Below, in pieces: positions 1-64,000 of a DNA stretch of 64,000 nucleotides. The stretch covers positions 1 to 64,000 of the forward strand of contig NZ_JASCXX010000014.1 of the NCBI RefSeq assembly GCF_030012215.1, read 5' to 3'. The translations under genes were made by a program, and so were the position numbers. The notes under the pieces were generated by a model that saw nothing but the letters and a program-made list of their open reading frames with translations, was not told where the DNA came from and did no database searches. The stretch is from Anaerobaca lacustris (GTDB taxonomy: Bacteria; Planctomycetota; Phycisphaerae; Sedimentisphaerales; Anaerobacaceae). Position 1 is the stretch's first letter. Every line of letters begins with the position of its first letter.

Positions 1-32
1 GGGCGTGAGGCGGTGGCTGATCAGCAAAGTGG

Positions 33-60
33 TTGCCTGGGGGGTGGGCGGGGCTATAAT
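33..60 (+). promoter_or_regulatory. Putative sigma-70 promoter for the ydjC-like operon
   Basis: TTGCCT (-35) and a perfect TATAAT (-10) are separated by 16 bp. The expected transcript start lies about 118 bp upstream of the first gene. The same hexamer pair and spacing recurs on the minus strand near 59.25 kb, which supports it as a genuine promoter type here. Confidence 0.6.
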
Positions 61-185
61 GAGTTTGTAGTGTGCCCGTAAGGGCATGCGTGCTCTTGAA
101 AGCAGCGTCTTACGACGACGCCGCGACGAACGGGCTTTGTCGAACAACGGAGGCCACTCAGGGTTCTTCTTAAGGCGGGGTTGCG

Positions 186-1043
186 ATGGATAGACGACAG
201 TTTTGTTTGCGGACGGTGGGAGTGTTGGCGGCGATGCCGCTGGGGGCGGGCAGCGGACTGGCACAGAGGCGGCAGGCGGGCGATTCGATCAAGCTGATCG
301 TACGGGCCGACGACATCGGCTCGTGCCATGCGGCGAACGTCGCCTGCATGCGGAGCTTCCGCGACGGGACCGCCCGGAGCGTCGAGGTTCAGGTGTGCTG
401 CCCGTGGTTCTATGAGGCGGCCCAGATGCTGCGGGCCGAGCCGGGCTACGATGTGGGCGTGCACCTGACGCTCACCAGCGAGTGGGCCAACTACAAGTGG
501 GGCCCGATCACGCAGGCGCCGAGCCTGGTCGATGCGGCCGGGCACTTCTTCGCGACGAACCGGGACTTCCTCGCCGCCAAGTGGGACGTTCACGAGGTCG
601 AGAAGGAGCTGCGGGCCCAGATCGAGCTGGCCCGCAAGCACATCCCGCAGGTGACGCACCTGAGCAGCCACATGGGCACGCCGACCATTACGCCGCAGTT
701 GCGAACGCTGGCGCAGAAGCTGGCGGCCGAGTACAAGCTGCCAATCGAGACGCCGGGGGCCCAGGGATTCCGCTGGCCCGCCGACAACAACGCCACCGCC
801 GAGCAGCGCGAGGCGGCCTTGGTCAAGGCGCTCGAGGAACTGAAGCCGGGCCTCTGGATCCTCGTCGAGCACCCGGGCCTCGACACCGACGAGATGCGGG
901 CGATCGGGCATGAGGGCTACTGGAACGTCGCGGCCCATCGCGACGGCGTCACCCGGTCGTTCACCAGCGAAAAGGTCAAGGCCATCATCGAGAAGCGAAG
1001 CATCCAACTGGTCAGCTACGGCGACACCTGGCCGCGCGGGTGA
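186..1043 (+). CDS. YdjC/ChbG-family carbohydrate deacetylase, Tat-exported
   Basis: Predicted to hydrolyse acetyl groups from N-acetylated sugars or oligosaccharides; this role comes from the ChbG/YdjC family and the substrate is unknown. The N-terminus (residues 1-27) reads MDRRQF followed by a hydrophobic stretch ending in GLAQ, a twin-arginine-like signal, so it probably acts outside the cytoplasm. The family metal site is recognisable as RADDIG (D42, D43), with VGVHLTLTSEW further on and THLSSHMGT in mid-protein. Length (285 aa) is normal for the family. It opens a plus-strand run with a LarA-like protein and a beta-propeller protein, downstream of a good promoter. Cytoplasmic ChbG-type enzymes lack such a signal, so export is the notable difference. 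Confidence 0.82.
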   Translation: MDRRQFCLRTVGVLAAMPLGAGSGLAQRRQAGDSIKLIVRADDIGSCHAANVACMRSFRDGTARSVEVQVCCPWFYEAAQMLRAEPGYDVGVHLTLTSEWANYKWGPITQAPSLVDAAGHFFATNRDFLAAKWDVHEVEKELRAQIELARKHIPQVTHLSSHMGTPTITPQLRTLAQKLAAEYKLPIETPGAQGFRWPADNNATAEQREAALVKALEELKPGLWILVEHPGLDTDEMRAIGHEGYWNVAAHRDGVTRSFTSEKVKAIIEKRSIQLVSYGDTWPRG

Positions 1044-1092
1044 AAGGCTGCGCGGACCCAGATGCGAGGACATACGAAGTCTGAGGGCCATT

Positions 1093-2400
1093 ATGCAGGT
1101 AGACCTTCACTATGGAACGGGTGTTGTCTCGCTTCGGGTGCCGGATCGGAACGTGCAGGAGATCATCCGGCCCTGGCAGGGGGAGCAGGGGGGCAATGGG
1201 GTGGTGAGCCTGCGGGAGACGATGGACGGTCAGGCGGGCGCCTTTCGCGACGCGGTCGCCGACAAACGGGTGTGCGTCCTCGTCGACGATGGCACGCGCG
1301 ACGAGCCGCTGGCGGACGTGCTGGCGGGACTGTGTGCCGCGCTGCAGCCGACCGTCTCGGTGCAATTCTTGATCTGCACGGGAACGCACACGGCCGCGAC
1401 GCCGAAGAACGAGCAGATCCGCCGCGAGATCGAGAAGGCCGGCCGGGACGCCGGCCTGACCGTTGTGCGAATTCACACCCATGACTGTCAGGCCGATACG
1501 TTCATCGACGTCGGCCGCACGTCGAGAGGGACGCAGGTGCTGGTCAACGCGTTTGCCGAGGAGGCAGACGTTTTTCTCGTTGTTGCCGATGTGAAGGTCC
1601 ATTACTTCGCGGGCTATTCGAATCCTGTAAAGAACTTCGTGCCCGGCATCTGTGCCTTTCGCACGGTCGAACAGAATCACAGCCTGGCCCTGCTCGATGA
1701 ATCCACGCACGGCGAGCATCCCTGGCATCCCAATCCCGAGCAGAGAAACAACCCACTGGCCGAGGACATGGTCGAGGGGATGGACCTGATCGCCAGGGGC
1801 CGGCCGATCTACGCGCTGGTGATGCTCAGCGCCGGCCCACGGCTGATCTGGGCGCGGTTCGGGCCGGTCCAGGACGTGAGCGCCGAGTCCTTCGCCGTGA
1901 CCGACGAACGGAACATCCAGACGGTCGCCCCGGCGTCGCATCTGGTCGTCTCGCCGGGCGGACGGAGCAACGACGAAGACCTCTACATCGCCCAGCGAGC
2001 CCTGGAACTGAACCGGGCGGCGGTGAGCGATGGCGGTGAGGTCCTGTTCCTGGCCGCCTGTCCCAACGGCATCGGCGAGCCGCAGACCCTGGCGAATTTC
2101 TACGACCGTTTGACGGCGCCGCTCGACGAGGTCATCCGGTCGATCCAGCAGGATTATGTCCTGTACAGTCACAAGCCGTACAAGTTCGCCGTGCTGATCC
2201 GCCGGCTGCGACGCATCTGGATGCACACGCAGATCGCCGACGATCTCGTCGAGGCGGCCCATATGCATCCCGCGCACGACCCGCAGGCTGTGGTGGACGG
2301 CTGGCTCGCCGAGCAGCCCGACGCCAGGATCATCTTCATCGACGGCGCCAACAAGGTCGCCCTCCGGGCCACGGGTGTGGATAGGAAAGGACCAGCATGA
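1093..2400 (+). CDS. LarA-family (DUF2088) nickel-pincer racemase/epimerase-like protein
   Basis: Resembles nickel-dependent lactate racemase LarA, which interconverts 2-hydroxyacid stereoisomers using a nicotinic-acid-derived nickel pincer bound to a lysine. Family residues are visible with LarA-like spacing: H99 in CTGTHT, H170 in KVHYFAGYS, K180 in NPVKNFVPG (the expected cofactor-bearing lysine) and H196 in EQNHS. The ATG at 1093 starts the conserved LarA N-terminus; an earlier in-frame start would overlap the deacetylase and adds an unconserved tail. It overlaps the next gene by 4 bp (ATGA), implying translational coupling. No larB, larC or larE cofactor genes lie nearby, so the pincer must be made elsewhere. 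Since LarA homologues act on varied 2-hydroxyacids and some sugars, the substrate cannot be named. Confidence 0.8.
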   Translation: MQVDLHYGTGVVSLRVPDRNVQEIIRPWQGEQGGNGVVSLRETMDGQAGAFRDAVADKRVCVLVDDGTRDEPLADVLAGLCAALQPTVSVQFLICTGTHTAATPKNEQIRREIEKAGRDAGLTVVRIHTHDCQADTFIDVGRTSRGTQVLVNAFAEEADVFLVVADVKVHYFAGYSNPVKNFVPGICAFRTVEQNHSLALLDESTHGEHPWHPNPEQRNNPLAEDMVEGMDLIARGRPIYALVMLSAGPRLIWARFGPVQDVSAESFAVTDERNIQTVAPASHLVVSPGGRSNDEDLYIAQRALELNRAAVSDGGEVLFLAACPNGIGEPQTLANFYDRLTAPLDEVIRSIQQDYVLYSHKPYKFAVLIRRLRRIWMHTQIADDLVEAAHMHPAHDPQAVVDGWLAEQPDARIIFIDGANKVALRATGVDRKGPA

Positions 2401-3968
2401 ACCAACACACGCGACGATCGGACCGAAATATCCTTGTTGCCCTGGTCTGCCACGTGTTGTTCCCGGCTTGCGATGTCTCGGCCGATCAGCCGCAGTGGGG
2501 CCGGGCGTGGACGCGGAACATGGTCTCCGACGCCACCGGGCTGATCGAGGACTTCGATCCCGCCACCGGCAGAAACGTCAGATGGGTGGTCCCCCTCGGC
2601 ACGGAGACGTGGGCGACGCCGATCGTCGCGCAGGGCCGCGTCTTCATCGGGACCAACAACAGGCCGCCCCGCGATCCGCGACACCGGGGCGACCGGGCGC
2701 TGCTGCTGTGCCTGGACGAGAACGACGGCCGCCTGCTCTGGCAGTCGGTGGTTCCCAAGCTCGGCCCCGATCCCTATTTGGACTGGCCGGGATCGGGCTT
2801 CTGCTCGCCGGTGACGGTCGAGGGCGACCGGGTGTATGTCGTCAACAATCGTGGCGAGGCCATGTGCCTCGATATCGAGGGCCAGCGCAACGGCAACCAG
2901 GGCCCGTTTCTGGACGAGGGCCGGCACATGGTCCCCGAAGGCGAACCACCGATCGAGGTTGCCGAGACGGATGGCGACATCATCTGGCTGTTCGACATTC
3001 ACAAGGAGACGGGGACGTATCCGCACGACGGGGCCCACTCCTCGATCCTGATCGACGGCGACTTCCTGTACATGAACACCGGCAACGGGGTAGACAATAC
3101 GCACCGCGTGATTCGCCGCCCCGATGGTCCCAGCCTCATCGTACTCGACAAGCATACCGGCCGTTATCTGGCCCGCGACGATGAGCGGATCGGACCGCGC
3201 ATCTTCCACTGCACGTGGTCGTCGCCCTCGATGGGAGTGGTGAACGGCTGCAAGCAGATCTTCTTCGGCGGCGGCGACGGCGTGCTCTACGCCTTCGAGC
3301 CGCTGGAAGCCGCGTGGCGAGGGCGTCCCGCCCTCGCGAATGCGGAACAAGGGCAAGATGCCCTCGCCACGGGCACGGTGGCGACACTCAAGCGAATCTG
3401 GCGGTTCGACCCCGATCCGGCGGCCCCGAAGGAGAACGTCAGCGACTATCTTCGCAACCGCGAGGTGAGCCCGAGCGTCATCAAAGGCATGCCGGTCTTT
3501 CATGAGAACCGCCTGTACTTTACATATGGAGGCGACATCTGGTGGGGCAAGAGGCAGGCATGGCTGGCGTGCATCGATGCGACGAAGACCGGTGATCTAA
3601 CCGATTCGGCGCTGGTGTGGTCGTACGAGTTGAACGAACAGAGTTGCTCGACGCCGGCCATCCACGATGGGCTGGCGTTCATCGTCGATTGCGGTCGGAC
3701 GATCCATTGCGTCGACATCGAGACAGGCCAAGCCCTTTGGACCCATGAGACCCAGGGCGAGATCTGGGCCTCGCCGCTGGTCGCCGACGGCAAGCTCTAC
3801 ATCGGCACCAAACGCCGGGACTTCTGGATCCTGGCCGCCGGCCGCGAGAAGAAGGTCCTCAGCGAGACCCGGCTTGACAGCCCCATCTCCGCTTCACCCA
3901 TTGCCGCCAACGGCGTGGTCTACGTCGCGACGATGAGGAACCTCTACGCACTCCAGGCATCGCCGTGA
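2397..3968 (+). CDS. Secreted PQQ-like beta-propeller repeat protein
   Basis: An exported protein of 523 aa built from repeated tryptophan-docking-type blades. Motifs such as VVPLGTETWATPIV, GRVFIGTNN, GLAFIVDCGRTIHCVDIETG and DGKLYIGTKRRDFWIL alternate along residues 60-520, typical of PQQ_2/BamB-like propellers. A hydrophobic signal segment covers about residues 12-29. There are no clear quinoprotein catalytic residues, so binding or scaffolding is as likely as dehydrogenase activity. The gene starts inside the LarA stop codon (ATGA). Residues about 306-325 (RGRPALANAEQGQDALAT) are encoded by a 57-bp palindromic repeat unrelated to the propeller pattern, apparently an in-frame insertion. 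Confidence 0.78.
   Translation: MNQHTRRSDRNILVALVCHVLFPACDVSADQPQWGRAWTRNMVSDATGLIEDFDPATGRNVRWVVPLGTETWATPIVAQGRVFIGTNNRPPRDPRHRGDRALLLCLDENDGRLLWQSVVPKLGPDPYLDWPGSGFCSPVTVEGDRVYVVNNRGEAMCLDIEGQRNGNQGPFLDEGRHMVPEGEPPIEVAETDGDIIWLFDIHKETGTYPHDGAHSSILIDGDFLYMNTGNGVDNTHRVIRRPDGPSLIVLDKHTGRYLARDDERIGPRIFHCTWSSPSMGVVNGCKQIFFGGGDGVLYAFEPLEAAWRGRPALANAEQGQDALATGTVATLKRIWRFDPDPAAPKENVSDYLRNREVSPSVIKGMPVFHENRLYFTYGGDIWWGKRQAWLACIDATKTGDLTDSALVWSYELNEQSCSTPAIHDGLAFIVDCGRTIHCVDIETGQALWTHETQGEIWASPLVADGKLYIGTKRRDFWILAAGREKKVLSETRLDSPISASPIAANGVVYVATMRNLYALQASP
3314..3370. repeat. 57-bp palindromic element inside a coding sequence
   Basis: The outer arms GTGGCGAGGG and CCCTCGCCAC (3314-3323, 3361-3370) are perfect 10-bp complements. 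Inside are a second hairpin, GCGAGGGCG/CGCCCTCGC around TCC, and GGGCA/TGCCC around AGA. The element is 57 bp, exactly 19 codons, so it leaves the propeller reading frame intact. Confidence 0.75.
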
Positions 3969-4045
3969 GATAGATCAGAGGGCTCATGGAGTGATTGCTC
4001 TCTCGAAAACAGCGCGCGGGAACCTGATATCTCCTGGTTGTGTGG

Positions 4046-4900
4046 CTATCTTCTGTAGCGATACGCCCATCCGGCGGCCATGTAATCGATGTCCGATGTC
4101 TGTCCCTCGGGTGGATATTCGATGCCGTATTGCGTCACGCCTTGTGTGAGCAGCTTGTCCACGCGTTCGATCGTGAAGCGGTCTCGCCACTTGCGGACCT
4201 CCGAATGGCCGTCGCAGAAGCCCAGCACGCTGCTGTCACCGTGATTGACGGCCATCGGCCCCCACCAGCCCCATCGGGACAGTTGCGTGTACTCGGGCGC
4301 ACCCAGAACGAAGTGGTGGCTGGAATTCCAGTTGCGCGTCTCGGCGCTCTCGACGAACACGTATCGCGTCGAAGGCGAAGAGATCTCGTCGAATCTCCTG
4401 ATCTGATGGTTGTAGCGAGGGTCGCCTGGATCCGTGACATAGTACAGGCATTGAGGAATCGAATAGGTGACAAAGACACGGGTCCCGTCATACATGCTCT
4501 TGCGGATGTTGTCGCCGGGGCAGTGATAGACTTTCGGGTTCTTGACGTACGGAAACAGGACCCCTTCCCGGATCCCGCGAATCTCGTCCTCGTCCGTCAC
4601 CGGGGGTTCCGTCTGCGAGATGCTCATCCGATTGCCGCCCTCGTCGCGCGGGATGCCGCACCAGCCGATGAACTTCCCGCCCGGCTCCGTCGCGTAGTCC
4701 TCGCAGCTCATGATGCGGCCGTCGTTGTCCTGCATGTACATGTACCAGCCGAGCGAGAGGTTCTTGGTGTTGCTCAGACACGCGGTCGTGGCGGCCTTCT
4801 TTTTGGCCAGATTCAACGCGGGCATGATGATCGCCATCAGCAGGGCGATGATCGCGATGACCACCAGCAATTCGATCAGGGTGAACGCTCGTGTCTTCAT
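4046..4900 (-). CDS. Type II secretion-like pseudopilin (prepilin N-terminal methylation domain, H-X9-DG type)
   Basis: The N-terminus MKTRAFTLIELLVVIAI is a textbook class III prepilin signal: cleavage before F followed by a +5 glutamate and one hydrophobic helix. The C-terminal part carries GFCDGHSE, the DG motif of the large DUF1559/H-X9-DG pseudopilin group that planctomycetes and relatives encode in many copies. Start at 4900 is supported by an AGGCGCAAGG ribosome site directly upstream; the longer frame begins inside the neighbouring gene. It lies 31 bp downstream of the large LamG protein on the same strand and is probably co-transcribed with it. Its role is likely surface display or secretion, but the individual function of such proteins is unknown. 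Confidence 0.88.
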   Translation of the reverse strand: MKTRAFTLIELLVVIAIIALLMAIIMPALNLAKKKAATTACLSNTKNLSLGWYMYMQDNDGRIMSCEDYATEPGGKFIGWCGIPRDEGGNRMSISQTEPPVTDEDEIRGIREGVLFPYVKNPKVYHCPGDNIRKSMYDGTRVFVTYSIPQCLYYVTDPGDPRYNHQIRRFDEISSPSTRYVFVESAETRNWNSSHHFVLGAPEYTQLSRWGWWGPMAVNHGDSSVLGFCDGHSEVRKWRDRFTIERVDKLLTQGVTQYGIEYPPEGQTSDIDYMAAGWAYRYRR

Positions 4901-4931
4901 CCTTGCGCCTTTCCGAACCCGAATCGTCCGT

Positions 4932-7844
4932 CTACGGCGTATCAAACGGCATCGTACGTCCGGCAAGCCATGCCATCTCGCCATGAGACAAAGACCGGCC
5001 ATACAGGCGCACCTCGTCGATCGCGCCCGGGAAGTAGCGAGACAGGCTGTCGTGCTTGAGAACGCCGATAGTCATGTTCTGCAGCATCTGGCCGAACTCA
5101 TTGCTGTCGTCGGCCGTGCCCGCCACTTCGCCATTGATATACAACGTGCAGGTTTGCGCCGTCTTGATGATCCCCGCGTGGTGCCAGGCGCCGTCGTCGG
5201 CCGTCACGGTGCTGTAGATGTCCGTTCCGCCGGATGTGCCGAGTGGCGCCCGATGCAGGAATCGCAGCGTGCCGTTGCCGCGAAGCTCGAGGAGAATGCC
5301 ATGCGCTCCGTCCGAGTCGTAGATCGACAGCAGGTCGCGTTCCCCCGTGCCGCCATCGACGCGGAACCACAGGGCGGCCGAGTAGGTCGGCAGATCATAG
5401 GACCCCTCGACGTGAACGTAATCGGCCACTCCGTCGAGCTGAATCGCTTGGTCGGTTCGGCCGGCGGCAAACGTCGGCGAGCCAACGAGGACGCCGTTGC
5501 GCGTTCCACTGCTGTCGTCGGCGTTGCCTTCGAAGGCGAAATGGCCTGTCAGGAGCGCCGAGAGCGGTTCGACGGGGACGATGGAATTGCGATCGAGGGG
5601 AGACAGCGCGATATCGTCAACAAAGAGAAGCCCTTTTCCACCCTCCAACCCGATCGTCAACCTGGTGACGTTGCGGAGATCGGCGCCGGCAAAGTCCGCC
5701 AGGTCGATATACCAGAACTGCCACGTCTTGAGCTGAAGGTTGTCGGCGGCACCGCCATAAAGGACCTTGCTGCCATTGATCTTGACATACATCTGTCCTG
5801 GCGTGTTGGACGGATCACCGTGGAACCAGAGCGTCAGGGCTTTGAGGCCGTACCGCGTCCAGTCCTGTGGCTCGTCGAATGTGCGCGTCGCTTCCGACAC
5901 GGCGGCCGACGTGTTGTCATAGAACAGCGGCATCGACTGCCTTCCGCCGTGGACGATGGCCTGTTCGGCGAATGGTGTGTTCATATACCCCACGACCGAT
6001 CCCGTATCGTTGACCCATCCATCGATCCACGTGTCGAAAATGGCGTTGTCTCCATCGTTGTACGTTTCGAAGTCTTCCACCACGATCGACGGCTGTGTGG
6101 AGAAACTCCAGATCTCGCCTTCCCACAGACCGGGTGTCTCGGCCTCGTTGATCTCATCGATCCTCCAATAGTAGGTCCGGCCCAGTTCGAGCAGACCGTC
6201 GGCATCCAGATGCGACTCATCTGCGACGGCAACCAGGGCCGCGTCGTCGGCCTCCCCGATGAGTTGCGATTCGTCCGTGGTGAGATATACTTCGTGTGTG
6301 ACGGCCCCTCGGCCTGCGCGCCAGCTCAAGACGGCGTCCGGCCCGACGTCCACTGCCCCGGCCGCCGGCTGCGGCTCGCGCGCCTGAACGGGGATGTAGA
6401 GGAAACGCACTTCGCTGAGGCCGAACTGGCCCATCATGCCCCATCCGCTGTTGACGATCAGCCGGACGTATCTGGCCGCAATCCCGCCGAGGTCCACCGT
6501 CGTGTTGTACGTATAGGTGCTCTGGGCGGTGGCCCGAGCCAGCGAAACGTCGCCCAGCGTCATCCAGGCCTCTCCATCAGCAGAGTATTCCACGGTGACG
6601 TCTTTAATGCCGAAACCCAGCACGGGCTCAAACCGCACGTTGTAGTTCCACACGAGCATCTGGTGAAGCTTGTACAGACGATCCAGCTCGAATTGGATGT
6701 ACAGCGGCTCGTCGTCCGGCGGGCTGGCCAGCCACATGTCCTCGCCCTCGGTGGAATGCTGGTCTTCAGCGTTGAGTCCGGACCGATTGACTGTGTTCTC
6801 GGGCCCCAGATCGGCTTCGGAGATTCCGTTGCTGCTGGCGATCGCCTGCTCGATCGGATAGGCCACCGGCTCGGTCGTGAAACTCCAGACCTCGCCCTTG
6901 ATGACGGTGGCCTCCGGTGGCGCGTTGACTTCATCGACGCGCCAGTAGTAGATCTGCTCGAGCTCCACTCGACCGGGGTCGAAGGTTGCTTCAGTCCGTC
7001 CCGAAGCAATCAGAACACCTCGTGGTTCGGCGACAGTGGCGTTTTCGACGTCGTCGCGCGACGTTCCGAGGTAGACGTCGTGCGTGGCCGCGAACATCCC
7101 CGCTGTCCAGCGCAGCAGCACATCCGTCGGCACGTCCACCGCCCCGTTGGCGGGGCTCGGGCTGGTGGCCGTCTCGACGATGCGCCGGTCCAGCTCGAAG
7201 CCGTTCATGACGAGGAAGGCCGTGTTCACAGGGCTCGAGGGCGACGTGACATCGAAGATCAGAACGATGTCATCCGCCCCGTTCGAGACGACCATCGTAT
7301 GGAACACCGTGACATTCTCGAAGCCATCGACGCGGTCGGCCGTTCCGGACTCCGAATGGGAGATGTCGATGTCCGTCGTTGTGTGCGAGCCGGTCGCATC
7401 GACAACCGTGACATTGAAGATGCCGGTCTGGTCGTCGGTATCGTGGTGGTAGGAAAGCCACGAGTAGGATCCTTGCGGAAGCCCGGAGATGGTGAGGCGC
7501 ATCGGGTTGCCGACCTGGCGGGTGTCCGTCCCGATCCACGTGTTGATCAGATCGGCGTGCTCGCCCGTGTAGCCGTTTCTGCCGCTGGCGCTTCGGTCGA
7601 TCATCGCCATGACGGTGTTTGCCGCGCCGGTGGCCCAGGTGGGCTGGAGCGTCACTGTGGCGCCGAAGGCGGAATAGCTCTGCGCCGTGAACGTGGCCGC
7701 GTCGCTTCGGGTGGCGAAATACCCCTGGTAGCCGGCCTCGACCGGTCCGCCGGTCACCGTGAAGTCGATCCTCAACTGCGCCTGTACCGCAGCGGACCCC
7801 AGCAGCAGGCAGGACAAGATCAGCGTCGTCAGCCTTTTCATCAT
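4932..7844 (-). CDS. Large secreted LamG / discoidin / FN3-like multidomain protein
   Basis: A 970-aa exported protein. A Sec signal (MMKRLTTLILSCLLLGSAAVQA) is followed by an N-terminal beta-rich region (about 25-200) of unknown family. Then come an FN3-like module with HDVYLGTSRDDV and YYWRVDEVN (about 205-325), a discoidin-like (F5/8 C) domain with VWNYNVRFEPVLGFGIKDV (345-480), a second FN3-like module (485-585), a carbohydrate-binding-like module starting VVEDFETYND (590-745), and a C-terminal LamG/concanavalin-like domain (770-960). Start 7844 follows GGAAAGGAGCGC. The protein shares this modular order with the gene at 51649 and is clearly its paralogue. It probably binds polysaccharide or matrix at the cell surface; no catalytic motif is visible. 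A pseudopilin gene follows immediately. Confidence 0.8.
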   Translation of the reverse strand: MMKRLTTLILSCLLLGSAAVQAQLRIDFTVTGGPVEAGYQGYFATRSDAATFTAQSYSAFGATVTLQPTWATGAANTVMAMIDRSASGRNGYTGEHADLINTWIGTDTRQVGNPMRLTISGLPQGSYSWLSYHHDTDDQTGIFNVTVVDATGSHTTTDIDISHSESGTADRVDGFENVTVFHTMVVSNGADDIVLIFDVTSPSSPVNTAFLVMNGFELDRRIVETATSPSPANGAVDVPTDVLLRWTAGMFAATHDVYLGTSRDDVENATVAEPRGVLIASGRTEATFDPGRVELEQIYYWRVDEVNAPPEATVIKGEVWSFTTEPVAYPIEQAIASSNGISEADLGPENTVNRSGLNAEDQHSTEGEDMWLASPPDDEPLYIQFELDRLYKLHQMLVWNYNVRFEPVLGFGIKDVTVEYSADGEAWMTLGDVSLARATAQSTYTYNTTVDLGGIAARYVRLIVNSGWGMMGQFGLSEVRFLYIPVQAREPQPAAGAVDVGPDAVLSWRAGRGAVTHEVYLTTDESQLIGEADDAALVAVADESHLDADGLLELGRTYYWRIDEINEAETPGLWEGEIWSFSTQPSIVVEDFETYNDGDNAIFDTWIDGWVNDTGSVVGYMNTPFAEQAIVHGGRQSMPLFYDNTSAAVSEATRTFDEPQDWTRYGLKALTLWFHGDPSNTPGQMYVKINGSKVLYGGAADNLQLKTWQFWYIDLADFAGADLRNVTRLTIGLEGGKGLLFVDDIALSPLDRNSIVPVEPLSALLTGHFAFEGNADDSSGTRNGVLVGSPTFAAGRTDQAIQLDGVADYVHVEGSYDLPTYSAALWFRVDGGTGERDLLSIYDSDGAHGILLELRGNGTLRFLHRAPLGTSGGTDIYSTVTADDGAWHHAGIIKTAQTCTLYINGEVAGTADDSNEFGQMLQNMTIGVLKHDSLSRYFPGAIDEVRLYGRSLSHGEMAWLAGRTMPFDTP

Positions 7845-8142
7845 GCGCTCCTTTCCGTCAGATATGGACCTCACATAGCACTTACAGAAGAAAGATCACC
7901 GAATCCACGCCACCGCTCTCCTCTCTCATCCTTGGAGGTGTGTTCTTGAGCCATGGCCTCCCAGCTCCAGACCCTTGTGTCCGTGCAGACCGGTGTTCCG
8001 AGCATTCCGTGCGTTCACCCACAGGCCTATTCTATCCTATCGCACCGGATATCGACCAAGAAAATACACAGAAGCGGCGTCCATAGCGTGCGAAGGGTGG
8101 TACAGACGGCCGGACCGGCAGGGGTGGATGCGCCTTCTTCGT
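7845..8142. other. Intergenic region between divergent LamG and marR genes
   Basis: About 300 bp without a supported gene. It should contain the promoter for the minus-strand LamG gene, but no convincing -35/-10 pair was found for it. Short open frames here lack ribosome sites and family resemblance. The plus-strand promoter and operator lie just to the right. Confidence 0.5.
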
Positions 8143-8171
8143 TTGCCCCCGCTCCGTTTGTTTGTTATAAT
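8143..8171 (+). promoter_or_regulatory. Promoter of the marR-thioredoxin operon
   Basis: TTGCCC (-35), a 17-bp spacer and a perfect TATAAT (-10). The -10 hexamer overlaps the left half of a perfect palindrome, so a bound regulator would block RNA polymerase. Confidence 0.7.
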
Positions 8172-8187
8172 TGCTATTAGCAATTAT
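8167..8187. promoter_or_regulatory. 21-bp perfect palindrome, predicted MarR autoregulatory operator
   Basis: Half-sites ATAATTGCTA and TAGCAATTAT are exact 10-bp inverted repeats around a single T. The site covers the -10 box and the expected transcription start, directly before a marR-family gene. This is the usual arrangement for MarR autorepression; the binding itself is inferred. Confidence 0.75.
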
Positions 8188-8227
8188 TGCTATGAACAAA
8201 TATATCGTCCGGGGAGTAGATAAGGCC

Positions 8228-8638
8228 ATGAGCCGACGGTTTTTCGAGTTGATTCTCGCGATCAAGCGAAAGTGCCAGTGCAACGAGGAGCAGATCCGCA
8301 AGGAGCTGGGCCTGACGGCTGCCCAACTCGGCGCCTTGATCGTCCTGGACGACCGGACCGAGGTCGCCGGGTGTGAATTTGCCCGGCGGATGGGCTTATC
8401 CGCGTCGCGGGGCAGCCGGGTGCTCAACAGCTTGGTCGCCGCCGGCTATGTTGCGACGCACGTCCGGGCCGAAGATCGCCGGACGATCCAAGTCACGCTG
8501 ACGGACAAAGGCAGACGAATGAAAGGGCGAATCGCGGATCGCATGACCGATTGCGAAAGCCGTATCTGCGACCGTCTGGACCATTCCGATCTCCGGCAGG
8601 TCAGGGCGGCGCTGGAACGCCTGGAGGCGGTCCTGTGA
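8228..8638 (+). CDS. MarR-family transcriptional regulator, cysteine-rich
   Basis: A 136-aa winged-helix regulator. The recognition region FARRMGLSASRGSRVLNSLVAAGYV and wing AEDRRTIQVTLTDKG are typical of MarR. It carries C16 and C18 (KRKCQCNEE), C49 (VAGCEF) and two further cysteines near the C-terminus. Because it sits next to a thioredoxin-domain gene, a thiol or redox signal is plausible though unproven. I chose ATG 8228, preceded by GATAAGG, which fits the MarR N-terminus; an ATG at 8192 lies only about 14 nt after the predicted transcript start and would add 12 residues. It likely represses its own promoter through the 21-bp palindrome and controls the gene that follows. Confidence 0.85.
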   Translation: MSRRFFELILAIKRKCQCNEEQIRKELGLTAAQLGALIVLDDRTEVAGCEFARRMGLSASRGSRVLNSLVAAGYVATHVRAEDRRTIQVTLTDKGRRMKGRIADRMTDCESRICDRLDHSDLRQVRAALERLEAVL

Positions 8639-8673
8639 GAAGCCCGTTCAACCGAACTTCAAGGAGAATGGCG

Positions 8674-9213
8674 ATGCACAGAGCGATGCTGATTCAATTG
8701 GCGTTGGGGTTGCTGATCGGCGGCGGCCTGGGAGCGATGATGGGATACTTCGGAAAGTGCACCAGCGGGGCGTGTCCCCTGACAGCCAACCCGTATCGCG
8801 GCGGGTTCATCGGCGCGATGATTGGGGGCATGCTGGCGTTCTCCGGTGTCTCCTCACGGGCGAATCCCGAGGGCAAAGAAGAGGGCTATGCCGCCGTGCA
8901 GATCGAGAATGCAGCAGACTTTGACCGCCTGGTCCTCAAAGCCGGGCACCCGGTGATGGTCGATTTCTACTCGAACTCGTGTCCGCCGTGCCGCAGACTG
9001 GCCCCGACGATTGAAGAACTCGCCGAGGAGTATCAGGGCCGCGCCGTTGTGGCCAAGGTCAACGTCGATCGCGTCCCCGATCTGGCCCGCCAATACGGCA
9101 TCCAGGGCATCCCCGCCGTTCTCTTCTTCGACAAGGGCAGCGAGACACAGCGCCTGGTGGGCCTGCGTGCCCGCGGCGCCTACACCGAGGTGCTCGATGG
9201 ACTGCTGGGCTGA
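8674..9213 (+). CDS. Membrane-anchored DUF6132-like/thioredoxin fusion protein
   Basis: A 179-aa protein with two parts. Residues 1-58 hold two membrane segments flanking GKCTSGACPLTANPYRGG, which matches the small DUF6132-type membrane family (C-x-S-G-x-C-P-x-T-x-N-P). Residues about 75-178 form a thioredoxin fold with active site SNSCPPCRRLAP (C103, C106) and the cis-proline loop GIQGIPAVLFF. The CPPC active site differs from the classic CGPC. The start at 8674 lies 7 bp after AAGGAG, better spaced than an ATG six bases earlier. It is 35 bp downstream of marR and probably regulated by it. Likely role is thiol redox chemistry at the membrane; topology and partners are unknown. Confidence 0.8.
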   Translation: MHRAMLIQLALGLLIGGGLGAMMGYFGKCTSGACPLTANPYRGGFIGAMIGGMLAFSGVSSRANPEGKEEGYAAVQIENAADFDRLVLKAGHPVMVDFYSNSCPPCRRLAPTIEELAEEYQGRAVVAKVNVDRVPDLARQYGIQGIPAVLFFDKGSETQRLVGLRARGAYTEVLDGLLG

Positions 9214-9219
9214 CGCAGC

Positions 9220-9594
9220 TTATTGCGACCACAGCGGCGTGAGCAGATCGTAGATGGCCAGGAAGATGCAGGCCAGGCCGGCCGCGACGCACGCAAAACC
9301 AAAGACGCTGAGCACCGTTGCGATGAATTTCCCTTCGAAATAGGGCGAGGTGGCGAACCGCTGCTTCAAGACGGCGCCTCCGATGCACAACGGCGCCGCT
9401 ACGCCCAACACGCCAAGCCCGGTCAGGATGCTGCGAAGCGGGTCCTTCATGCGCGGCCCCTCGGGTTCGGGAAGAATGGCCAGCACGACGAAGCACGCCA
9501 GAGCGATGGCGAGCGGCGCCCCAATCGCCAGCAAAATCTTCCGGGTGGCGCGCCGCTTGTCGCGCTTCTGTTGGATATCCGTTTCGGCCATCAT
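9220..9594 (-). CDS. Small three-helix membrane protein of unknown function
   Basis: About 124 aa. A charged N-terminus (QQKRDKRRATRK) precedes three hydrophobic segments: ILLAIGAPLAIALACFVVL, SILTGLGVLGVAAPLCIGGAVL and FIATVLSVFGFACVAAGLACIFL. I recognise no family. It starts 13 bp after the stop of the upstream MBL-fold gene on the same strand and probably shares its transcript. The protein ends 6 bp from the convergent thioredoxin gene. A longer open frame into the MBL gene is not supported. Confidence 0.55.
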   Translation of the reverse strand: MMAETDIQQKRDKRRATRKILLAIGAPLAIALACFVVLAILPEPEGPRMKDPLRSILTGLGVLGVAAPLCIGGAVLKQRFATSPYFEGKFIATVLSVFGFACVAAGLACIFLAIYDLLTPLWSQ

Positions 9595-9607
9595 CGCGTC
9601 GCCGCCG

Positions 9608-10375
9608 TTAACGCATCTTGCGGATGCGGACCTCGATATCCTTGTCGTCGGCCAGGACCTTGACGAGTTCGTTCGGATCGGTCTGTCCGTAGTGATAGGG
9701 ATAGAGGATCTTGGGACCGAACATCCGGGCGGCATCGGCCGCCATCTCCGGGGTCATCGTGTACGGCAGGTTCATCGGCAGAAAGGCGATGTCGATCTTC
9801 TTGAGGTTCTTCATCTCAGGGATGTTCTCGGTGTCGCCCGCGACGTAGACCCGCCGCTTGCCGAACGTCACGACGTATCCGTTGCCGTTGCCCTTGGGAT
9901 GGAACGGCGTGCCGTCGGGCCGCTTGTGAACGATGTTGTACGCCGGCACCGCTTCGATCTTCAGACCGTCGACCGCCCGCACGTCGCCGTTCTTCATGGT
10001 CAGACCGCCGGCAACCTTCTCAGCGCAGATTCTGGTCAGGACGATCTTCGTCTCGGGCGTGCGAATTACCTCCAGGGCCTTGGGGTCGAGATGGTCGCCG
10101 TGCTCGTGGGTGATCAGGACGAGGTCGGCCTTGGGCAGCTTGGTGTAATCGGCCTCCCGGCTGACCGGATCGACGTGGATCACCTTGTCCTGCCACGTGA
10201 ACATCAGCGTGCCGTGACCGATAAAGGCGATCTTCAGGTCCCCCTGTTCGGTCTTGATCACGTCCTCTTCGAACGTCTCTTCCTCGTTCGCACCTGCCGG
10301 CGCGGTTCCCGACCCCGCTGCAAGCAGTATCGCGGGAACGAACAACCAGGCCATTGCTGTCGTTCTGTTCATCAT
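9608..10375 (-). CDS. Secreted MBL-fold metal-dependent hydrolase (UlaG-like)
   Basis: A 255-aa metallo-beta-lactamase-fold hydrolase. The metal motif THEHGDHLDP (HxHxDH) and the later AGDTEN aspartate are clear. FIGHGTLMFTWQDKVIHVDPV near the N-terminus is typical of the UlaG/L-ascorbate-6-phosphate-lactonase-like branch, often annotated only as metal-dependent hydrolase. A signal peptide (MNRTTAMAWLFVPAILLAAGSG) predicts export, which argues against a phosphorylated cytosolic substrate. The start follows CAAGGAGCAG. It is probably co-transcribed with the small membrane protein after it. Substrate unknown. Confidence 0.82.
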   Translation of the reverse strand: MMNRTTAMAWLFVPAILLAAGSGTAPAGANEEETFEEDVIKTEQGDLKIAFIGHGTLMFTWQDKVIHVDPVSREADYTKLPKADLVLITHEHGDHLDPKALEVIRTPETKIVLTRICAEKVAGGLTMKNGDVRAVDGLKIEAVPAYNIVHKRPDGTPFHPKGNGNGYVVTFGKRRVYVAGDTENIPEMKNLKKIDIAFLPMNLPYTMTPEMAADAARMFGPKILYPYHYGQTDPNELVKVLADDKDIEVRIRKMR

Positions 10376-10445
10376 CTGCTCCTTGTTGGGGCTCAACACA
10401 TTTCTGCACAACTCTCGTTCGGAACTGAGACGCAACACGATATGA

Positions 10446-10474
10446 TAGCCAACGACGTCCGTCGATGCTATAAT
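10446..10474 (+). promoter_or_regulatory. Extended -10 promoter upstream of metallophosphoesterase
   Basis: TAGCCA as a weak -35, 17-bp spacer, and TATAAT preceded by TGC, giving the extended -10 form TGnTATAAT. It lies 26 bp before the start codon at 10500. Confidence 0.6.
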
Positions 10475-10499
10475 CCAATCTCGCGATTTGGAGGACCGA

Positions 10500-11486
10500 A
10501 TGGACGAAGAGACGATCAGACAGGACACAGATAGCGTTACAGTTGGCGGCCTCTGGAGTACGGTAAACCGCAGGACGGTCTTGAAATCGGCTCTTGGGGT
10601 AGCGGCCGGACCGGTGGTGTTGTCGCTCTCATGCGCCTCCAGCGATACGCTGTCCCGGAAAGAGCGGCCTGTGCGGTTCGGGGTGGTCACGGACTGCCAC
10701 TATGCCGACGTCGATCCGGCGGGCACGCGATTCTATCGCCAGTCACTCGATAAACTCGGCGAATGCGTGGACCGAATGAACGCCGAGAAGGTGGACTTTC
10801 TCATCGAACTGGGCGATTTCAAGGATCAGGGCCGTCCTCCCGTCGAGCGGGACACGCTGGCGTATCTCGAGGAGGTTGAAGCGGTGTTCCGGCGATTCGA
10901 CGGTCCGACCTACCACGTCCTCGGCAACCACGATGTGGACAGCATCTCCAAGCCGCAGTCCCTGGCCCATGTGACCAATACCGGCGTCGATCGCACCCGC
11001 AGCTACTATTCGTTCGACGTCAAGGGCCTGCACTGCGTCGTGCTCGATGCCAACTATCGCAGCGACGGCGCCGACTACGATCGCGGCAATTTCGACTGGA
11101 CCGACGCCAACATTCCCGCCGACGAACTGGATTGGCTTCGCAGAGACCTGGCCACGGCCCGTGGTCCGGCGGTCGTCTTCATCCACCAGTTGCTCGACGG
11201 GACCGGTGCGGTGTACGTCAAGAATGCGACTGAGGTGCGCGACGTCCTCGAACGTTCCGGCAAGGTCCTCGCCGTCTTCCAGGGCCACCATCATGCCGGC
11301 GACTACAACGAGATCAACGGCATTCACTACTACACGCTGGTTGCCACCGTGGAAGGCCAGGGTGCCGAGAACAATTCGTATGCGATCGTCGAGGTTTGTT
11401 CTAACCTCGATGCGATCGTCACCGGTTACCGTCGGGCGGCGTGCAAAACGTTGACCTTGGCTCGGCCCACGGAGCAGCGGGTATGA
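10500..11486 (+). CDS. Exported calcineurin-like metallophosphoesterase
   Basis: A 328-aa phosphoesterase with the full dinuclear-metal signature: VTDCHYAD (DxH), ELGDFKD (GD), LGNHDVD (GNHD), FIHQLLD and FQGHHH (GHxH). The N-terminal segment NRRTVLKSALGVAAGPVVLSLSCASS resembles a Tat or lipoprotein signal placed after a 20-residue extension, with a possible lipid-attachment cysteine. The start has GGAGG 5 bp upstream. Its substrate could be a phosphodiester or phosphomonoester outside the cytoplasm. The 3' end abuts a degraded fragment of another gene on the opposite strand, so its last residues may be altered. Confidence 0.82.
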   Translation: MDEETIRQDTDSVTVGGLWSTVNRRTVLKSALGVAAGPVVLSLSCASSDTLSRKERPVRFGVVTDCHYADVDPAGTRFYRQSLDKLGECVDRMNAEKVDFLIELGDFKDQGRPPVERDTLAYLEEVEAVFRRFDGPTYHVLGNHDVDSISKPQSLAHVTNTGVDRTRSYYSFDVKGLHCVVLDANYRSDGADYDRGNFDWTDANIPADELDWLRRDLATARGPAVVFIHQLLDGTGAVYVKNATEVRDVLERSGKVLAVFQGHHHAGDYNEINGIHYYTLVATVEGQGAENNSYAIVEVCSNLDAIVTGYRRAACKTLTLARPTEQRV

Positions 11487-11496
11487 TGTTCTGCTT

Positions 11497-11639
11497 CGTG
11501 ACCACGGCCCGGGCGTAGCGGCGTCCCAACTGCCGGGCGGCCTCTGCGTTGAAGTGTACCTGATCGTCTTTGCAGGTCAGGCCCGCCGCCGAGACCCAGA
11601 AGACGCGCTCATCCGCCTCGGCCACATGTCCCAAACCTT
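11497..11639 (-). pseudogene. Remnant of a sialate O-acetylesterase-like (SASA) C-terminus
   Basis: The minus strand encodes GLGHVAEADERVFWVSAAGL followed by KDDQVHFNAEAARQLGRRYA, which closely resembles the C-terminal end of SASA/DUF303 carbohydrate esterases (the D-x-V-H-F catalytic His region). No upstream catalytic domain is present; the frame passes straight into a dispersed intergenic repeat. It reads as the 3' scar of a deleted esterase gene. Confidence 0.5.
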
Positions 11640-11725
11640 CGGCCGTAGGCCGCTTTCGAATTTCGGTCTTTGGGCTTTCGTGCTTGTTTCGGATTCCGAC
11701 ATACGGATTCCGGATTTGGCTTGCT
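11640..11725. repeat. Dispersed intergenic repeat with TTTCGTGCTTGTTTCGGATT core
   Basis: An AT-richer stretch of short TTCGGATT-like units containing TTTCGTGCTTGTTTCGGATT. The same core occurs several times in both orientations at 47.1-47.3 kb. It joins the SASA remnant and pepP, outside any supported gene. Confidence 0.6.
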
Positions 11726-11780
11726 TCGCCGGCGCGGGTAGGATCGAACCGGCTTGGCGAAATCCGCCTTCCCCGCATTG

Positions 11781-13169
11781 TTAGGCGGAGGCCAGGGTCT
11801 CCACCTCAGCGATCGTCTTCGGGATCGGCGGGCCCAGCACACGGGCGCCGGTGTCGGTGACGAGGACATCGTCTTCGATCCGAACGCCGCCGAAGTCGCG
11901 ATAGGTTTCGACCTTGTCATAGTTGATGAAGGCCTCGCATTTCCGCTCGGCCTTCCAGCGGTCGATCAGCGTCGGAATCAAGTAGATGCCCGGCTCGACC
12001 GTCACAACGTGGCCCGGCTCGACGGCCTTGGCCAGCCGCAGCGAGCGCCAGCCGAACGCGGGGTTCCTGCGAATGGTGTCGGTATAGCCAACGTAGTCTT
12101 CGCCCAGGCCTTCCATATCATGGACGTCGAGCCCCATCATGTGTCCGAGGCCGCACTGGAAGAACAGCGTGTGGGCGCCCGCCGCAACCGCCTCGGCGGG
12201 ATCGCCTTTGGTCAGGCCGAGTTCCTTCAGTCCGGCCACAAGCCTCAGACAGGCCAGGCGATGGATGTCGCGAAATTCCACGCCGGGCCGGATTGCGGCA
12301 ATGGCCGCCTCCTGCGCGTTGAGCACGATAGAATAGACCTCTCGCTGATTTTGCGTGAATCGTCCACCGACCGGAATCGTCCGTGTGACGTCACTGGCGT
12401 ACCGCAGGGGCGACTCAGCGCCCGAGTCGTTGACTGCGACGTCTCCGGCTTTCATCACGTTGTTGTGGAAGGGGTTGTGCAGCGTCTCGCCGTGGATGCT
12501 GAAGATGGGTTCGAAGGCGAACCGCACACCCCGGGACCTCGCTATGCCTGCCATGACGCCGACGACTTCGCGCTCGACGACGCCGGGCCGGGCCGTCTTC
12601 ATTGCGGTCACTTGCATTTGATGAGAGACGCTCATCGCCAGCTCGATCTGTTCGATCTCCTCCGGTGCTTTCACGGACCGCTGCGCGACGACGGCGCGAA
12701 TCAACGACTCCGAGACGCGCGCGCCGACGGCTTGCGGTGGTATGTCCAGGAGTCTGCCGATCTTGAGGATCTGGTCGTCTCGGCAGGGCGGCAGAAGGTG
12801 GATCGGCCGACCGTGGTCGCTCGCCTTCCTGAGAAACGACGGCAGATTGCGGCTTGGGGCCGTTTGCGTGATCCCCACCTGGTGGGCCTTCTCGCAGAGC
12901 GGCGTCTGCGGTCCCGTCCAGATCACGTCATCGACGGTCGCATCGTCGCCGAAGAGGCATTCCGTGCCTTCATCCACGTCGATCACGGCGGCCAGGGCCG
13001 GCTCATCGAGCCCGAAGTAGTAGAGGAACGAACTGTCCTGCCGAAACGGATAGCAGTTGTCCGCGTAGTTCATCGGTGAGGGCTCGTTGCCTGCAAACAG
13101 CACCACGCCGGACGATATCTGGCGGCGAAGCCCGGCGCGTCTTTGTTTGTAGGTTTCGGGAGGGAACAT
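11781..13169 (-). CDS. pepP: Xaa-Pro aminopeptidase (M24B, aminopeptidase P)
   Basis: Cleaves N-terminal residues preceding proline, normally in the cytoplasm. The N-terminal creatinase-like domain includes RRAGLRRQISSGVVLFAGNE and the FLYYFGLDEP motif. The C-terminal pita-bread domain carries all five metal ligands: D in VNDSGAE, D in YASDVTRT, H in GLGHMMGLDVHD, E in TVEPGIY and E in GVRIEDDVLV. Length of 462 aa matches the family. It starts 3 bp after the stop of the symporter gene on the same strand, so the two form an operon, consistent with uptake of peptides or amino acids followed by peptide processing. Confidence 0.9.
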   Translation of the reverse strand: MFPPETYKQRRAGLRRQISSGVVLFAGNEPSPMNYADNCYPFRQDSSFLYYFGLDEPALAAVIDVDEGTECLFGDDATVDDVIWTGPQTPLCEKAHQVGITQTAPSRNLPSFLRKASDHGRPIHLLPPCRDDQILKIGRLLDIPPQAVGARVSESLIRAVVAQRSVKAPEEIEQIELAMSVSHQMQVTAMKTARPGVVEREVVGVMAGIARSRGVRFAFEPIFSIHGETLHNPFHNNVMKAGDVAVNDSGAESPLRYASDVTRTIPVGGRFTQNQREVYSIVLNAQEAAIAAIRPGVEFRDIHRLACLRLVAGLKELGLTKGDPAEAVAAGAHTLFFQCGLGHMMGLDVHDMEGLGEDYVGYTDTIRRNPAFGWRSLRLAKAVEPGHVVTVEPGIYLIPTLIDRWKAERKCEAFINYDKVETYRDFGGVRIEDDVLVTDTGARVLGPPIPKTIAEVETLASA

Positions 13170-13172
13170 CGG

Positions 13173-14963
13173 CTATTCCGTACCGGTCGGGTTCGTTCGT
13201 TCCGTCAGCAGACTGACGCCCACGAGAGCGACGACGGAGAGCGTGATGGCCGGCAGTACTGCGTCGAGGTCCGCCGCCCACGCCGGAAGGGCCGCCTTGA
13301 TGAATCGCAACTCTTCCCAGGCCAGAGCCGTGACCGTGCCGACGAGAATGGACGCGACGGCGCCGTACTTCGTCGAGCGATTCCAGAACAACGCGGCCAC
13401 CAGGCACGGCGTAATCGCGGCGCCATAGATCGTGAACGCATACAACGCCTTGCGGAAGACGGTGGTCGATTCGGCGAACGCCAGCGACACGAGATACGCG
13501 ATGATGCCGAACGCCAGCACGAGCAGACGGCTGAGCAGCACGACGTGTTTTTCGCTGGCCTTGGGATTGATGTGGACCAGATAGACGTCTTTGATGAAGG
13601 TGGTGGCCGGGACGAGCAGGAAGGAATCGGCTGTCGAGATGATAATCCCCACCACCGTGACCAGGAACAGAATGCCCAACGGCAGCGGCATGAAATGCTT
13701 GGCGGCGTAGATCAGCACGTAGCGACCGTTCTCGGGGTCGGGGATCAGGCTGGACGAGATCCAGGCGCTGGAGATGATCAGCAGCTCGATGGCCAGCGCC
13801 AGGAAGATCATGATCAGCACCGCCGTCCGCGCGCCTTTGGCGTTCTTGCTTGCAAAGATTCGCTGGTATTGATTGGCGTCGCCGAGGATCAGCAGGAAGA
13901 CGGGCAGACAGTAGTTGATGATGGTAATGGGGGAATAGACGCCCCAGAAGCGCATGTGGTCCGGCCGGTCGCCCATGGCCGCAAACGCTTCCGCCATACC
14001 GCCGAACCCGCCCGCCTTCAGCAGAAGCACGGGAAACGCGATGAGCAGCGAGACCGTGATGATGGTTCCCGTCACGATATCGGTGAATGCCAGGCTCAGC
14101 AGGCCGGCCAGCATCGTGTATGTGATAATGAAGATCGCGGCGATGATGGTCGCATCGCGCGCGGTCAGTTTCGGTTCCGACAGGATAAGCCGACCGGAGT
14201 CGGGCAACGACGCGACGCGATAGAGTCTCGCTGGACTGTCGTCATCATGCCCTTCGATGACGATCTTGGCCATCGAGTTCATCTTCACCGCGATGTGGTT
14301 CCCGGCGGCCTCTTCGGCCAGTTGTCTTTGCGCCTCGATGCTGTCCCGGCCCGCGACGACGTCGATCGTAAAGGTCTCCGTCTGGGGCGACCAGCCATCG
14401 TCCGCCTTTACCTGAAACCCGACGGTCGTCGTTCCCGTCCAATCGGTCTGCGGCTCGAAGACCAGGTAGCCCTTTCTGACCTGAGAGGGGGTCAACTCAT
14501 CGGCGGTTTGTAGGGCGATCGGGTCCTTCTTGCCGGTGATGACCTCGAGGACCATGCCGCCGGCGTTGAACTGGTAGCTGACGATTACCATATAGGCGAT
14601 GATCAGAGCCACCACGGCCAGCAGCCGGGCGGTCCGCCCGTAGCGCGACCCGATGATCTCCGGCACGCTGGACACTTCGATCGATCGGGCCTTGTGGGCG
14701 ATCATCGACAACAGGATCATGCCGATGAACGTTCCGCTGGGCAGGATCAGGGCCGCCATGCCGTCGCGGAAGGCCTGGCCCGCATTGCCGACGATAGAGC
14801 CGGTGCCGATCCAGACGGCCAGCATGGTGCAGACCATCACCCAGGGCGACAGCGTTCGGCCCGCGACGGCGAAGTCCGCCTGCGTCTTGACCCGCCGTGA
14901 CATGTGGACGCCGATGCCCGTCAGGGCGAACAGATAGATGAGAATCGCAATGAGATAGATCAT
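13173..14963 (-). CDS. Sodium:solute symporter (SSS family) with large inserted domain
   Basis: A 596-aa inner-membrane transporter. TM1-TM4 with GRTLSPWVMVCTMLAVWIGTGS lie in residues 1-142, and the remaining helices resume at residue 270 with ATIIAAIFIITYTMLAG, the normal continuation in this family. Residues about 144-268 are an extra hydrophilic domain; GYLVFEPQTDWTGTTTVGF and RLYRVASLPDSGRLIL resemble cadherin-like or CSPG-type beta repeats. SSS proteins usually have only a short loop there. The transported solute cannot be read from sequence. It is upstream of and nearly touching pepP, hinting at a peptide, amino-acid or similar substrate. Confidence 0.85.
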   Translation of the reverse strand: MIYLIAILIYLFALTGIGVHMSRRVKTQADFAVAGRTLSPWVMVCTMLAVWIGTGSIVGNAGQAFRDGMAALILPSGTFIGMILLSMIAHKARSIEVSSVPEIIGSRYGRTARLLAVVALIIAYMVIVSYQFNAGGMVLEVITGKKDPIALQTADELTPSQVRKGYLVFEPQTDWTGTTTVGFQVKADDGWSPQTETFTIDVVAGRDSIEAQRQLAEEAAGNHIAVKMNSMAKIVIEGHDDDSPARLYRVASLPDSGRLILSEPKLTARDATIIAAIFIITYTMLAGLLSLAFTDIVTGTIITVSLLIAFPVLLLKAGGFGGMAEAFAAMGDRPDHMRFWGVYSPITIINYCLPVFLLILGDANQYQRIFASKNAKGARTAVLIMIFLALAIELLIISSAWISSSLIPDPENGRYVLIYAAKHFMPLPLGILFLVTVVGIIISTADSFLLVPATTFIKDVYLVHINPKASEKHVVLLSRLLVLAFGIIAYLVSLAFAESTTVFRKALYAFTIYGAAITPCLVAALFWNRSTKYGAVASILVGTVTALAWEELRFIKAALPAWAADLDAVLPAITLSVVALVGVSLLTERTNPTGTE

Positions 14964-15002
14964 GGCACCTGCTTCGTGTCTGGACGCCGGCGGTCGGCGA
15001 GG

Positions 15003-16682
15003 TCAATTGATGAACTGCTCGACAAAGTACGTAGGCGTCAGCGGCTCGCCGGTCGAGCGCACGATCATCTCGTCCCACCGGTAGCGGGCCCCCGGGCCGA
15101 GCACGTTGTCCCGGAGGTATCGGCCCACGCGCCGCTCGCCAACATAGCTGAGCCCCTCGTCCGAATCAAGCTTCAATATCTGGCGGACGATGTGATGGTG
15201 CCATTGCGAGGCCAGCAGTTCGCCGAGCATGTAGTTATGATAGTAGCAGGGCGCGGTGGTGAAGTGCAGCTTCGAGGCCCAGCCGGCGTCGGCGGGTTCC
15301 GGCGGGCGCTGGACGAACTGGTATCGCTCGACGAGGTCCCACCACAGGTCGTTCAAGTCGCCGTCGGGATCGGCGTAGAGGGCCTTCTCGAAGTGGACCA
15401 TCACCATCGCCCAGCGGGCGAAAAGGATCTGCTGGAATCGCAGATAGCGGTCGCTGACGGCCTTGACTCCGGCGGTCTCCTCGTCGGACAGTCCCAGCAT
15501 CTGTTGCATCCAGGTGGCATTGCGGCTGAGCCGCCCGAAGAGCATGGCGACCGCCTCCGTGGTGAAGCTGTGTGCCGGCTCGCGCAGCAGCCAGGGTTCG
15601 CGGCGGTCGTGGTACTTGCTGTACAGGGCGTGGCCCAGCTCGTGCAGAAGGGTCTCCATCCACCGCTCGGTGTCCTGCAAATTGCAGAGTACGCGGGTGT
15701 CGCCTTCGCGGTCGGCGTCGAAGCCGTAGGCGTGTGGGTACTTTCCCTCGCGGTCGTACAGGTCGCTGCGGGCCAGGATGTCATCGACGGGCAGGTCCAC
15801 GCCGGCGAAGTAGCGACGGGCCAGGTCCTCGATGTCGCGGCCCTTATAGTACTGGTCCAGGTCCAGGTCATAGACGAGCGGCGTCCGCTGGAAGAACGGA
15901 TCGTGATAATGCCAGGGCATCAGCGTCTCCGGGGCAATTCCGTACCCCTCGGCCAGAATGGCGTCCAGCTCCTTCTTCAGCTCGGCGAACGGTTCGCGGG
16001 TCAGCGCGTCCAGTTCTTCGAAGATGCGATCGAGTTCCGCGACGTCCTGCTCGCCCGTGACGATGGCCATCGTGTGGTAATTGTCGAAGCCGAGTTGCCG
16101 GGCCGCCTCGTTGCGAAGCTTCACCAGGCGAAGAAGGTCTGTGGTGATCGCGTTGCCCACCTGCCGACTGGCGCGCCAGGCCGCCTCTCGCTTCGGCGTG
16201 TTTGCCTCCGTCGTCATGAGCGTGTAGATGTCGCTCATGGTGACATCCTGACCGTCGATGCGGCCGCGATAGCTGTTGTAGGTTTTCTGGATCTGCGTAT
16301 CCAGCGTCACGATCTGTGCCAGCAACTCAGGCTCGATCTGGTTCTGGAGGTAGGCGTAGTAGAGCTTGTCGATCTGGCGCACCACGCGCGGGTCGTCGAT
16401 GGTCCCCGACTCCTTGAACGCCTTGATGCGGGCGAAGTCCTCTCGGCTGCTGTAGACTCGTCGAATCGCAAGCTGCAGGGCCTCGTACCTGTCCCACGCC
16501 TGCGGGTTGCCCGTCGTCGTGGCGTCCCAGTACGTCAGATTGGCCTGGGTCGCCAGCGGGGCGATGGTGGCCGTGCGCGCCTCGATAAAACCCGCCGGCC
16601 CGTCCTTCCTGTCGCCCGACGCACAGCCGAGCCCGAGCATGCTCACAAGCAGCGGAGCACTCCAAACGACTATCGTTCTCAT
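15003..16682 (-). CDS. Lipoprotein zinc metallopeptidase (M2/M3-like peptidyl-dipeptidase)
   Basis: A 559-aa gluzincin. The active site LLHELGHALYS gives H347, E348 and H351, and TTEAVAM supplies the likely third ligand E376. The overall layout, with a long helical N-terminal region and late HEXXH, fits M2 (ACE-like) or M3 oligopeptidases; I cannot decide between them. The N-terminus ends in LGLGC (C20), a lipobox, so it should be lipid-anchored and act on peptides in the periplasm. It lies just upstream of the symporter and aminopeptidase P on the same strand, which makes a peptide-degradation cluster plausible. Confidence 0.8.
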   Translation of the reverse strand: MRTIVVWSAPLLVSMLGLGCASGDRKDGPAGFIEARTATIAPLATQANLTYWDATTTGNPQAWDRYEALQLAIRRVYSSREDFARIKAFKESGTIDDPRVVRQIDKLYYAYLQNQIEPELLAQIVTLDTQIQKTYNSYRGRIDGQDVTMSDIYTLMTTEANTPKREAAWRASRQVGNAITTDLLRLVKLRNEAARQLGFDNYHTMAIVTGEQDVAELDRIFEELDALTREPFAELKKELDAILAEGYGIAPETLMPWHYHDPFFQRTPLVYDLDLDQYYKGRDIEDLARRYFAGVDLPVDDILARSDLYDREGKYPHAYGFDADREGDTRVLCNLQDTERWMETLLHELGHALYSKYHDRREPWLLREPAHSFTTEAVAMLFGRLSRNATWMQQMLGLSDEETAGVKAVSDRYLRFQQILFARWAMVMVHFEKALYADPDGDLNDLWWDLVERYQFVQRPPEPADAGWASKLHFTTAPCYYHNYMLGELLASQWHHHIVRQILKLDSDEGLSYVGERRVGRYLRDNVLGPGARYRWDEMIVRSTGEPLTPTYFVEQFIN

Positions 16683-16825
16683 GCTGGACCTCCTAATACG
16701 ATTTCTCGAACCGCCTCAGTCTACCATGCCACCGGCTGAGCCGCAACGCGGTGAAAGCGCTGGAGCGATCCGATTGAGCAGTTCTCCTTGCGCGATTTGG
16801 CTGCTCGAGTTTCGGATCGAGGGTC

Positions 16826-17179
16826 CTACGGCTCTGCATCCGGTTTCTGCAGGAGGGCTTCGACTTCGGCAAGCAGGGCTGGCAAGTGACTTTCGACAAC
16901 GCCCCAGACCGTGGCATCGTCGATGGTGTCGTAGCCGTGAATGACTCGGTTGCGAAAGCCCACAATCCGAGACAGGTGATGAATACGGGCAGCCGTGACG
17001 GGGTCTTCGTGTGAGAGCAGGTTGAGCGCCTCGCCGATGATCTCGAACTCTCGCTCGACCGCGCGACGGAACTGACGATCGGATTCATATTCGGTAAAGG
17101 TGCGATTCTGGCACCAATGGCGAATGCTGCGCGCCGAATCCTGGACGTCAAACAGCAGTTTCCGGGTGCGGTTGTTCAT
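16826..17179 (-). CDS. hepT: HepT-like ribonuclease toxin (DUF86)
   Basis: A 117-aa all-helical HEPN-domain protein. The catalytic motif RNRVIHGY (R-x4-H followed by G-Y) is intact; in this family the tyrosine is the residue that the antitoxin modifies with AMP. It begins 32 bp inside the end of the nucleotidyltransferase gene, so the two are translationally linked. The ATG at 17179 is chosen; a TTG two codons upstream is the alternative. Expected to cut RNA when not neutralised. Confidence 0.85.
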   Translation of the reverse strand: MNNRTRKLLFDVQDSARSIRHWCQNRTFTEYESDRQFRRAVEREFEIIGEALNLLSHEDPVTAARIHHLSRIVGFRNRVIHGYDTIDDATVWGVVESHLPALLAEVEALLQKPDAEP

Positions 17180-17480
17180 ATACAAGTTTCCGGGTGGATT
17201 CGATCTCCTGACGGAGATACGGATTCCGGATCGACTGCTCTGTCAGCAGGTCGACCGGGCGACGGAAGAGCTGTTCGAGATCCTCTGCGAATCCGAGGTG
17301 ACGCGCTGCATACTCACTGTTGGGCTGGCGATCGGCGAAGCAGACCAGGAAATCGAGGTCACTGTGCGCCGCATCGAAACGCCCCGAGACCGCCGACCCG
17401 AATACGTAAAGTCGTTCGACTCGATAGTGTTGGCACAGCTGCGTCAGAGCCGCTCGGTTCTGTTCTGTCAGAGCTACCAT
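17148..17480 (-). CDS. mntA: MntA-like minimal nucleotidyltransferase antitoxin
   Basis: A 110-aa nucleotidyltransferase with FGSAVSGRFDAAHSDLDFLV, the GS...DxD catalytic motif with 11 residues between GS and DxD. Such proteins add AMP to the tyrosine of HepT and silence it. It precedes and overlaps hepT, the standard order of HEPN/MNT toxin-antitoxin modules. The predicted -10 box ends only about 10 bp before the ATG and there is no Shine-Dalgarno sequence, so the mRNA is probably leaderless. Confidence 0.85.
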   Translation of the reverse strand: MVALTEQNRAALTQLCQHYRVERLYVFGSAVSGRFDAAHSDLDFLVCFADRQPNSEYAARHLGFAEDLEQLFRRPVDLLTEQSIRNPYLRQEIESTRKLVYEQPHPETAV

Positions 17481-17489
17481 GATAGTGCA

Positions 17490-17519
17490 AGTCTACGCAA
17501 TTACCGCCAGTCCTGTCAA
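17490..17519 (-). promoter_or_regulatory. Promoter of the mntA-hepT module
   Basis: On the minus strand a perfect TTGACA (17519-17514) is followed by an 18-bp spacer and TAGACT (17495-17490). Transcription would begin about 3 nt before the mntA ATG, giving a leaderless message. Confidence 0.6.
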
Positions 17520-17592
17520 CGCTTACATGCCAGACCATAGACAGATGGCAGCATTGTGCGTCTGGTGTGTCAATCCACCCGCCGGACCGACC

Positions 17593-19956
17593 TTACAGGG
17601 CGTTTTGTTCGGTGCGGGCGATGATTTCGTTCTGGAGGTCGCGGCCGAGGTCGACGAAGTAGTCGCTGTAGCCGGCGACGCGGACGATCAGGTCGCGGTT
17701 CTGCTCGGGGTGCTTCTGGGCCTCGCGGAGGGTCTCGGCGTCGACGACGTTGAACTGAATATGGTGGCCGTCGAGGCGGAAGTAGGAGCGGATCAGTTGC
17801 GTGAGCTTGTCAAGGCTCTCATCGCCGTCGAGTACCTGGGGGTTGAACTTCATGTTCAGCAGGGTCCCGCCGGTGCGGGCGTGGTCCATCTTGGCGGCCG
17901 ACTTGAGCACGGCCGTGGGCCCGTAGCGGTCGGCGCCCTGGACGGGCGAGATGCCCTCCGACAGCGGCAGGCCCGCCTTGCGTCCGTCAGGCGTCGCACC
18001 GATCACCGAACCGAAGTACACGTGGACCGTCGTCGGCAGCAGGTTGATGTGGTAGCGGCCGCCTTTGGTGTTGGGCCGGCCGTCCACCGCGTCGAAGTAG
18101 GCCTCGAACACCGACCGCATGACATCGTCGGCGTAGTCGTCATCGTTGCCGTACTTGGGTGTGCGTTCCAGCAGGATCTGCCGCAAGGGCTCTTCGCCTT
18201 CGAAGTTGCTGCGTAGCGCGGCCAGCAGTTGCGACATTGGCAGGCTCTTGTGGTCGAACACATGGTACCTGATCGCAGTCAGTGCATCGGTGATCGTGCC
18301 GAGCCCGACGCCCTGGACGTAGTTGGTGTTGTAGCGGGCGCCGCCGTCGTGGTAGTCCTTGCCTTTGGCGATGCAGTCGTCGATCAGGATCGACAGGAAC
18401 GGCGCGGGCATATACGTCGCGTAGAGTCGCTCGATGACGTTGTTGCCCCGCATCTTGATGTCCATGATGTAGTGGACCTGCCGGCGGAACGCCTCGAACA
18501 ACTGCTCGAAGGTCTCGAATCGCGCGGGGTCGCCCGTCTGCGGGCCGAGACGCCGGCCCGTTCTCGGATTGACGCCATCGTTCAGCGTCAACTCCAGGAC
18601 CTTGGGCAGGTTGAAGTAGCCGGTGAGGATATAGCTCTCTTTGCCGAATGCGCCGACCTCGACGCAACCACTGGAACCGCCGTTGCGGGCGTCGGCCACG
18701 GACTTGCCCATGCGGACCAGCTCCTGGACGATCAGGTCGCAGTTGAACACCGACGGCTGGCCGAACCCGGTGCGGATGATCTTCGTCGCTCGCTTGATGA
18801 AGCGGTCGGGGTTCTTCTTGCTGACCTGGATGGAGGAGCTGGGCTGGACGAGCCGCATCTGCTCGATTACGTCGAGCACGAGGAACGTCACTTCGTTGAC
18901 GCCGTCGGAGCCGTCCTCCTTCAGTCCGCCGCTGTTGATCTGTGCGAAGTCGGTATACGTGCCGCTCTCGGCGGCGGTGACACCCACCTTGGGCGGCGCC
19001 GGCTGATTGTTGAACTTGACCCAGAAGCACTGGAGCAGCTCTTTGGCCTGCTCGGCGGTCAGCGTCCCTTCGTCGAGGCCTCGCCGGTAGAATGGATAGA
19101 GGTGTTGGTCCAAGCGGCCCGGGTTGAACGAGTCCCAGGGATTCATCTCGGTCGTCACCGCCAGGTGAACAAACCAGTAGTACTGAAGCGCTTCCCAGAA
19201 GTCGCGCGGCGCGTGGGCCGGAACATGCGAGCAGACCTGAGCGATTCGTTCCAGTTCGGCCTCTCGCTGCGGATTGGATTCCTGTTTGGCCATGTCGCGG
19301 GCCTTCTCGGCGTGACGCTCGGCGAAGCGGATCAGCGCATCGGCGCAGATGCGCATCGCCTTGAGCTGTTCCTGCTTCGCACAGGCCGTCGGGTCGTTGA
19401 GGTAGTCCAGGCCATCCAGGCCGCGCTGGATGTCCTGCTTGAAATCGAGCATGCCCTTGCGATAGATTTTGTCGTCCAGCACGGTGTGCCCGGGCGAGCG
19501 CTGCTCCATGAATTCGGTGAACAGGCCCGCCTCGTAGGTGGCCTTCCACTCGTCGGTCATCTCGCGGAAGATCCGTTCGCGCATGGTCCGGCCTTGCCAG
19601 AACGGGATGATCGTCTCTCTGTAAACCTTTCGCACCTCCGGGCTCACGGCGAACGAGGTCTTCTCGCGCGCGTTGAGGATGTCCAGGTCGCTCAGCGTAT
19701 GGCAGCACAGTTCGGGATAGGTCGGGGTCGCCTTGGGGGCGTGGCCCTTCTCGCCGACGATCAGCTCGCCGTCGCCGATGTAGACGGTCTTGCGTTCCAT
19801 GAGGTGCCGAAAGGCCAGGGCCCGCGTGACGGGAACGGACTCAGACCAGGCGGCGCCGCTCCGGTAGAACTGGGTCATCAGTTCGGCCCGTTCGCTCGAA
19901 ATGTAAGGATGCGTCTTGACAGTCTGCTCGCGAAGTTCTCTGACACGCTCGTTCAT
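17593..19956 (-). CDS. Glycyl radical enzyme, HypD-like (trans-4-hydroxyproline dehydratase type)
   Basis: A 787-aa radical enzyme of the pyruvate formate-lyase superfamily. The active-site loop GGSSGCVEVGAFGKES gives C431 and E433, the Cys-Val-Glu pattern of the dehydratase branch rather than the Cys-Cys of formate lyase. The glycyl loop RVAGYSDYF puts the radical glycine at 762. GYSDYF and the sequence following the cysteine (ILTGYFNLPKVLEL) resemble trans-4-hydroxy-L-proline dehydratases, and the Cys-to-Gly spacing agrees with that group as I remember it. The pyrroline-carboxylate reductase often next to hypD is absent, so substrate assignment is tentative. The activating enzyme precedes it by 3 bp. 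The enzyme is oxygen-labile by nature, implying anaerobic growth phases. Confidence 0.82.
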   Translation of the reverse strand: MNERVRELREQTVKTHPYISSERAELMTQFYRSGAAWSESVPVTRALAFRHLMERKTVYIGDGELIVGEKGHAPKATPTYPELCCHTLSDLDILNAREKTSFAVSPEVRKVYRETIIPFWQGRTMRERIFREMTDEWKATYEAGLFTEFMEQRSPGHTVLDDKIYRKGMLDFKQDIQRGLDGLDYLNDPTACAKQEQLKAMRICADALIRFAERHAEKARDMAKQESNPQREAELERIAQVCSHVPAHAPRDFWEALQYYWFVHLAVTTEMNPWDSFNPGRLDQHLYPFYRRGLDEGTLTAEQAKELLQCFWVKFNNQPAPPKVGVTAAESGTYTDFAQINSGGLKEDGSDGVNEVTFLVLDVIEQMRLVQPSSSIQVSKKNPDRFIKRATKIIRTGFGQPSVFNCDLIVQELVRMGKSVADARNGGSSGCVEVGAFGKESYILTGYFNLPKVLELTLNDGVNPRTGRRLGPQTGDPARFETFEQLFEAFRRQVHYIMDIKMRGNNVIERLYATYMPAPFLSILIDDCIAKGKDYHDGGARYNTNYVQGVGLGTITDALTAIRYHVFDHKSLPMSQLLAALRSNFEGEEPLRQILLERTPKYGNDDDYADDVMRSVFEAYFDAVDGRPNTKGGRYHINLLPTTVHVYFGSVIGATPDGRKAGLPLSEGISPVQGADRYGPTAVLKSAAKMDHARTGGTLLNMKFNPQVLDGDESLDKLTQLIRSYFRLDGHHIQFNVVDAETLREAQKHPEQNRDLIVRVAGYSDYFVDLGRDLQNEIIARTEQNAL

Positions 19957-19959
19957 CGT

Positions 19960-20877
19960 CTATCCACCTATCGCGACCTCGAATCCATACGCACGCAGGG
20001 TCCTGGCGATCTCGGCCATCTGTTCATCACTGGGGCTTTCGCCCTCCATCAGGTCGAAGCCGGCGGTCAGCCGGACCGACTTCTCCAGGCCGCCGCGATT
20101 GTAGGGCAGAATATCAATCCTCTTGACCGTCGGCAACGATTGGGCAAATCGGGCCGTGTTCTCGATATTGGCTGGGTCGTCGTTGAATCCCGGCACGATC
20201 GGAATCCGGACGACCACTTTCTTGCCTACCTCGGCCAGCATCCTGAGATTGGCCAGGATAAGGTCGTTCGGCACGCCCGTATGCCGTTCGTGTATTGTCG
20301 AATCCATGTGCTTGATGTCGCACAGGAACAGATCGGCGACCTCGGCGACCCGCCCGACCAGATCGCCCTTGGCGTGGCAGGTCGTATCGACCGCTGTATG
20401 TATGTCTTCGGCCCGGCAGCGGTTCAGCAGCGCCAAGAGAAAATCGCCCTGCATCAGCGGTTCCCCGCCGGAAAACGTGGCGCCGCCGCCCGACTGGTCA
20501 TAAAAGATCACGTCCTTGACGATCTCCGCCATCACCTCGGCCACGCTCATCTGCTGCCCGATGATTTCCCTGGCGCCGGCCGGGCATTCGACGGCACAGC
20601 GGCCGCAGAGGACACATTTCTCCATGTTCGTCACGGGATAGCCGTCCGGAAACGTAATGGCTTGGCCCTGGCAGACGGTCTCGCATCGCCCGCAGCGGAC
20701 ACAGCGGCCTTGTCGAAAACTGGATTCGGGCATCGCCTGCCAACTCTCCGGATTGTGGCACCAGCGGCACCGCAGCGGGCAGCCTTTGAAGAAGACCGTC
20801 GTGCGGATCCCGGGGCCGTCGTGGATGGCGTACTTCTTGATATCGAAGATGTACCCCCGTACGGGCGGTGCAGGCAT
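19960..20877 (-). CDS. Glycyl radical enzyme activating enzyme (radical SAM)
   Basis: A 305-aa activase that installs the glycyl radical in the neighbouring enzyme. The SAM-cluster motif is GCPLRCRWCHNPE (CxxxCxxC). A ferredoxin-like insert follows with CVRCGRCETVC and CVLCGRCAVEC, the two extra [4Fe-4S] clusters found in dehydratase-type activases but not in the short PFL activase. FSGGEPLMQ is also present. Start at 20877 gives the conserved GYIFDIKKYAIHDGPGIRT beginning; the longer frame adds 51 unconserved residues. The gene lies upstream of its substrate enzyme in a two-gene operon. Confidence 0.88.
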   Translation of the reverse strand: MPAPPVRGYIFDIKKYAIHDGPGIRTTVFFKGCPLRCRWCHNPESWQAMPESSFRQGRCVRCGRCETVCQGQAITFPDGYPVTNMEKCVLCGRCAVECPAGAREIIGQQMSVAEVMAEIVKDVIFYDQSGGGATFSGGEPLMQGDFLLALLNRCRAEDIHTAVDTTCHAKGDLVGRVAEVADLFLCDIKHMDSTIHERHTGVPNDLILANLRMLAEVGKKVVVRIPIVPGFNDDPANIENTARFAQSLPTVKRIDILPYNRGGLEKSVRLTAGFDLMEGESPSDEQMAEIARTLRAYGFEVAIGG

Positions 20878-21069
20878 CGCCCCTGTGGTGTGGCCTGCCG
20901 TCCGCAGATGACTGTAAGCAGATTGTCCGTTGTGGTCTGTCGGCACCAAAGTTTCCCGTCCCCGTGATCCATCACCCGCATGACCTTTCCCCCTGCGACT
21001 CAGCATACCCAAATATCGTTGCGGAAACAAGATATCATCGCCTGTCCATTTGTTCGGGCAGGCGAATGC

Positions 21070-21093
21070 AGGGGCGAACGATTATTTGCCCCT
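21070..21093. repeat. Dispersed palindrome GGGGCGAACGATTATTTGCCCC (copy 1, intergenic)
   Basis: Near-perfect inverted repeat; mismatches are mostly compatible with G-U pairing in RNA. Related copies lie at 42856 and 49583. This one is in the leader between the divergent activase and BNR genes. Confidence 0.7.
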
Positions 21094-21126
21094 ACAGCCT
21101 TTACAGAAAGGGGGGCATCGGCGAAT

Positions 21127-22275
21127 ATGTCCACTGACAGGGACTGGCTGGAGCCGAAACAGGCGAATCGTTGGATGAGCGTGAGGTGCATGATGGGACG
21201 ATGGCGACTGGTTCTGGGACTGATGGTGGTTCTTGGTGGGGGACTGGCGACCATGAGAGCAGACGCAGTAGGTCGTGCGTCCTCGCACGACAAGACGAGC
21301 GTGGACGCTCGTCCTACACAGGAGGCTATTGTGGAAGCGAAGCTGATTTTCCCGCTGGAGGGCCGGCCGACGCCGGGCTGTCATGCCTCGACCATCGAGC
21401 AGACCCGTGGCGGGCAGATCATTGCGGCGTGGTTCGCCGGCGCCGACGAGGGGGCCGACGACGTGGGCATCTGGGTCTCGCGCCTGGAGGACGGCCGCTG
21501 GTCGAAACCGGTCGAGGTGGCCGACGGCGTGATGTCGATCCAGCGGCGGTACCCGTGCTGGAACCCCGTACTGTTTCAGCCGAAGGAAGGACCGTTGGTG
21601 CTGTTCTTCAAGGTGGGCCCGACGCCGCGCGAATGGTGGGGCCATTGGACTGTTTCGGCCGATGACGGTCGGACCTGGGCGCGGCCGCAACTGCTGCCTC
21701 CGCACGCGATGGGACCGATCAAGAACAAGCCGATCCAACTCGACGACGGCCGCATCCTGTGCCCATCCAGCAGCGAGCATCAGGGCTGGCGCGTTCACGT
21801 GGAGATCACGAGCGACCTGAAGGATTGGCGTATGGTCGGTCCGCTCAACGACGGCAAAGAATACGGCGTGATTCAGCCGACGATCCTGAAATACCCGGAT
21901 GGCCGGCTCCAGATGCTCTGCCGCACGCGGGGCAAGGCGTACGTCACCCAGAGCTGGTCGAACGATGGCGGCTCGACCTGGAGTCCGTTCAGCGTTACAA
22001 GCCTGCCCAACCCCAACTCGGGGATCGACGGCGTCACGCTCAAGGACGGGCGGCAACTGCTCGTCTTCAACAACACGCCCAAGGGACGCAGTCCGCTCAA
22101 TGTGGCGGTCTCGTCGGATGGGCAGAACTGGGATGTGGTGCTGACGCTCGAAGACCAACCCGGCGAGTACTCCTATCCGGCCGTCATTCAGGCCGCCGAT
22201 GGGCTTGTCCACACGACATATACTTATCACCGCAAGAGCATCAAGCACGTCGTCATCGATCCGGGCAAGCTCTGA
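21127..22275 (+). CDS. Secreted BNR-repeat (sialidase-like) protein
   Basis: A six-bladed propeller-type protein with Asp-box motifs SADDGRTWAR and SNDGGSTWSP and a weaker SSDGQNWD. The opening LEGRPTPGCHASTIEQTRGG and YPCWNPVLF regions match the BNR_2 family often annotated as exo-sialidase; substrate specificity cannot be judged and many members act on other glycans. The hydrophobic signal begins MMGRWRLVLGLMVVLGGG, so an ATG at 21175 or 21190 may be the real start. Just after the signal a palindromic repeat encodes about 16 residues (VGRASSHDKTSVDARPT) that look inserted. The gene is divergent from the glycyl radical operon. Confidence 0.75.
   Translation: MSTDRDWLEPKQANRWMSVRCMMGRWRLVLGLMVVLGGGLATMRADAVGRASSHDKTSVDARPTQEAIVEAKLIFPLEGRPTPGCHASTIEQTRGGQIIAAWFAGADEGADDVGIWVSRLEDGRWSKPVEVADGVMSIQRRYPCWNPVLFQPKEGPLVLFFKVGPTPREWWGHWTVSADDGRTWARPQLLPPHAMGPIKNKPIQLDDGRILCPSSSEHQGWRVHVEITSDLKDWRMVGPLNDGKEYGVIQPTILKYPDGRLQMLCRTRGKAYVTQSWSNDGGSTWSPFSVTSLPNPNSGIDGVTLKDGRQLLVFNNTPKGRSPLNVAVSSDGQNWDVVLTLEDQPGEYSYPAVIQAADGLVHTTYTYHRKSIKHVVIDPGKL
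21268..21317. repeat. Compound palindromic element within the BNR gene
   Basis: Outer arms GTAGG/CCTAC enclose two hairpins: TCGTGCG/CGCACGA around TCCT, and GACGAGCG/CGCTCGTC around TGGA. It encodes the linker directly after the signal peptide, where an extra segment is easily tolerated. Confidence 0.7.
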
Positions 22276-22429
22276 TCCCTGCCAAGGGCCGCGATCTGCG
22301 GGACATTTGGGGCGATTGCGCAAACCCTATGCGCACGCTGGACGTATAGGACCAATAAGACCCGTAGGACCTATTCTGAACCCCGATGGATATCGAGGTT
22401 CGGGAGCGCTTCAGGGAAGGAGAACGGAT

Positions 22430-23689
22430 ATGATCGACACGGAAGCGATCGCTGAGTTGGCATACGATCTGGCCCGCCACGACTTTTCGCACCCATCCGG
22501 GCGGCGCGATGTGGGATTCCGAGAGAAACCGATCTGGCAGAAGGTCCGCGCGCTGGGTACGCGGTTGTGGCTGGACACCGGCGACATCGACGAGGCCGAT
22601 GCGCTGTGGTGCTGCGAGTTCGAGGCGCTGACGACGAACAACACGCTGCTCAACAAGGAGATCCAGAAAGGGCTGTACGACGATCTCGTTCGCGAGGCGG
22701 CCGAGGCGATTCGCCGGACCGCGCCTGAGATCGACGAGCGGGAGTTGGTCCTGGAGATTGCGTTCATCCTCAACGCCCGACACGCCTTGAGGCTCGTCGA
22801 GAGGTTCGACGCACACGTGAGCGTGGAGCTGCACACCGACCTCGGTCACGACGTGGAGCGCTCGGTGGCCTACGGGCGGCGGTATTTCGATATCTGCCCG
22901 GAACGGTTCTACGTGAAGGTGCCGCTGACGCCGGCCGGCCTGCTGGCGGCGCGGAAGCTGGGCCAGGAGGGCGTTCCGGTCAATTTCACGCTGGGTTTCT
23001 CGGCCCGGCAGAACTACGCCATCGCCCTGCTGGCCCAGCCGCGATTCGTCAACGTCTTCATGGGCCGGCTAAACGCCTTCGTCGCCGACAACAGGCTGGG
23101 TGATGGCCGCAACATCGGAGAGAAGGCGACGCTGGCGACGCAACGGATGCTTGTCGAATTGCGCGACGCCCGCAGGACGCGTTCGCTGCTGATCGGGGCC
23201 AGCGTGCGGGAGGGCGCGCAGGTGGCGGCCCTGGCGGGGCTCGATGTCCTGACGATGCCGCCGAAGGCGGCGGCGCAGTATGAGGAAGCTCCGTCCGCCG
23301 AACTATCGTCGCAGGTTCAGACCGATCCGGCCGTTCCGCTGGCTGAGGGCGTCAGTTTCGAGGACTTCAACGCCGGAACACTCTGGGACGTTCCCCAGGT
23401 CCTCAAGGACTGCATCGAAGGCCTCCTGCAAGAAGACATGGATACGATGACGCCCGAGGACGTCCGATCCCATTTTGCCCGGCGTGGGTTTGCCGATTTC
23501 CTGCCCGACTGGTCGCCCGAAGACGTTCGCACGGCGGCCGGCGATGGCAAGATTCCCGTCTTCACCACGTGGAAGGAGAGGCTCTCCAAGGGTGCTATCG
23601 GCCTTGACGCCCTGTTGAATCTCAGCGCTTTCGAGGCCTTTTCGGCCGACCAGAGGGCGCTGGACGACCGCATTCGGTCGCTGATCTGA
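22430..23689 (+). CDS. Transaldolase-family protein with C-terminal extension
   Basis: A 419-aa protein whose first 285 residues form a transaldolase TIM barrel. RLWLDTGDIDEADAL and EALTTNNTLLNKE match the phosphate and substrate loops, and K163 in RFYVKVPLTPAG is the Schiff-base lysine. LGFSARQNYAIALLAQPRFVNVFMGRL follows as in the family. Residues about 290-419 are an additional domain of unknown family, making it nearly twice the length of the compact TalC/fructose-6-phosphate aldolase group. The start is set by AGGGAAGGAG eight bases upstream. It may serve the pentose phosphate pathway or a related aldolase step. Confidence 0.8.
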   Translation: MIDTEAIAELAYDLARHDFSHPSGRRDVGFREKPIWQKVRALGTRLWLDTGDIDEADALWCCEFEALTTNNTLLNKEIQKGLYDDLVREAAEAIRRTAPEIDERELVLEIAFILNARHALRLVERFDAHVSVELHTDLGHDVERSVAYGRRYFDICPERFYVKVPLTPAGLLAARKLGQEGVPVNFTLGFSARQNYAIALLAQPRFVNVFMGRLNAFVADNRLGDGRNIGEKATLATQRMLVELRDARRTRSLLIGASVREGAQVAALAGLDVLTMPPKAAAQYEEAPSAELSSQVQTDPAVPLAEGVSFEDFNAGTLWDVPQVLKDCIEGLLQEDMDTMTPEDVRSHFARRGFADFLPDWSPEDVRTAAGDGKIPVFTTWKERLSKGAIGLDALLNLSAFEAFSADQRALDDRIRSLI

Positions 23690-23833
23690 CCGGTCCCGGC
23701 GGGGAACACGGCCGCCTGCTTTTGCTGAATATCCACTCTTGTTGCTTTCCGCGTGTTCCGGCCTGCGGTAGAATGGCCGGGGCAGGGGCTGTCGGTGCGT
23801 CGCCCTGCAGGCAGGAACGGGATTGGGGCAGGT

Positions 23834-24973
23834 ATGGTTGGGATCGTTTCCAGGCCGGACACACAGGAGAAGCTCGAAATCCTCAGTGCCGACGCCCAGT
23901 ACGATCTGGCGTGCGCCTGCGGGACCAACCGAGACGAAGGGCGCCGGCGTGGCAGTGACGGACGATGGATCTATCCGGTTACGCTGCCGAGCGGCGGACG
24001 GAGCGTTCTGTTCAAGAGCCTGATCTCGAACGTCTGCACGAACGACTGCAAGTATTGCCCGCTGCGGGAGCAGCAGGACGTTCGGCGATGCAGCCTCAGC
24101 CCGGACGAGACGGCCAATGTGTTCCTGGATTATTACCGGCAGAGGAAGGTCTTCGGCCTGTTCCTCAGTTCCGGGGTGATCGGCTCGCCCGATGCGACGA
24201 TGGACCGGCTGACGGCCACGGCACGGCTGCTGCGACGCAAACGCGGGTTCAGGGGATACATTCACCTGAAGGTCATCCCCGGTGCCAGTAACGCGGCCAT
24301 TGAGGAGGCGGTCTCCCTGGCCAGCGCCGTGTCGCTGAATATCGAGACGCCGGGACGGAAGAACCTCGCCAGGCTGTCCAGCCGCAAGGACTACATCCGC
24401 GACATCATCGAGCCGATCAAGCTGATCAGCCGCCTGACGGCGCGAGGGACGCGGTTCGCCCGGGTCAAGCAGACCACGCAGTTCATCGTCGGGGCCGCCG
24501 GCGAATCAGACGCTGAGATCGTCAAGTACATGGCAGGGCTCTACGACCGGCTCCGGATGCAGCGCATCTACTTCAGTGCCTATCAACGCGGCGCCGGCGA
24601 TGCCTCGCTGGATTCCGACCCGGCCGCTTCCGCCGATCCGACAGAGGCCTTCGTCCGGGAGCACCGCCTCTACCAGGTGGATTTCCTGTTGCGCAGGTAT
24701 GGTTTCAAAGATGCCGACATCGTGTTCGATCCGCAGGGGCGTTTGTCGCTCGATGCCGACCCGAAGGAGCTTTGGGCCCGGAACCACCCGGAGTTCTTCC
24801 CGCTCGATGTGAACCGGGCCTCGCGGCTGGAGTTGCTTCGCGTGCCCGGACTGGGGCCCCTGACGGTCGATCGGATCGTCAAGCACCGACGTGCCCAGCG
24901 GATCCGGCGGGTCGGGGACATCGGCCGAGTCGGCGCCAGGCTCGGCAAGGCGACGCCCTATCTGATCTTCTGA
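23834..24973 (+). CDS. Putative DNA modification/repair radical SAM protein (TIGR03916-like)
   Basis: A 379-aa radical SAM enzyme. The SAM-cluster motif is SNVCTNDCKYCPL (CxxxCxxC), preceded by an unusual cysteine pair ACACGTN. The C-terminus LELLRVPGLGPLTVDRIVKHRR is a helix-hairpin-helix DNA-binding motif. This combination matches the family named putative DNA modification/repair radical SAM protein, usually encoded beside a partner linked to uracil-DNA glycosylase. No such partner is visible here: the neighbours are transaldolase and a polyamine operon. The start at 23834 precedes the conserved EKLEILSADAQYDLAC region. Actual reaction unknown. Confidence 0.78.
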   Translation: MVGIVSRPDTQEKLEILSADAQYDLACACGTNRDEGRRRGSDGRWIYPVTLPSGGRSVLFKSLISNVCTNDCKYCPLREQQDVRRCSLSPDETANVFLDYYRQRKVFGLFLSSGVIGSPDATMDRLTATARLLRRKRGFRGYIHLKVIPGASNAAIEEAVSLASAVSLNIETPGRKNLARLSSRKDYIRDIIEPIKLISRLTARGTRFARVKQTTQFIVGAAGESDAEIVKYMAGLYDRLRMQRIYFSAYQRGAGDASLDSDPAASADPTEAFVREHRLYQVDFLLRRYGFKDADIVFDPQGRLSLDADPKELWARNHPEFFPLDVNRASRLELLRVPGLGPLTVDRIVKHRRAQRIRRVGDIGRVGARLGKATPYLIF

Positions 24974-24982
24974 ATATTTTCA

Positions 24983-25010
24983 TTGCGTACGTGTTGCGGC
25001 TCTTTATAAT
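24983..25010 (+). promoter_or_regulatory. Promoter of the arginine decarboxylase operon
   Basis: TTGCGT, 16-bp spacer, perfect TATAAT. The untranslated leader of about 70 nt contains an 18-bp perfect palindrome. Confidence 0.55.
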
Positions 25011-25042
25011 CCGCTGCCTGATCCGAAGTTCGATTCCCGTGA

Positions 25043-25060
25043 TCCCGATGGCCATCGGGA
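25043..25060. promoter_or_regulatory. 18-bp perfect palindrome in the adc-operon leader
   Basis: TCCCGATGG and its exact complement CCATCGGGA lie back to back with no spacer, between the -10 box and the ribosome site. It could be an operator or part of an RNA hairpin; there is no U-tract to make it a terminator. Confidence 0.45.
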
Positions 25061-25088
25061 GCCTCAAGAGAAAGAAAAGGAGGTGAAG

Positions 25089-25643
25089 ATGCAGAACATG
25101 GTTCCCTCAAGGGTCTTTTTGACCAAAGGCGTCGGGCGGCACAAGTATCAGCTCAAGTCGTTCGAAGAGGCACTGCGGAAAGCCGGAGTGGCCCAGCAGA
25201 ACCTGGTCCAGGTCTCCTCGATTCTGCCGCCCAAGTGCAAGATCACCAGCCGAGACAAAGGCCTTGCCGAGTTGACGCCGGGGCAGGTGTGCTTCTGCGT
25301 CATGGCCCGTGCCGACACGGACGAGCACGGTCGTCTGGTCGCCTCCTCCGTGGGGATCGCTGTTCCGAAGGACGGCAGGAAATGGGGGTATCTCAGCGAG
25401 GTCCACGGCCACGGCATGGACCAGCGCGAGGCTTCGGACATGTCGGAAGACCTGGCGGCCGGCATGCTGGGGACCACGCTGGGCCTGGAGGTCGATCCCA
25501 ACAAGGCATGGTCCGAGAAGGAGCAGGTCTACAAGTCCAGCGGCCTGATCATCCGTACATCGAACATCACGCAGACCGCCCGCGGCAAGAGGGACCTCTG
25601 GACCACGGTGGTGGCGATCGCGATGTTCCTTTTCGACGATTGA
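25089..25643 (+). CDS. Pyruvoyl-dependent arginine decarboxylase
   Basis: Converts arginine to agmatine. The proenzyme cleaves itself between two serines to make a pyruvoyl group; that site is S43-S44 in VQVSSILPP. Other family features are the opening RVFLTKGVGRHKYQLKSFEEAL and the AHGHG-like EVHGHGMDQ. Length (184 aa) is normal. The ATG at 25089 sits 5 bp after AAGGAGG; a GTG two codons earlier falls inside that site. A deoxyhypusine-synthase-like gene follows after 33 bp, indicating a polyamine operon. Confidence 0.9.
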   Translation: MQNMVPSRVFLTKGVGRHKYQLKSFEEALRKAGVAQQNLVQVSSILPPKCKITSRDKGLAELTPGQVCFCVMARADTDEHGRLVASSVGIAVPKDGRKWGYLSEVHGHGMDQREASDMSEDLAAGMLGTTLGLEVDPNKAWSEKEQVYKSSGLIIRTSNITQTARGKRDLWTTVVAIAMFLFDD

Positions 25644-25676
25644 CGGCCGTCAACCATATGACGCGGAGCGATAGAG

Positions 25677-26717
25677 ATGAACAAGAAGGACCTGCTCAGA
25701 GAATTCGTCGAACACGTTGATGTCAAGGCGTTCGATGCCACGCCCGTCATTGACGCGATGCGGGAGATGTCGTTTACCGCCAGGGACACCGCGCGGGCGG
25801 CGGACATCCTCAACGCAATGATCGAGGACACCGACTGCACGATCATGCTCTGCGTCGCCGGGAGCACCAGCGCCGGCGGCTGCATGCAGGTCTACGTCGA
25901 TATGGTCCGCCACAACATGGTCGATGCGATCGTTGCGACCGGGGCGACCATCGTCGATATGGACTTTTTTGAGGCGATCGGCTTCCGGCACTATAAAGGC
26001 AGCCCGTTCGTGGACGATAACAAGCTCAGAGAGCTCTATATCGACCGGATTTACGATACGTACATCGACGAAGAGCAGCTCCAGGTCTGCGACGAGACCA
26101 TCAAGCAGATCGCCGACGGTCTGGAGAAGCGGCCGCATTCGTCGCGGGAGTTCATCCGAGAGATGGGCAGGTACCTGACCGCACATGCCAAGAAGAAGAA
26201 CTCGCTGGTCCAGACGGCCTACGAGTGCGACGTGCCGATCTTCTGTCCGGCCTTCTCCGACTCCAGCGCGGGCTTCGGTCTCGTCAAACACCAGGTCGAG
26301 AACCCCGACAAGCACGTCTCGATCGACTCGGTGAAGGATTTCCGCGAACTGACGGAGATCAAGATCCGATCCAACGTTTCCGGGCTGTTCATGATCGGGG
26401 GCGGGGTGCCGAAGAATTTCGCCCAGGACACCGTCGTTTGCGCCGAGGTGCTCGGTCACTCGGTGGATATGCACAAGTATGCGGTGCAGATCACCGTGGC
26501 GGACGTTCGCGACGGCGCCTGTTCCAGTTCCACCCTGAAAGAGGCCTCCTCCTGGGGCAAGGTCGAGACCGGGAGCGAACAGATGGTCTATGCCGAGGCG
26601 ACGAGCGTGTTGCCGTTGATCGTCAGCTACGCGTACCACAAACGCGGTTGGGAACAGCGGTCCCGAAGACGGTGTGCCAGGATCTTCGAGCCGGCTCCCA
26701 CAGGAGAGCGGACATGA
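25677..26717 (+). CDS. Deoxyhypusine synthase-like polyamine enzyme
   Basis: A 346-aa homologue of eukaryotic/archaeal deoxyhypusine synthase, an NAD-dependent aminobutyl transferase. AGSTSAGGCMQVYVDMVRHN and VATGATIVDMDFFEAIG match the NAD-binding and core region, and K295 in EASSWGKVE corresponds to the catalytic lysine that forms the imine intermediate. Bacteria generally lack eIF5A, so a protein substrate is unlikely. Bacterial relatives are thought to act on small amines, for example making homospermidine or modifying agmatine-derived products. Its position after arginine decarboxylase supports an agmatine or putrescine-linked role; this is inference. The last 20 residues (RSRRRCARIFEPAP...) look like a non-family tail. 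Confidence 0.85.
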   Translation: MNKKDLLREFVEHVDVKAFDATPVIDAMREMSFTARDTARAADILNAMIEDTDCTIMLCVAGSTSAGGCMQVYVDMVRHNMVDAIVATGATIVDMDFFEAIGFRHYKGSPFVDDNKLRELYIDRIYDTYIDEEQLQVCDETIKQIADGLEKRPHSSREFIREMGRYLTAHAKKKNSLVQTAYECDVPIFCPAFSDSSAGFGLVKHQVENPDKHVSIDSVKDFRELTEIKIRSNVSGLFMIGGGVPKNFAQDTVVCAEVLGHSVDMHKYAVQITVADVRDGACSSSTLKEASSWGKVETGSEQMVYAEATSVLPLIVSYAYHKRGWEQRSRRRCARIFEPAPTGERT

Positions 26718-27223
26718 CCGAGAGGTTGAGCGCGGCGCCCTCCACGAGGGTCGGCCTTGCTTTGGCAGCCCTCCTGCTGGTCTCGGCGGGCTGCGGCGAC
26801 AGCGACCTGGAAAAGGCCCAACAGGATGCCAGAGAGGCCAAGGCCACGGTCAAGAAGCTCGAACTGAGTCTGGCCAGGGCCATGCAGGAAATCGCCGACC
26901 AGAGGGCCGAGTTGAGCGTGGTGCGTGAGACCCGCGACGAGCTTCAGCGCCAGGTCGATCAGCTCGCCCAGGAGCGGGACAGTGCAGCGGCCCTGGCCCA
27001 GCAGGCCGAGCAGGTGATCACGCATCTCAGCTCGCGCGCCGAAGGGCAGGTCGGCGCCACGGCGGCGCTGCGCAGGCAGATCGACGACCTCAAGGCGGTG
27101 GTCGCCGATCAGCAGGCGCTCATCGAGGAATTGCAGAAGGCCGGTGCCATCGAGTCGTTGTCTCCCGGCCAGACGCAGGGTTCGGGCGACGCCAACGAGC
27201 CGGACGACGACAACGGCGCGTAG
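26714..27223 (+). CDS. Coiled-coil lipoprotein of unknown function
   Basis: A 169-aa protein with signal ending LLLVSAGC (lipobox cysteine at about 26). Residues 30-150 are a continuous heptad-rich coiled coil (LEKAQQDAREAKATVKKLEL onward), and the tail is acidic (NEPDDDNGA). It overlaps the previous stop by 4 bp (ATGA), so it is translated with the polyamine genes, though no functional link is evident. It may act as an envelope spacer, like Lpp- or OmpH-like coiled coils. No catalytic motif. Confidence 0.7.
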   Translation: MTERLSAAPSTRVGLALAALLLVSAGCGDSDLEKAQQDAREAKATVKKLELSLARAMQEIADQRAELSVVRETRDELQRQVDQLAQERDSAAALAQQAEQVITHLSSRAEGQVGATAALRRQIDDLKAVVADQQALIEELQKAGAIESLSPGQTQGSGDANEPDDDNGA

Positions 27224-27228
27224 CTGGG

Positions 27229-27248
27229 CCGCACGCCGATGTGTGCGG
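27229..27248. terminator. Possible bidirectional terminator hairpin
   Basis: CCGCAC and GTGCGG pair around an 8-nt loop exactly between two convergent genes. There is no U-run on either side, so termination is uncertain. Confidence 0.3.
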
Positions 27249-27252
27249 TCGT

Positions 27253-28521
27253 TCAGGAGAGGCGCTCTGCCTTCCGTCGGGCGCGGCGCAGGATGGCCCC
27301 GCTCTCTCTTGGGTGGTAGAACACCACGATCCTTTCGCCCGGGATGTCGAAACCCTTGGATTCCATCGTTGCCTTGATGCGTGGCACCAGTTCCTGATCG
27401 ACGATCCACTGCTGCTGCGGCCAGATCGCCAGGTGCAGGCGCAGGAAGCGCTGACCCGTCGATAGTGAAATCTCCCCACGACTCGCGGGAGGTGTCAGGA
27501 CGATGTCCTGGAATTGATCGGCGACGTCCCGGCCGACTCGTTCGAGGGTGTGTGTGGCCTCCCCGGCGTCGGCGTTTTCCGTGACGGCGACGTCGAGATA
27601 GACCTGCTGGGCGCCGCGCAGGTAGTTGCCCACGACGGCGATGTTGCGGTTGGGGATGACGACGCGCTGGCCCAGATAGTTTCGAAGCCTCGTCATGCGC
27701 AGGCCCAGTTCTTCGACGATGCCCGTGTGCGGCGGGATCTCAACCATGTCTCCGACGTTGAACTGCTCCTCGAAGACGATGAAGAAGCCCGTGACCATAT
27801 CCTGAACGAGTCCCTGCGAGCCGAACCCGATGGCCAGACCGATCACCGACAGGGACGCGAAGTACATCGTGTAGTTGACGCCAAGCTCGGTCAGGATGAA
27901 CCCGATGGCCAGCAGATAGATCACATAGCGGCTGACGTTCAGCGCCAGGGAGTACATCGTCATCGTTCGGTTCTTGTGCCGGCGGAAGAGGAACTTCAGC
28001 GGTCCCCGGTCCGAGTAGATGACAAAATACAGCAGGCGGCGCAGCGCGTACACCGCCACATGGCAGGCCGCAACCACCACAACGATGACGAGAATTCGGC
28101 GGCCCCGCGCCTTCATCGCCGAGACGGACCAATCGGATCGCCGGTGCAGCGAATCGCCGAATCGCGGCAGCCGAGTGAGCTTCAGCGGGCCGGTCAGATC
28201 GCCTCCCGACAGGGTCAGTTCCTTGCCGTTCAACTCGAATCGATAAGTGACCTCGCTTCCGTCAGTCTGGAGAACGAGCGTTCCGTCCTCGATCCGATAC
28301 GTTCCTTCCTCGTGGCCGATCTCGAAGCGCTCGTCGGAGTAGAGCCGGAGCGTGCCGGCCGGGCCCGTCCAGTCGCCCACCAGCGAGGCCCGCGTTGCCT
28401 TGGCCTGCTCCTGGCCGATGATGGTCGGCAGGGGCGCGTCCGACGAATCGCCGGCCCATGTCCCCGTCGCGGCCAGAAGAACGACGCCTGTTGCCCAGAG
28501 TGAAACGCACCGAGAGAGCAT
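27253..28521 (-). CDS. MscS-family mechanosensitive channel with lipocalin-like N-terminal domain
   Basis: A 422-aa channel. After a signal segment (MLSRCVSLWATGVVLLAATGTWA), residues about 50-115 form a small beta domain (LVGDWTGPAGTLRLYSDERFE, GTLVLQTDGSEVTYRFELNG) resembling lipocalin-like DUF5640 domains and facing the periplasm. Then come membrane helices and the pore-lining MscS core GLAIGFGSQGLVQDMVTGFFIVFEEQFNVGD, with the beta domain VEELGLRMTRLRNYLGQRVVIPN after it. It should open under membrane tension. The N-terminal fusion is unusual. It faces a second MscS gene across a 233-bp divergent spacer that has no clear promoter pair. Confidence 0.82.
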   Translation of the reverse strand: MLSRCVSLWATGVVLLAATGTWAGDSSDAPLPTIIGQEQAKATRASLVGDWTGPAGTLRLYSDERFEIGHEEGTYRIEDGTLVLQTDGSEVTYRFELNGKELTLSGGDLTGPLKLTRLPRFGDSLHRRSDWSVSAMKARGRRILVIVVVVAACHVAVYALRRLLYFVIYSDRGPLKFLFRRHKNRTMTMYSLALNVSRYVIYLLAIGFILTELGVNYTMYFASLSVIGLAIGFGSQGLVQDMVTGFFIVFEEQFNVGDMVEIPPHTGIVEELGLRMTRLRNYLGQRVVIPNRNIAVVGNYLRGAQQVYLDVAVTENADAGEATHTLERVGRDVADQFQDIVLTPPASRGEISLSTGQRFLRLHLAIWPQQQWIVDQELVPRIKATMESKGFDIPGERIVVFYHPRESGAILRRARRKAERLS

Positions 28522-28754
28522 GTGTTCTTGTCCCAATCATACCGTTGCATCGCAGGTTCTCTCCCGGCATTCTACATCGGGTACGAGCCGGAATCCACAA
28601 CGATTCGAGCCTGGCGGTCCCTTCGGAGTTTCTCCTTGCATGTTCTCGGGGCCGTTGTAGCATGAAGAAAGGCCGGGCAACGTCGGTCTCGAATACACGC
28701 AAACAGCGGATGTGCGACGTCTGCATGAGAAGTCTTGTCATGGAGGACATCGAC

Positions 28755-29816
28755 ATGTGGGATACCCTATTGAGCTGGAAGGGCTGGCTCTGGCCGGTGA
28801 CGGTGCTGTCGCTTGCGGTCGTGGTGGCCTTGGGCTGCCATTTCATCATCGTCCATGTTTTGTCGCATTTCGCCCGACGAAGTGCATCGAAAGTGGATGA
28901 CGTGTTGCTCCGTCATCTTCGCCGTCCGGTTCGCTGGATTATGGTGGCGGTGGCGTTCCGGCTGGCCCTCGATCCGCTCGATCTGTCCGAGGGAGTCCGG
29001 AACCTCGCTCTGATGGTTTTCGGCCTGACCTTCATCGCGCTGATCGCGTGGCTTCTCATCAAGGCCGTCTATATCCTCAGCGACGTGGCGACATTGCGTT
29101 TTCAGGTCGATGTCAAGGACAACCTGCGGGCGCGAAAGGTTCATACGCAGTTGCGCGTGCTTCGCCAGATCCTCGTGATCGTGATTGTCATCATCGCCTC
29201 GGCCTCCATTCTGATGACGTTTCCCAAGGTCCGGCAGCTCGGGACGGCCATCCTGGCCTCGGCCGGCATCATCGGCATTGTGGTCGGTCTGGCCGCCCAG
29301 AAGACCCTCGCCACGTTCATCGCCGGCTTGCAGATCGCCTTCACGCAGCCGATTCGGCTGGACGACGTGGTGATCGTCGAAGGGGAATGGGGCCGGATCG
29401 AGGAGATCACGCTGACGTATGTGGTCGTGCGAATCTGGGATCTGAGACGGCTGATCGTGCCGATCACCTATTTCATCGAGCGGCCTTTCCAGAACTGGAC
29501 GCGGATCTCGGCCGACATCCTGGGAACGGTCTTCCTCTACGTCGATCATACGGTCCCGACCGATGCCGTGCGGGCCGAGCTTCAGCGAATCCTCGAAGCG
29601 TCCGAGTCCTGGGACCGCAAGGTGTGCGTGCTCCAGGTGACCAACACATCGGAGCGGACCGTCGAGCTTCGTGCTCTGATGAGCGCGGCGGATGCCTCGC
29701 TGGCCTGGAACCTCCGCTGTGAGGTGCGGGAGAAGCTCGTCGAGTTCGTTCGAAACAACTATCCGCATGCGCTGCCGCGCCTTCGCGCCGAGCTGGAAAA
29801 AGGAGAGTGTCCATGA
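28755..29816 (+). CDS. MscS-family mechanosensitive channel
   Basis: A 353-aa channel with four membrane helices (from WPVTVLSLAVVVALGCHFII onward) and the MscS pore helix LGTAILASAGIIGIVVGLAAQKTLATFIAG. It continues with IAFTQPIRLDDVVIVEGEWGRIEEITL, the canonical beta domain. The start at 28755 is 8 bp after GGAGG; upstream ATGs have no ribosome site. It overlaps the LapA-like gene by 4 bp and leads a plus-strand operon with CorA. Compared with the divergent paralogue it lacks a periplasmic lipocalin-like domain. Confidence 0.85.
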   Translation: MWDTLLSWKGWLWPVTVLSLAVVVALGCHFIIVHVLSHFARRSASKVDDVLLRHLRRPVRWIMVAVAFRLALDPLDLSEGVRNLALMVFGLTFIALIAWLLIKAVYILSDVATLRFQVDVKDNLRARKVHTQLRVLRQILVIVIVIIASASILMTFPKVRQLGTAILASAGIIGIVVGLAAQKTLATFIAGLQIAFTQPIRLDDVVIVEGEWGRIEEITLTYVVVRIWDLRRLIVPITYFIERPFQNWTRISADILGTVFLYVDHTVPTDAVRAELQRILEASESWDRKVCVLQVTNTSERTVELRALMSAADASLAWNLRCEVREKLVEFVRNNYPHALPRLRAELEKGECP

Positions 29817-30037
29817 AGATAGAGAAGAAGGACAAGATCAAACTCATCGCCTTGATTGTCGTTGCGGTCCTGGCAATCGTCATTTTCCTGCAGAACACCG
29901 AGGTGGTCGAAGCGCGGATCCTGCTCCTCACCATCCAGATGTCCCGCGCCTTGCTGCTCATGTTGACCTTCGCGCTCGGCTTGCTCACGGGCATTCTCGT
30001 CGCCACGAACTTCCTGAGGAAGAAGACCAAGCCCTGA
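29813..30037 (+). CDS. LapA-like (DUF1049) small membrane protein
   Basis: A 74-aa protein with two hydrophobic helices joined by FLQNTEVVEARILLLTIQM, the typical LapA/YciS pattern, and a basic end (FLRKKTKP). Family members assist envelope assembly in enterobacteria, but a role here is not established. It is translationally coupled to mscS by ATGA overlap. Confidence 0.75.
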   Translation: MKIEKKDKIKLIALIVVAVLAIVIFLQNTEVVEARILLLTIQMSRALLLMLTFALGLLTGILVATNFLRKKTKP

Positions 30038-30064
30038 TCCATCGCTGGAAAGGATGTGGCGAAT

Positions 30065-31150
30065 ATGGCCAGTAAGCCGAAAGCCGGACGGACGTCCGTT
30101 GCGAGGCGATCGAAGAAGGCCGGACTTCCACCCGGAACGCTCGTCTACACGGGCGAACGGAGGGTCGAGTCGGTCCGGATGACCGTCATCGACTATGACG
30201 AACGGCACGTTCAGGAACGACACATTACGTCCATCGACGAATGCCTTCCGTTTCGCGCCGCGCCCGCGGTGACGTGGGTGAATATCGACGGTCTTCATGA
30301 CGTCGGTGTGATCGAGACGCTCGGCAAGACCTTCGAGCTTCACCCTCTTCTCCTGGAGGATATCCTCAGCACCGCCCAGCGTCCCAAGTTCGAGGACTAT
30401 GAGAAGAACCTCTTCCTCGTGCTGAAGATGCTCCACTTCGACGAGCATCATCAGGGCGTCGAGACCGAGCAGGTCAGCCTGATCGTCGGGCCCAACTTCG
30501 TGCTCTCGTTCCAGGAGCGGGTCGGCGACGTCTTTGATTCCGTCCGCGACCGCATCCGCAGCGGAAAAGGCCGCATCCGCAAACTCGGTGCCGATTACCT
30601 CGCGTATTCGCTATTGGACGCGATCGTCGACAGCTACTTCCTCATTCTCGAGAAGCTCGGGGAGAGGATCGAGAATCTCGAAGAGGAACTGGTAGGCAAC
30701 CCGAGCCAGAGGACGCTCCAGCAGATCCACGCGCTCAAGCGCGAAATGATCACTCTGCGCCGATCCATCTGGCCCCTTCGCGAGCTGGTCAGCGGTCTGC
30801 AAAGGAGCGAATCGCCTTGGATCGCCGAATCGACGCGCGTCTATCTCCGGGATGTCTACGATCACACAATCCAGATTATCGACACGATCGAGAGCTTCCG
30901 CGACATGGTCTCGGGCATGCTGGACATTTACCTGTCGAGCATCAGCAACCGGATGAACGCCGTGATGAAGGTCCTGACCATCATTGCGACGCTGTTCATC
31001 CCGCTGACCTTCATCGCGGGGATCTATGGCATGAATTTTGAGCATATGCCGGAGTTGGAATGGCGCTACGGCTACGCCGTCGTCTGGGCCGTGATGATCT
31101 GCGTTGCCGCGATCATGCTCGTGTACTTCCGCCGGCGCAAATGGCTTTGA
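30065..31150 (+). CDS. corA: Magnesium/cobalt transporter CorA
   Basis: A pentameric divalent cation channel of about 361 aa. The signature GMN is in GIYGMNFEHMPELEWRYGY between the two C-terminal membrane helices; the long cytoplasmic funnel domain includes HPLLLEDILSTAQRPKFEDY and LVGNPSQRTLQQIHALKREM. The final RRRKWL is the basic C-terminal sequence expected after TM2. A GTG three codons upstream is an alternative start. It is 27 bp after the LapA-like gene, in the same run as MscS, suggesting an ion and osmotic homeostasis operon. Confidence 0.92.
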   Translation: MASKPKAGRTSVARRSKKAGLPPGTLVYTGERRVESVRMTVIDYDERHVQERHITSIDECLPFRAAPAVTWVNIDGLHDVGVIETLGKTFELHPLLLEDILSTAQRPKFEDYEKNLFLVLKMLHFDEHHQGVETEQVSLIVGPNFVLSFQERVGDVFDSVRDRIRSGKGRIRKLGADYLAYSLLDAIVDSYFLILEKLGERIENLEEELVGNPSQRTLQQIHALKREMITLRRSIWPLRELVSGLQRSESPWIAESTRVYLRDVYDHTIQIIDTIESFRDMVSGMLDIYLSSISNRMNAVMKVLTIIATLFIPLTFIAGIYGMNFEHMPELEWRYGYAVVWAVMICVAAIMLVYFRRRKWL

Positions 31151-31296
31151 GGGGCTCCAGGTCCCGGCGGCCCAGGGTGCGTCCAGAGCGGCCATAAGGT
31201 GCTTGCGAAATCCGACGTCAGACGATATGACGTGGAGGACAGGTCGTCAGAAGCGTTCCATTGTGCCGCAATGGGCCGGCCGGGGCGGCAGAGAAG

Positions 31297-31947
31297 ATGT
31301 TCCTTGATTGTTTGGAAGGTGTTGAAATCCATTTCGCCATGATGCCGATTGCCGTGTTTCCCATCGAGTCCCAATTCTTCGCCTGGGTGCTCCTGCCCAT
31401 TTTGATCTTTCTGGCCCGAATCTGCGACGTGACTCTGGGGACGGTGCGTCTGATCTTCGTATCCCGAGGGTTCAAGTACTTAGCCCCGATCGTTGGTTTC
31501 TTCGAGGTGCTGATCTGGATCCTCGTGATCGGCCAGATCATGCAGAACCTGTCGAATTGGCTCTGTTACGTGGCCTACGCCGGCGGTTTCGCCACAGGCA
31601 ACTACGTGGGGATGTGGGTGGCCGAGAGGCTCTCGTTGGGGATCGTGCTGATCCGCATCATCACGCAGCGAGGCGCGCATGCCCTGGTGGACCGTCTCAG
31701 GAAGAACGACTATGGTGTGACCAGTGTGGACGGCGAGGGGGCTGCCGGTCCGGTGCAGGTCATCTTCACCATCGTGCCTCGCCGGGAGGTCGGTACGGTT
31801 GTGGAGATGGTCAAGGCGTACAACCCGAAGGCGTTCTACTCCATCGAGGAGGTGGGTTTCGTGGAGAAGGGTGTCTTTCCGGCCAGGAAGGATTTTCGCT
31901 ACATCGGCCTGGAACGGTTCCTGCGGCCGCTGCGCAAGCGCAAATGA
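31297..31947 (+). CDS. DUF2179/UPF0316 family membrane protein
   Basis: About 216 aa. Three N-terminal helices (FFAWVLLPILIFLARICDVTLGT, YLAPIVGFFEVLIWILVIG, NWLCYVAYAGGFATGNYVG) are followed by a cytoplasmic DUF2179 domain with RIITQRGAHALVDRLRKNDYGVT and VFTIVPRREVGTVVEMVKAYNPKAF-like sequence. The R-x-C-D-V-T-x-G-T-V-R motif in the first helix is typical of UPF0316. Function is unknown, though related domains bind nucleotides. The start is uncertain: an ATG at 31339 is possible. Confidence 0.78.
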   Translation: MFLDCLEGVEIHFAMMPIAVFPIESQFFAWVLLPILIFLARICDVTLGTVRLIFVSRGFKYLAPIVGFFEVLIWILVIGQIMQNLSNWLCYVAYAGGFATGNYVGMWVAERLSLGIVLIRIITQRGAHALVDRLRKNDYGVTSVDGEGAAGPVQVIFTIVPRREVGTVVEMVKAYNPKAFYSIEEVGFVEKGVFPARKDFRYIGLERFLRPLRKRK

Positions 31948-32064
31948 AGCGGCGGCCGGGGCTGTTCAGAGACATCGCGGGCGTGTACAATACCCCCCTT
32001 CGTGATCGAGCCGGGGCATGGGTTCGGCGGGCGGTCAATCGTAGACAAGGAAAAGGCTTCTTGG

Positions 32065-33099
32065 ATGAGAGCGGCTGAAAAGACGGGGTCGAAGCTTCAG
32101 AAACTGACCGAGTTGTTTGCGGGCAAGGCCTACCTGCTCATCATCATCCAAGACAATCCTGACCCGGACTGCATCGCTGCGGCGGTCGCCCTGCGAAAAC
32201 TGGCCAACAGCATGGCCAACCTCCAGTGCTCCATCGCCTGTGGAGGAACCGTAGGACGTGGTGAGAACCGGGCCCTGGTGAAATACCTCGGCCTGAATCT
32301 CCGCAATTGCGGCGAGATCGACTACAGCAAGTTCGATCTGCTGGCCATGGTGGACACCCAGCCCGGTACGGGAAACAACTCTCTTCCGACACAGCTTCTG
32401 CCCAATATCGTCGTGGACCACCATCCGATCCGGCAACTGACGCGAACCGTTCCGTTTACGGACATTCGCAGCGGCTACGGCTCGACCTCGACCATCTTCG
32501 TCGAGTACCTCATCGAGGCCGGCATCACGCCTGAGACGCCCCTGGCCACCGCACTTCTCTACGGAATCCGGTCCGATACGCAGGATCTCGGCCGCGAAGC
32601 GGCCCGAGCCGATATCGAGGCCATCCAGTTCCTCTATCCGTTCGCCAACAAGCGGATGCTCAGCATCATCCAGCGGGGCAAAGTGCCCCGCGTGTACTAC
32701 CAGATGCTCGCCGACGCGCTGGGAAACGCGCGCGTCCAAGGGCCGGCCATCATCACCGAACTCGGGGAGATCGACAATCCCGATATGATCGCCGAAGTCG
32801 CCGACCTGCTGCTGCGCGACGATGAGACGACCTGGACGATGTGCACGGGTCTGTGGAACGACAAGCTTCTGATCTCGATCCGAACGTCCGAGGAGAACAA
32901 CGTCGCCGAACACGTGATGAAGCGCATGGTCTTCAGGAAGGGCACCGGCGGGGGCCATCTGACCTACGCCGGCGGCCAGGTTCCTTTGGCCAACACCACC
33001 AAGGCCGAGCGACAGAAACTGGAACGACACATCGAAGAGAAGTTCCTCAAGGCCATTGGCGCCGACGCCGCGACGAGCGCCCGACTTGTCAAGGCATAG
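32065..33099 (+). CDS. DHH-family phosphoesterase (NrnA-like)
   Basis: A 344-aa DHH/DHHA1 enzyme. The motifs are DNPDPDCIAAA (motif I), MVDTQPG (motif II), VVDHHP (the DHH triad) and GTGGGHLTYAGG (the DHHA1 substrate loop). Relatives are nano-RNases, pAp phosphatases or cyclic-dinucleotide phosphodiesterases, so the protein most likely cleaves short RNAs or nucleotides in the cytoplasm. The start follows AAGGAAAAGG. A TACAAT box at 31986-31991 is a possible -10 element for it but its -35 is weak. Confidence 0.82.
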   Translation: MRAAEKTGSKLQKLTELFAGKAYLLIIIQDNPDPDCIAAAVALRKLANSMANLQCSIACGGTVGRGENRALVKYLGLNLRNCGEIDYSKFDLLAMVDTQPGTGNNSLPTQLLPNIVVDHHPIRQLTRTVPFTDIRSGYGSTSTIFVEYLIEAGITPETPLATALLYGIRSDTQDLGREAARADIEAIQFLYPFANKRMLSIIQRGKVPRVYYQMLADALGNARVQGPAIITELGEIDNPDMIAEVADLLLRDDETTWTMCTGLWNDKLLISIRTSEENNVAEHVMKRMVFRKGTGGGHLTYAGGQVPLANTTKAERQKLERHIEEKFLKAIGADAATSARLVKA

Positions 33100-33149
33100 A
33101 CCCGCTCGATCCCGGACTCCGTGGGTCGTGCCTCGGCGGGACAATCGTC

Positions 33150-33177
33150 TTGCTTTTCGTTCTCGACGCACTACTAT
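33150..33177 (+). promoter_or_regulatory. Putative promoter of the PIG-L/GT4/GH100-like operon
   Basis: TTGCTT, 16-bp spacer and TACTAT, about 95 bp before the PIG-L start codon. Confidence 0.45.
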
Positions 33178-33272
33178 TGCTTGTGGGCGTACAGACTGGG
33201 GCGCATCCGTGCGGCTCGGTGCGCTCCAGGGACGAATCCAGTCGGGTTTGGACATCGCGGGAGGACAAAACG

Positions 33273-33899
33273 ATGACGCAGGATCGAGTGGCCCTTCTGA
33301 GTTACGAGTACACCAATTGCGCCGTGATCGTGGCCCATCCGGACGACGAGACCCTCTGGGCCGGCGGGACGATGCTGCTGCATCCGGATAGCTGCTGGAC
33401 CGTCGCGGCCCTGTGCCGCAAGAGCGATGCGGATCGGGCCCCGAAGTTCCATCAGGCCGTGGAATGCTACAATGCCAAGGGCGTGATGGGCGACCTCGAC
33501 GATGGGCCCGAGCAGACGCCGCTGCGCACCGTGGACGTGGAAGACGCGATCCTCGACCTGTTGCCGTCGGATCGTTACGACCTGGTCCTGACCCATGGTC
33601 TCTGGGGCGAATACACCTCACACCGACGCCATGAGGAGGTGGCCAAGGCGATCATGGCGCTGCGGGAAAGCGGCCGACTTCTGGCCAAGGAGGTATGGAT
33701 GTTCGCCTACGAGGACGGTGCGAAGAAATACCTGCCCAGGCCGATCGCCGACGCCGACGTGTACGTTCGTCTTCCGCGCGATGTCTGGGAGCGCAAGTAC
33801 GAGATCATCCGCACGATCTACGGTTTCGAGGAAGACAGCTTCGAGGCCCGGACCACGCCGAAAGAAGAGGCGTTCTGGGTTCTTGGGAAAGGCAAGTGA
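33273..33899 (+). CDS. PIG-L family deacetylase
   Basis: A 208-aa zinc deacetylase. The metal site is AHPDDE (H22, D24/D25) together with TSHRRHEEV (H117 or H120). The family removes acetyl groups from N-acetylglucosamine-type moieties in glycolipids, thiols and antibiotics. GGGAGGACAAAACG upstream fixes the start. It is followed on the same strand by a glycosyltransferase and a GH100-like enzyme, so the three probably build or remodel one glycoconjugate. The glycosyltransferase does not look like BshA, which argues against bacillithiol. Confidence 0.82.
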   Translation: MTQDRVALLSYEYTNCAVIVAHPDDETLWAGGTMLLHPDSCWTVAALCRKSDADRAPKFHQAVECYNAKGVMGDLDDGPEQTPLRTVDVEDAILDLLPSDRYDLVLTHGLWGEYTSHRRHEEVAKAIMALRESGRLLAKEVWMFAYEDGAKKYLPRPIADADVYVRLPRDVWERKYEIIRTIYGFEEDSFEARTTPKEEAFWVLGKGK

Positions 33900-33900
33900 G

Positions 33901-33928
33901 TGGGGCGAGCGTCCCCGCTCGCTCCCCA
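33901..33928. repeat. Intergenic palindromic repeat (GGGGCGAGCG type)
   Basis: TGGGGCGAGCG and CGCTCGCTCCCCA pair around TCCC with a two-base bulge, immediately after the PIG-L stop codon. Core GAGCG...CGCTC resembles the hairpin in the BNR gene at 21.3 kb. Confidence 0.55.
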
Positions 33929-33971
33929 CGGAGATCACGATGCGAGGATGCGCCATCTACCTGGAGAATGC

Positions 33972-35114
33972 ATGAAGGTCTTGCTCTTGTACGACTATCC
34001 GCCGTCGCCGGCCGGCTTGGCGACTCAGGGACACCTGCTGCACCGGGGCCTTGCGGAACTGGGCGTCGAGGTCCATTCGGTCCATTTCGAGTCGGCGCAG
34101 GAGAAGGAGTGGTACTACCGCTGGTTCGAGCCGGATATCGTCCTCGGCGTCGGATACTGGGGGCACACCCCGTACCTGGTCCTGCACCCGCAGCGCTACG
34201 GGGTCCAGCCGGTGCCCTGGCTGGTTGCCGACGGCTACATGGCCAACTATCATGAGGTGCTCGAAGCCCTGCCCCTGATTCTGGTCACCAGCAAGTGGGT
34301 CAAGCAGGTCTACACGCGCGACGGGCTCAGTGGCAAGAACATCGAGGTCCTTCCCGTCGGCTGCGATACGGATGCGTTCATCCCGCGGGATCTTAATGAC
34401 CCCAAGGTCACGACGGTCCGCGAGGCCCTCGGCGTGGCGCCCGACCAGATCATGATCCTGACGGTCGGCGGCGACGCCACCAGCAAGGGCGCCCAGGAGG
34501 TGATGCAGGCGCTGGCGACGATCGACACAAGGGCGCCGGACTGGAAGTACGTCTGCAAGGTCTGGCCTCAGCCCCGAACGCAGCATCAGAACCTCATCGA
34601 CCTTCAGCTCGCCACGCAGTTGGGTATCGAGAAGAATGTCGTCTACACGACCAATGTGATCTCGCGGAACTTCATGCCCTATTTGATTGCGGCCTGCGAC
34701 GTCTACGCGGCGCCGTCGCGTCTGGAAGGGTTCGGCATGATTCAGGTCGAGGCCAACGCCTGCGGCAAACCCGTCATCGGCATCAAGGCGATGGGTCTGC
34801 TCGATACCATGATCCACGGCGAGACGGCCTACCTGGCCGGCATCGCCCAGGAGATCCGGCTGCGCGAAACCATCGTGGGCGACGAATCCGGATACGAATC
34901 CGGCCATCGGGTGGTCTTCAAGAGCCCTCGCACCGTGGACTACCGCGCCAGCGTTCACGATATCGCGAATCACCTTCTGGAGTTGATGCAGAACGCGGAG
35001 CTGAGGACGAAGATGGGTCGTGCCGGGCGCAAACGGGTGGTCGAGCATTTCGACTACCGCGTGGTCGCCAGGAAGTTCGTCGAGATCGTCCAGAAAAGGC
35101 TGGGAATCGGTTGA
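33972..35114 (+). CDS. Glycosyltransferase family 4 protein
   Basis: A 380-aa GT-B enzyme. The N-terminal Rossmann half opens MKVLLLYDYPPSPAGLATQG; the C-terminal half has the nucleotide-sugar motif SRLEGFGMIQVEANACGKPV (E-x7-E). The acceptor and donor cannot be deduced. It lies between a PIG-L deacetylase and a GH100-like enzyme, the latter only 1 bp away, so all three should be produced together. Confidence 0.85.
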   Translation: MKVLLLYDYPPSPAGLATQGHLLHRGLAELGVEVHSVHFESAQEKEWYYRWFEPDIVLGVGYWGHTPYLVLHPQRYGVQPVPWLVADGYMANYHEVLEALPLILVTSKWVKQVYTRDGLSGKNIEVLPVGCDTDAFIPRDLNDPKVTTVREALGVAPDQIMILTVGGDATSKGAQEVMQALATIDTRAPDWKYVCKVWPQPRTQHQNLIDLQLATQLGIEKNVVYTTNVISRNFMPYLIAACDVYAAPSRLEGFGMIQVEANACGKPVIGIKAMGLLDTMIHGETAYLAGIAQEIRLRETIVGDESGYESGHRVVFKSPRTVDYRASVHDIANHLLELMQNAELRTKMGRAGRKRVVEHFDYRVVARKFVEIVQKRLGIG

Positions 35115-35115
35115 T

Positions 35116-36297
35116 ATGGCATCGCCTGACTGGAAGCTCGTCGATCGCGCCAAAGCGGCTGCGGTTGAGGTGCTTCTGCATAATCTGCACGGTCCATATC
35201 GCGGACTGCCTCGCACCGCCGGCTGGGGCTATCCCGAACCCTATACACGCGACCTGATGATCGCCACGCTCGGTGTCCTGGTCGCCGGCAACGACAGGCT
35301 CACCAGGGCGTGGCGACGCATGCTCGAAACACTGACGAAAAACCAGACTCCGCTCGGTCATATTCCCTCGCTGGTCCACGATCGCGAGGATCGCGGCGCC
35401 AGCGATACGACGCCCCTGTTTCTCTTGGCCACGGCGATGTTTCGGATCAGCACAGGAGAAGGCGATTTCCTGGATGAGGCGGTCGGCAAGGCATTGACGT
35501 GGATGGCCTACCGCAGTCCCTGTGATCGCGTCCTGGTCGCCCAACTGCCGACCAGCGACTGGCGCGACGAGCAGTGGGTCTTGGGCTACGGTCTCTACGT
35601 CAACACGGTCCTGTACGCGGCCCTGCGCCTTCTCGGCTGCCACGAACGGGCCGACGCACTGCGCGAGATGATGGAGCATTTCACCGTCAAGGGTGAACGA
35701 CAACAGCGTCACGTCCATGAAGGGCTCGTGTTGCGATACAAGCCCTACTACGCAATGTGGTCGTACAAGGTGTATCGCAGCGAGCGTTTCGATCTGCTGG
35801 GCAACAGCCTGGCGATTCTCTCCGGGATCGCCTCGCACACGCGAGCCAGCCACCTGGTGACATGGATCGAGGCCGAGTGTGCGGCGCTGCGCAAAAACGA
35901 GCTTCTCGCAGTGGATCTGCCCCCGAATTTCTTTCCGTACGTTCAGCCGGACGACCCGGACTGGATGCCGCGATATGCGAAATACAATCAGCCGGGCGAG
36001 TACCACAACGGCGGGATCTGGCCGTTCATCTGCGGCTTCTACGTCGCCTCTCTCGTGGCCGCCGGACGGTATCGACTGGCCGAACGCACGTTGCTGGCCC
36101 TGACCGAGCTTGTTCGCCTTCGACGCGGGGCCGACGTCGAGTTCGGCTTCAACGAATGGCACCGGGCCCAGGACGGAACGCCTCAGGGCCAGGACTGGCA
36201 GACCTGGTCGGCCGCCATGTACCTCTACGCCGCCCATTGCGTACAGACCCAGACGACGCCGTTCTTCGACCGCTGTCGCCAGGGTTCAGAGACGTAA
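35116..36297 (+). CDS. GH100-like (alkaline/neutral invertase-type) glycoside hydrolase
   Basis: A 393-aa (alpha/alpha)6-barrel protein. The motifs WGYPEPYTRDLMI, PTSDWRDEQWVLGYGLYVNT and GEYHNGGIWPFICGFY are characteristic of GH100 and related amylo-glucosidase-type barrels; D in YTRD and E in GFNEWHR are candidate catalytic acids. GH100 enzymes cleave sucrose. Paired with a GT4 this could point to sucrose or a similar disaccharide, but identity to true invertases cannot be tested here. No signal peptide is seen, so it should be cytoplasmic. Confidence 0.7.
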   Translation: MASPDWKLVDRAKAAAVEVLLHNLHGPYRGLPRTAGWGYPEPYTRDLMIATLGVLVAGNDRLTRAWRRMLETLTKNQTPLGHIPSLVHDREDRGASDTTPLFLLATAMFRISTGEGDFLDEAVGKALTWMAYRSPCDRVLVAQLPTSDWRDEQWVLGYGLYVNTVLYAALRLLGCHERADALREMMEHFTVKGERQQRHVHEGLVLRYKPYYAMWSYKVYRSERFDLLGNSLAILSGIASHTRASHLVTWIEAECAALRKNELLAVDLPPNFFPYVQPDDPDWMPRYAKYNQPGEYHNGGIWPFICGFYVASLVAAGRYRLAERTLLALTELVRLRRGADVEFGFNEWHRAQDGTPQGQDWQTWSAAMYLYAAHCVQTQTTPFFDRCRQGSET

Positions 36298-36302
36298 CCG
36301 CG

Positions 36303-38441
36303 TCAGTCGTTGCGCATTCCAAGCGTCTCGAAGAGGAAGGCGTAGATGTCGGCCTGTTCCTCAATGGCCTTGGAGACGGGTTTGCCGCCGCCGTGTCCGG
36401 CTTTGGTCTCGACCCGCAGCAGGATAGGATTGTCTGCCGCCGCCTTCTCCTGGAGGGTGGCCGCGAATTTCTTGGCGTGCAGCGGCACGACGCGGTCGTC
36501 GGTGTCGGCCGAGGTGATCAGGATCGGCGGATAGCCGGCGCCGGCTTCGACATTGTGCAGGGGGGAATAGGCGTAGAGATAGTCGAATTCCTCCCGGCTG
36601 GCCTCGGCATTGCCGTACTCGGGGATCCAGTAGCGGCCCACCGTGAATTTGTGGTAGCGTAGCATGTCGATCACCGGGACCTGGCAGACGACCGCCCCGT
36701 AAACGTCGGGCCGCTGGAGCATGCAGGCGGCGACCAGGAGTCCCCCGTTGCTGCCGCCGCGAATCGCCAGCTTCTCGGGCCGGGTGTAGTTGTTTTCGAT
36801 GAGCCATTCGGCGGCTGCGATGAAGTCATCGAAGACGTTCTGCTTTTTGTCGAGCATCCCGGCCCGGTGCCAGTCCTCGCCGTACTCGCTGCCGCCTCGC
36901 ATGTTGGCCTGGGCGTAGACGCCGCCGGCTTCGAGCCAGGCGAGCGTCGAGGTCGAAAACCCCGGCTTGATGTTGATATTGAACCCGCCGTATCCGTAGA
37001 GCAGCGTCGGATGGCTGCCGTCCAGCGCCAGGCCTTTTCGGTGGGTCAGGAACATCGGCACGTGGGTCCCGTCCTTGCTGGTGCAGAAGACCTGCTTCGT
37101 TTCATATCCGGCCAGGTCGAAGTCGATCTCGGGCCGATGAACGATGCTCAACTCGTCCGAGCCAAGGTCGTAGCGGAAGCTCGTGCTCGGATAGAGAAAC
37201 GAGGTGAACGTGAAGAACATCTCCGGGTCGTCCTGCTTGCCTGAGAGGCCCGCGACGGTCCCGAGACTGGGCAGGGCGATGTCGCGGATGTATTGGCCGT
37301 CGAGATGGAAGACCTTGAGCTGGTGGTGCACGTGGTGCATGTAGACGACCACGAGATGATTGTCGATCCAGCCGGCGTAGTCAATCACGTCGTCGCCTTC
37401 CGGGACCACGGTCTGCCAGTGGGCCGGCTCGGGCCGGTCTGTGTCGATCGCCACGATGCGTCCTTTCGGGGCGTCCCGGTCCGTCAGGAAGTAGAAGATC
37501 GGGCCCAGGCTGCCGAGGAAGTCGTACCGTGCATCGCCCTCGTCGAGTAGCCGAATGAACGGACTGTCACCGTCGATCGGCCGGTAGTAGACGCGGTTCC
37601 TGGGGTCGGTCCCGTGCTGGATGTAAAGGACCAGATGCTCGCCATCCTCGGTGACAACGGGGGCGAAGCTCAGCTCCTTGTCGTCGGGCCGCTCGTAGAC
37701 GAGTGTGTCGGCCGACTGGGGTGTCCCGATCCGGTGCCAATAGACGCGGTTGTAGTTCATCCGGTCTTCGGGCGCGACCGTATCGGGATCCGGGTAGCGG
37801 CTGTAGAAGAACCCGCTGCCGTCCGGGTGCCATGCGATCGTCGTGAAGCGGCACCATTGCAGGAGTTCGTCGAAGTCCCGCCCCGAGTCGATCTGGCGAA
37901 TCTGCACCTCCCGTTCGTCGCTGCCTCCGCGTGACAGCCCGTAGGCCAGCTTTCTGCCGTCCCAACTCACCGCCGCCGTTGTCACGGCCACCGTACCGTC
38001 GGCGCTGAGCAGGTTCGGGTTGATGACGACCTTTCCCGCGTCGTCCAGCGTTTCGTGAACGTACAGGACCGACTGGTTCTGAAGGCCGTCATTCTTCCAG
38101 AAGAAGTACCGTCCCCCCTGTTTCGATGGCGCCGAGCAGCGCGGGTAGTTCATCAGCGATTCCAGTCTGGACCGGATTCGTGGCCGGGCGCCGGTGCGCG
38201 CGAGAAACCGCTCGGTCAGTTTGTTCTGTTTGGCGACCCACGCCTGGGTCTCAGCCGAATCGGCGTCTTCGAGCCATCGGTAGGGGTCGGCGACCTCGAC
38301 CCCATGATAAGTGTCAACGACCGCGTCCTTGCGGGTCTGCGGATAAACCGGCCGGCGCGCGGTCGAGCGTGGGTGACAACCCGTGCACAGGGCAACGATC
38401 AGAGCGCCGATCATTGTGGCCGAGGTGTTCCGTTTGTTCAT
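36303..38441 (-). CDS. Prolyl oligopeptidase family serine peptidase (S9A), lipoprotein
   Basis: A 711-aa peptidase that cuts short peptides after proline. The N-terminal part has the S9A opening VVDTYHGVEVADPYRWLED, then a beta-propeller. The C-terminal alpha/beta hydrolase carries GGSNGG (S563), TDDRVVP (D647) and KAGHGGGKP (H682). A lipobox ALCTGC ends the signal sequence, so it is probably an envelope-anchored enzyme. It converges with the GH100-like gene with only 5 bp between stops. Together with the M2/M3-like lipoprotein and aminopeptidase P it suggests active peptide scavenging. Confidence 0.92.
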   Translation of the reverse strand: MNKRNTSATMIGALIVALCTGCHPRSTARRPVYPQTRKDAVVDTYHGVEVADPYRWLEDADSAETQAWVAKQNKLTERFLARTGARPRIRSRLESLMNYPRCSAPSKQGGRYFFWKNDGLQNQSVLYVHETLDDAGKVVINPNLLSADGTVAVTTAAVSWDGRKLAYGLSRGGSDEREVQIRQIDSGRDFDELLQWCRFTTIAWHPDGSGFFYSRYPDPDTVAPEDRMNYNRVYWHRIGTPQSADTLVYERPDDKELSFAPVVTEDGEHLVLYIQHGTDPRNRVYYRPIDGDSPFIRLLDEGDARYDFLGSLGPIFYFLTDRDAPKGRIVAIDTDRPEPAHWQTVVPEGDDVIDYAGWIDNHLVVVYMHHVHHQLKVFHLDGQYIRDIALPSLGTVAGLSGKQDDPEMFFTFTSFLYPSTSFRYDLGSDELSIVHRPEIDFDLAGYETKQVFCTSKDGTHVPMFLTHRKGLALDGSHPTLLYGYGGFNINIKPGFSTSTLAWLEAGGVYAQANMRGGSEYGEDWHRAGMLDKKQNVFDDFIAAAEWLIENNYTRPEKLAIRGGSNGGLLVAACMLQRPDVYGAVVCQVPVIDMLRYHKFTVGRYWIPEYGNAEASREEFDYLYAYSPLHNVEAGAGYPPILITSADTDDRVVPLHAKKFAATLQEKAAADNPILLRVETKAGHGGGKPVSKAIEEQADIYAFLFETLGMRND

Positions 38442-38636
38442 AAGCAGGTCTCCATTCCAGGTTGATTCCATGCCAGGTGGCGGTGGCCGGCCCTATTGAA
38501 CGCGGTGGGAGCCGCATTGTCAAAGCCGGACCCGACAAAATGGCCCGTGCGCTCCGGGGGGACGCCGGGCGGACGCCTTAGGCCTCAAGATGGACAAGGT
38601 CGGCGACGATTCTTGCGGTCAATCTGGGAAAAACTG

Positions 38637-38665
38637 TTGAATTCTTCCGGGCCGGCCGCTACGAT
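38637..38665 (+). promoter_or_regulatory. Putative promoter upstream of small unknown gene
   Basis: TTGAAT, 17-bp spacer, TACGAT, 53 bp before the start codon at 38718. A similar TTGA-17-TAC-AT pair occurs near 60.8 kb. Confidence 0.5.
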
Positions 38666-38717
38666 GCACGTGACGTGCCCCGGCTTGATGTGTGCACCTA
38701 CGGCGAGGTGGCGATGT

Positions 38718-39035
38718 ATGGCTGAACCGACCCGAACCAGCAAGGACAGCGAAGACGTGAAGGCGGAAGAGGTTGCTCGCACCCCGCCGAGCGCCCTGAC
38801 CGACTACGTCAACCGTCTCAGCGCCGAGCACAGGATGTTGATTGCCCTGAAGGTGCAATTGTACGGTGGTTCGTGGGAGCCGATGCTGGACGATTTGCGG
38901 AATCGCCTGGCCGGGCAGCCCTATATCTTCAAGCTGGCCAACCGGATCCAGGACGATATCGAACGCATCGAAGAGATGAAGCGCTTCGAGTCAAAGCATG
39001 GTGTCGATTTGGCCGACCACGTCGAGTTGCCGTGA
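38718..39035 (+). CDS. Hypothetical small protein
   Basis: A 105-aa soluble, largely helical and charged protein (LTDYVNRLSAEHRMLIALKV, then FKLANRIQDDIERIEEMKRF). No family recognised and no signal or membrane segment. A promoter and a GAGGTGGCG ribosome site support expression. It stands alone between the divergent prolyl oligopeptidase and a beta-propeller gene. Confidence 0.6.
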   Translation: MAEPTRTSKDSEDVKAEEVARTPPSALTDYVNRLSAEHRMLIALKVQLYGGSWEPMLDDLRNRLAGQPYIFKLANRIQDDIERIEEMKRFESKHGVDLADHVELP

Positions 39036-39170
39036 GAATCTGGATGCGGTGTATGGAGGGCGCCCGACGGTGTGTCGATTGCCGGATGGGTCAATCCTCC
39101 CGATCTCGAGGGCCATCGGGATCGGGATACTCTCCAGGCTGAGGAGGCCCTTTTGACGAGGACGTGGAAA

Positions 39171-40280
39171 ATGGGAAGACTGGTGATGCAGAAGACGTGG
39201 CTGTTCCTGGCGATGGGGTTGTTCGCGGTTTGCCCTGCGACGACGGACGGCGCCGGGGGCTCTGAATGGCTCGTGTCGACCAACCTTCTGGGGCCTGCGA
39301 AGCTGGCTCCGGTCTGGCAGACGACCCTCCCGGTGCGGCAGGGTGAGCGGCTCGAAATGGTGAAGGTCCTCGCGGATCGGTTGTATGTGCGAACGGCCGA
39401 GAACTACGTCTGGTCGCTCGATCGCCGTACGGGCGACATTGTGTTCAGTCGCTCGATCGCGCCGGCCGGTTTTCCCATCTTCGGATGGACCGCATACGAC
39501 GACCGGCTGATTACGGTGATCGACAACCAGGTCGTGGAGTTGGATGCCAACGCCGGGACTCGAAGAAGAGTCAGCAATCTGAACCTGAGCATCATCGCGC
39601 CGCCGGTGAGGAACAGCGAGTTGTTCTACGTCAGCGCCGCCGACCGGCGTCTCCATCTGTTCCGAGCGGAAGACATGGTCAAGATGCGCATGGCCTCGGC
39701 CGACAACGATTCGCAGATCACCTCGGTCCTGGCCGGTGAGGACATGGTCGTGTTCGGCACGGATGCAGGCAATCTGGTTGCGATGGCGACCGATGCGCCG
39801 AGGAAGCTGTGGCAGTTCGATGCGCCCGGCGCCATGGCCGGTCCGGTCGTTCGCAGCGGCAGTTCGTTCTTCTTTGCCAGTAAGGACACCTGTGTCTATC
39901 GCGTCGATGCAAGCGAGGCAGGAGGAAGTTCGATGGCTTGGCGATATCAGACCGAGGCCATCCTGGACCGCGAACCTCGGGTGACGGCGGCTGTCGTCTA
40001 TCAATCCGCGCCCGGTCGCGGCGTCACGGCTATCGGCCGGCGGTCGGGCAAGGCCCTGTGGACTCTTGCCGAGGGCGTCGATCTGCTGGCGGAGGCCGGC
40101 AACAGGGCATACGTTTTCACGAAGTTCAACACCCTAGTCGTCATGGACAACGCATCGGGCAACCAGGTCCTCTGGGTCAACTGCGCCGATGTGTCCTACT
40201 ATGCCACCAACACGAACGATGCGAGAATCTATCTGGCCGATCAGGGTGGACGGGTCCTTTGCATGGAACCGATTCGATAG
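39171..40280 (+). CDS. Secreted PQQ-like beta-propeller protein
   Basis: A 369-aa exported propeller. The signal is VMQKTWLFLAMGLFAVCPATTDGA. Blade motifs are ADRLYVRTAENYVWSLDRRTG, EDMVVFGTDAGNLVAMATD, SGSSFFFASKDTCVYRVDAS and DARIYLADQGGRVLCME. It is smaller than the propeller at 2.4 kb and lacks its insertion. No catalytic residues are evident; a scaffold or ligand-binding role is likely. An internal ATG at 39186 is an alternative start. Upstream, a stem of TCCCGATC/GATCGGGA lies at 39098-39127. Confidence 0.72.
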   Translation: MGRLVMQKTWLFLAMGLFAVCPATTDGAGGSEWLVSTNLLGPAKLAPVWQTTLPVRQGERLEMVKVLADRLYVRTAENYVWSLDRRTGDIVFSRSIAPAGFPIFGWTAYDDRLITVIDNQVVELDANAGTRRRVSNLNLSIIAPPVRNSELFYVSAADRRLHLFRAEDMVKMRMASADNDSQITSVLAGEDMVVFGTDAGNLVAMATDAPRKLWQFDAPGAMAGPVVRSGSSFFFASKDTCVYRVDASEAGGSSMAWRYQTEAILDREPRVTAAVVYQSAPGRGVTAIGRRSGKALWTLAEGVDLLAEAGNRAYVFTKFNTLVVMDNASGNQVLWVNCADVSYYATNTNDARIYLADQGGRVLCMEPIR

Positions 40281-40354
40281 GAACCGGCCGCCGGCAGGGC
40301 GCACGCATCGATCTGGATTTTTCAAACCCACTGAGTATGGGAGAAGGAGTTGAT

Positions 40355-41965
<1,611 letters not shown>

Positions 41966-42293
41966 CATTCCACCCACCTGCCGGTGCGATCGTTGACTGT
42001 CGGTCTCGAGTCCACGACCTTGCGGGTCCGCGGGCGAGGTCTCGGTCCGGCCAAAAAGTCTATCATGCCCACCGTAATAATATAATTTTCTCGAAACCCA
42101 CCCTTCCTCGCATCGTACCATCTCCTTTGCGAGGGGAGCTGATGAGCTATGGCAAGTGAAGAGACGGCCGTGGTTCTTGGCGCCGACGCGGGAATCCGGG
42201 CCGCACGCTCTTGAGAACAATGCAACTCTTGTGAACCGGGCCGACGGCTGCACGGCCGCCGGCTGTGGGCACAGTGCTTGGGAGGTGACCAGG
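41966..42293. other. Intergenic region between purH and osmC-like gene
   Basis: 328 bp with no supported gene. It contains an AT-rich patch with TATAAT at 42081-42086 but no matching -35, and the distance to the next start codon is about 200 bp. Nothing else recognised. Confidence 0.4.
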
Positions 42294-42854
42294 ATGGCTA
42301 CCCAACAGACAATCAGCAAAGTCAACGGAATCGATCTGGATGTCCTTCAGGAGACGGTCAGCGCAATCGAGAAGAATCCGGGATTGGGCAAGTGCAAATT
42401 CCGGGCGAGCAACAAGTGGATCAACGGCAGCCACAATCGAACGCGGATCACGAGCTTCTATGGGGCCGGACAGGAGATGGAGCACCGACAGCCGTTCGAT
42501 CTCTATGCCGACGAGCCGCCCGTGCTGGCGGGCGACGACGAGGCGCCGAACCCGGTCGAGCACCTGCTCAATGCCTTGGCCGGCTGCGTGACGACGAGCA
42601 TGGTGGCGCACGCCGCCGTGCGCGGCATTCACATCGAGGAGCTGGAATCCCAGTTGGAGGGCGACCTCGATCTGAGAGGCTTCCTCGGCTTGTCGAACGA
42701 CGTTCCCAGAGGCTACACGAACATTCGCGTCAGGTTCAAAGTCAAGGCCGATGCCGAGAACACCGAACGACTCAAGAGACTGACCGAGTATTCGCCCGTG
42801 CTCAACACCATCACGCACGGCGCGAGGGTCGATGTCACCGTCGAACCCAAGTAG
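42294..42854 (+). CDS. OsmC/Ohr-family protein
   Basis: A 186-aa OsmC-fold protein, a family of thiol peroxidases against organic hydroperoxides. The conserved core PVEHLLNALAGCVTTSMVAHAA holds the resolving/peroxidatic cysteine. The second family cysteine is less clear, the only other being in KCKFRAS, so peroxidase activity is uncertain. The start is set by GGAGGTGACCAGG. A dispersed palindrome directly follows its stop codon, and two flavoprotein genes lie downstream. Confidence 0.82.
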   Translation: MATQQTISKVNGIDLDVLQETVSAIEKNPGLGKCKFRASNKWINGSHNRTRITSFYGAGQEMEHRQPFDLYADEPPVLAGDDEAPNPVEHLLNALAGCVTTSMVAHAAVRGIHIEELESQLEGDLDLRGFLGLSNDVPRGYTNIRVRFKVKADAENTERLKRLTEYSPVLNTITHGARVDVTVEPK

Positions 42855-42855
42855 C

Positions 42856-42873
42856 GGCGAATGATCATTCGCC
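42856..42873. repeat. Dispersed palindrome GGCGAATGATCATTCGCC (copy 2, intergenic)
   Basis: A perfect 18-bp palindrome two bases after the OsmC stop codon. Same family as copies at 21070 and 49583. Confidence 0.75.
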
Positions 42874-42982
42874 TCTATAAACTCTCTTCCGGGAGACGCG
42901 AGGGTATCGTGACGCGGCTCGAATCTTCGGCGTCAACCGCCGGGTGAAGGTCTTTGTGCGTTTCATGGAAAGGAGGCTGGCT

Positions 42983-44404
42983 ATGGCCGCTTCGGCCGTT
43001 CAGACCATCTTCAACGGCACGGTGACTCTGGAAGAGAGCACCGTCGCCGAGTTGGGCGCATCGCTTCGAGGTGAGCTGATCGAGCTGTGCGATGCGGCGT
43101 ACGACGAAGCCCGGACCCTCTACAACGCGATGATCGACAAGCATCCGGCCCTGATCGCCCGATGCCGCGATGTCGCCGATGTGATGGCGGCTGTAGACTT
43201 CGCCAGGGACAACGACGTGCTCCTGGCTGTCCGGGGCGGCGGGCACAGCGGGCCGGGGCTGGCCCTGTGCGACGGTGGGCTGGTGATCGATCTGAGTCTC
43301 ATGAGAGGGATTCGCGTGGACCCGTCGCATCGCACCGTTCGCGTCGAGCCGGGCTGCCGCTGGGGCGACGTGGATCACGCCACGCATCCGTTCGGTCTGG
43401 CCGTGCCGAGCGGAGCTATATCCACCACGGGCGTCCCCGGGCTGACGCTGGGCGGCGGGCATGGCTATCTGACTCGGAAATATGGCTTGACCATAGACAA
43501 CCTGCTTGAAGCCGATGTCGTGCTGGCGGATGGGCGGTTCGTCACGGCCGGCCCACGTGAAAACGAAGACCTCTTCTGGGCCATACGAGGTGGCGGCGGC
43601 AACTTCGGCGTCGTCACCTCCTTCCTGTTCCGGGCCCATCCCGTCGACACAGTCTACGCCGGCGTAACGCTTTGGCCCTTGGATGAGGCGCCAGATGTCA
43701 TGAAGTGGTATCGGCATTTCAGCACAAAGGTCCCCGTGGACCTCTACGGTTTCTTCGCCTTTTTGACCGTGCCGCCGGGCCCGCCGTTTCCTGAGAATCT
43801 TCATCTCAAAAAAATGTGCGGCGTGGTCTGGTGTTACATCGGCCCGGTGGACCAGGTCGGTCAGGTGTTCGCTCCTGTCCGGGAGTCTGCCCGTCCGGCC
43901 TTTGAACAGCTCGGACCCGTGCCCTTTCCGCAGGTCCAGAGCCAGTTCGACGCGCTCTATCCGCCGGGGTACCAGTGGTACTGGAAGGGCGACTTTGTCA
44001 ATGAACTTGGCGATGAGGCCGTCGAACTGCATCTCAAACATGCGGCTGCACTTCCGACGCCGTTTTCCACCATGCATCTCTATCCAATCGACGGCGCCGT
44101 GCACGAGGTGGCTCCCGATGCCACCGCATGGAGCTACCGGGACGCGACCTGGTCGATGGTGATCGTCGGCGTCGACCCCGACCCGGCAAACCGCCAGAAG
44201 ATCACGACCTGGGCCAGGGACTACTGGGAGGCCCTGCATCCCTATTCGGCCGGGGGTGCGTACACGAACTTCATGATGGACGAGGGCGCCGAACGGGTCA
44301 GGGCAACGTATCGTGACAACTACGAACGGTTGGTGGACGTCAAGACAAAGTACGATCCGACGAACCTCTTCCGCGTGAACCAGAATATCAGACCCAGGAC
44401 CTGA
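42983..44404 (+). CDS. FAD-binding oxidoreductase, berberine-bridge-like (paralogue 1)
   Basis: A 473-aa flavoprotein with an N-terminal FAD_binding_4 domain and a C-terminal BBE segment. VRGGGHSGPG contains the histidine that can bind FAD covalently; TGVPGLTLGGGHGYLTRKYG and RGGGGNFGVVTSFLFR are hallmark FAD contacts; NYERLVDVKTKYDPTNLF is the BBE motif. Such enzymes oxidise sugars or small organics, often passing electrons to oxygen. Start at 42983 has AAAGGAGG upstream. No export signal. A close paralogue lies 0.5 kb downstream with a small gene between. Confidence 0.87.
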   Translation: MAASAVQTIFNGTVTLEESTVAELGASLRGELIELCDAAYDEARTLYNAMIDKHPALIARCRDVADVMAAVDFARDNDVLLAVRGGGHSGPGLALCDGGLVIDLSLMRGIRVDPSHRTVRVEPGCRWGDVDHATHPFGLAVPSGAISTTGVPGLTLGGGHGYLTRKYGLTIDNLLEADVVLADGRFVTAGPRENEDLFWAIRGGGGNFGVVTSFLFRAHPVDTVYAGVTLWPLDEAPDVMKWYRHFSTKVPVDLYGFFAFLTVPPGPPFPENLHLKKMCGVVWCYIGPVDQVGQVFAPVRESARPAFEQLGPVPFPQVQSQFDALYPPGYQWYWKGDFVNELGDEAVELHLKHAAALPTPFSTMHLYPIDGAVHEVAPDATAWSYRDATWSMVIVGVDPDPANRQKITTWARDYWEALHPYSAGGAYTNFMMDEGAERVRATYRDNYERLVDVKTKYDPTNLFRVNQNIRPRT

Positions 44405-44456
44405 GTGGGTGTGGGCCGACCGTTCCACCTCAGCCTGGATAAGGAGAGCTTATATC

Positions 44457-44795
44457 ATGGCAAGGTTTCTCATTGAGGTTCCACATGAAGCGAGAACGAA
44501 GGAGTGCGCTCTCGCGGCCAAAATCCTGATTGGCACCGGATCCCAATACTTGGCACATGCGGATTTTGGATGCTTGGACGGAGAGCACAAGGCATGGATC
44601 ATCGTGGAAGTGGGCACCAAGGAAGAAGCACGGTTCATTGTTCCTCCGCTCTTTCGACCTCGGGCCAAGATTGTCCAGTTGAACAAGTTCTCATTGGGCG
44701 AACTTGAGGAGATTCTCGAATGCCACGAAGAGCAGCCCCTTGAAGAGGCGGCGCTGCGCGGACAGGCAGAGTACACTCCTTCGCCGTCTGCCTGA
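44457..44795 (+). CDS. Small hypothetical protein between paralogous flavoproteins
   Basis: A 112-aa protein starting MARFLIEVPHEART with an AAGGAGAG ribosome site. The first 80 residues look like a compact alpha/beta (ferredoxin-like) fold: KECALAAKILIGTGS, AWIIVEVGTKEEARFIVPP. No family recognised. The last residues (EYTPSPSA) and its stop codon lie within a palindromic repeat, so the C-terminus may have been replaced by that insertion. Codon use and position suggest an operon with the two flavoproteins. Confidence 0.65.
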   Translation: MARFLIEVPHEARTKECALAAKILIGTGSQYLAHADFGCLDGEHKAWIIVEVGTKEEARFIVPPLFRPRAKIVQLNKFSLGELEEILECHEEQPLEEAALRGQAEYTPSPSA

Positions 44796-44813
44796 CGAGG
44801 CAGGGCAGGACGG
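44784..44813. repeat. Palindromic repeat providing the stop of the small gene
   Basis: CTGCCT/AGGCAG around GACG, with an outer CCGT/ACGG pair. The stop codon TGA is in the loop. Confidence 0.5.
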
Positions 44814-44888
44814 ATTGGTGTGAACCAGAATGCCCAATCCTGAGGTGGACTCAGCGGCATCCGACGTTTGGGAATGGGAGGTTGAATC

Positions 44889-46313
44889 ATGGCAGCAGTA
44901 CAACTCAGCGCTCAGAGAGCGCATACGGCAGTGTCCAAGGAGGCGGTGGCAGAACTCCGAGCGGCCATACACGGGCAGGTTCTTGTTCCGGGCGGCGACG
45001 GGTATGAGGAGGCCCGCAAGATCTGGAACGGCATGATCGACAAGCGACCGGCGCTGATTGCACGGTGTACGGGCACGGCCGATGTCATCGCCGCCGTGGA
45101 CTTCGCGCGCGAGCATGGCGTGCCCCTGTCGGTTCGGGGCGGAGGCCACAACGTGGCGGGCAAGGCGCTGTGTGACGACGGCCTGGTTGTCGATCTATCG
45201 CTGATGCGAGCGGTTCACGTCGATCCCGATGTGCGCGTGGTGCGCGCCCAGGGCGGCGCGACGCTTGGCGACATCGACCGCGAAACGCAGGCGTTCGGCC
45301 TGGTTGTGCCGCTTGGGGCGGTCTCGCAGACCGGGGTGGCCGGATTGTGTCTTCACGGCGGGATGGGCTGGCTGACGCGTAAGCACGGTCTGACGCTGGA
45401 CAATCTGGTCGCCGTCGATGTCGTCACGGCCGACGGCCGATTGCGGCGAGCCAGCAAGACCGAGAACGCCGACCTGTTCTGGGCCGTCCGAGGAGGGGGC
45501 GGCAACTTCGGCGTCGTCACTTCGTTCGAGTTCCGCGCTCACTCCATCAGTCCGCAGGTGTGGTTCCTCTGCGCGATGTACCCGATGTCGCAGGCGAAGC
45601 GCATCGTGCAATTCGTCGAACGGTTCATGCGGCAAGCGCCGGAGGAGTTGGCCGTGCTGGCGTCGCTCTGGAGCGCGCCGAACGACGAGTCCATCCCGCC
45701 GGAGCACCGGGGCGAGCCGGTGATCGTTCTGCTCGGCTGCTACAGCGGGCCTTTCGAGAAGGGCGAGCGGGCCATTCAGCCGCTGCGCGAACTCGGCGAA
45801 CCGGTGGCCGACCTCAGCGGTCCGATGCCGTTCGCCCAGGTCCAGTGCTCTCTCGATGCGGACTACCCCGATGGCAGGCTATACTACTGGAAGTCCGTCT
45901 ACCTGCCCGAACTGGACGAACAGATCATCGATGTGCTGGTCGATGCGGCCCGGCGACGGCCCTCGCCGTTGACGTCGATCGACATCTGGTTCCTGGCCGG
46001 TGCGGCGACGCGCATCCGGCCCGACGCCACTGCCTATGCTCGCCGGGATGTCCCATATGCCATTGGAATCGAATCGAACTGGACCGACCCCGCCGAGTCG
46101 GACGCCAATGTGGCCTGGGCCAGAGAGCTGTTCGACGCGCTCCAGCCGTTCTCGCGGGGTACGTATCTGAACTTCCCCGGCTTCATGGAGGACACCGAGA
46201 AGCTCCTCCACGGCGCTTACGGGGCCAATTACAAGCGACTCCAGGCGATCAAGGCCGAATACGATCCGGACAACCTTTTCAAAGGGGCCCTGAACATCCC
46301 GCCCAAGGCCTGA
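44889..46313 (+). CDS. FAD-binding oxidoreductase, berberine-bridge-like (paralogue 2)
   Basis: A 474-aa homologue of the flavoprotein just upstream. VRGGGHNVAGKALCDDG carries the covalent-FAD histidine, TGVAGLCLHGGMGWLTRKHG and RGGGGNFGVVTSFEFRAH bind FAD, and NYKRLQAIKAEYDPDNLF is the BBE end motif. In the FAD loop it has HGGMGW where paralogue 1 has GGGHGY, so the two probably differ in substrate. GGGAGGTTGAATC precedes the ATG. Tandem duplication followed by divergence is the simplest history. Confidence 0.87.
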   Translation: MAAVQLSAQRAHTAVSKEAVAELRAAIHGQVLVPGGDGYEEARKIWNGMIDKRPALIARCTGTADVIAAVDFAREHGVPLSVRGGGHNVAGKALCDDGLVVDLSLMRAVHVDPDVRVVRAQGGATLGDIDRETQAFGLVVPLGAVSQTGVAGLCLHGGMGWLTRKHGLTLDNLVAVDVVTADGRLRRASKTENADLFWAVRGGGGNFGVVTSFEFRAHSISPQVWFLCAMYPMSQAKRIVQFVERFMRQAPEELAVLASLWSAPNDESIPPEHRGEPVIVLLGCYSGPFEKGERAIQPLRELGEPVADLSGPMPFAQVQCSLDADYPDGRLYYWKSVYLPELDEQIIDVLVDAARRRPSPLTSIDIWFLAGAATRIRPDATAYARRDVPYAIGIESNWTDPAESDANVAWARELFDALQPFSRGTYLNFPGFMEDTEKLLHGAYGANYKRLQAIKAEYDPDNLFKGALNIPPKA

Positions 46314-46322
46314 ACGACCGGC

Positions 46323-46351
46323 TTGGCAGACGCCGATCCAGGCGGTATAAG
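46323..46351 (+). promoter_or_regulatory. Promoter of alkD-like gene
   Basis: TTGGCA, 17-bp spacer, TATAAG: five of six matches in each hexamer. Located 38 bp before the start codon. Confidence 0.65.
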
Positions 46352-46389
46352 GATCACATGCGCATGGTGCGCCTGCGGAGCCCGAATCG

Positions 46390-47070
46390 ATGTCGAGCAG
46401 AACGGCCCAAGAGGTGGTCGCACAGTTGAGGTCGCTGGGCGACCCGAAGGCGGTCGAAGGAGCGGCCCGCTTCGGGATCAATGTCCCTGACATCCTCGGT
46501 GTCTCGGCGCCTGCGTTGCGGAAGCTCGCGAAGGAAATCGGCACCGACCATCGGCTCGCGGCGCAGTTATGGCGGACGGGCATTCACGACGCCCGCGGCC
46601 TGGCGGCGCTGATCGACGATCCGGCACTGGTCACGCCGAGCCAGATGGAACGCTGGGCCAAAGACTTCAATTCATGGGCGGTCTGCGACGCCGCCTGCGG
46701 CTGCCTGTTCGACAAGACCCCGTATGCCTGGGACAAAGCCGTCGAGTGGAGCCGGCGCGACGCTGAGTACGTCAAGCGAGCGGGCTTCGTCCTGATGGCG
46801 TGCCTGGCGGTTCACGACAAGAAGGCGCCGGACGAACGGTTCGAGGCGTTTCTGCCGTTGATCGTCGAACAGGCCGGCGACGATCGCAACTTCGTCAAGA
46901 AGGCGGTCAACTGGGCGCTTCGCCAGATCGGCAAGCGCAACCTTCGCTTGAACGAGCGGGCGATTCAAACGGCCCACGAGGTCCGGGCGCTCGGCACGCG
47001 AAGCGCCCGATGGATCGCCGCCGACGCCCTGCGCGAGCTGACCGGCGACAAGGTCCAGGGCCGCCTCTGA
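46390..47070 (+). CDS. AlkD-like DNA alkylation repair protein
   Basis: A 226-aa HEAT-like repeat protein of the AlkD/AlkC glycosylase superfamily, which removes alkylated bases without base flipping. FNSWAVCDAACGCLF and KKAVNWALRQIGKRN match the conserved Trp-Asp and Trp positions of the active-site groove. SAPALRKLAKEIG is the N-terminal repeat. It has its own promoter. Probably cytoplasmic and a solo repair gene in a stress-related neighbourhood. Confidence 0.85.
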   Translation: MSSRTAQEVVAQLRSLGDPKAVEGAARFGINVPDILGVSAPALRKLAKEIGTDHRLAAQLWRTGIHDARGLAALIDDPALVTPSQMERWAKDFNSWAVCDAACGCLFDKTPYAWDKAVEWSRRDAEYVKRAGFVLMACLAVHDKKAPDERFEAFLPLIVEQAGDDRNFVKKAVNWALRQIGKRNLRLNERAIQTAHEVRALGTRSARWIAADALRELTGDKVQGRL

Positions 47071-47103
47071 CCATTGGCGATCCGCCCGAGGCGGACACAC
47101 CTC

Positions 47104-47312
47104 AAAATCCGAAATTCGAATATCGAAATCCGAAACAAGCACGAATGTTCCAAGCTCGAAACGCAAAGCCGGCGGGCGATCCGCCTTCGGCGAATTTGGA
47201 ACATTGGGATTTCGAGCCTTCGAGCTTGTTTCGGATTTCGGATTTCGTGCTTCGATATTCGCCCCTTGCCTTCGTGCTTGTTTCGTGTTTCGATATTCGG
47301 ATTTCGTGCTTG
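47104..47312. repeat. Cluster of dispersed TTCGTGCTTGTTTCG repeats in inverted arrangement
   Basis: The left arm (47104-47165) contains ATCCGAAACAAGCACGAA; the right part (47218-47310) contains the complement several times, as TTCGTGCTTGTTTCG and TTTCGGATTTCGTGCTTCG. The region can fold into a long imperfect hairpin and carries no supported gene. The same core is found at 11.64-11.72 kb. Confidence 0.7.
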
Positions 47313-47334
47313 CATTTGGCTGGCGTTGGCCAGG

Positions 47335-48090
47335 CTATGCCTTCGCCACGGCCTTGCGGGCGGCTTCCAGACGCTGGGCGGCGAAAGGCCAGTTCGCCAT
47401 CTTCATGAAGTTGTCCACCCACGTGCCGCGCTCGTTGGCGTATTTGAGGTAGTAGGCGTGCTCCCACACGTCGCAGACCAGCAGGGCGACCGTGTCGGTG
47501 AAGGCGAGGTTCTGATGCTTCTCCGCCTGAAGGATCAGCAGCTTGTCGGCGATGGGCTCATAGGCCAGCACGCCCCATCCGCTGGCCTCGGCGGCCTTCG
47601 TCGCGGCGGCAAACTGCTTCTGGGCGGCATCGACCGAGCCGAAGCTCCTGGTCATGGCCTGACGGAGACCGTCGGGAATCGCGGGCTTGTCGGGGCTCAT
47701 CGAGTGCCAGAACAGTGTGTGCAGCACGTGGCCGCTGCCGTTGAAGGCCAGATCGCGGCTCAGCGCCTTGATCGCACTGTAATCGCTGGAGGCGCGGGCC
47801 GCCTCCAGCTTCGCCAGCGTGCTGTTGAGCCCGTTGACATACCCGGCGTGGTGCTTGGTATGGTGGATCGTCAGTGTCCGCTCGTCGTACAGCGGCTCCA
47901 GCGCATCATACCCGTAAGGTAGTGGGGGCAGCGTGTAGACATTGCCGCCGTAGGCCCCGGCCATCGCATCGGCAGCAGTTCCGGATGAAGCGGCAAGACC
48001 CAGAACGGTGCTCCCCACAGCGCCGGTGCTGAGCAATCCGAGCGATCCGGCTTTGACGACCTCTCTTCGCGACGGTTCCGATTTCATCAT
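47335..48090 (-). CDS. Fe/Mn superoxide dismutase, Tat-exported
   Basis: A 251-aa SodA/SodB-type enzyme that dismutates superoxide. The metal ligands are seen in HHTKHHAGYV, GHVLHTLFWHSM and DVWEHAYYLKY; YTLPPLPYGYDALEP is the family opening. It has about 50 extra N-terminal residues with SRREVVKAGSLGLLSTGAVGSTVLG, a twin-arginine signal, so the enzyme is exported folded with its metal. AAAGGAC precedes the start. Whether iron or manganese is bound cannot be read. It is the last minus-strand gene after the ECF operon, with about 120 bp between. Confidence 0.92.
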   Translation of the reverse strand: MMKSEPSRREVVKAGSLGLLSTGAVGSTVLGLAASSGTAADAMAGAYGGNVYTLPPLPYGYDALEPLYDERTLTIHHTKHHAGYVNGLNSTLAKLEAARASSDYSAIKALSRDLAFNGSGHVLHTLFWHSMSPDKPAIPDGLRQAMTRSFGSVDAAQKQFAAATKAAEASGWGVLAYEPIADKLLILQAEKHQNLAFTDTVALLVCDVWEHAYYLKYANERGTWVDNFMKMANWPFAAQRLEAARKAVAKA

Positions 48091-48209
48091 CGAGTCCTTT
48101 CCGTTTCGTTCCCATAGATGTCTGCATGTCGCTACGAACGTTAGCACACAGGACTCGAACCATCAAGTGATACAATCCCTGATAATCGTACAGGGAATTC
48201 CTGATGGCA

Positions 48210-50072
48210 TCACAGGCCATCGGCGGCCATCACCGTCACGCTGGGACGCTGGAGTTGGACCCGCTGATTCGTCAACTCGGTGATCTGCCGCTCGGCGATA
48301 TTCAACGCCTGCTGGGCGGTCCGGAGCCGTGCCACCTGCGGATCGAATGCCGATGCTCGCGCCAGTCGGCGCTGCGTTTCGTCGAGTTGAGTTCGGAATA
48401 CCTCCAGACGCGCCCTCTGTTCGGCCGTCTGGATGGCCATCTGGCTCAATTCGCTGTTGAGACTGTCCAGGCGACCGCCTCCGGCGTCCCTCCTCAGCTC
48501 TTCCTGCCGCTTGGCCAGTTCGATTCGGGCCCTGGTCAGGTTCTCCATGGCCGGTGCCAACTCCGACTGCGGCAATTGGCCCGCGTCCACCTGCTTGCGA
48601 AGCTGGGAAAGACGCGTCTCGATCATCTCGACGAGTATCTGTAATTCCTTCGTCACCGTGTCCTGGGCCAGCTTTCTGTCCGCCTCATGGCTCGTCCGGG
48701 CGATCTGTTCCTCGATGGCCTGGCGTCGGGCGTCCATGCCGGCCATCTGCATCTCCAGGTTCCGGATCTGATTGGACAGGTCGCGCCGATGGGCGGCCAG
48801 TTCCTGCGCGTCCTCCTGATGGCCCGTTGCGGCAGACTCCCCCTGCGCCGTCTGCAAGTCCTTGAGCCTGACGACGACGACATCGTTATCGATCTGATAC
48901 GAGACCGCGGGCCGCTGTCCGCCGCCAACCGCCTCGATGACCGTCTTCAAGGCCGTTTCCAGTCTAACCTGGGGAAGACCATCCATGCCAATTGGAGTGG
49001 CCGGTTCGATGCCGGAGAGCTGTTGAAGTTCCTTCCACAGCACGACGATGGGCAGCGGCGGCTCGACCGCGTTCTTCAGCAGCTCGATAGCTTCCGAGAA
49101 CGGCATCTGAGGCGTCAACGCCGATACGTCCACGATCGTGTTCAACTGCACGCGTATTCTCATGCTCTCGGCGGAGGAGGGAGCGGCGCTTCGTTCCATC
49201 TGTTGCTCGATCTGCTCGCGCCGGAATTCCGCGAATTGGATCTGCTCGGTCAGGAGTCCGTCATATCGGTTGTAGGAATCTTCCAACGCTCGCCTCAGGT
49301 TGTCCACGAGGGCTTTGACAAATTGGCCGGCCGCCGGTTTGACACCGTTGGGCAGTTCGACGAACAGCCGGATCATCGCGGTCTGCTGCCGGCCGGCATC
49401 TCTGGCATCCTGTGCCTGCGGGACCCAGCCGCCGTAGAGGCCACCGCCATAACCGCCCATGGCACCGCCCATTGCGCCGGCGCCGCCCATCGCCATGCCG
49501 CGGGTCATACCCCGTCTGTCGCCACCCATTGTGGCACCGCCCATTCCGCCATAGCCGCCCATACCACCACCCATTCCCTGTTGGGGTGAACGATCATTCG
49601 CCCCTGCGCGATTGTCGTCGGTTGGCGGGGTGACAGCGGCCGGCTCCTGCCTTTCGGGCTTGTCACCGTCTTGGCCTCCGAGCATTCTGGCGTAATCAAC
49701 TCCGTAGATTCGTGCCATTTCTCGCATTAGCTCGCTGTCTCCGGTGGCGTTCCGCTGCGGCGGTTCGGGCATGCCCGTCCCTTGGGCGGTCTGCGAGAGC
49801 CACTCGATTCCGATCTCGTGGACGATGTTGCCGGCGGCTTCTGCCTCCAGCCCAAACACGTCCTTGGCGGCCTTTCCAGCGACAGCCGAACTGCGGATCA
49901 GCCGCTCGACCGTGCCCGGGTCCAAAGGTAAGATGTCCGCATCGACCGCGACCCTTATCAGACAACTGGCGTAGCGCGAGTTCGAGGGCGCCTCGGCCTG
50001 GCCGAATGCGGTCGTTGCAGCCAGGGCAAGGCTTAGGGTCAGACAGACGATTGTGATTCGAGCAGTTCGCAT
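48210..50072 (-). CDS. Secreted coiled-coil protein with Gly/Met-rich and STN-like regions
   Basis: A 620-aa exported protein (signal 1-24, ending AFGQ). Residues 165-215 are low complexity, rich in Gly and Met (MGGGMGGYGGMGG). Residues about 318-400 resemble the secretin/TonB short N-terminal (STN) domain: PFSEAIELLKN, VRLETALKTVIEAVGG, YQIDNDVVVVRL. Residues 405-600 form long coiled coils (RRDLSNQIRNLEMQMAGMDA onward). It is the third gene after an ECF sigma factor and its membrane partner, overlapping the latter by 34 bp, with a strong GGAAGGAG site. A dispersed palindrome is translated as GANDRSP at residues 157-163. Function unknown; likely an envelope target of the sigma system. Confidence 0.7.
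   Translation of the reverse strand: MRTARITIVCLTLSLALAATTAFGQAEAPSNSRYASCLIRVAVDADILPLDPGTVERLIRSSAVAGKAAKDVFGLEAEAAGNIVHEIGIEWLSQTAQGTGMPEPPQRNATGDSELMREMARIYGVDYARMLGGQDGDKPERQEPAAVTPPTDDNRAGANDRSPQQGMGGGMGGYGGMGGATMGGDRRGMTRGMAMGGAGAMGGAMGGYGGGLYGGWVPQAQDARDAGRQQTAMIRLFVELPNGVKPAAGQFVKALVDNLRRALEDSYNRYDGLLTEQIQFAEFRREQIEQQMERSAAPSSAESMRIRVQLNTIVDVSALTPQMPFSEAIELLKNAVEPPLPIVVLWKELQQLSGIEPATPIGMDGLPQVRLETALKTVIEAVGGGQRPAVSYQIDNDVVVVRLKDLQTAQGESAATGHQEDAQELAAHRRDLSNQIRNLEMQMAGMDARRQAIEEQIARTSHEADRKLAQDTVTKELQILVEMIETRLSQLRKQVDAGQLPQSELAPAMENLTRARIELAKRQEELRRDAGGGRLDSLNSELSQMAIQTAEQRARLEVFRTQLDETQRRLARASAFDPQVARLRTAQQALNIAERQITELTNQRVQLQRPSVTVMAADGL
49583..49604. repeat. Dispersed palindrome GGGGTGAACGATCATTCGCCCC type (copy 3, within CDS)
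   Basis: Near-perfect inverted repeat of the family seen at 21070 and 42856, here lying in the reading frame of the STN-like protein just before its Gly/Met-rich stretch. Confidence 0.7.
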
Positions 50073-50662
50073 GGCGATTCTCCTTCCATCGGGGATTTGT
50101 TGAAACGTTGGTTTCGGATTCGGGCCAGTCTCTCTCTGGCGACGTCGGCCCAGCGGTTCTGGGGAAACAGACGGATGACCTGTTCGTAGGCCTCGACAGC
50201 CGACTCGATCTGGTTCATCTCGCCAATCATCCGGTCCGCTTGGTAGACCAGCGTAAAGGCGGTCTTCTCTGCCTGTCGTTGAAGCTCCTCTGCCGGATCG
50301 GGGATGCTCGCCAGTTCAGCCTGCAAAGCGGCCAGTCGCCGCTCCTGTCGGTCTTTGGCCAGAACCTCCTGGACGAGTCGCATGGCAGTTTCGGTCTGCG
50401 CCCGCAGTTGTTGGACCTGCTCTTCGAGCGAGGCGATTCGCTCCTGTGGCTCGGCGGCGGGCTCCGCCGGCTGCTGGTGTTGGTTCCAGAGGGCCACGCC
50501 GCACAGCAGAACCGCCGCTGCGGCGGTGGGCACTGCTATCGTGATAGAACGTCGACGACGCAGTCGCAGTCGAATGTCGCGAGCACGAACCATACCATAC
50601 TGCGGCGGACCAGCCGCCCGGTCGGCATCCTCGAGCAGGTTCCTGACTTGTTCTTCGTTCAC
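50039..50662 (-). CDS. Membrane-anchored partner of ECF sigma factor (anti-sigma-like)
   Basis: A 207-aa single-pass protein. A cytoplasmic N-terminus (VNEEQVRNLLEDADRAAGPP) and basic patch RLRLRRRRS precede one membrane helix (TIAVPTAAAAVLLCGVALW), then a periplasmic coiled coil and a TPR-like end (YEQVIRLFPQNRWADVARERL). The arrangement fits an anti-sigma factor, though a zinc-binding HxxxCxxC motif is absent. GTG at 50662 overlaps the sigma stop codon (GTGA) with GAGGAG upstream, so the pair is coupled; an ATG six codons earlier is less likely. Confidence 0.65.
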   Translation of the reverse strand: MNEEQVRNLLEDADRAAGPPQYGMVRARDIRLRLRRRRSITIAVPTAAAAVLLCGVALWNQHQQPAEPAAEPQERIASLEEQVQQLRAQTETAMRLVQEVLAKDRQERRLAALQAELASIPDPAEELQRQAEKTAFTLVYQADRMIGEMNQIESAVEAYEQVIRLFPQNRWADVARERLARIRNQRFNKSPMEGESPCELLESQSSV

Positions 50663-51231
50663 GTCTTCTCCTCGATCCATTCGCCCAGGCTTTCTCTCAG
50701 TTGTTGCTTGGCCCGAGTCAGTCGCACCTGCATGGCGTTGGCGCTGATTCCAAGAAGCCCGCACATCTCGGAGGTTTCGAGGCCTTGGAGGTATCGCAAG
50801 ACCACGACCTCGCGGTACTTCGGCGGCAGGGCCCGCACCGCCCGGCGGACCCGCGCGAAGATCTCGCTGTCCATCGCTGCTCGCTCCGCGTTCTCCTCGG
50901 CATACAAATCGGGACTACCCTCGTCGATTGCGACCGTGCGGATGCGAAAGACCCGCCGGCGCTGCCTCCGTCGGCACATGTTGACTGTGATGGTAAAGAG
51001 CCACGTCCGCAGCCCGCAATCGCCCCGGAACCTCCGCAGGCCCGTGAAGCCCGCCAGAAAGACATCCTGCACGACGTCATCGACGTCCTGGGGCCATCCG
51101 AGCAGACGATTGGCCAGCGCGGCAACGTCGGCCGCATGCCTCTGCACGATTCCGTCAAAAGCGGAATCGTCTCCCCGGCGGAAACGCTCGACCAGGGCCT
51201 GCTCCGCAGTCATCTTCGCCATGGCTGTCAT
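50659..51231 (-). CDS. ECF-type RNA polymerase sigma factor
   Basis: A 190-aa sigma-70 family member. Region 2 is AANRLLGWPQDVDDVVQDVFLAGF, and the following RTWLFTITVNMCRRRQRRR matches region 2.4. Region 4 has LPPKYREVVVLRYLQGLETSEMCGLLGISANAMQVRLTRAKQQL, a helix-turn-helix that reads the -35 element. It heads an operon with its membrane-bound partner and a secreted coiled-coil protein, so an envelope signal is likely. Internal ATGs at 51222 and 51213 are alternative starts. Confidence 0.92.
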   Translation of the reverse strand: MTAMAKMTAEQALVERFRRGDDSAFDGIVQRHAADVAALANRLLGWPQDVDDVVQDVFLAGFTGLRRFRGDCGLRTWLFTITVNMCRRRQRRRVFRIRTVAIDEGSPDLYAEENAERAAMDSEIFARVRRAVRALPPKYREVVVLRYLQGLETSEMCGLLGISANAMQVRLTRAKQQLRESLGEWIEEKT

Positions 51232-51648
51232 ATTAGACCCGCTCCGACACTGACCATTACAGAATTCCCGCCCCGGCGTGATCAGCCGGGTTGTCTCGGC
51301 GACGTCTGATAATGGGTGCTGTTCGTGAAATGGTTAGAAGAAAACGCAATAAGGGGTTGTTGCGATGGGGTCCGAGAAGACATAATACTCAGTTAGTCTG
51401 CGGTGTGGCAGTCGTCGAAACAGGGAGGATACAAGGGTGCAAGCAGTAACGCCTCAATTCGTCCCAAGGGCCATCAGGGTCCGTCAGGAACGCTTCATTC
51501 CGAGAAGATCTCCTTGCAGGTGTGGCCGGCGAGAAACTGCCGCTTGTGGAGCCGCTGATTCCCGCCGATAGAGATAGTATGCCATGCACGTGTTCGTTTT
51601 GGGACTAACGCGATAACCGAGTCGATGTTCTTTTGAAGGAGGACAGGC
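51232..51648. other. Divergent intergenic region, sigma factor / LamG gene
   Basis: 417 bp. It must hold promoters for both directions; one plausible plus-strand promoter is listed separately. I saw no riboswitch consensus, terminator or convincing small gene. Short open frames in it lack ribosome sites. Confidence 0.45.
51357..51386 (+). promoter_or_regulatory. Possible promoter of the second LamG gene
   Basis: TTGTTG, 18-bp spacer, CATAAT. It would give a leader of about 255 nt before the start codon at 51649. Confidence 0.4.
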
Positions 51649-54612
51649 ATGTGTAGAAAAACGGTGGTCTTGATGCTGGCCCTGCTTGTGCTGGGCGTGG
51701 CGGCCGAGGGCTGGGCGGCCGAATTGGCGCATCGCTGGAGCTTCAACGGGGACCTGAGCGACTCGATTGGAGGGCGGGACGCCGTGATCGTGGACCTGGG
51801 CGCCAACAACGCCGTCCTGTCCGACAACGAGGTCACCCTGACCGGCGGCGCCAAGGGCAGCAGCGACTACATCGACCTGCCCGACGGCATCGTCAGCAGC
51901 CTGGGTGATTTCGTCACGTTCGAGGCGTGGGCCACGCAGATTTCGGTGCAGAACTGGTCGCGCATCTTCGATTTCGGCACGAGCACGGCGCACAACGTGT
52001 TCATGAGCTGGACCAGTGGGACGACGTTGACCGCCGATCGAGTCGAATGGCTCGGTCCGAACGGCAGCAACACGCTGGACAACACCAACGCGCCGTACAC
52101 GCTGGGTGTGCAATACCACATCGTTTGCGTGTTCGACGAGGGGCTGGTCACGTGGTACACCGCGCCGGCCGACAGCGACAGCATCGGCGATGCCAAGGGA
52201 TCGTTCCAGTCGGCCAACCGTCTGTCGACGCTGGCCGACACCAACGTCTGGCTGGGCCGCTCGCAATGGGAAGACAGCACCGCCAACGCCAGCTTCAACG
52301 AAGTCCGGCTCTGGAAGGGCGCGCTGACACGCGCCGAGATCGACAAGCTTCATCGCATGGGCCCGGATGGATTCAATCCCAACGTCGCCTACGATCCTTC
52401 TCCCGCCGACAAGGCGACCGATGTTCCACGCGACGTGGCTCTCGCCTGGAGTGCGGGCGAATCGGCGGCGACGCACGATGTGTACTTCGGCGGCTCGGCC
52501 GAGGACATCGAAGCGGCCGAACGGGGCAATCCGATGGGCGTGCTGGCCAGCCAGGGGCAGGCGGGCACGATGTACACGCCGCCGGCTCGTCTGGACTTCG
52601 AGCAGACCTACTACTGGCGTGTCGATGAGATCGCGTCGGACAACACGATCTTCCGGGGCGATCTCTGGAGCTTCACGGCCGAACCGTTCGTCTATCCGAT
52701 CGCCAACGTCGTGGCCACGACCAGCGCCGTGAACGTCGAACCCGGGACTGGACCGGAGAACACCGTTAACGGCTCCGGGCTCGACGCCGACGACAAGCAC
52801 TCGATCAACGCGGCGGACATGTGGCTGGGCCAGCCGGCCGAACCCGGCGAGACGGTGTGGATTCAGTTTGAATTCGACGGCGTCTACAAGGTCCACGAGA
52901 TGCTCGTCTGGAACTACAACGTCATGTTCGAGCTGATGCTCGGTTTCGGGCTCAAGGACGTGACGGTCGAGTATTCCACCGACGGCGCCGAATGGGCGAC
53001 GCTGGGCGACTTCGAGTTCGCCCGAGGCACCGCCCGGGCCGGCTATGCCGCCAATACGACGGTGGACTTCCAGGGCCTGGCCGTCAAGTATGTCCGTCTG
53101 ACGGTCAACAGCGGCTACGGCATGCTGGGTCAGTACGGTCTCAGCGAGGTCCGCTTCCTGCACACCCCCGTCCAAGCCCGTGAGCCCAAGCCGGCCTCCG
53201 AGGCGACGGACGTGCAGATCGACGCCGTGCTGACCTGGCGTGGCGGTCGCGAGGCGGCCTCTCACGAGGTGTACCTCGGCACGGATGAGGCGGCGGTCGC
53301 CCCCGATGCGGCGCCGGTCGCCACCACCGGTGTGGGCCGCTACAATCCTGCCGGCCTGATGTTGGATACGACCTACTACTGGAGAGTCGACGAGGTCAAC
53401 GACGTTGAGGCCATCGACCGATGGGAGGGTCTGGTCTGGACCTTCTCCACACAGGAGTTCGTCATCGTCGACAACTTCGAGAGCTACACCGACGACGTTG
53501 AGGCCGGCGAGGCCATCTTCGACACCTGGCTCGACGGGTGGGTCAACGGGACCGGCTCAACGGTCGGCTACATGAATTCGCCGTTCGCCGAGCAGACGGT
53601 GGTCAATAGCGGTCGGCAGTCGATGCCGCTGTTCTACGAGGGCGATTCGCGGGCCGACTTCACGATGGACGCCCAGGACTGGACGGCCGGCGGCGCGACG
53701 ACGCTGGTGCTGTTCTTCCGCGGCGCCGCCGACAACGGAGCCGGACAGCTCTACGTGACGGTCAACGGCACGAAAGTGACGTATCCGGGCGTGTTGACCA
53801 GCCCGGTCTGGAAGCAGTGGAACATCGATCTGGCGTCGATCGGGACGAACCTGACCAATGTTCGGACGTTCAGCATCGGCGTTGACGGCAGCGGCTCGGG
53901 CCTGCTGCGGATCGACGACATTCGTCTGTATCGGGAGGCCCCGGAGCCGATCGTTCCGGCCGATCCGGGCACGGCGGGTCTGGTTGCCTATTACATGATG
54001 GACGGCAACGTGCAGGACAGCTCGGGCAACAACCGCCACGGCACGCCGTTCAACGATCCGCCCTTCGCCCAGGCCCCGGCCGGGTTCGGCCAGGCGATCC
54101 AGTTCGACGGCTTCGCCGATTATGTCGAGCTGCCGATCGGCTCGCTGATCGCCTCGCTGCGAAGCGTGACGTTCTCGACGCGGATCCTGTTCGACGGGAC
54201 GGGCGCCACTTGGCAGCGGGCCTTCGACTTCGGGACCGGCGCGACCGCCTACATGTTCCTGAGCCCGAACAACGGGGCGACGAACAGTCCGCGTTTCGCT
54301 ATTACGACCAGCGCCGGCGGCGGCGAGTCGATCGTGACGGCGCCGGCGGGTCTGACGCCGGGACAATGGCACCACATCGCGGTGGTGATCGACGCCGACA
54401 GCATGATGCTGACGCTGTACGTCGATGGCCAGGCGGTCGACAGCACCGTGACCGGGACGGTTCCGGCGGACCTGGGCCAGACGACGCAGAACTGGCTGGC
54501 CCGGTCGCAATACGCGGCCGATCCGTACTTTGCCGGCTCGCTCGATGAGTTCCGGATCTACAACCGCGCTTTGTCGGCCGGCGAGGTCAGCTACCTGGCC
54601 GGCGACCGCTGA
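51649..54612 (+). CDS. Large secreted LamG / discoidin / FN3-like multidomain protein
   Basis: A 987-aa exported protein. Signal peptide 1-23 (VVLMLALLVLGVAAEGWAA), then an N-terminal LamG domain (about 26-235), FN3-like module with HDVYFGGSAEDIEA and YYWRVDEIA (245-345), discoidin-like domain with VWNYNVMFELMLGFGLKDV (360-510), second FN3-like module (515-600), carbohydrate-binding-like module from VIVDNFESYTDD (605-765), and a second LamG domain to the end. From the first FN3 module on, it parallels the protein at 4932-7844, which has a different N-terminal domain. GAAGGAGGACAGG precedes the ATG. It ends in a strong terminator and is thus monocistronic. Likely surface adhesin or glycan-binding protein. 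Confidence 0.82.
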   Translation: MCRKTVVLMLALLVLGVAAEGWAAELAHRWSFNGDLSDSIGGRDAVIVDLGANNAVLSDNEVTLTGGAKGSSDYIDLPDGIVSSLGDFVTFEAWATQISVQNWSRIFDFGTSTAHNVFMSWTSGTTLTADRVEWLGPNGSNTLDNTNAPYTLGVQYHIVCVFDEGLVTWYTAPADSDSIGDAKGSFQSANRLSTLADTNVWLGRSQWEDSTANASFNEVRLWKGALTRAEIDKLHRMGPDGFNPNVAYDPSPADKATDVPRDVALAWSAGESAATHDVYFGGSAEDIEAAERGNPMGVLASQGQAGTMYTPPARLDFEQTYYWRVDEIASDNTIFRGDLWSFTAEPFVYPIANVVATTSAVNVEPGTGPENTVNGSGLDADDKHSINAADMWLGQPAEPGETVWIQFEFDGVYKVHEMLVWNYNVMFELMLGFGLKDVTVEYSTDGAEWATLGDFEFARGTARAGYAANTTVDFQGLAVKYVRLTVNSGYGMLGQYGLSEVRFLHTPVQAREPKPASEATDVQIDAVLTWRGGREAASHEVYLGTDEAAVAPDAAPVATTGVGRYNPAGLMLDTTYYWRVDEVNDVEAIDRWEGLVWTFSTQEFVIVDNFESYTDDVEAGEAIFDTWLDGWVNGTGSTVGYMNSPFAEQTVVNSGRQSMPLFYEGDSRADFTMDAQDWTAGGATTLVLFFRGAADNGAGQLYVTVNGTKVTYPGVLTSPVWKQWNIDLASIGTNLTNVRTFSIGVDGSGSGLLRIDDIRLYREAPEPIVPADPGTAGLVAYYMMDGNVQDSSGNNRHGTPFNDPPFAQAPAGFGQAIQFDGFADYVELPIGSLIASLRSVTFSTRILFDGTGATWQRAFDFGTGATAYMFLSPNNGATNSPRFAITTSAGGGESIVTAPAGLTPGQWHHIAVVIDADSMMLTLYVDGQAVDSTVTGTVPADLGQTTQNWLARSQYAADPYFAGSLDEFRIYNRALSAGEVSYLAGDR

Positions 54613-54672
54613 TCGCAGCGTATGAACGCGACGTGCCCTGAGGCATACGGGGGCACGGCCATAGCCACAACC

Positions 54673-54709
54673 ACGGGGCCTGCATCGGCATGGTGCAGGC
54701 CCCGTTTTT
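54673..54709 (+). terminator. Intrinsic terminator of the LamG gene
   Basis: A perfect 12-bp stem, ACGGGGCCTGCA with TGCAGGCCCCGT, 9-nt loop, then TTTTT. It lies 60 bp after the stop codon and is the clearest rho-independent terminator in the window. The following 124 bp to the next promoter contain nothing recognisable. Confidence 0.92.
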
Positions 54710-54833
54710 CGTCTATTCTCCGCAGGAACGCCGGCGTAATGGGAGACCCGAGCGGGGAGCCGGTGATTCCGACCACACACCCCCAGGGGGCCGGCGCGTC
54801 TCCGGGATGTAACAAAATCCCATCGGGCGCAAC

Positions 54834-54862
54834 TTGACAGAACGGGAGCAGGCCTATATGAT
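54834..54862 (+). promoter_or_regulatory. Strong sigma-70 promoter for the lipoprotein-TIGR03663 operon
   Basis: Perfect TTGACA, 17-bp spacer, TATGAT (five of six). About 90 bp before the start codon at 54954; best consensus match in the window. Confidence 0.75.
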
Positions 54863-54953
54863 GCCTGTCCTTAACCGCCGGGCCGGCGTGAGTCGCGTGG
54901 GCCGAGTCAGCGAAGTGTTGATGCGAAGTTCTGGACTTATTGAGGTCAAGGAA

Positions 54954-55805
54954 ATGAGAAAGAGGAATGTGGATTCGACGCTGAAATTGATCTCCCTGAT
55001 GTTGCTTGCCGTGGCGCTGTGCTTCGGCCTGTCCTGCAAGGAAAAGGAGCCGGGTCCGGCACCGGCGCCGCAACAGCCGGCCGAGCAGACGCCCGCTGCG
55101 ACGGAGGAGCCTTCGGCGGCCGCGAAGCTGGCCGACGCGGTGAAAGAGGAAGTCAAGGAGGTTGTGGAAGAGGTCAAGGAGGCGGTCCAGTCAACGGTCC
55201 AGATGGCGCCCCTCGACATCCAACTGCCCAAGCCCATGTTCGTTGGGACGCCCCAGGATACGCGCGTGCCTAACCTCCGGAAGCCTACGGGCAAGGCCCG
55301 TCCGCCGTTCCTGGCACCGGTCGGCGCCAAGCTCCTGTCGCTGAACAAGCCGGTTTCGGCCAGCGACGAAGAGCCCATCATCGGTGACATCGAGATGATC
55401 ACCGACGGCGACAAGGAAGCCGCAGACGGCAGCTATGTCGAGCTGGGGCCGTTCCTGCAATGGGTACAGATCGACCTCGAGCAGGAGGCCGAGATCGCCG
55501 CGATCGTGGTGTGGCACTACCACAAGCAGCCGCGCGTGTACTTCGACGTCGTCGTGCAGATTTCCAACGACAAGGACTTCATCACCGACGTCAAGACCGT
55601 GTTCAACAATGACATCGACAATTCATCCGGCCTGGGCATCGGCACGGACATGCACTACACCGAGACGTCTGAGGGCGAGTTGATCGACTGCGTCTCTCAG
55701 GGCACGCCCAAAGGTCGCTACGTTCGGCTCTACAGCAACGGCAATACGAGCAACGACCTGAATCACTACATCGAGGTGGATGTCTACGGCAAGCCGGTGC
55801 AATGA
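54954..55805 (+). CDS. Discoidin-like lipoprotein of unknown function
   Basis: A 283-aa protein with lipobox ALCFGLSC (C about 23), a Pro/Ala/Glu-rich and helical linker (VKEEVKEVVEEVKEAVQSTV), then a beta-sandwich region (about 130-283). The latter, with ITDGDKEAADGSYVELGPFL, WVQIDLEQEAEIAAIVVWHY and RYVRLYSNG, resembles F5/8 C discoidin domains that bind glycans. It probably sits in the envelope facing the periplasm or surface. It overlaps the next gene by 4 bp (ATGA). Confidence 0.68.
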   Translation: MRKRNVDSTLKLISLMLLAVALCFGLSCKEKEPGPAPAPQQPAEQTPAATEEPSAAAKLADAVKEEVKEVVEEVKEAVQSTVQMAPLDIQLPKPMFVGTPQDTRVPNLRKPTGKARPPFLAPVGAKLLSLNKPVSASDEEPIIGDIEMITDGDKEAADGSYVELGPFLQWVQIDLEQEAEIAAIVVWHYHKQPRVYFDVVVQISNDKDFITDVKTVFNNDIDNSSGLGIGTDMHYTETSEGELIDCVSQGTPKGRYVRLYSNGNTSNDLNHYIEVDVYGKPVQ

Positions 55806-57481
55806 TACGGCGAAGCTGGGCCCCTTTCGAGAAAGGGGCCGGACTATACGGATTCGTGATCTTCGTCGTGGCACTCGGGGCATTGGCGACCCGAGTGCCA
55901 CGACTGCCAATACGGCCCATGCATACCGATGAGGCCGTGCATGCGGACAAGTTCCGCGATCTTCTGGAAGCGGGCAAGTACGAGTACGATCCGCACGAGT
56001 ATCACGGCCCGACGCTGAACTACCTCACTCTGATCCCCGCCTGGCTTCGCGGCCAGCAGGAATACGCGGAGATCACAGAGGCAACACTTCGCATCGTTCC
56101 GGTCGTCTTCAGCGTGGCCCTGATCGGCTTGACTGGATTCCTTGCAGGGGGACTGGGACCAGCGGTGATGGCGGCGGCCCTCTTCACGGCCGTCTCGCCT
56201 GCGATGTTTTTCTACAGTCGCTACTACATCCAGGAAATGCTATTGATCTGCTTCACCTTCGGCGCCATCGTCTCGGGCTATCGCTACATGCGGACGAAGG
56301 CGCTTGTGTGGATGGTGGCGGCCGGCGTCTCGCTGGGGCTGATGCATGCGACGAAGGAGACGTGTATCATCGCGTTCGGTGGCATGGGCCTGGCCGCGGG
56401 ACTTCTGGTTCTGGTCCATATCGTCAGAGAGAGATCTTGGCGCGCTGGTTTCGCCGGCGTGCGGTGCGGGCATGTCGTCGTCGGTCTGGTCGCCGCCGTC
56501 GGCATCTCGGCTCTCTTCTATTCCTCGTTCTTCACCCGGTCGCAGGGGATTTGGGACTCGTACCTGACATACGCGACGTACCTGGCCCGAGGCGGCGGGC
56601 ACGACACCACGCACGTTCATCCGTGGCACTACTACCTCCAGATGCTCGCTTTCGCCAGATACGAGGGCGGCCCGGTCTGGAGCGAAGGGGCGACCCTCCT
56701 GCTGGCGGTCGTGGGGCTTATCGTGGCCGTTCGAGGCAAGCCCGTCTGTGGCATGGACCCGACCCTGCTGCGGTTTATTGCGATTTACACGGTGGCCTTG
56801 ACGGTGGTCTATTCCGCGATCCCCTACAAGACACCCTGGTGCCTGCTGGGCTTCCTGCACGGGATGATTCTCCTGGCCGGCGCCGGCGCGGTCGCACTGC
56901 TGAGCTGGATGCGCCGGCCCGCCACCCGCATGGCAGTTGCCGCGCTGCTGGTCGTCGCGGCGGGGCACCTGGCCTTCCAGAGCTATCGTGGCAGCTTCAC
57001 CTGCCACGCCGACAGCCGCAATCCGTATGTCTACGCGCACACGACCGAGGATATCTTCGCGGTGGCAGACGCTATTCGGGAGTACGCCGGTGTGGGCGGA
57101 CTGGGCGAATCGGTGCCGATCCAGGTGGCGTGCTCGGGCAAAGACTACTGGCCGCTGCCCTGGTACCTTCGGTCCTATGCCGTTGCCTGGTCGGTCGAGC
57201 TTCCGCCGAAGATCGGACCGTTGATCGTCATCTCGGATGATCTGGAAGGCGCCCTGGCTCGGCGGCTCTACGTTGAGACGCCGGCCGAGGACCGCCGGAT
57301 GTACATGTACCTGTTCGACGATCCCTACTACATGTGGCTGCGTCCTCAGGTCAAACTGCTCGGCTTCGTTCGCAAGGACGTCTGGGAACTCCTCCAGCAG
57401 CGGCCGGACCCGACCGAACTGTTGAAGGACATGCATGACAGGCAAGCCGGACAACCCGCAGAGGTCGTTCGTCCGCAGTGA
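55802..57481 (+). CDS. TIGR03663-family membrane glycosyltransferase-like protein
   Basis: A 559-aa polytopic protein with about ten membrane helices. The first periplasmic loop RPMHTDEAVHADKFRDLLE and following YEYDPHEYHGPTLNYLT match the GT39/PMT-like fold of family TIGR03663, where the acidic loop is catalytic. Family members are linked to lipid-linked oligosaccharide transfer or flippase function. The C-terminal part is soluble and periplasmic (VACSGKDYWPLPWYLRS). It is coupled to the lipoprotein upstream and its last 47 bp overlap apbE. Confidence 0.78.
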   Translation: MIRRSWAPFEKGAGLYGFVIFVVALGALATRVPRLPIRPMHTDEAVHADKFRDLLEAGKYEYDPHEYHGPTLNYLTLIPAWLRGQQEYAEITEATLRIVPVVFSVALIGLTGFLAGGLGPAVMAAALFTAVSPAMFFYSRYYIQEMLLICFTFGAIVSGYRYMRTKALVWMVAAGVSLGLMHATKETCIIAFGGMGLAAGLLVLVHIVRERSWRAGFAGVRCGHVVVGLVAAVGISALFYSSFFTRSQGIWDSYLTYATYLARGGGHDTTHVHPWHYYLQMLAFARYEGGPVWSEGATLLLAVVGLIVAVRGKPVCGMDPTLLRFIAIYTVALTVVYSAIPYKTPWCLLGFLHGMILLAGAGAVALLSWMRRPATRMAVAALLVVAAGHLAFQSYRGSFTCHADSRNPYVYAHTTEDIFAVADAIREYAGVGGLGESVPIQVACSGKDYWPLPWYLRSYAVAWSVELPPKIGPLIVISDDLEGALARRLYVETPAEDRRMYMYLFDDPYYMWLRPQVKLLGFVRKDVWELLQQRPDPTELLKDMHDRQAGQPAEVVRPQ

Positions 57482-58424
57482 CTGGGCCTCGGTCCCCGAT
57501 GTGCATCGGTTCGCCCACCGCGCGATGGCGACGACGTTCGAGGTCGTTGTTCAGCACGAGAACAAGGTCTATGCACAACAGGCGGCCGATGCCACCTTCG
57601 ACGAGCTGGACCGGATCGAGCACGAGCTGAGTCGCTACGTCGAAAACGGCGACGTGGCGCGCATCAACAATCTCCCTGCCGGCCAGACGCTTCTGCTCGG
57701 CCTCGATACGTTCGAATGCCTCCGGATCAGTGCAAGGGTGCACGCGCAGACCGGGGGAGCCTTTGATGTGACGGTCGGCCTGCTTGTGGATTGCTGGCGC
57801 GACAAGGACAAGAAGCCTCGGACCCCGTCGCCGGAAGAGTTGGCGTTTGCACGCGAGCACACCGGCATGTCCCTGTTGCATTTGGACGCGAATCAATACA
57901 CTGTGCAACTGGCGGCCAGTCCCATTCGCGTGGACCTCGGAGGCGTGGGCAAGGGCTATGGCGTGGATCGCATGGCCGCGACACTGAGAGACTGGAGCAT
58001 CGAGCGGGCGCTGATTCACGGAGGGTTCAGCTCGGTCCTTGCGCTCGACGCGCCGCAAGGCGCCGCCGGATGGCCGGTGACGCTGAGCGACCCGCGCGAT
58101 CGGAGTCGGACGCTCGCGCGTCTGAATCTGAAACACGTTGCGGTCAGCGGGTCCGGATTGGAGAAGGGCAAGCACATCATCGACCCGCGAATCGGCCGGC
58201 CGATCGACGGGAAGATCGCTGCCTGGTCGGTTGCACCCGATGCGGCGACGGGCGATGCCCTCTCGACGGCCTTCATGGTAATGACGGTTGAGGAGGTTCA
58301 GGCCTACTGCGCGAGGCACACGGGGGTTGCCGGCCTGCTCATCTTGCCGACCGATCCCGACGTGCAACGGGACGAGCGTATCGTCGCCGTCGGGCCCTGG
58401 CGAGAAGGCGAACTGGTCTATTAG
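57435..58424 (+). CDS. apbE: FAD:protein FMN transferase (ApbE family)
   Basis: Attaches FMN to threonine or serine residues of flavoproteins. Motifs: RAMATTFEVVVQHE near the start, GGAFDVTVGLLVDCWR, VDLGGVGKGYGVDRMA and the metal-binding ATGDALSTAFMVM. The usual NLGG segment is replaced by IHGGFSSVLALD, so activity is likely but not certain. No signal peptide is visible although many ApbE proteins are periplasmic; a start inside (MATTFEV) is possible. The 5' end overlaps the TIGR03663 gene by 47 bp in another frame. Its target flavoprotein is not in the window. Confidence 0.85.
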   Translation: MTGKPDNPQRSFVRSDWASVPDVHRFAHRAMATTFEVVVQHENKVYAQQAADATFDELDRIEHELSRYVENGDVARINNLPAGQTLLLGLDTFECLRISARVHAQTGGAFDVTVGLLVDCWRDKDKKPRTPSPEELAFAREHTGMSLLHLDANQYTVQLAASPIRVDLGGVGKGYGVDRMAATLRDWSIERALIHGGFSSVLALDAPQGAAGWPVTLSDPRDRSRTLARLNLKHVAVSGSGLEKGKHIIDPRIGRPIDGKIAAWSVAPDAATGDALSTAFMVMTVEEVQAYCARHTGVAGLLILPTDPDVQRDERIVAVGPWREGELVY

Positions 58425-59194
58425 CTCGACGCCTTCGGATGCGGATCGGCGCCGTCCTGACCGACGTCGGGATTGTTCTGCGACAGCGCTCGTCTCAGTT
58501 CGAGCAATTCCGCCAGCACGGGCCAGGGCGTTCGCGTGACCGACAGCCGACTGTCCAGGTCGCAGGCCCACTCGACGGGAAACTCGCTGATGCGATACCC
58601 TTGGCGGATTGCCCGCAGGATGATCTCAATGTCGAACATGAACCCGTCGGTGACGCATTGGCCGTACAGGGTCCTGGCGACGTCGCCCTTGTACATCTTG
58701 AAACCGCATTGCGTATCGCTCAGTTGCCGGGGGACGCCGAGGAGGGTCCGGACCACGGCTTTGAACGTGCGCGAGAACAGACGGCGGTGCCAGGGCTGGT
58801 CTCGGAGGATGTCGCTGGCGATCAGTCGCCTGGAGCCGTGCGCGATGTCGCACTGATCCGTCTGGAGCATTTCGAGCCCCTGAAGGGCGTTGCCGTAGGG
58901 GATGCACAAGCCGCAGTCGGCGAACATGACGTACCGGCCCGTCGTGGCTGTCATGCCCGTCCGGACGGCGCAGCCTTTGCCGCGATGCGGCTCGTAGCGC
59001 AGGACGTCGAGACGGACCTCCGCGGGGACGCCGACCTTCCTCGCGACCTCCGCTGTGTTGTCCTGGCTGCTGTCGTCGACCACGATGATCTCGCCGGCGA
59101 GAGCGTTGCCCTTGAGAAACTGTGCGGCGGCCTCGATGTCACGGGCGATCTTCCTGCTCTCTTCATAGGCCGGTATGACGATCGATAAATCCAT
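58421..59194 (-). CDS. GT2 glycosyltransferase (dolichyl-phosphate glucosyltransferase-like)
   Basis: A 257-aa GT-A enzyme. SIVIPAYEESRKIARDIE and GEIIVVDDSSQDNTAEVA form the nucleotide-binding half, RGKGCAVRTGM follows, and DTQCGFKMYKGDVARTLYG is the acceptor-side motif of the Alg5/DPG-synthase group. The metal motif, usually DADL/DAD, reads FADCGLCIPYGNAL here, an atypical variant. No membrane helix is present at the C-terminus. AAGGAACGCA precedes the start. It converges with apbE, overlapping by 4 bp. Likely makes a polyprenyl-phosphate sugar, which a TIGR03663-type enzyme nearby could use. Confidence 0.83.
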   Translation of the reverse strand: MDLSIVIPAYEESRKIARDIEAAAQFLKGNALAGEIIVVDDSSQDNTAEVARKVGVPAEVRLDVLRYEPHRGKGCAVRTGMTATTGRYVMFADCGLCIPYGNALQGLEMLQTDQCDIAHGSRRLIASDILRDQPWHRRLFSRTFKAVVRTLLGVPRQLSDTQCGFKMYKGDVARTLYGQCVTDGFMFDIEIILRAIRQGYRISEFPVEWACDLDSRLSVTRTPWPVLAELLELRRALSQNNPDVGQDGADPHPKASS

Positions 59195-59239
59195 TGCGTT
59201 CCTTAACTCGTTGGCCGTGTCGTGCATGCCGTCTCGACC

Positions 59240-59267
59240 ATTATAGGCCAATCCGCACCGCAGGCAA
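59240..59267 (-). promoter_or_regulatory. Promoter of the GT2 gene
   Basis: On the minus strand TTGCCT, 16-bp spacer and a perfect TATAAT, about 45 bp before the start codon. Same hexamers and spacing as the promoter at 33-60. Confidence 0.65.
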
Positions 59268-59411
59268 GCTTCCCTTCTCGCAGGCCGGCCGGCGTCCTGG
59301 CGGGGTGTGCGAGACGCCGTTTCCCGTTCCGCGGGAAACGAGGGTGAACCGCAGGCTGCCACGGCTCGTATGTGCCTTCAAGGGCCAAAAGCCCGTGAAA
59401 GGGGTGATGGC

Positions 59412-60758
59412 ATGTTCAGACGGTTCTTGCTGGTCGCCATTGTCGTCTTATCTTCACCGATCTGCGAACCCCAGGCGTGGGCCCAGAGGAGCAACGCCTC
59501 TGTCGCAGTGATGCAGGCCGCTGGAGGCCGCCCATCAGGCGGCAACCGAATCTTGGATCCGCTGCCTCGGCACTGTCCGGAAAGCATCATCGTCAAGTTC
59601 TCCGGGGACGTCCTGGAAGAGGATCGAGATTCGATTCTGGGCCGGTACGGCTGTTTCGTAGTGCAGACCTGCGAACCCGGCATGTTTCATCGAGTGCGCA
59701 TTCCTCCGGGCGAGATGCCCGAGCGAGTCGTTCGGCTTCTCGAAATGGAGGACGTCGTTGAGTACGCCGAGTTGAACCACTTCGCGAGCCTCTATTTCGT
59801 GCCCGACGATCCATTTTACGCTCCCTACCAGTGGAACCTCCAGAACGAGGTGAGCGGCGGGATCAACATGGAGGCGGCCTGGGACATCGAGACGGGCGAC
59901 CCCAACGTGATCGTCGCCGTTCTCGACACAGGGGTTGCCTACGAGGACCACGGCCGTTTTCGGCAGGCGCCCGACCTGGCGCAGACGTCGTTCGTGGCCG
60001 GCTACGATTTTGTCAACGATGATGCCCATCCCAACGACGATCAGGGGCATGGAACGCACGTTACCGGGACCATCGCGCAGAGCACGGACAACGCACGCGG
60101 CGTCGCGGGCATCGCCTTCGGCTGTTCGATCATGCCGATCAAGGTGCTCGACAACCAAGGGGTGGGCAGCTCGTTCGACATTGCTCGCGGCGTCTACCAT
60201 GCGGCCGACAACGGCGCGCATGTGATCAACATGAGCTTTGGCAGCCCCGACCGTTCCCGCGCGGTAGAGCAGGCCCTGGTTTTTGCCTATGGCAAGGGAA
60301 TGACTATCGTCTGTGCGGCCGGCAACAACTTCGTGGACGGCAATCCGCCGTCCTATCCGGCGGCGTACGACGACTACTGCATCGCGGTCGGTGCCGTCCG
60401 ATACGATGACACCAGAGCGTATTACTCCAGCACCGGCCCCCATCTGGATGTCGTCGCGCCCGGGGGCGACCTGCGGGTCGATCAGAATCGCGACGGCTAC
60501 CCGGACGGCATCATCCAACAGACCTTCACGGTCGATCCAAGTACGTTCAACTACTACTTCTTTCAGGGCACCTCCTCGGCGGCGCCGCACGTCAGCGGGA
60601 TCGCGGCCCTGCTGATCTCCCAGGGCGTGACGGACCCGGATGCTGTCCGCGCCGCGATCGAAGGCACAGCGCGGGACGTAGGACCGCCCGGCTGGGACCC
60701 GGAGTACGGCTGGGGTGTGGTCGATGCGCACGCGGCCCTGCTGTATTGGATGCCGTAG
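59412..60758 (+). CDS. Secreted subtilisin-like serine protease (S8)
   Basis: A 448-aa exported protease. Signal peptide 1-25 (ending AWAQ), an inhibitor-like prodomain (about 55-125, SIIVKFSGDVLEEDRD), then the catalytic domain with D172 (VAVLDTGVAYEDH), H213 (DQGHGTHVTGT), the oxyanion Asn in CAAGNNFVDGN and S388 (GTSSAAPHVSG). All catalytic residues are intact. It has no C-terminal anchor or sorting domain, so it is probably released. Monocistronic between two differently oriented genes. Confidence 0.92.
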   Translation: MFRRFLLVAIVVLSSPICEPQAWAQRSNASVAVMQAAGGRPSGGNRILDPLPRHCPESIIVKFSGDVLEEDRDSILGRYGCFVVQTCEPGMFHRVRIPPGEMPERVVRLLEMEDVVEYAELNHFASLYFVPDDPFYAPYQWNLQNEVSGGINMEAAWDIETGDPNVIVAVLDTGVAYEDHGRFRQAPDLAQTSFVAGYDFVNDDAHPNDDQGHGTHVTGTIAQSTDNARGVAGIAFGCSIMPIKVLDNQGVGSSFDIARGVYHAADNGAHVINMSFGSPDRSRAVEQALVFAYGKGMTIVCAAGNNFVDGNPPSYPAAYDDYCIAVGAVRYDDTRAYYSSTGPHLDVVAPGGDLRVDQNRDGYPDGIIQQTFTVDPSTFNYYFFQGTSSAAPHVSGIAALLISQGVTDPDAVRAAIEGTARDVGPPGWDPEYGWGVVDAHAALLYWMP

Positions 60759-60799
60759 GCGCCCTCGCTGCCACCCTCGCTGAATCTCCCACGCACCCC

Positions 60800-60828
60800 T
60801 TGATTCCAGCGTCTCCTTCGGCTACCAT
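60800..60828 (+). promoter_or_regulatory. Putative promoter of the Tat-protein operon
   Basis: TTGATT, 17-bp spacer, TACCAT; 83 bp before the start codon at 60911. Similar in form to the promoter at 38637. Confidence 0.45.
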
Positions 60829-60910
60829 GATCTCACGGCTTTGATGTCGGGCGCGGAGGTTTGTACGGGCGTGACCGCATTGTGGGCAGGGCAGTAAGGA
60901 GCGTCGCACT

Positions 60911-61966
60911 ATGGCGTGCAGAATCGACCGACGGAGTTTTCTGGGCCAATCGATTGCGGCGGGGGCCGCGTATGCCGGCATTCGCAGCTTCGAGGAGAAG
61001 AACCTGCTGGCGGCCGTGCAGGACGACGGCGGCAGGACGCGAGAGCTGAAGAAGACGACGCAGAATGAACCCAAGATTCCCACCGGAAAAATCGGGAAGC
61101 TCCAGATGAGCCGGATCATCGCCGGCGGCAACGTGATCAGCGGGTGGTGCCACAACCGCGACCTGCTCTACGTTTCCACTCTGGCCGCGCATTACCTGAC
61201 CGAGGAGAAGCAGTTCGACACGCTCGAACTGATGGAGGAGTACGGAATCGATACGATCTCCCCCGATCCCTCTCAGCTTGGCATCATCAACAAGTACAAG
61301 CGAGAGCGGGGGGGCGAACTGCAAACCGTCGTCGGCGTGCGCGATGACTGGTCGCGTCTGGGCAAACCCACATGGAGCGGGATGAAGGAGTGCATCGACC
61401 GCAGTATCGACGAGGGCGCCACGACGATGTACACCCAGGGAGGCTTCACCGAACACGCAATGAAACAGGGCAAGCCCGAGTTGATCGAGGTCATTGCCAA
61501 GGCGGTCGAGTATATCAAAGAGCAGGGCTATCCGGCCGGGCTCGGATGTCACGATGTCAAGGTCATCGAGGTCGGCGACGAATACGGCATCGAGCCCGAC
61601 TATTACTTCAAGACGTTCCATCACGACAACTACTGGTCGGCCCACCCGCGAGAGAACCGCAAGCACTGGTCCGTCGATGCGGAACGGTCCAACGACCATA
61701 ACGAGTATCACGACAACATCTACGATCTGTTTCCGGACAAGACTGAGGCTTTGATGGCGGGCAAGAAGAAGCCGTGGATCGCCTTCAAGACCCTCGCCGC
61801 CGGTGCCATTCACCCCGAATCGGCCTTCAAATTCTGCTTCAAGGGCGGCGCCGATTTCCTGGCCGTGGGCATGTTCGACTTCCAGGTCATCGAGAACACG
61901 ATCATCGCCAACCGGATCCTAGCGATGGACGAGGTCCGCAATCGCGCGCGGCCCTGGTATGCGTGA
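60911..61966 (+). CDS. Tat-exported protein of unknown function, possibly a TIM barrel
   Basis: A 351-aa protein with a clear twin-arginine signal (DRRSFLGQSIAAGAAYAG). The body begins GKIGKLQMSRIIAGGNVISG, reminiscent of aldo/keto-reductase openings. It continues with alternating strands and helices (TLELMEEYGIDTI, VVGVRDDW, GATTMYTQGG), consistent with a barrel, and ends in FLAVGMFDFQVIENTIIANR. The AKR catalytic tetrad (Asp-Tyr-Lys-His) is not recognisable, so enzymatic function is unassigned. It precedes a Tat-exported Gfo/Idh/MocA protein by 61 bp and probably works with it. Confidence 0.65.
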   Translation: MACRIDRRSFLGQSIAAGAAYAGIRSFEEKNLLAAVQDDGGRTRELKKTTQNEPKIPTGKIGKLQMSRIIAGGNVISGWCHNRDLLYVSTLAAHYLTEEKQFDTLELMEEYGIDTISPDPSQLGIINKYKRERGGELQTVVGVRDDWSRLGKPTWSGMKECIDRSIDEGATTMYTQGGFTEHAMKQGKPELIEVIAKAVEYIKEQGYPAGLGCHDVKVIEVGDEYGIEPDYYFKTFHHDNYWSAHPRENRKHWSVDAERSNDHNEYHDNIYDLFPDKTEALMAGKKKPWIAFKTLAAGAIHPESAFKFCFKGGADFLAVGMFDFQVIENTIIANRILAMDEVRNRARPWYA

Positions 61967-62027
61967 GCCCATACGACGCCGTGTTTCCGGATTACGCGCA
62001 GGTTGTGCCAGGCGGGAGTTCCCCTCT

Positions 62028-63356
62028 ATGAACAGACGCAGCTTCCTTCGTTCCACAGCGGCGGCCGGCGCGGGCCTGGTTGTCTCGTCGTCAGTTGCCG
62101 CTCCGGCGGGCAGTGGCAACGGCAATGACGTCCGCGTCGCGCTGATCGGGGCCGGCGCCCAGGGGGAAGTCCTGCTGAACATCTGTCTCAAGATGGGCGT
62201 TGAAGCCGGCATTCGCGTCACAGCGGTCTGCGATGTCTGGGAGGATCTGAATCTCAAACGGGCCGTCGGTCTGCTGGGCCGTTACGGGCATGAGGCCCCC
62301 GGCTATGTGGACTACCGTGAGATGCTCGATAAGGAAAAGGACCTCGATGCCGTGATGATCGCCACGCCCGATGTCTGTCATGCCGAGCAGGCAGTGGCCT
62401 CCTTGGAGGCCGGTCTCCACGTCTACTGCGAGGCGCCGATGTCCAACACGATCGAGGGGGCCCGCCGGATGGTCCAGGCCGCGCGCCAGGCCGGCAAGCA
62501 GTTCCAGATCGGCCAGCAGCGGCGAAGCAATCCACGGTATCGCCACGGGCAAACGCAGTTGCTGGAGGCCGCCAATCTCCTGGGTCGCCTGACCGCCGTC
62601 AATGGCCGGTGGCATCATCCCGCCCGCACGGATCGGGGGTGGGCGAGGCGATGGGCCCTCGATGAGGCGACGCTGGGCAGGCACGGCTACGCCTCGATGC
62701 ATCAGTTCAGGAATTGGATGTGGTACAGGGCTCTGGGCTCCGGCCCGTCCGTTGATTTCGGGGTCCACCAGATCGATGTGATCAACTGGTTCCTGGGCGG
62801 GCCACCCAGGACGATCACGGCGCGGGGCGGCACGTACTACTACGACCCGAAGACGCACGAGTGGCCGGATACGGCGATGGCCATTCTGGAGTACGAGACG
62901 GATGAAGGCCTTGTCGCCGTTTCGTACGAAACCCTCTGCACCAACGGCTACGGCGGGCATGTCGAGGTCTTCATGGGCGATCAGGGGACATTGGAGCTGT
63001 CCGAATCGGCCAGTCGCAGCGGAGTCTACCGCGACCCCGAGGCGCCGGATTGGCGCAAGTGGGTCCGACTGGGTCTGCTGCGCGAGCCCGGCGGCGAGGA
63101 CAAGCCGCAGACGAGCGCCGCGAATATCGACGTGCAGGAGACGACACCGCCGGCCAGATACGAGATTCCCATCACTTTGGACGTCCCGTATCACCAGCCG
63201 CACCTGGCGAACTTCTTTGACGCGATCCGAGGCCGTGCGGAATTGAATTGCTCCGGAGAAACCGCCTACGCCGGAACGGTCACCGCGATGAAGATTGTCG
63301 AGGCGATCGAGAATAGACAGACCCTGGAACTCACCCCCGACGCCTTCCGCGTGTGA
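62028..63356 (+). CDS. Tat-exported Gfo/Idh/MocA-family oxidoreductase
   Basis: A 442-aa NAD(P)-dependent oxidoreductase-type protein. The signal NRRSFLRSTAAAGAGLVVSSS is twin-arginine; Tat export carries the folded, cofactor-loaded protein out. The nucleotide-binding loop is ALIGAGAQGEVLLN. DAVMIATPDVCHAEQAV follows, but the usual E-K-P motif reads CEAPMSNT, so the conserved lysine is replaced by alanine. GPSVDFGVHQIDVINWFLGG is the typical C-terminal-domain motif. Loss of the lysine suggests altered chemistry, such as that of GH109-like hydrolases, or a non-catalytic role. Planctomycetes have many such exported members acting on sugars. Confidence 0.82.
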   Translation: MNRRSFLRSTAAAGAGLVVSSSVAAPAGSGNGNDVRVALIGAGAQGEVLLNICLKMGVEAGIRVTAVCDVWEDLNLKRAVGLLGRYGHEAPGYVDYREMLDKEKDLDAVMIATPDVCHAEQAVASLEAGLHVYCEAPMSNTIEGARRMVQAARQAGKQFQIGQQRRSNPRYRHGQTQLLEAANLLGRLTAVNGRWHHPARTDRGWARRWALDEATLGRHGYASMHQFRNWMWYRALGSGPSVDFGVHQIDVINWFLGGPPRTITARGGTYYYDPKTHEWPDTAMAILEYETDEGLVAVSYETLCTNGYGGHVEVFMGDQGTLELSESASRSGVYRDPEAPDWRKWVRLGLLREPGGEDKPQTSAANIDVQETTPPARYEIPITLDVPYHQPHLANFFDAIRGRAELNCSGETAYAGTVTAMKIVEAIENRQTLELTPDAFRV

Positions 63357-63365
63357 CGAGTGGCT

Positions 63366-64000
63366 CTACTTCACAGGCAGCGCCTCGAAGACGAGCGCTG
63401 CAAAGGGCTCCAAGTCGAATGTATGCCGCCGACCCGCCTCTAGCGTAATCTCAGCCGAATCCTCAATGGTCTTCCAAGGTTGCTTCAGCCGGTAACGTGC
63501 TGAGGCCCCCGCAGGCAGTTCGAACGCCGTCTGGACATCCACGTCAAAACGGGTCTTCGTCTCGCCCGGGTTGCGAAGCACGAGAATGCCCTTGCGAGGC
63601 GACCACGAAGCGTAGCCATAGGGTTCGCCGTTGCCTGGGTCGCCGCCGATCCAGTGCACATCCACCAAGACGTCGGCGTTGCGGCGCGACCAGGCGGCGG
63701 CTTCCGCCAATGCGTCCCACATCGCCGGCGTCATCATCGCCGGCGTGACGTACAGCTCCTGGAGTTGTGTTCCCGAACCGAACAGCATGCGGATCTCGTC
63801 CACCAGATCGCCCAGATCGCTGGCCATCTGCGTCGCGGTGCCAAGCTGAGCGTAACAGATGCCCTGGACCATCAGGGAGTTGAGCGGATACAGCGGCGCG
63901 CGCTGGACGATCATGCGATACGTGATCATGTCGCGGTAGGTGATCCAGCGCTGGCGCATCGTGCCGGCGCCGTGGAAGCCGCAATCGAGGCCGTTACGCC
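63366..64000 (-). CDS. Glycoside-hydrolase-like protein, C-terminal part (runs off window)
   Basis: The frame is open through the right edge (upstream residues GLDCGFHGAGTMRQRWITYR), so only about the last 211 residues are present and an internal ATG at 63959 should not be taken as the start. MMTPAMWDALAEAAAWSRRNADV, HWIGGDPGNGEPYGYASWSP and RKGILVLRNPGETKTRFDVD look like the end of a glycosidase barrel followed by a C-terminal beta-sandwich. This combination is known from alpha-galactosidase-like proteins often annotated enterotoxin. The catalytic part is outside the window, so the family is tentative. It converges with the oxidoreductase gene. Confidence 0.6.
   Translation of the reverse strand, partial: RNGLDCGFHGAGTMRQRWITYRDMITYRMIVQRAPLYPLNSLMVQGICYAQLGTATQMASDLGDLVDEIRMLFGSGTQLQELYVTPAMMTPAMWDALAEAAAWSRRNADVLVDVHWIGGDPGNGEPYGYASWSPRKGILVLRNPGETKTRFDVDVQTAFELPAGASARYRLKQPWKTIEDSAEITLEAGRRHTFDLEPFAALVFEALPVK

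Follow-up and report, generated by a model that had tools for sequence, protein, structure and literature searches.

Inteins with homing endonucleases are mobile inserts that lie in frame at a conserved site of essential proteins, show a patchy distribution and carry a DNA-cutting enzyme within the host frame. IStrons, which consist of a group I intron joined to an insertion sequence, are spliced out at the RNA level (PMC4227781). REPINs, or REP doublets, have been described as extragenic elements that accompany free-standing genes for REP-associated tyrosine transposases, the RAYTs (Bertels and Rainey, 2011, PMC3116915). RAYTs cut single strands of REPs, and substrates tagged with GTGG were found to be cleavable in one system (PMC8266576). 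They have been described as vertically inherited single-copy genes (PMC8049555), and a survey from 2018 took the few unexpectedly long members of the transposase family to be fusions or errors of annotation and left them aside (PMC6006769). Translated REPs inside genes were described in 2013 as segments of 20-30 residues, occurring as singles and dimers, often in genes for DNA repair but also in tRNA synthetases (PMC3733652). The GTAG-20 REPs of the verrucomicrobium Opitutus terrae mostly carry the tag GTGG, which is thus a published variant (Di Nocera et al., 2013, PMC3733652), and the palindromic repeats of Rickettsia conorii have CGTC tags and no associated transposase (PMC3733652). Here we describe a palindromic element inside a gene of the planctomycete Anaerobaca lacustris, located in a stretch of 64,000 nt (hereafter the window), and its relationship to RAYTs that are themselves embedded in the frames of host genes.

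Results

The element (positions 3314-3370; GTGGCGAGGGCGTCCCGCCCTCGCGAATGCGGAACAAGGGCAAGATGCCCTCGCCAC) is situated in a gene on the plus strand (2397-3968) for a PQQ-type beta-propeller protein of 523 aa, identified by its match to PF13360 (E 7e-24), by 12 homologues and by an AlphaFold2 model. It begins with a REP on the plus strand (3314-3336), in which the tag GTGG (3314-3317) is followed by the hairpin CGAGGGC-GTCCC-GCCCTCG (3318-3336). A spacer of 11 nt (3337-3347) separates this unit from a second, inverted REP on the minus strand (3348-3370), which reads GTGG followed by CGAGGGC-ATCTT-GCCCTTG on that strand, and thus CAAGGGC-AAGAT-GCCCTCG (3348-3366) followed by CCAC on the plus strand. 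The initial annotation had already recognized the two internal hairpins and the perfect outer arms, which measure 11 bp (GTGGCGAGGGC) rather than the 10 bp it gave. It was also right that 57 bp correspond to 19 codons, but the element starts off the codon boundary.

As single-stranded DNA, the element folds with -27.1 kcal/mol compared to a mean of -13.5 for shuffled sequences (z -6.5; 0 of 200 shuffles), and with 38 of its 57 positions equal to their own reverse complement it is the most self-complementary of all 57-mers in the window. The two inverted REPs form one long hairpin, and the element is a REPIN. It lies in frame within a gene, and extragenic location is a habit of REPINs, not part of their definition, with intragenic REPs being an accepted minority (PMC3733652). 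The terminal tag is GTGG, as compared to the terminal GTAG that marks the GTAG REP superfamily. None of the six frames of the element contains a stop codon, but the same is true of 12% of random 57-mers from the window, which is GC-rich; on its own this is weak evidence, and we do not take the six open frames as proof of adaptation. Many long open reading frames in positions 1-64000 overlap on opposite strands (for example 4710-7949 on the plus and 4932-7874 on the minus strand), and the length of an open frame is by itself weak evidence in this genome. Other matches to the hairpin-like pattern in the window (17944, 51772 and 59708) were inspected and judged to be ordinary coding sequence without tags.

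The element is read in the propeller gene as W-RGRPALANAEQGQDALAT, as part of residues 306-325. All 12 homologues, among them a paralog from the same genome and proteins from five congeners, align up to the element and again beyond it, with a gap of about 16 residues at precisely this point; none of the 12 carries the insert. This is the gap that the initial annotation had proposed to look for, and the residues whose presence in homologues it would have taken as evidence against an insertion are missing from the 12. The simple reading is that the REPIN was inserted in the lineage of the window, and its open frame suggests that it is translated. The AlphaFold2 model of the host protein (pLDDT 79.9, pTM 0.84) has only one long internal stretch with pLDDT below 50, residues 308-324, located between two propeller strands, and the REPIN is accordingly predicted to add a disordered loop, some 16-19 residues long.

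We searched the 5.73-Mb genome with BLAST and by pattern, an approach that may miss decayed copies, and identified related REPs at about eight loci, the window included. The element is thus repeated, if only at few places, and the initial annotation, for which a lack of further copies would have spoken against a mobile repeat, was borne out in this respect, with several related copies in frame in mfd, anSME and valS. The hairpin of the left REP recurs exactly at C25:80062, within an in-frame REPIN in mfd (C25:80058-80108), and almost exactly at further loci, while the loop type of the right REP is found again in the mfd REPIN and beside a RAYT in valS (contig C13). Three in-frame REPs are located in the gene for the anaerobic sulfatase maturase anSME (C20:26573-26684), and one in the C-terminal part of a hypothetical open reading frame (C6:140065); the REP loci at C6:143771, C27:11467 and C8:173157 look intergenic. 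The in-frame copies support the suggestion of a mobile repeat that donates peptides to proteins, but the hosts are not mainly exported: most are cytoplasmic. A search of nine REP and RAYT loci against Rfam at a permissive threshold gave no family, only tRNA and a chance match to a miRNA. Since there are only about eight loci, the activity of the REPs is low or past.

The REPIN in mfd is also present in frame in one congener (G002) and missing from another (G005), which indicates that REPs have been inserted into coding sequence and have persisted there. The mfd REPINs of A. lacustris (L063) and of the congener that shares it (L093) differ by an indel of four residues, and it therefore seems that REP inserts can change in length, in multiples of three, after insertion.

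The valS gene of A. lacustris (C13:125100-128753; L062) contains a complete in-frame RAYT between four REP hairpins. Its 1218 codons form a single stop-free frame, in which residues from about 216 to 459 correspond to the order REP-REP-RAYT-REP-REP. The frame scores above the NCBIfam cut-offs both for valS (893 versus 612 bits) and for NF047646, the profile for RAYTs (83.9 versus 80 bits), and it is the only match to valS in the genome. The RAYT part resembles the E. coli protein TnpAREP (PDB 4er8) by sequence and, in the predicted model, by fold. This model of the valyl-tRNA synthetase (ValRS) with its RAYT is poor globally (pLDDT 61, pTM 0.35) and was used for the RAYT and editing domains only: confidence is high for the RAYT (252-430) and the beginning of the editing domain, but not for the linkers encoded by the REPs (214-251 and 434-456). 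No intein domain, and hence no self-splicing HINT domain, was recognized in the frame with Pfam or NCBIfam. The RAYT is absent from five congeners in which ValRS is 80-96% identical. One congener (G001, L072) has a single in-frame REP (GTGG CGAGGGCGTCTCGCCCTTG) and no RAYT at the valS site, which could be what a departed RAYT left behind or could have been inserted on its own.

The four REPs that flank the RAYT in valS have the same two loop types as the REPs in the window, and their stems are similar, although not identical. The genome thus contains a putative cognate RAYT flanked by REPs of this kind, and because of this similarity we regard the RAYT in valS as the best candidate for the transposase that would have mobilized the REPIN in the window. 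The strongest competing explanation is that the REPIN was moved by another RAYT, which is now lost or located at C17, and that valS harbors a domesticated RAYT domain that has nothing to do with it, the shared REP type being a coincidence. Indeed, a free-standing RAYT-like gene of 233 aa is present at C17:115734-116432 (position 116058 lies within it), with a score below the NF047646 cut-off (62 versus 80 bits), and there is a RAYT fragment at C60. However, the genome searches reported no REPs of the window type near C17, whereas such REPs flank the RAYT in valS on both sides, and adjacency of REP and RAYT is the usual mark of a cognate pair (PMC3116915). We therefore consider this explanation unlikely, though it deserves to be kept in mind.

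In a GTDB search with the RAYT part, inserts at the same site in valS were identified in eleven assemblies of the Sedimentisphaerales/Phycisphaerae/Planctomycetota, and relatives were also found in ispG of Luteolibacter pohnpeiensis and of another Verrucomicrobiales genome, as well as in other open reading frames. The two RAYTs in ispG (L123, and L125 of L. pohnpeiensis KCTC 22041) are located at different sites in the gene, and L. pohnpeiensis has a second RAYT in a frame of 1161 aa (G638:C44:61888). Within the class, relatives were present in 94 of 397 genomes. In all, in-frame RAYTs at the same site in valS were found in 22 genomes, A. lacustris and 21 others. For 50 loci from the class-wide search the host was assigned by homology in the same frame, and all except one free-standing RAYT were in frame within a host gene (49/50). 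The hosts are valS (at the common site and at others), ileS (7), leuS (1), DinG/YoaA helicases (7), methyltransferases of the type ISP, CcrM-like, DUF1156 and PglX-like kinds, and etfB. Embedded RAYTs are often located in DNA methyltransferases of the restriction or phage-defense type (L154, L158, L160, L165, L168 and L181-L186). Two of the inserts in valS (L157 and L147) have at least three tandem REPs, with a linker that is longer by dozens of residues.

Frames of at least 450 aa surround 87 of 120 relatives (73%), as compared to only 8 of the best 150 matches (5%) in a control search across the Planctomycetota with a general RAYT profile, which argues against high GC content as the cause of the long frames. 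REP-like hairpins were observed upstream of 41 and downstream of 39 of 45 embedded RAYTs, versus 11% of control stretches; their tags are mostly GTGG or GTGT and rarely GTAG. All 40 of the 40 RAYTs compared retain the HUH motif and at least 35 the catalytic tyrosine motif (Y-x3-NP), which together with the profile match in valS identifies them as RAYTs. The REPs and the RAYT are in frame, free of stop codons and flanked by conserved hairpins, in host proteins that are otherwise conserved and at sites that are empty in relatives.

We also considered the possibility that valS acquired its RAYT long ago and has passed it on vertically, as a domain domesticated in the service of ValRS and lost in some lineages. 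The occupation of the same site in 22 genomes and the retained catalytic motifs agree with this idea, as does the vertical inheritance of single-copy RAYTs elsewhere (PMC8049555), and the identities of the RAYT and of ValRS are correlated (r 0.33, Mantel p 0.003). However, the presence of the RAYT changes at least nine times on the ValRS tree, the close congeners mentioned above are without it, and the same RAYT lineage is found in many unrelated genes. For one pair (L115 and L155), near neighbors by ValRS, the ValRS flanks are 87% and 85% identical, and mostly 85-98% identical adjoining the site, whereas the RAYTs are only 59% identical, belong to different clades and are accompanied by different REP types. 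Forcing L115, L152 and L155 together in the RAYT tree, in which many forks are weakly supported, was rejected (AU p 7e-5), and forcing the clade of the A. lacustris RAYT together in the ValRS tree was strongly rejected, with p-values that are optimistic because the groups were named after the trees had been seen. All in all, we think that purely vertical descent is less probable still than a different mobilizer. Because the RAYT and ValRS trees are in conflict, the valS site is probably one to which the RAYT spreads or at which it is exchanged, and repeated insertion or replacement at this one site fits the sequences best. Recombination of the valS/RAYT stretch between species could also be a source of the conflict, although the high identity of both flanks in the above pair speaks against it.

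Discussion

We find it likely, on the strength of the sequence comparisons, that the in-frame insertion of a REPIN, mobilization by a RAYT and a RAYT lineage residing within host genes together explain these observations. The REPIN would be a non-autonomous miniature mobile element that was inserted in frame into the propeller gene, most likely by the action of a RAYT, for which the stop-less frame in valS of the same genome is our best candidate. According to this hypothesis, a REP-RAYT-REP cassette enters an essential or conserved protein at a surface loop, where the REPs would encode flexible linkers and the RAYT would fold as a separate domain. The host promoter and selection on the host protein might then keep the transposase expressed and intact, while solo REPs and REPINs such as that in the window would be its non-autonomous by-products, which land, or survive, in genes whose frame they leave intact. 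We infer that ValRS and the RAYT are translated as one chain, that both halves are active and that the embedded RAYT mobilizes REPINs. The GTGG tag need not prevent such activity, since substrates with this tag are cleavable in at least the one system mentioned above (PMC8266576). One idea is that GTGG in place of GTAG would be favorable for insertion into genes, since it does away with a TAG triplet.

More generally, we lean toward the view that a RAYT lineage of the Planctomycetota and Verrucomicrobiota spreads without stop codons and without splicing in the frames of essential genes, such as those for all three large editing tRNA synthetases, DinG-type helicases, defense methyltransferases and ispG. 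It would re-invade its sites like a homing element, with REPs tagged GTGG, rarely GTAG, seeding translated inserts across the proteome.

It could be argued that the peptides derived from REPs have been retained for a benefit to the host protein, as donated functional segments, and the REPIN in mfd has indeed persisted through at least one speciation. However, the inserts are predicted to be disordered and differ in frame and sequence between genes, the hosts are unrelated proteins and most homologs lack the insert, which makes this explanation improbable. A chance palindrome or an assembly artifact, for which one could cite the draft state of the genome (117 contigs) and the frequency of stop-free frames in GC-rich sequence, is hardly conceivable given the folding energy (z -6.5), the several copies, the exact gaps in homologs, the presence of one copy in a congener as well, and the occurrence of fusions in dozens of independent assemblies, among them single-contig genomes and the isolate L. 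pohnpeiensis KCTC 22041.

Taken alone, the element in the window is a new example of a phenomenon known since 2013, that of translated REPs within genes. RAYTs in frame within essential genes are, as far as the open literature has been searched, undescribed: no paper was found that brings a RAYT together with an aminoacyl- or valyl-tRNA synthetase, nor did a wider search of this literature retrieve any description of such fusions. RAYTs have been seen as domesticated, single-copy and vertically inherited, with REPs that are mostly intergenic, but the present lineage is built in frame into essential proteins, and at one site in valS there are signs that it was gained, lost or replaced repeatedly. 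For a mobile element, this might represent a third mode of residence in an essential gene, in addition to inteins and introns, and apparently one without splicing. It makes accessible to direct study whether a tRNA synthetase can work while its editing domain contains a transposase, whether such a fusion cleaves REPs, and by what route palindromes give rise to new segments of proteins. Annotators should also take note, as long members of the RAYT family have previously been set aside (PMC6006769).

Compared to the REPINs described by Bertels and Rainey (PMC3116915), the elements studied here likewise consist of inverted REPs that form one long single-stranded hairpin, and have a probable cognate RAYT flanked by REPs of the same loop types. 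The difference is that those REPINs are extragenic, whereas here both REPIN and RAYT are in frame inside host genes. The GTAG-20 REPs of O. terrae, also a member of the PVC superphylum, resemble the window element in being tagged with GTGG and lying in frame in open reading frames, but the study that described them (PMC3733652) has a section on RAYTs that concerns REPtrons, with no mention of a transposase that itself lies in frame within a host gene. The initial annotation had compared the element to the Rickettsia palindromic elements, and the parallel holds for the lifestyle, as these too are palindromic repeats in open reading frames that are translated. It does not extend to kinship, since the Rickettsia elements have CGTC tags and no transposase, whereas for the window element the tags are GTGG and a RAYT is available as a candidate; with its GTGG/GTGT type of tag it belongs to the RAYT-associated REP superfamily. 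Like the IStrons, an embedded RAYT would be a transposon that is harmless to the host gene, but it shows no intron and its frame is uninterrupted. The inteins are similar in that they also lie in frame at a conserved site of an essential protein, with a patchy distribution and a DNA-cutting enzyme within the frame. The embedded RAYT differs from them in that no splicing domain was recognized, so that the insert should remain part of the protein, and in that its enzyme is a single-strand HUH transposase with REPs as ends. By analogy, we suggest that these RAYTs lead an intein-like life without a self-splicing part.
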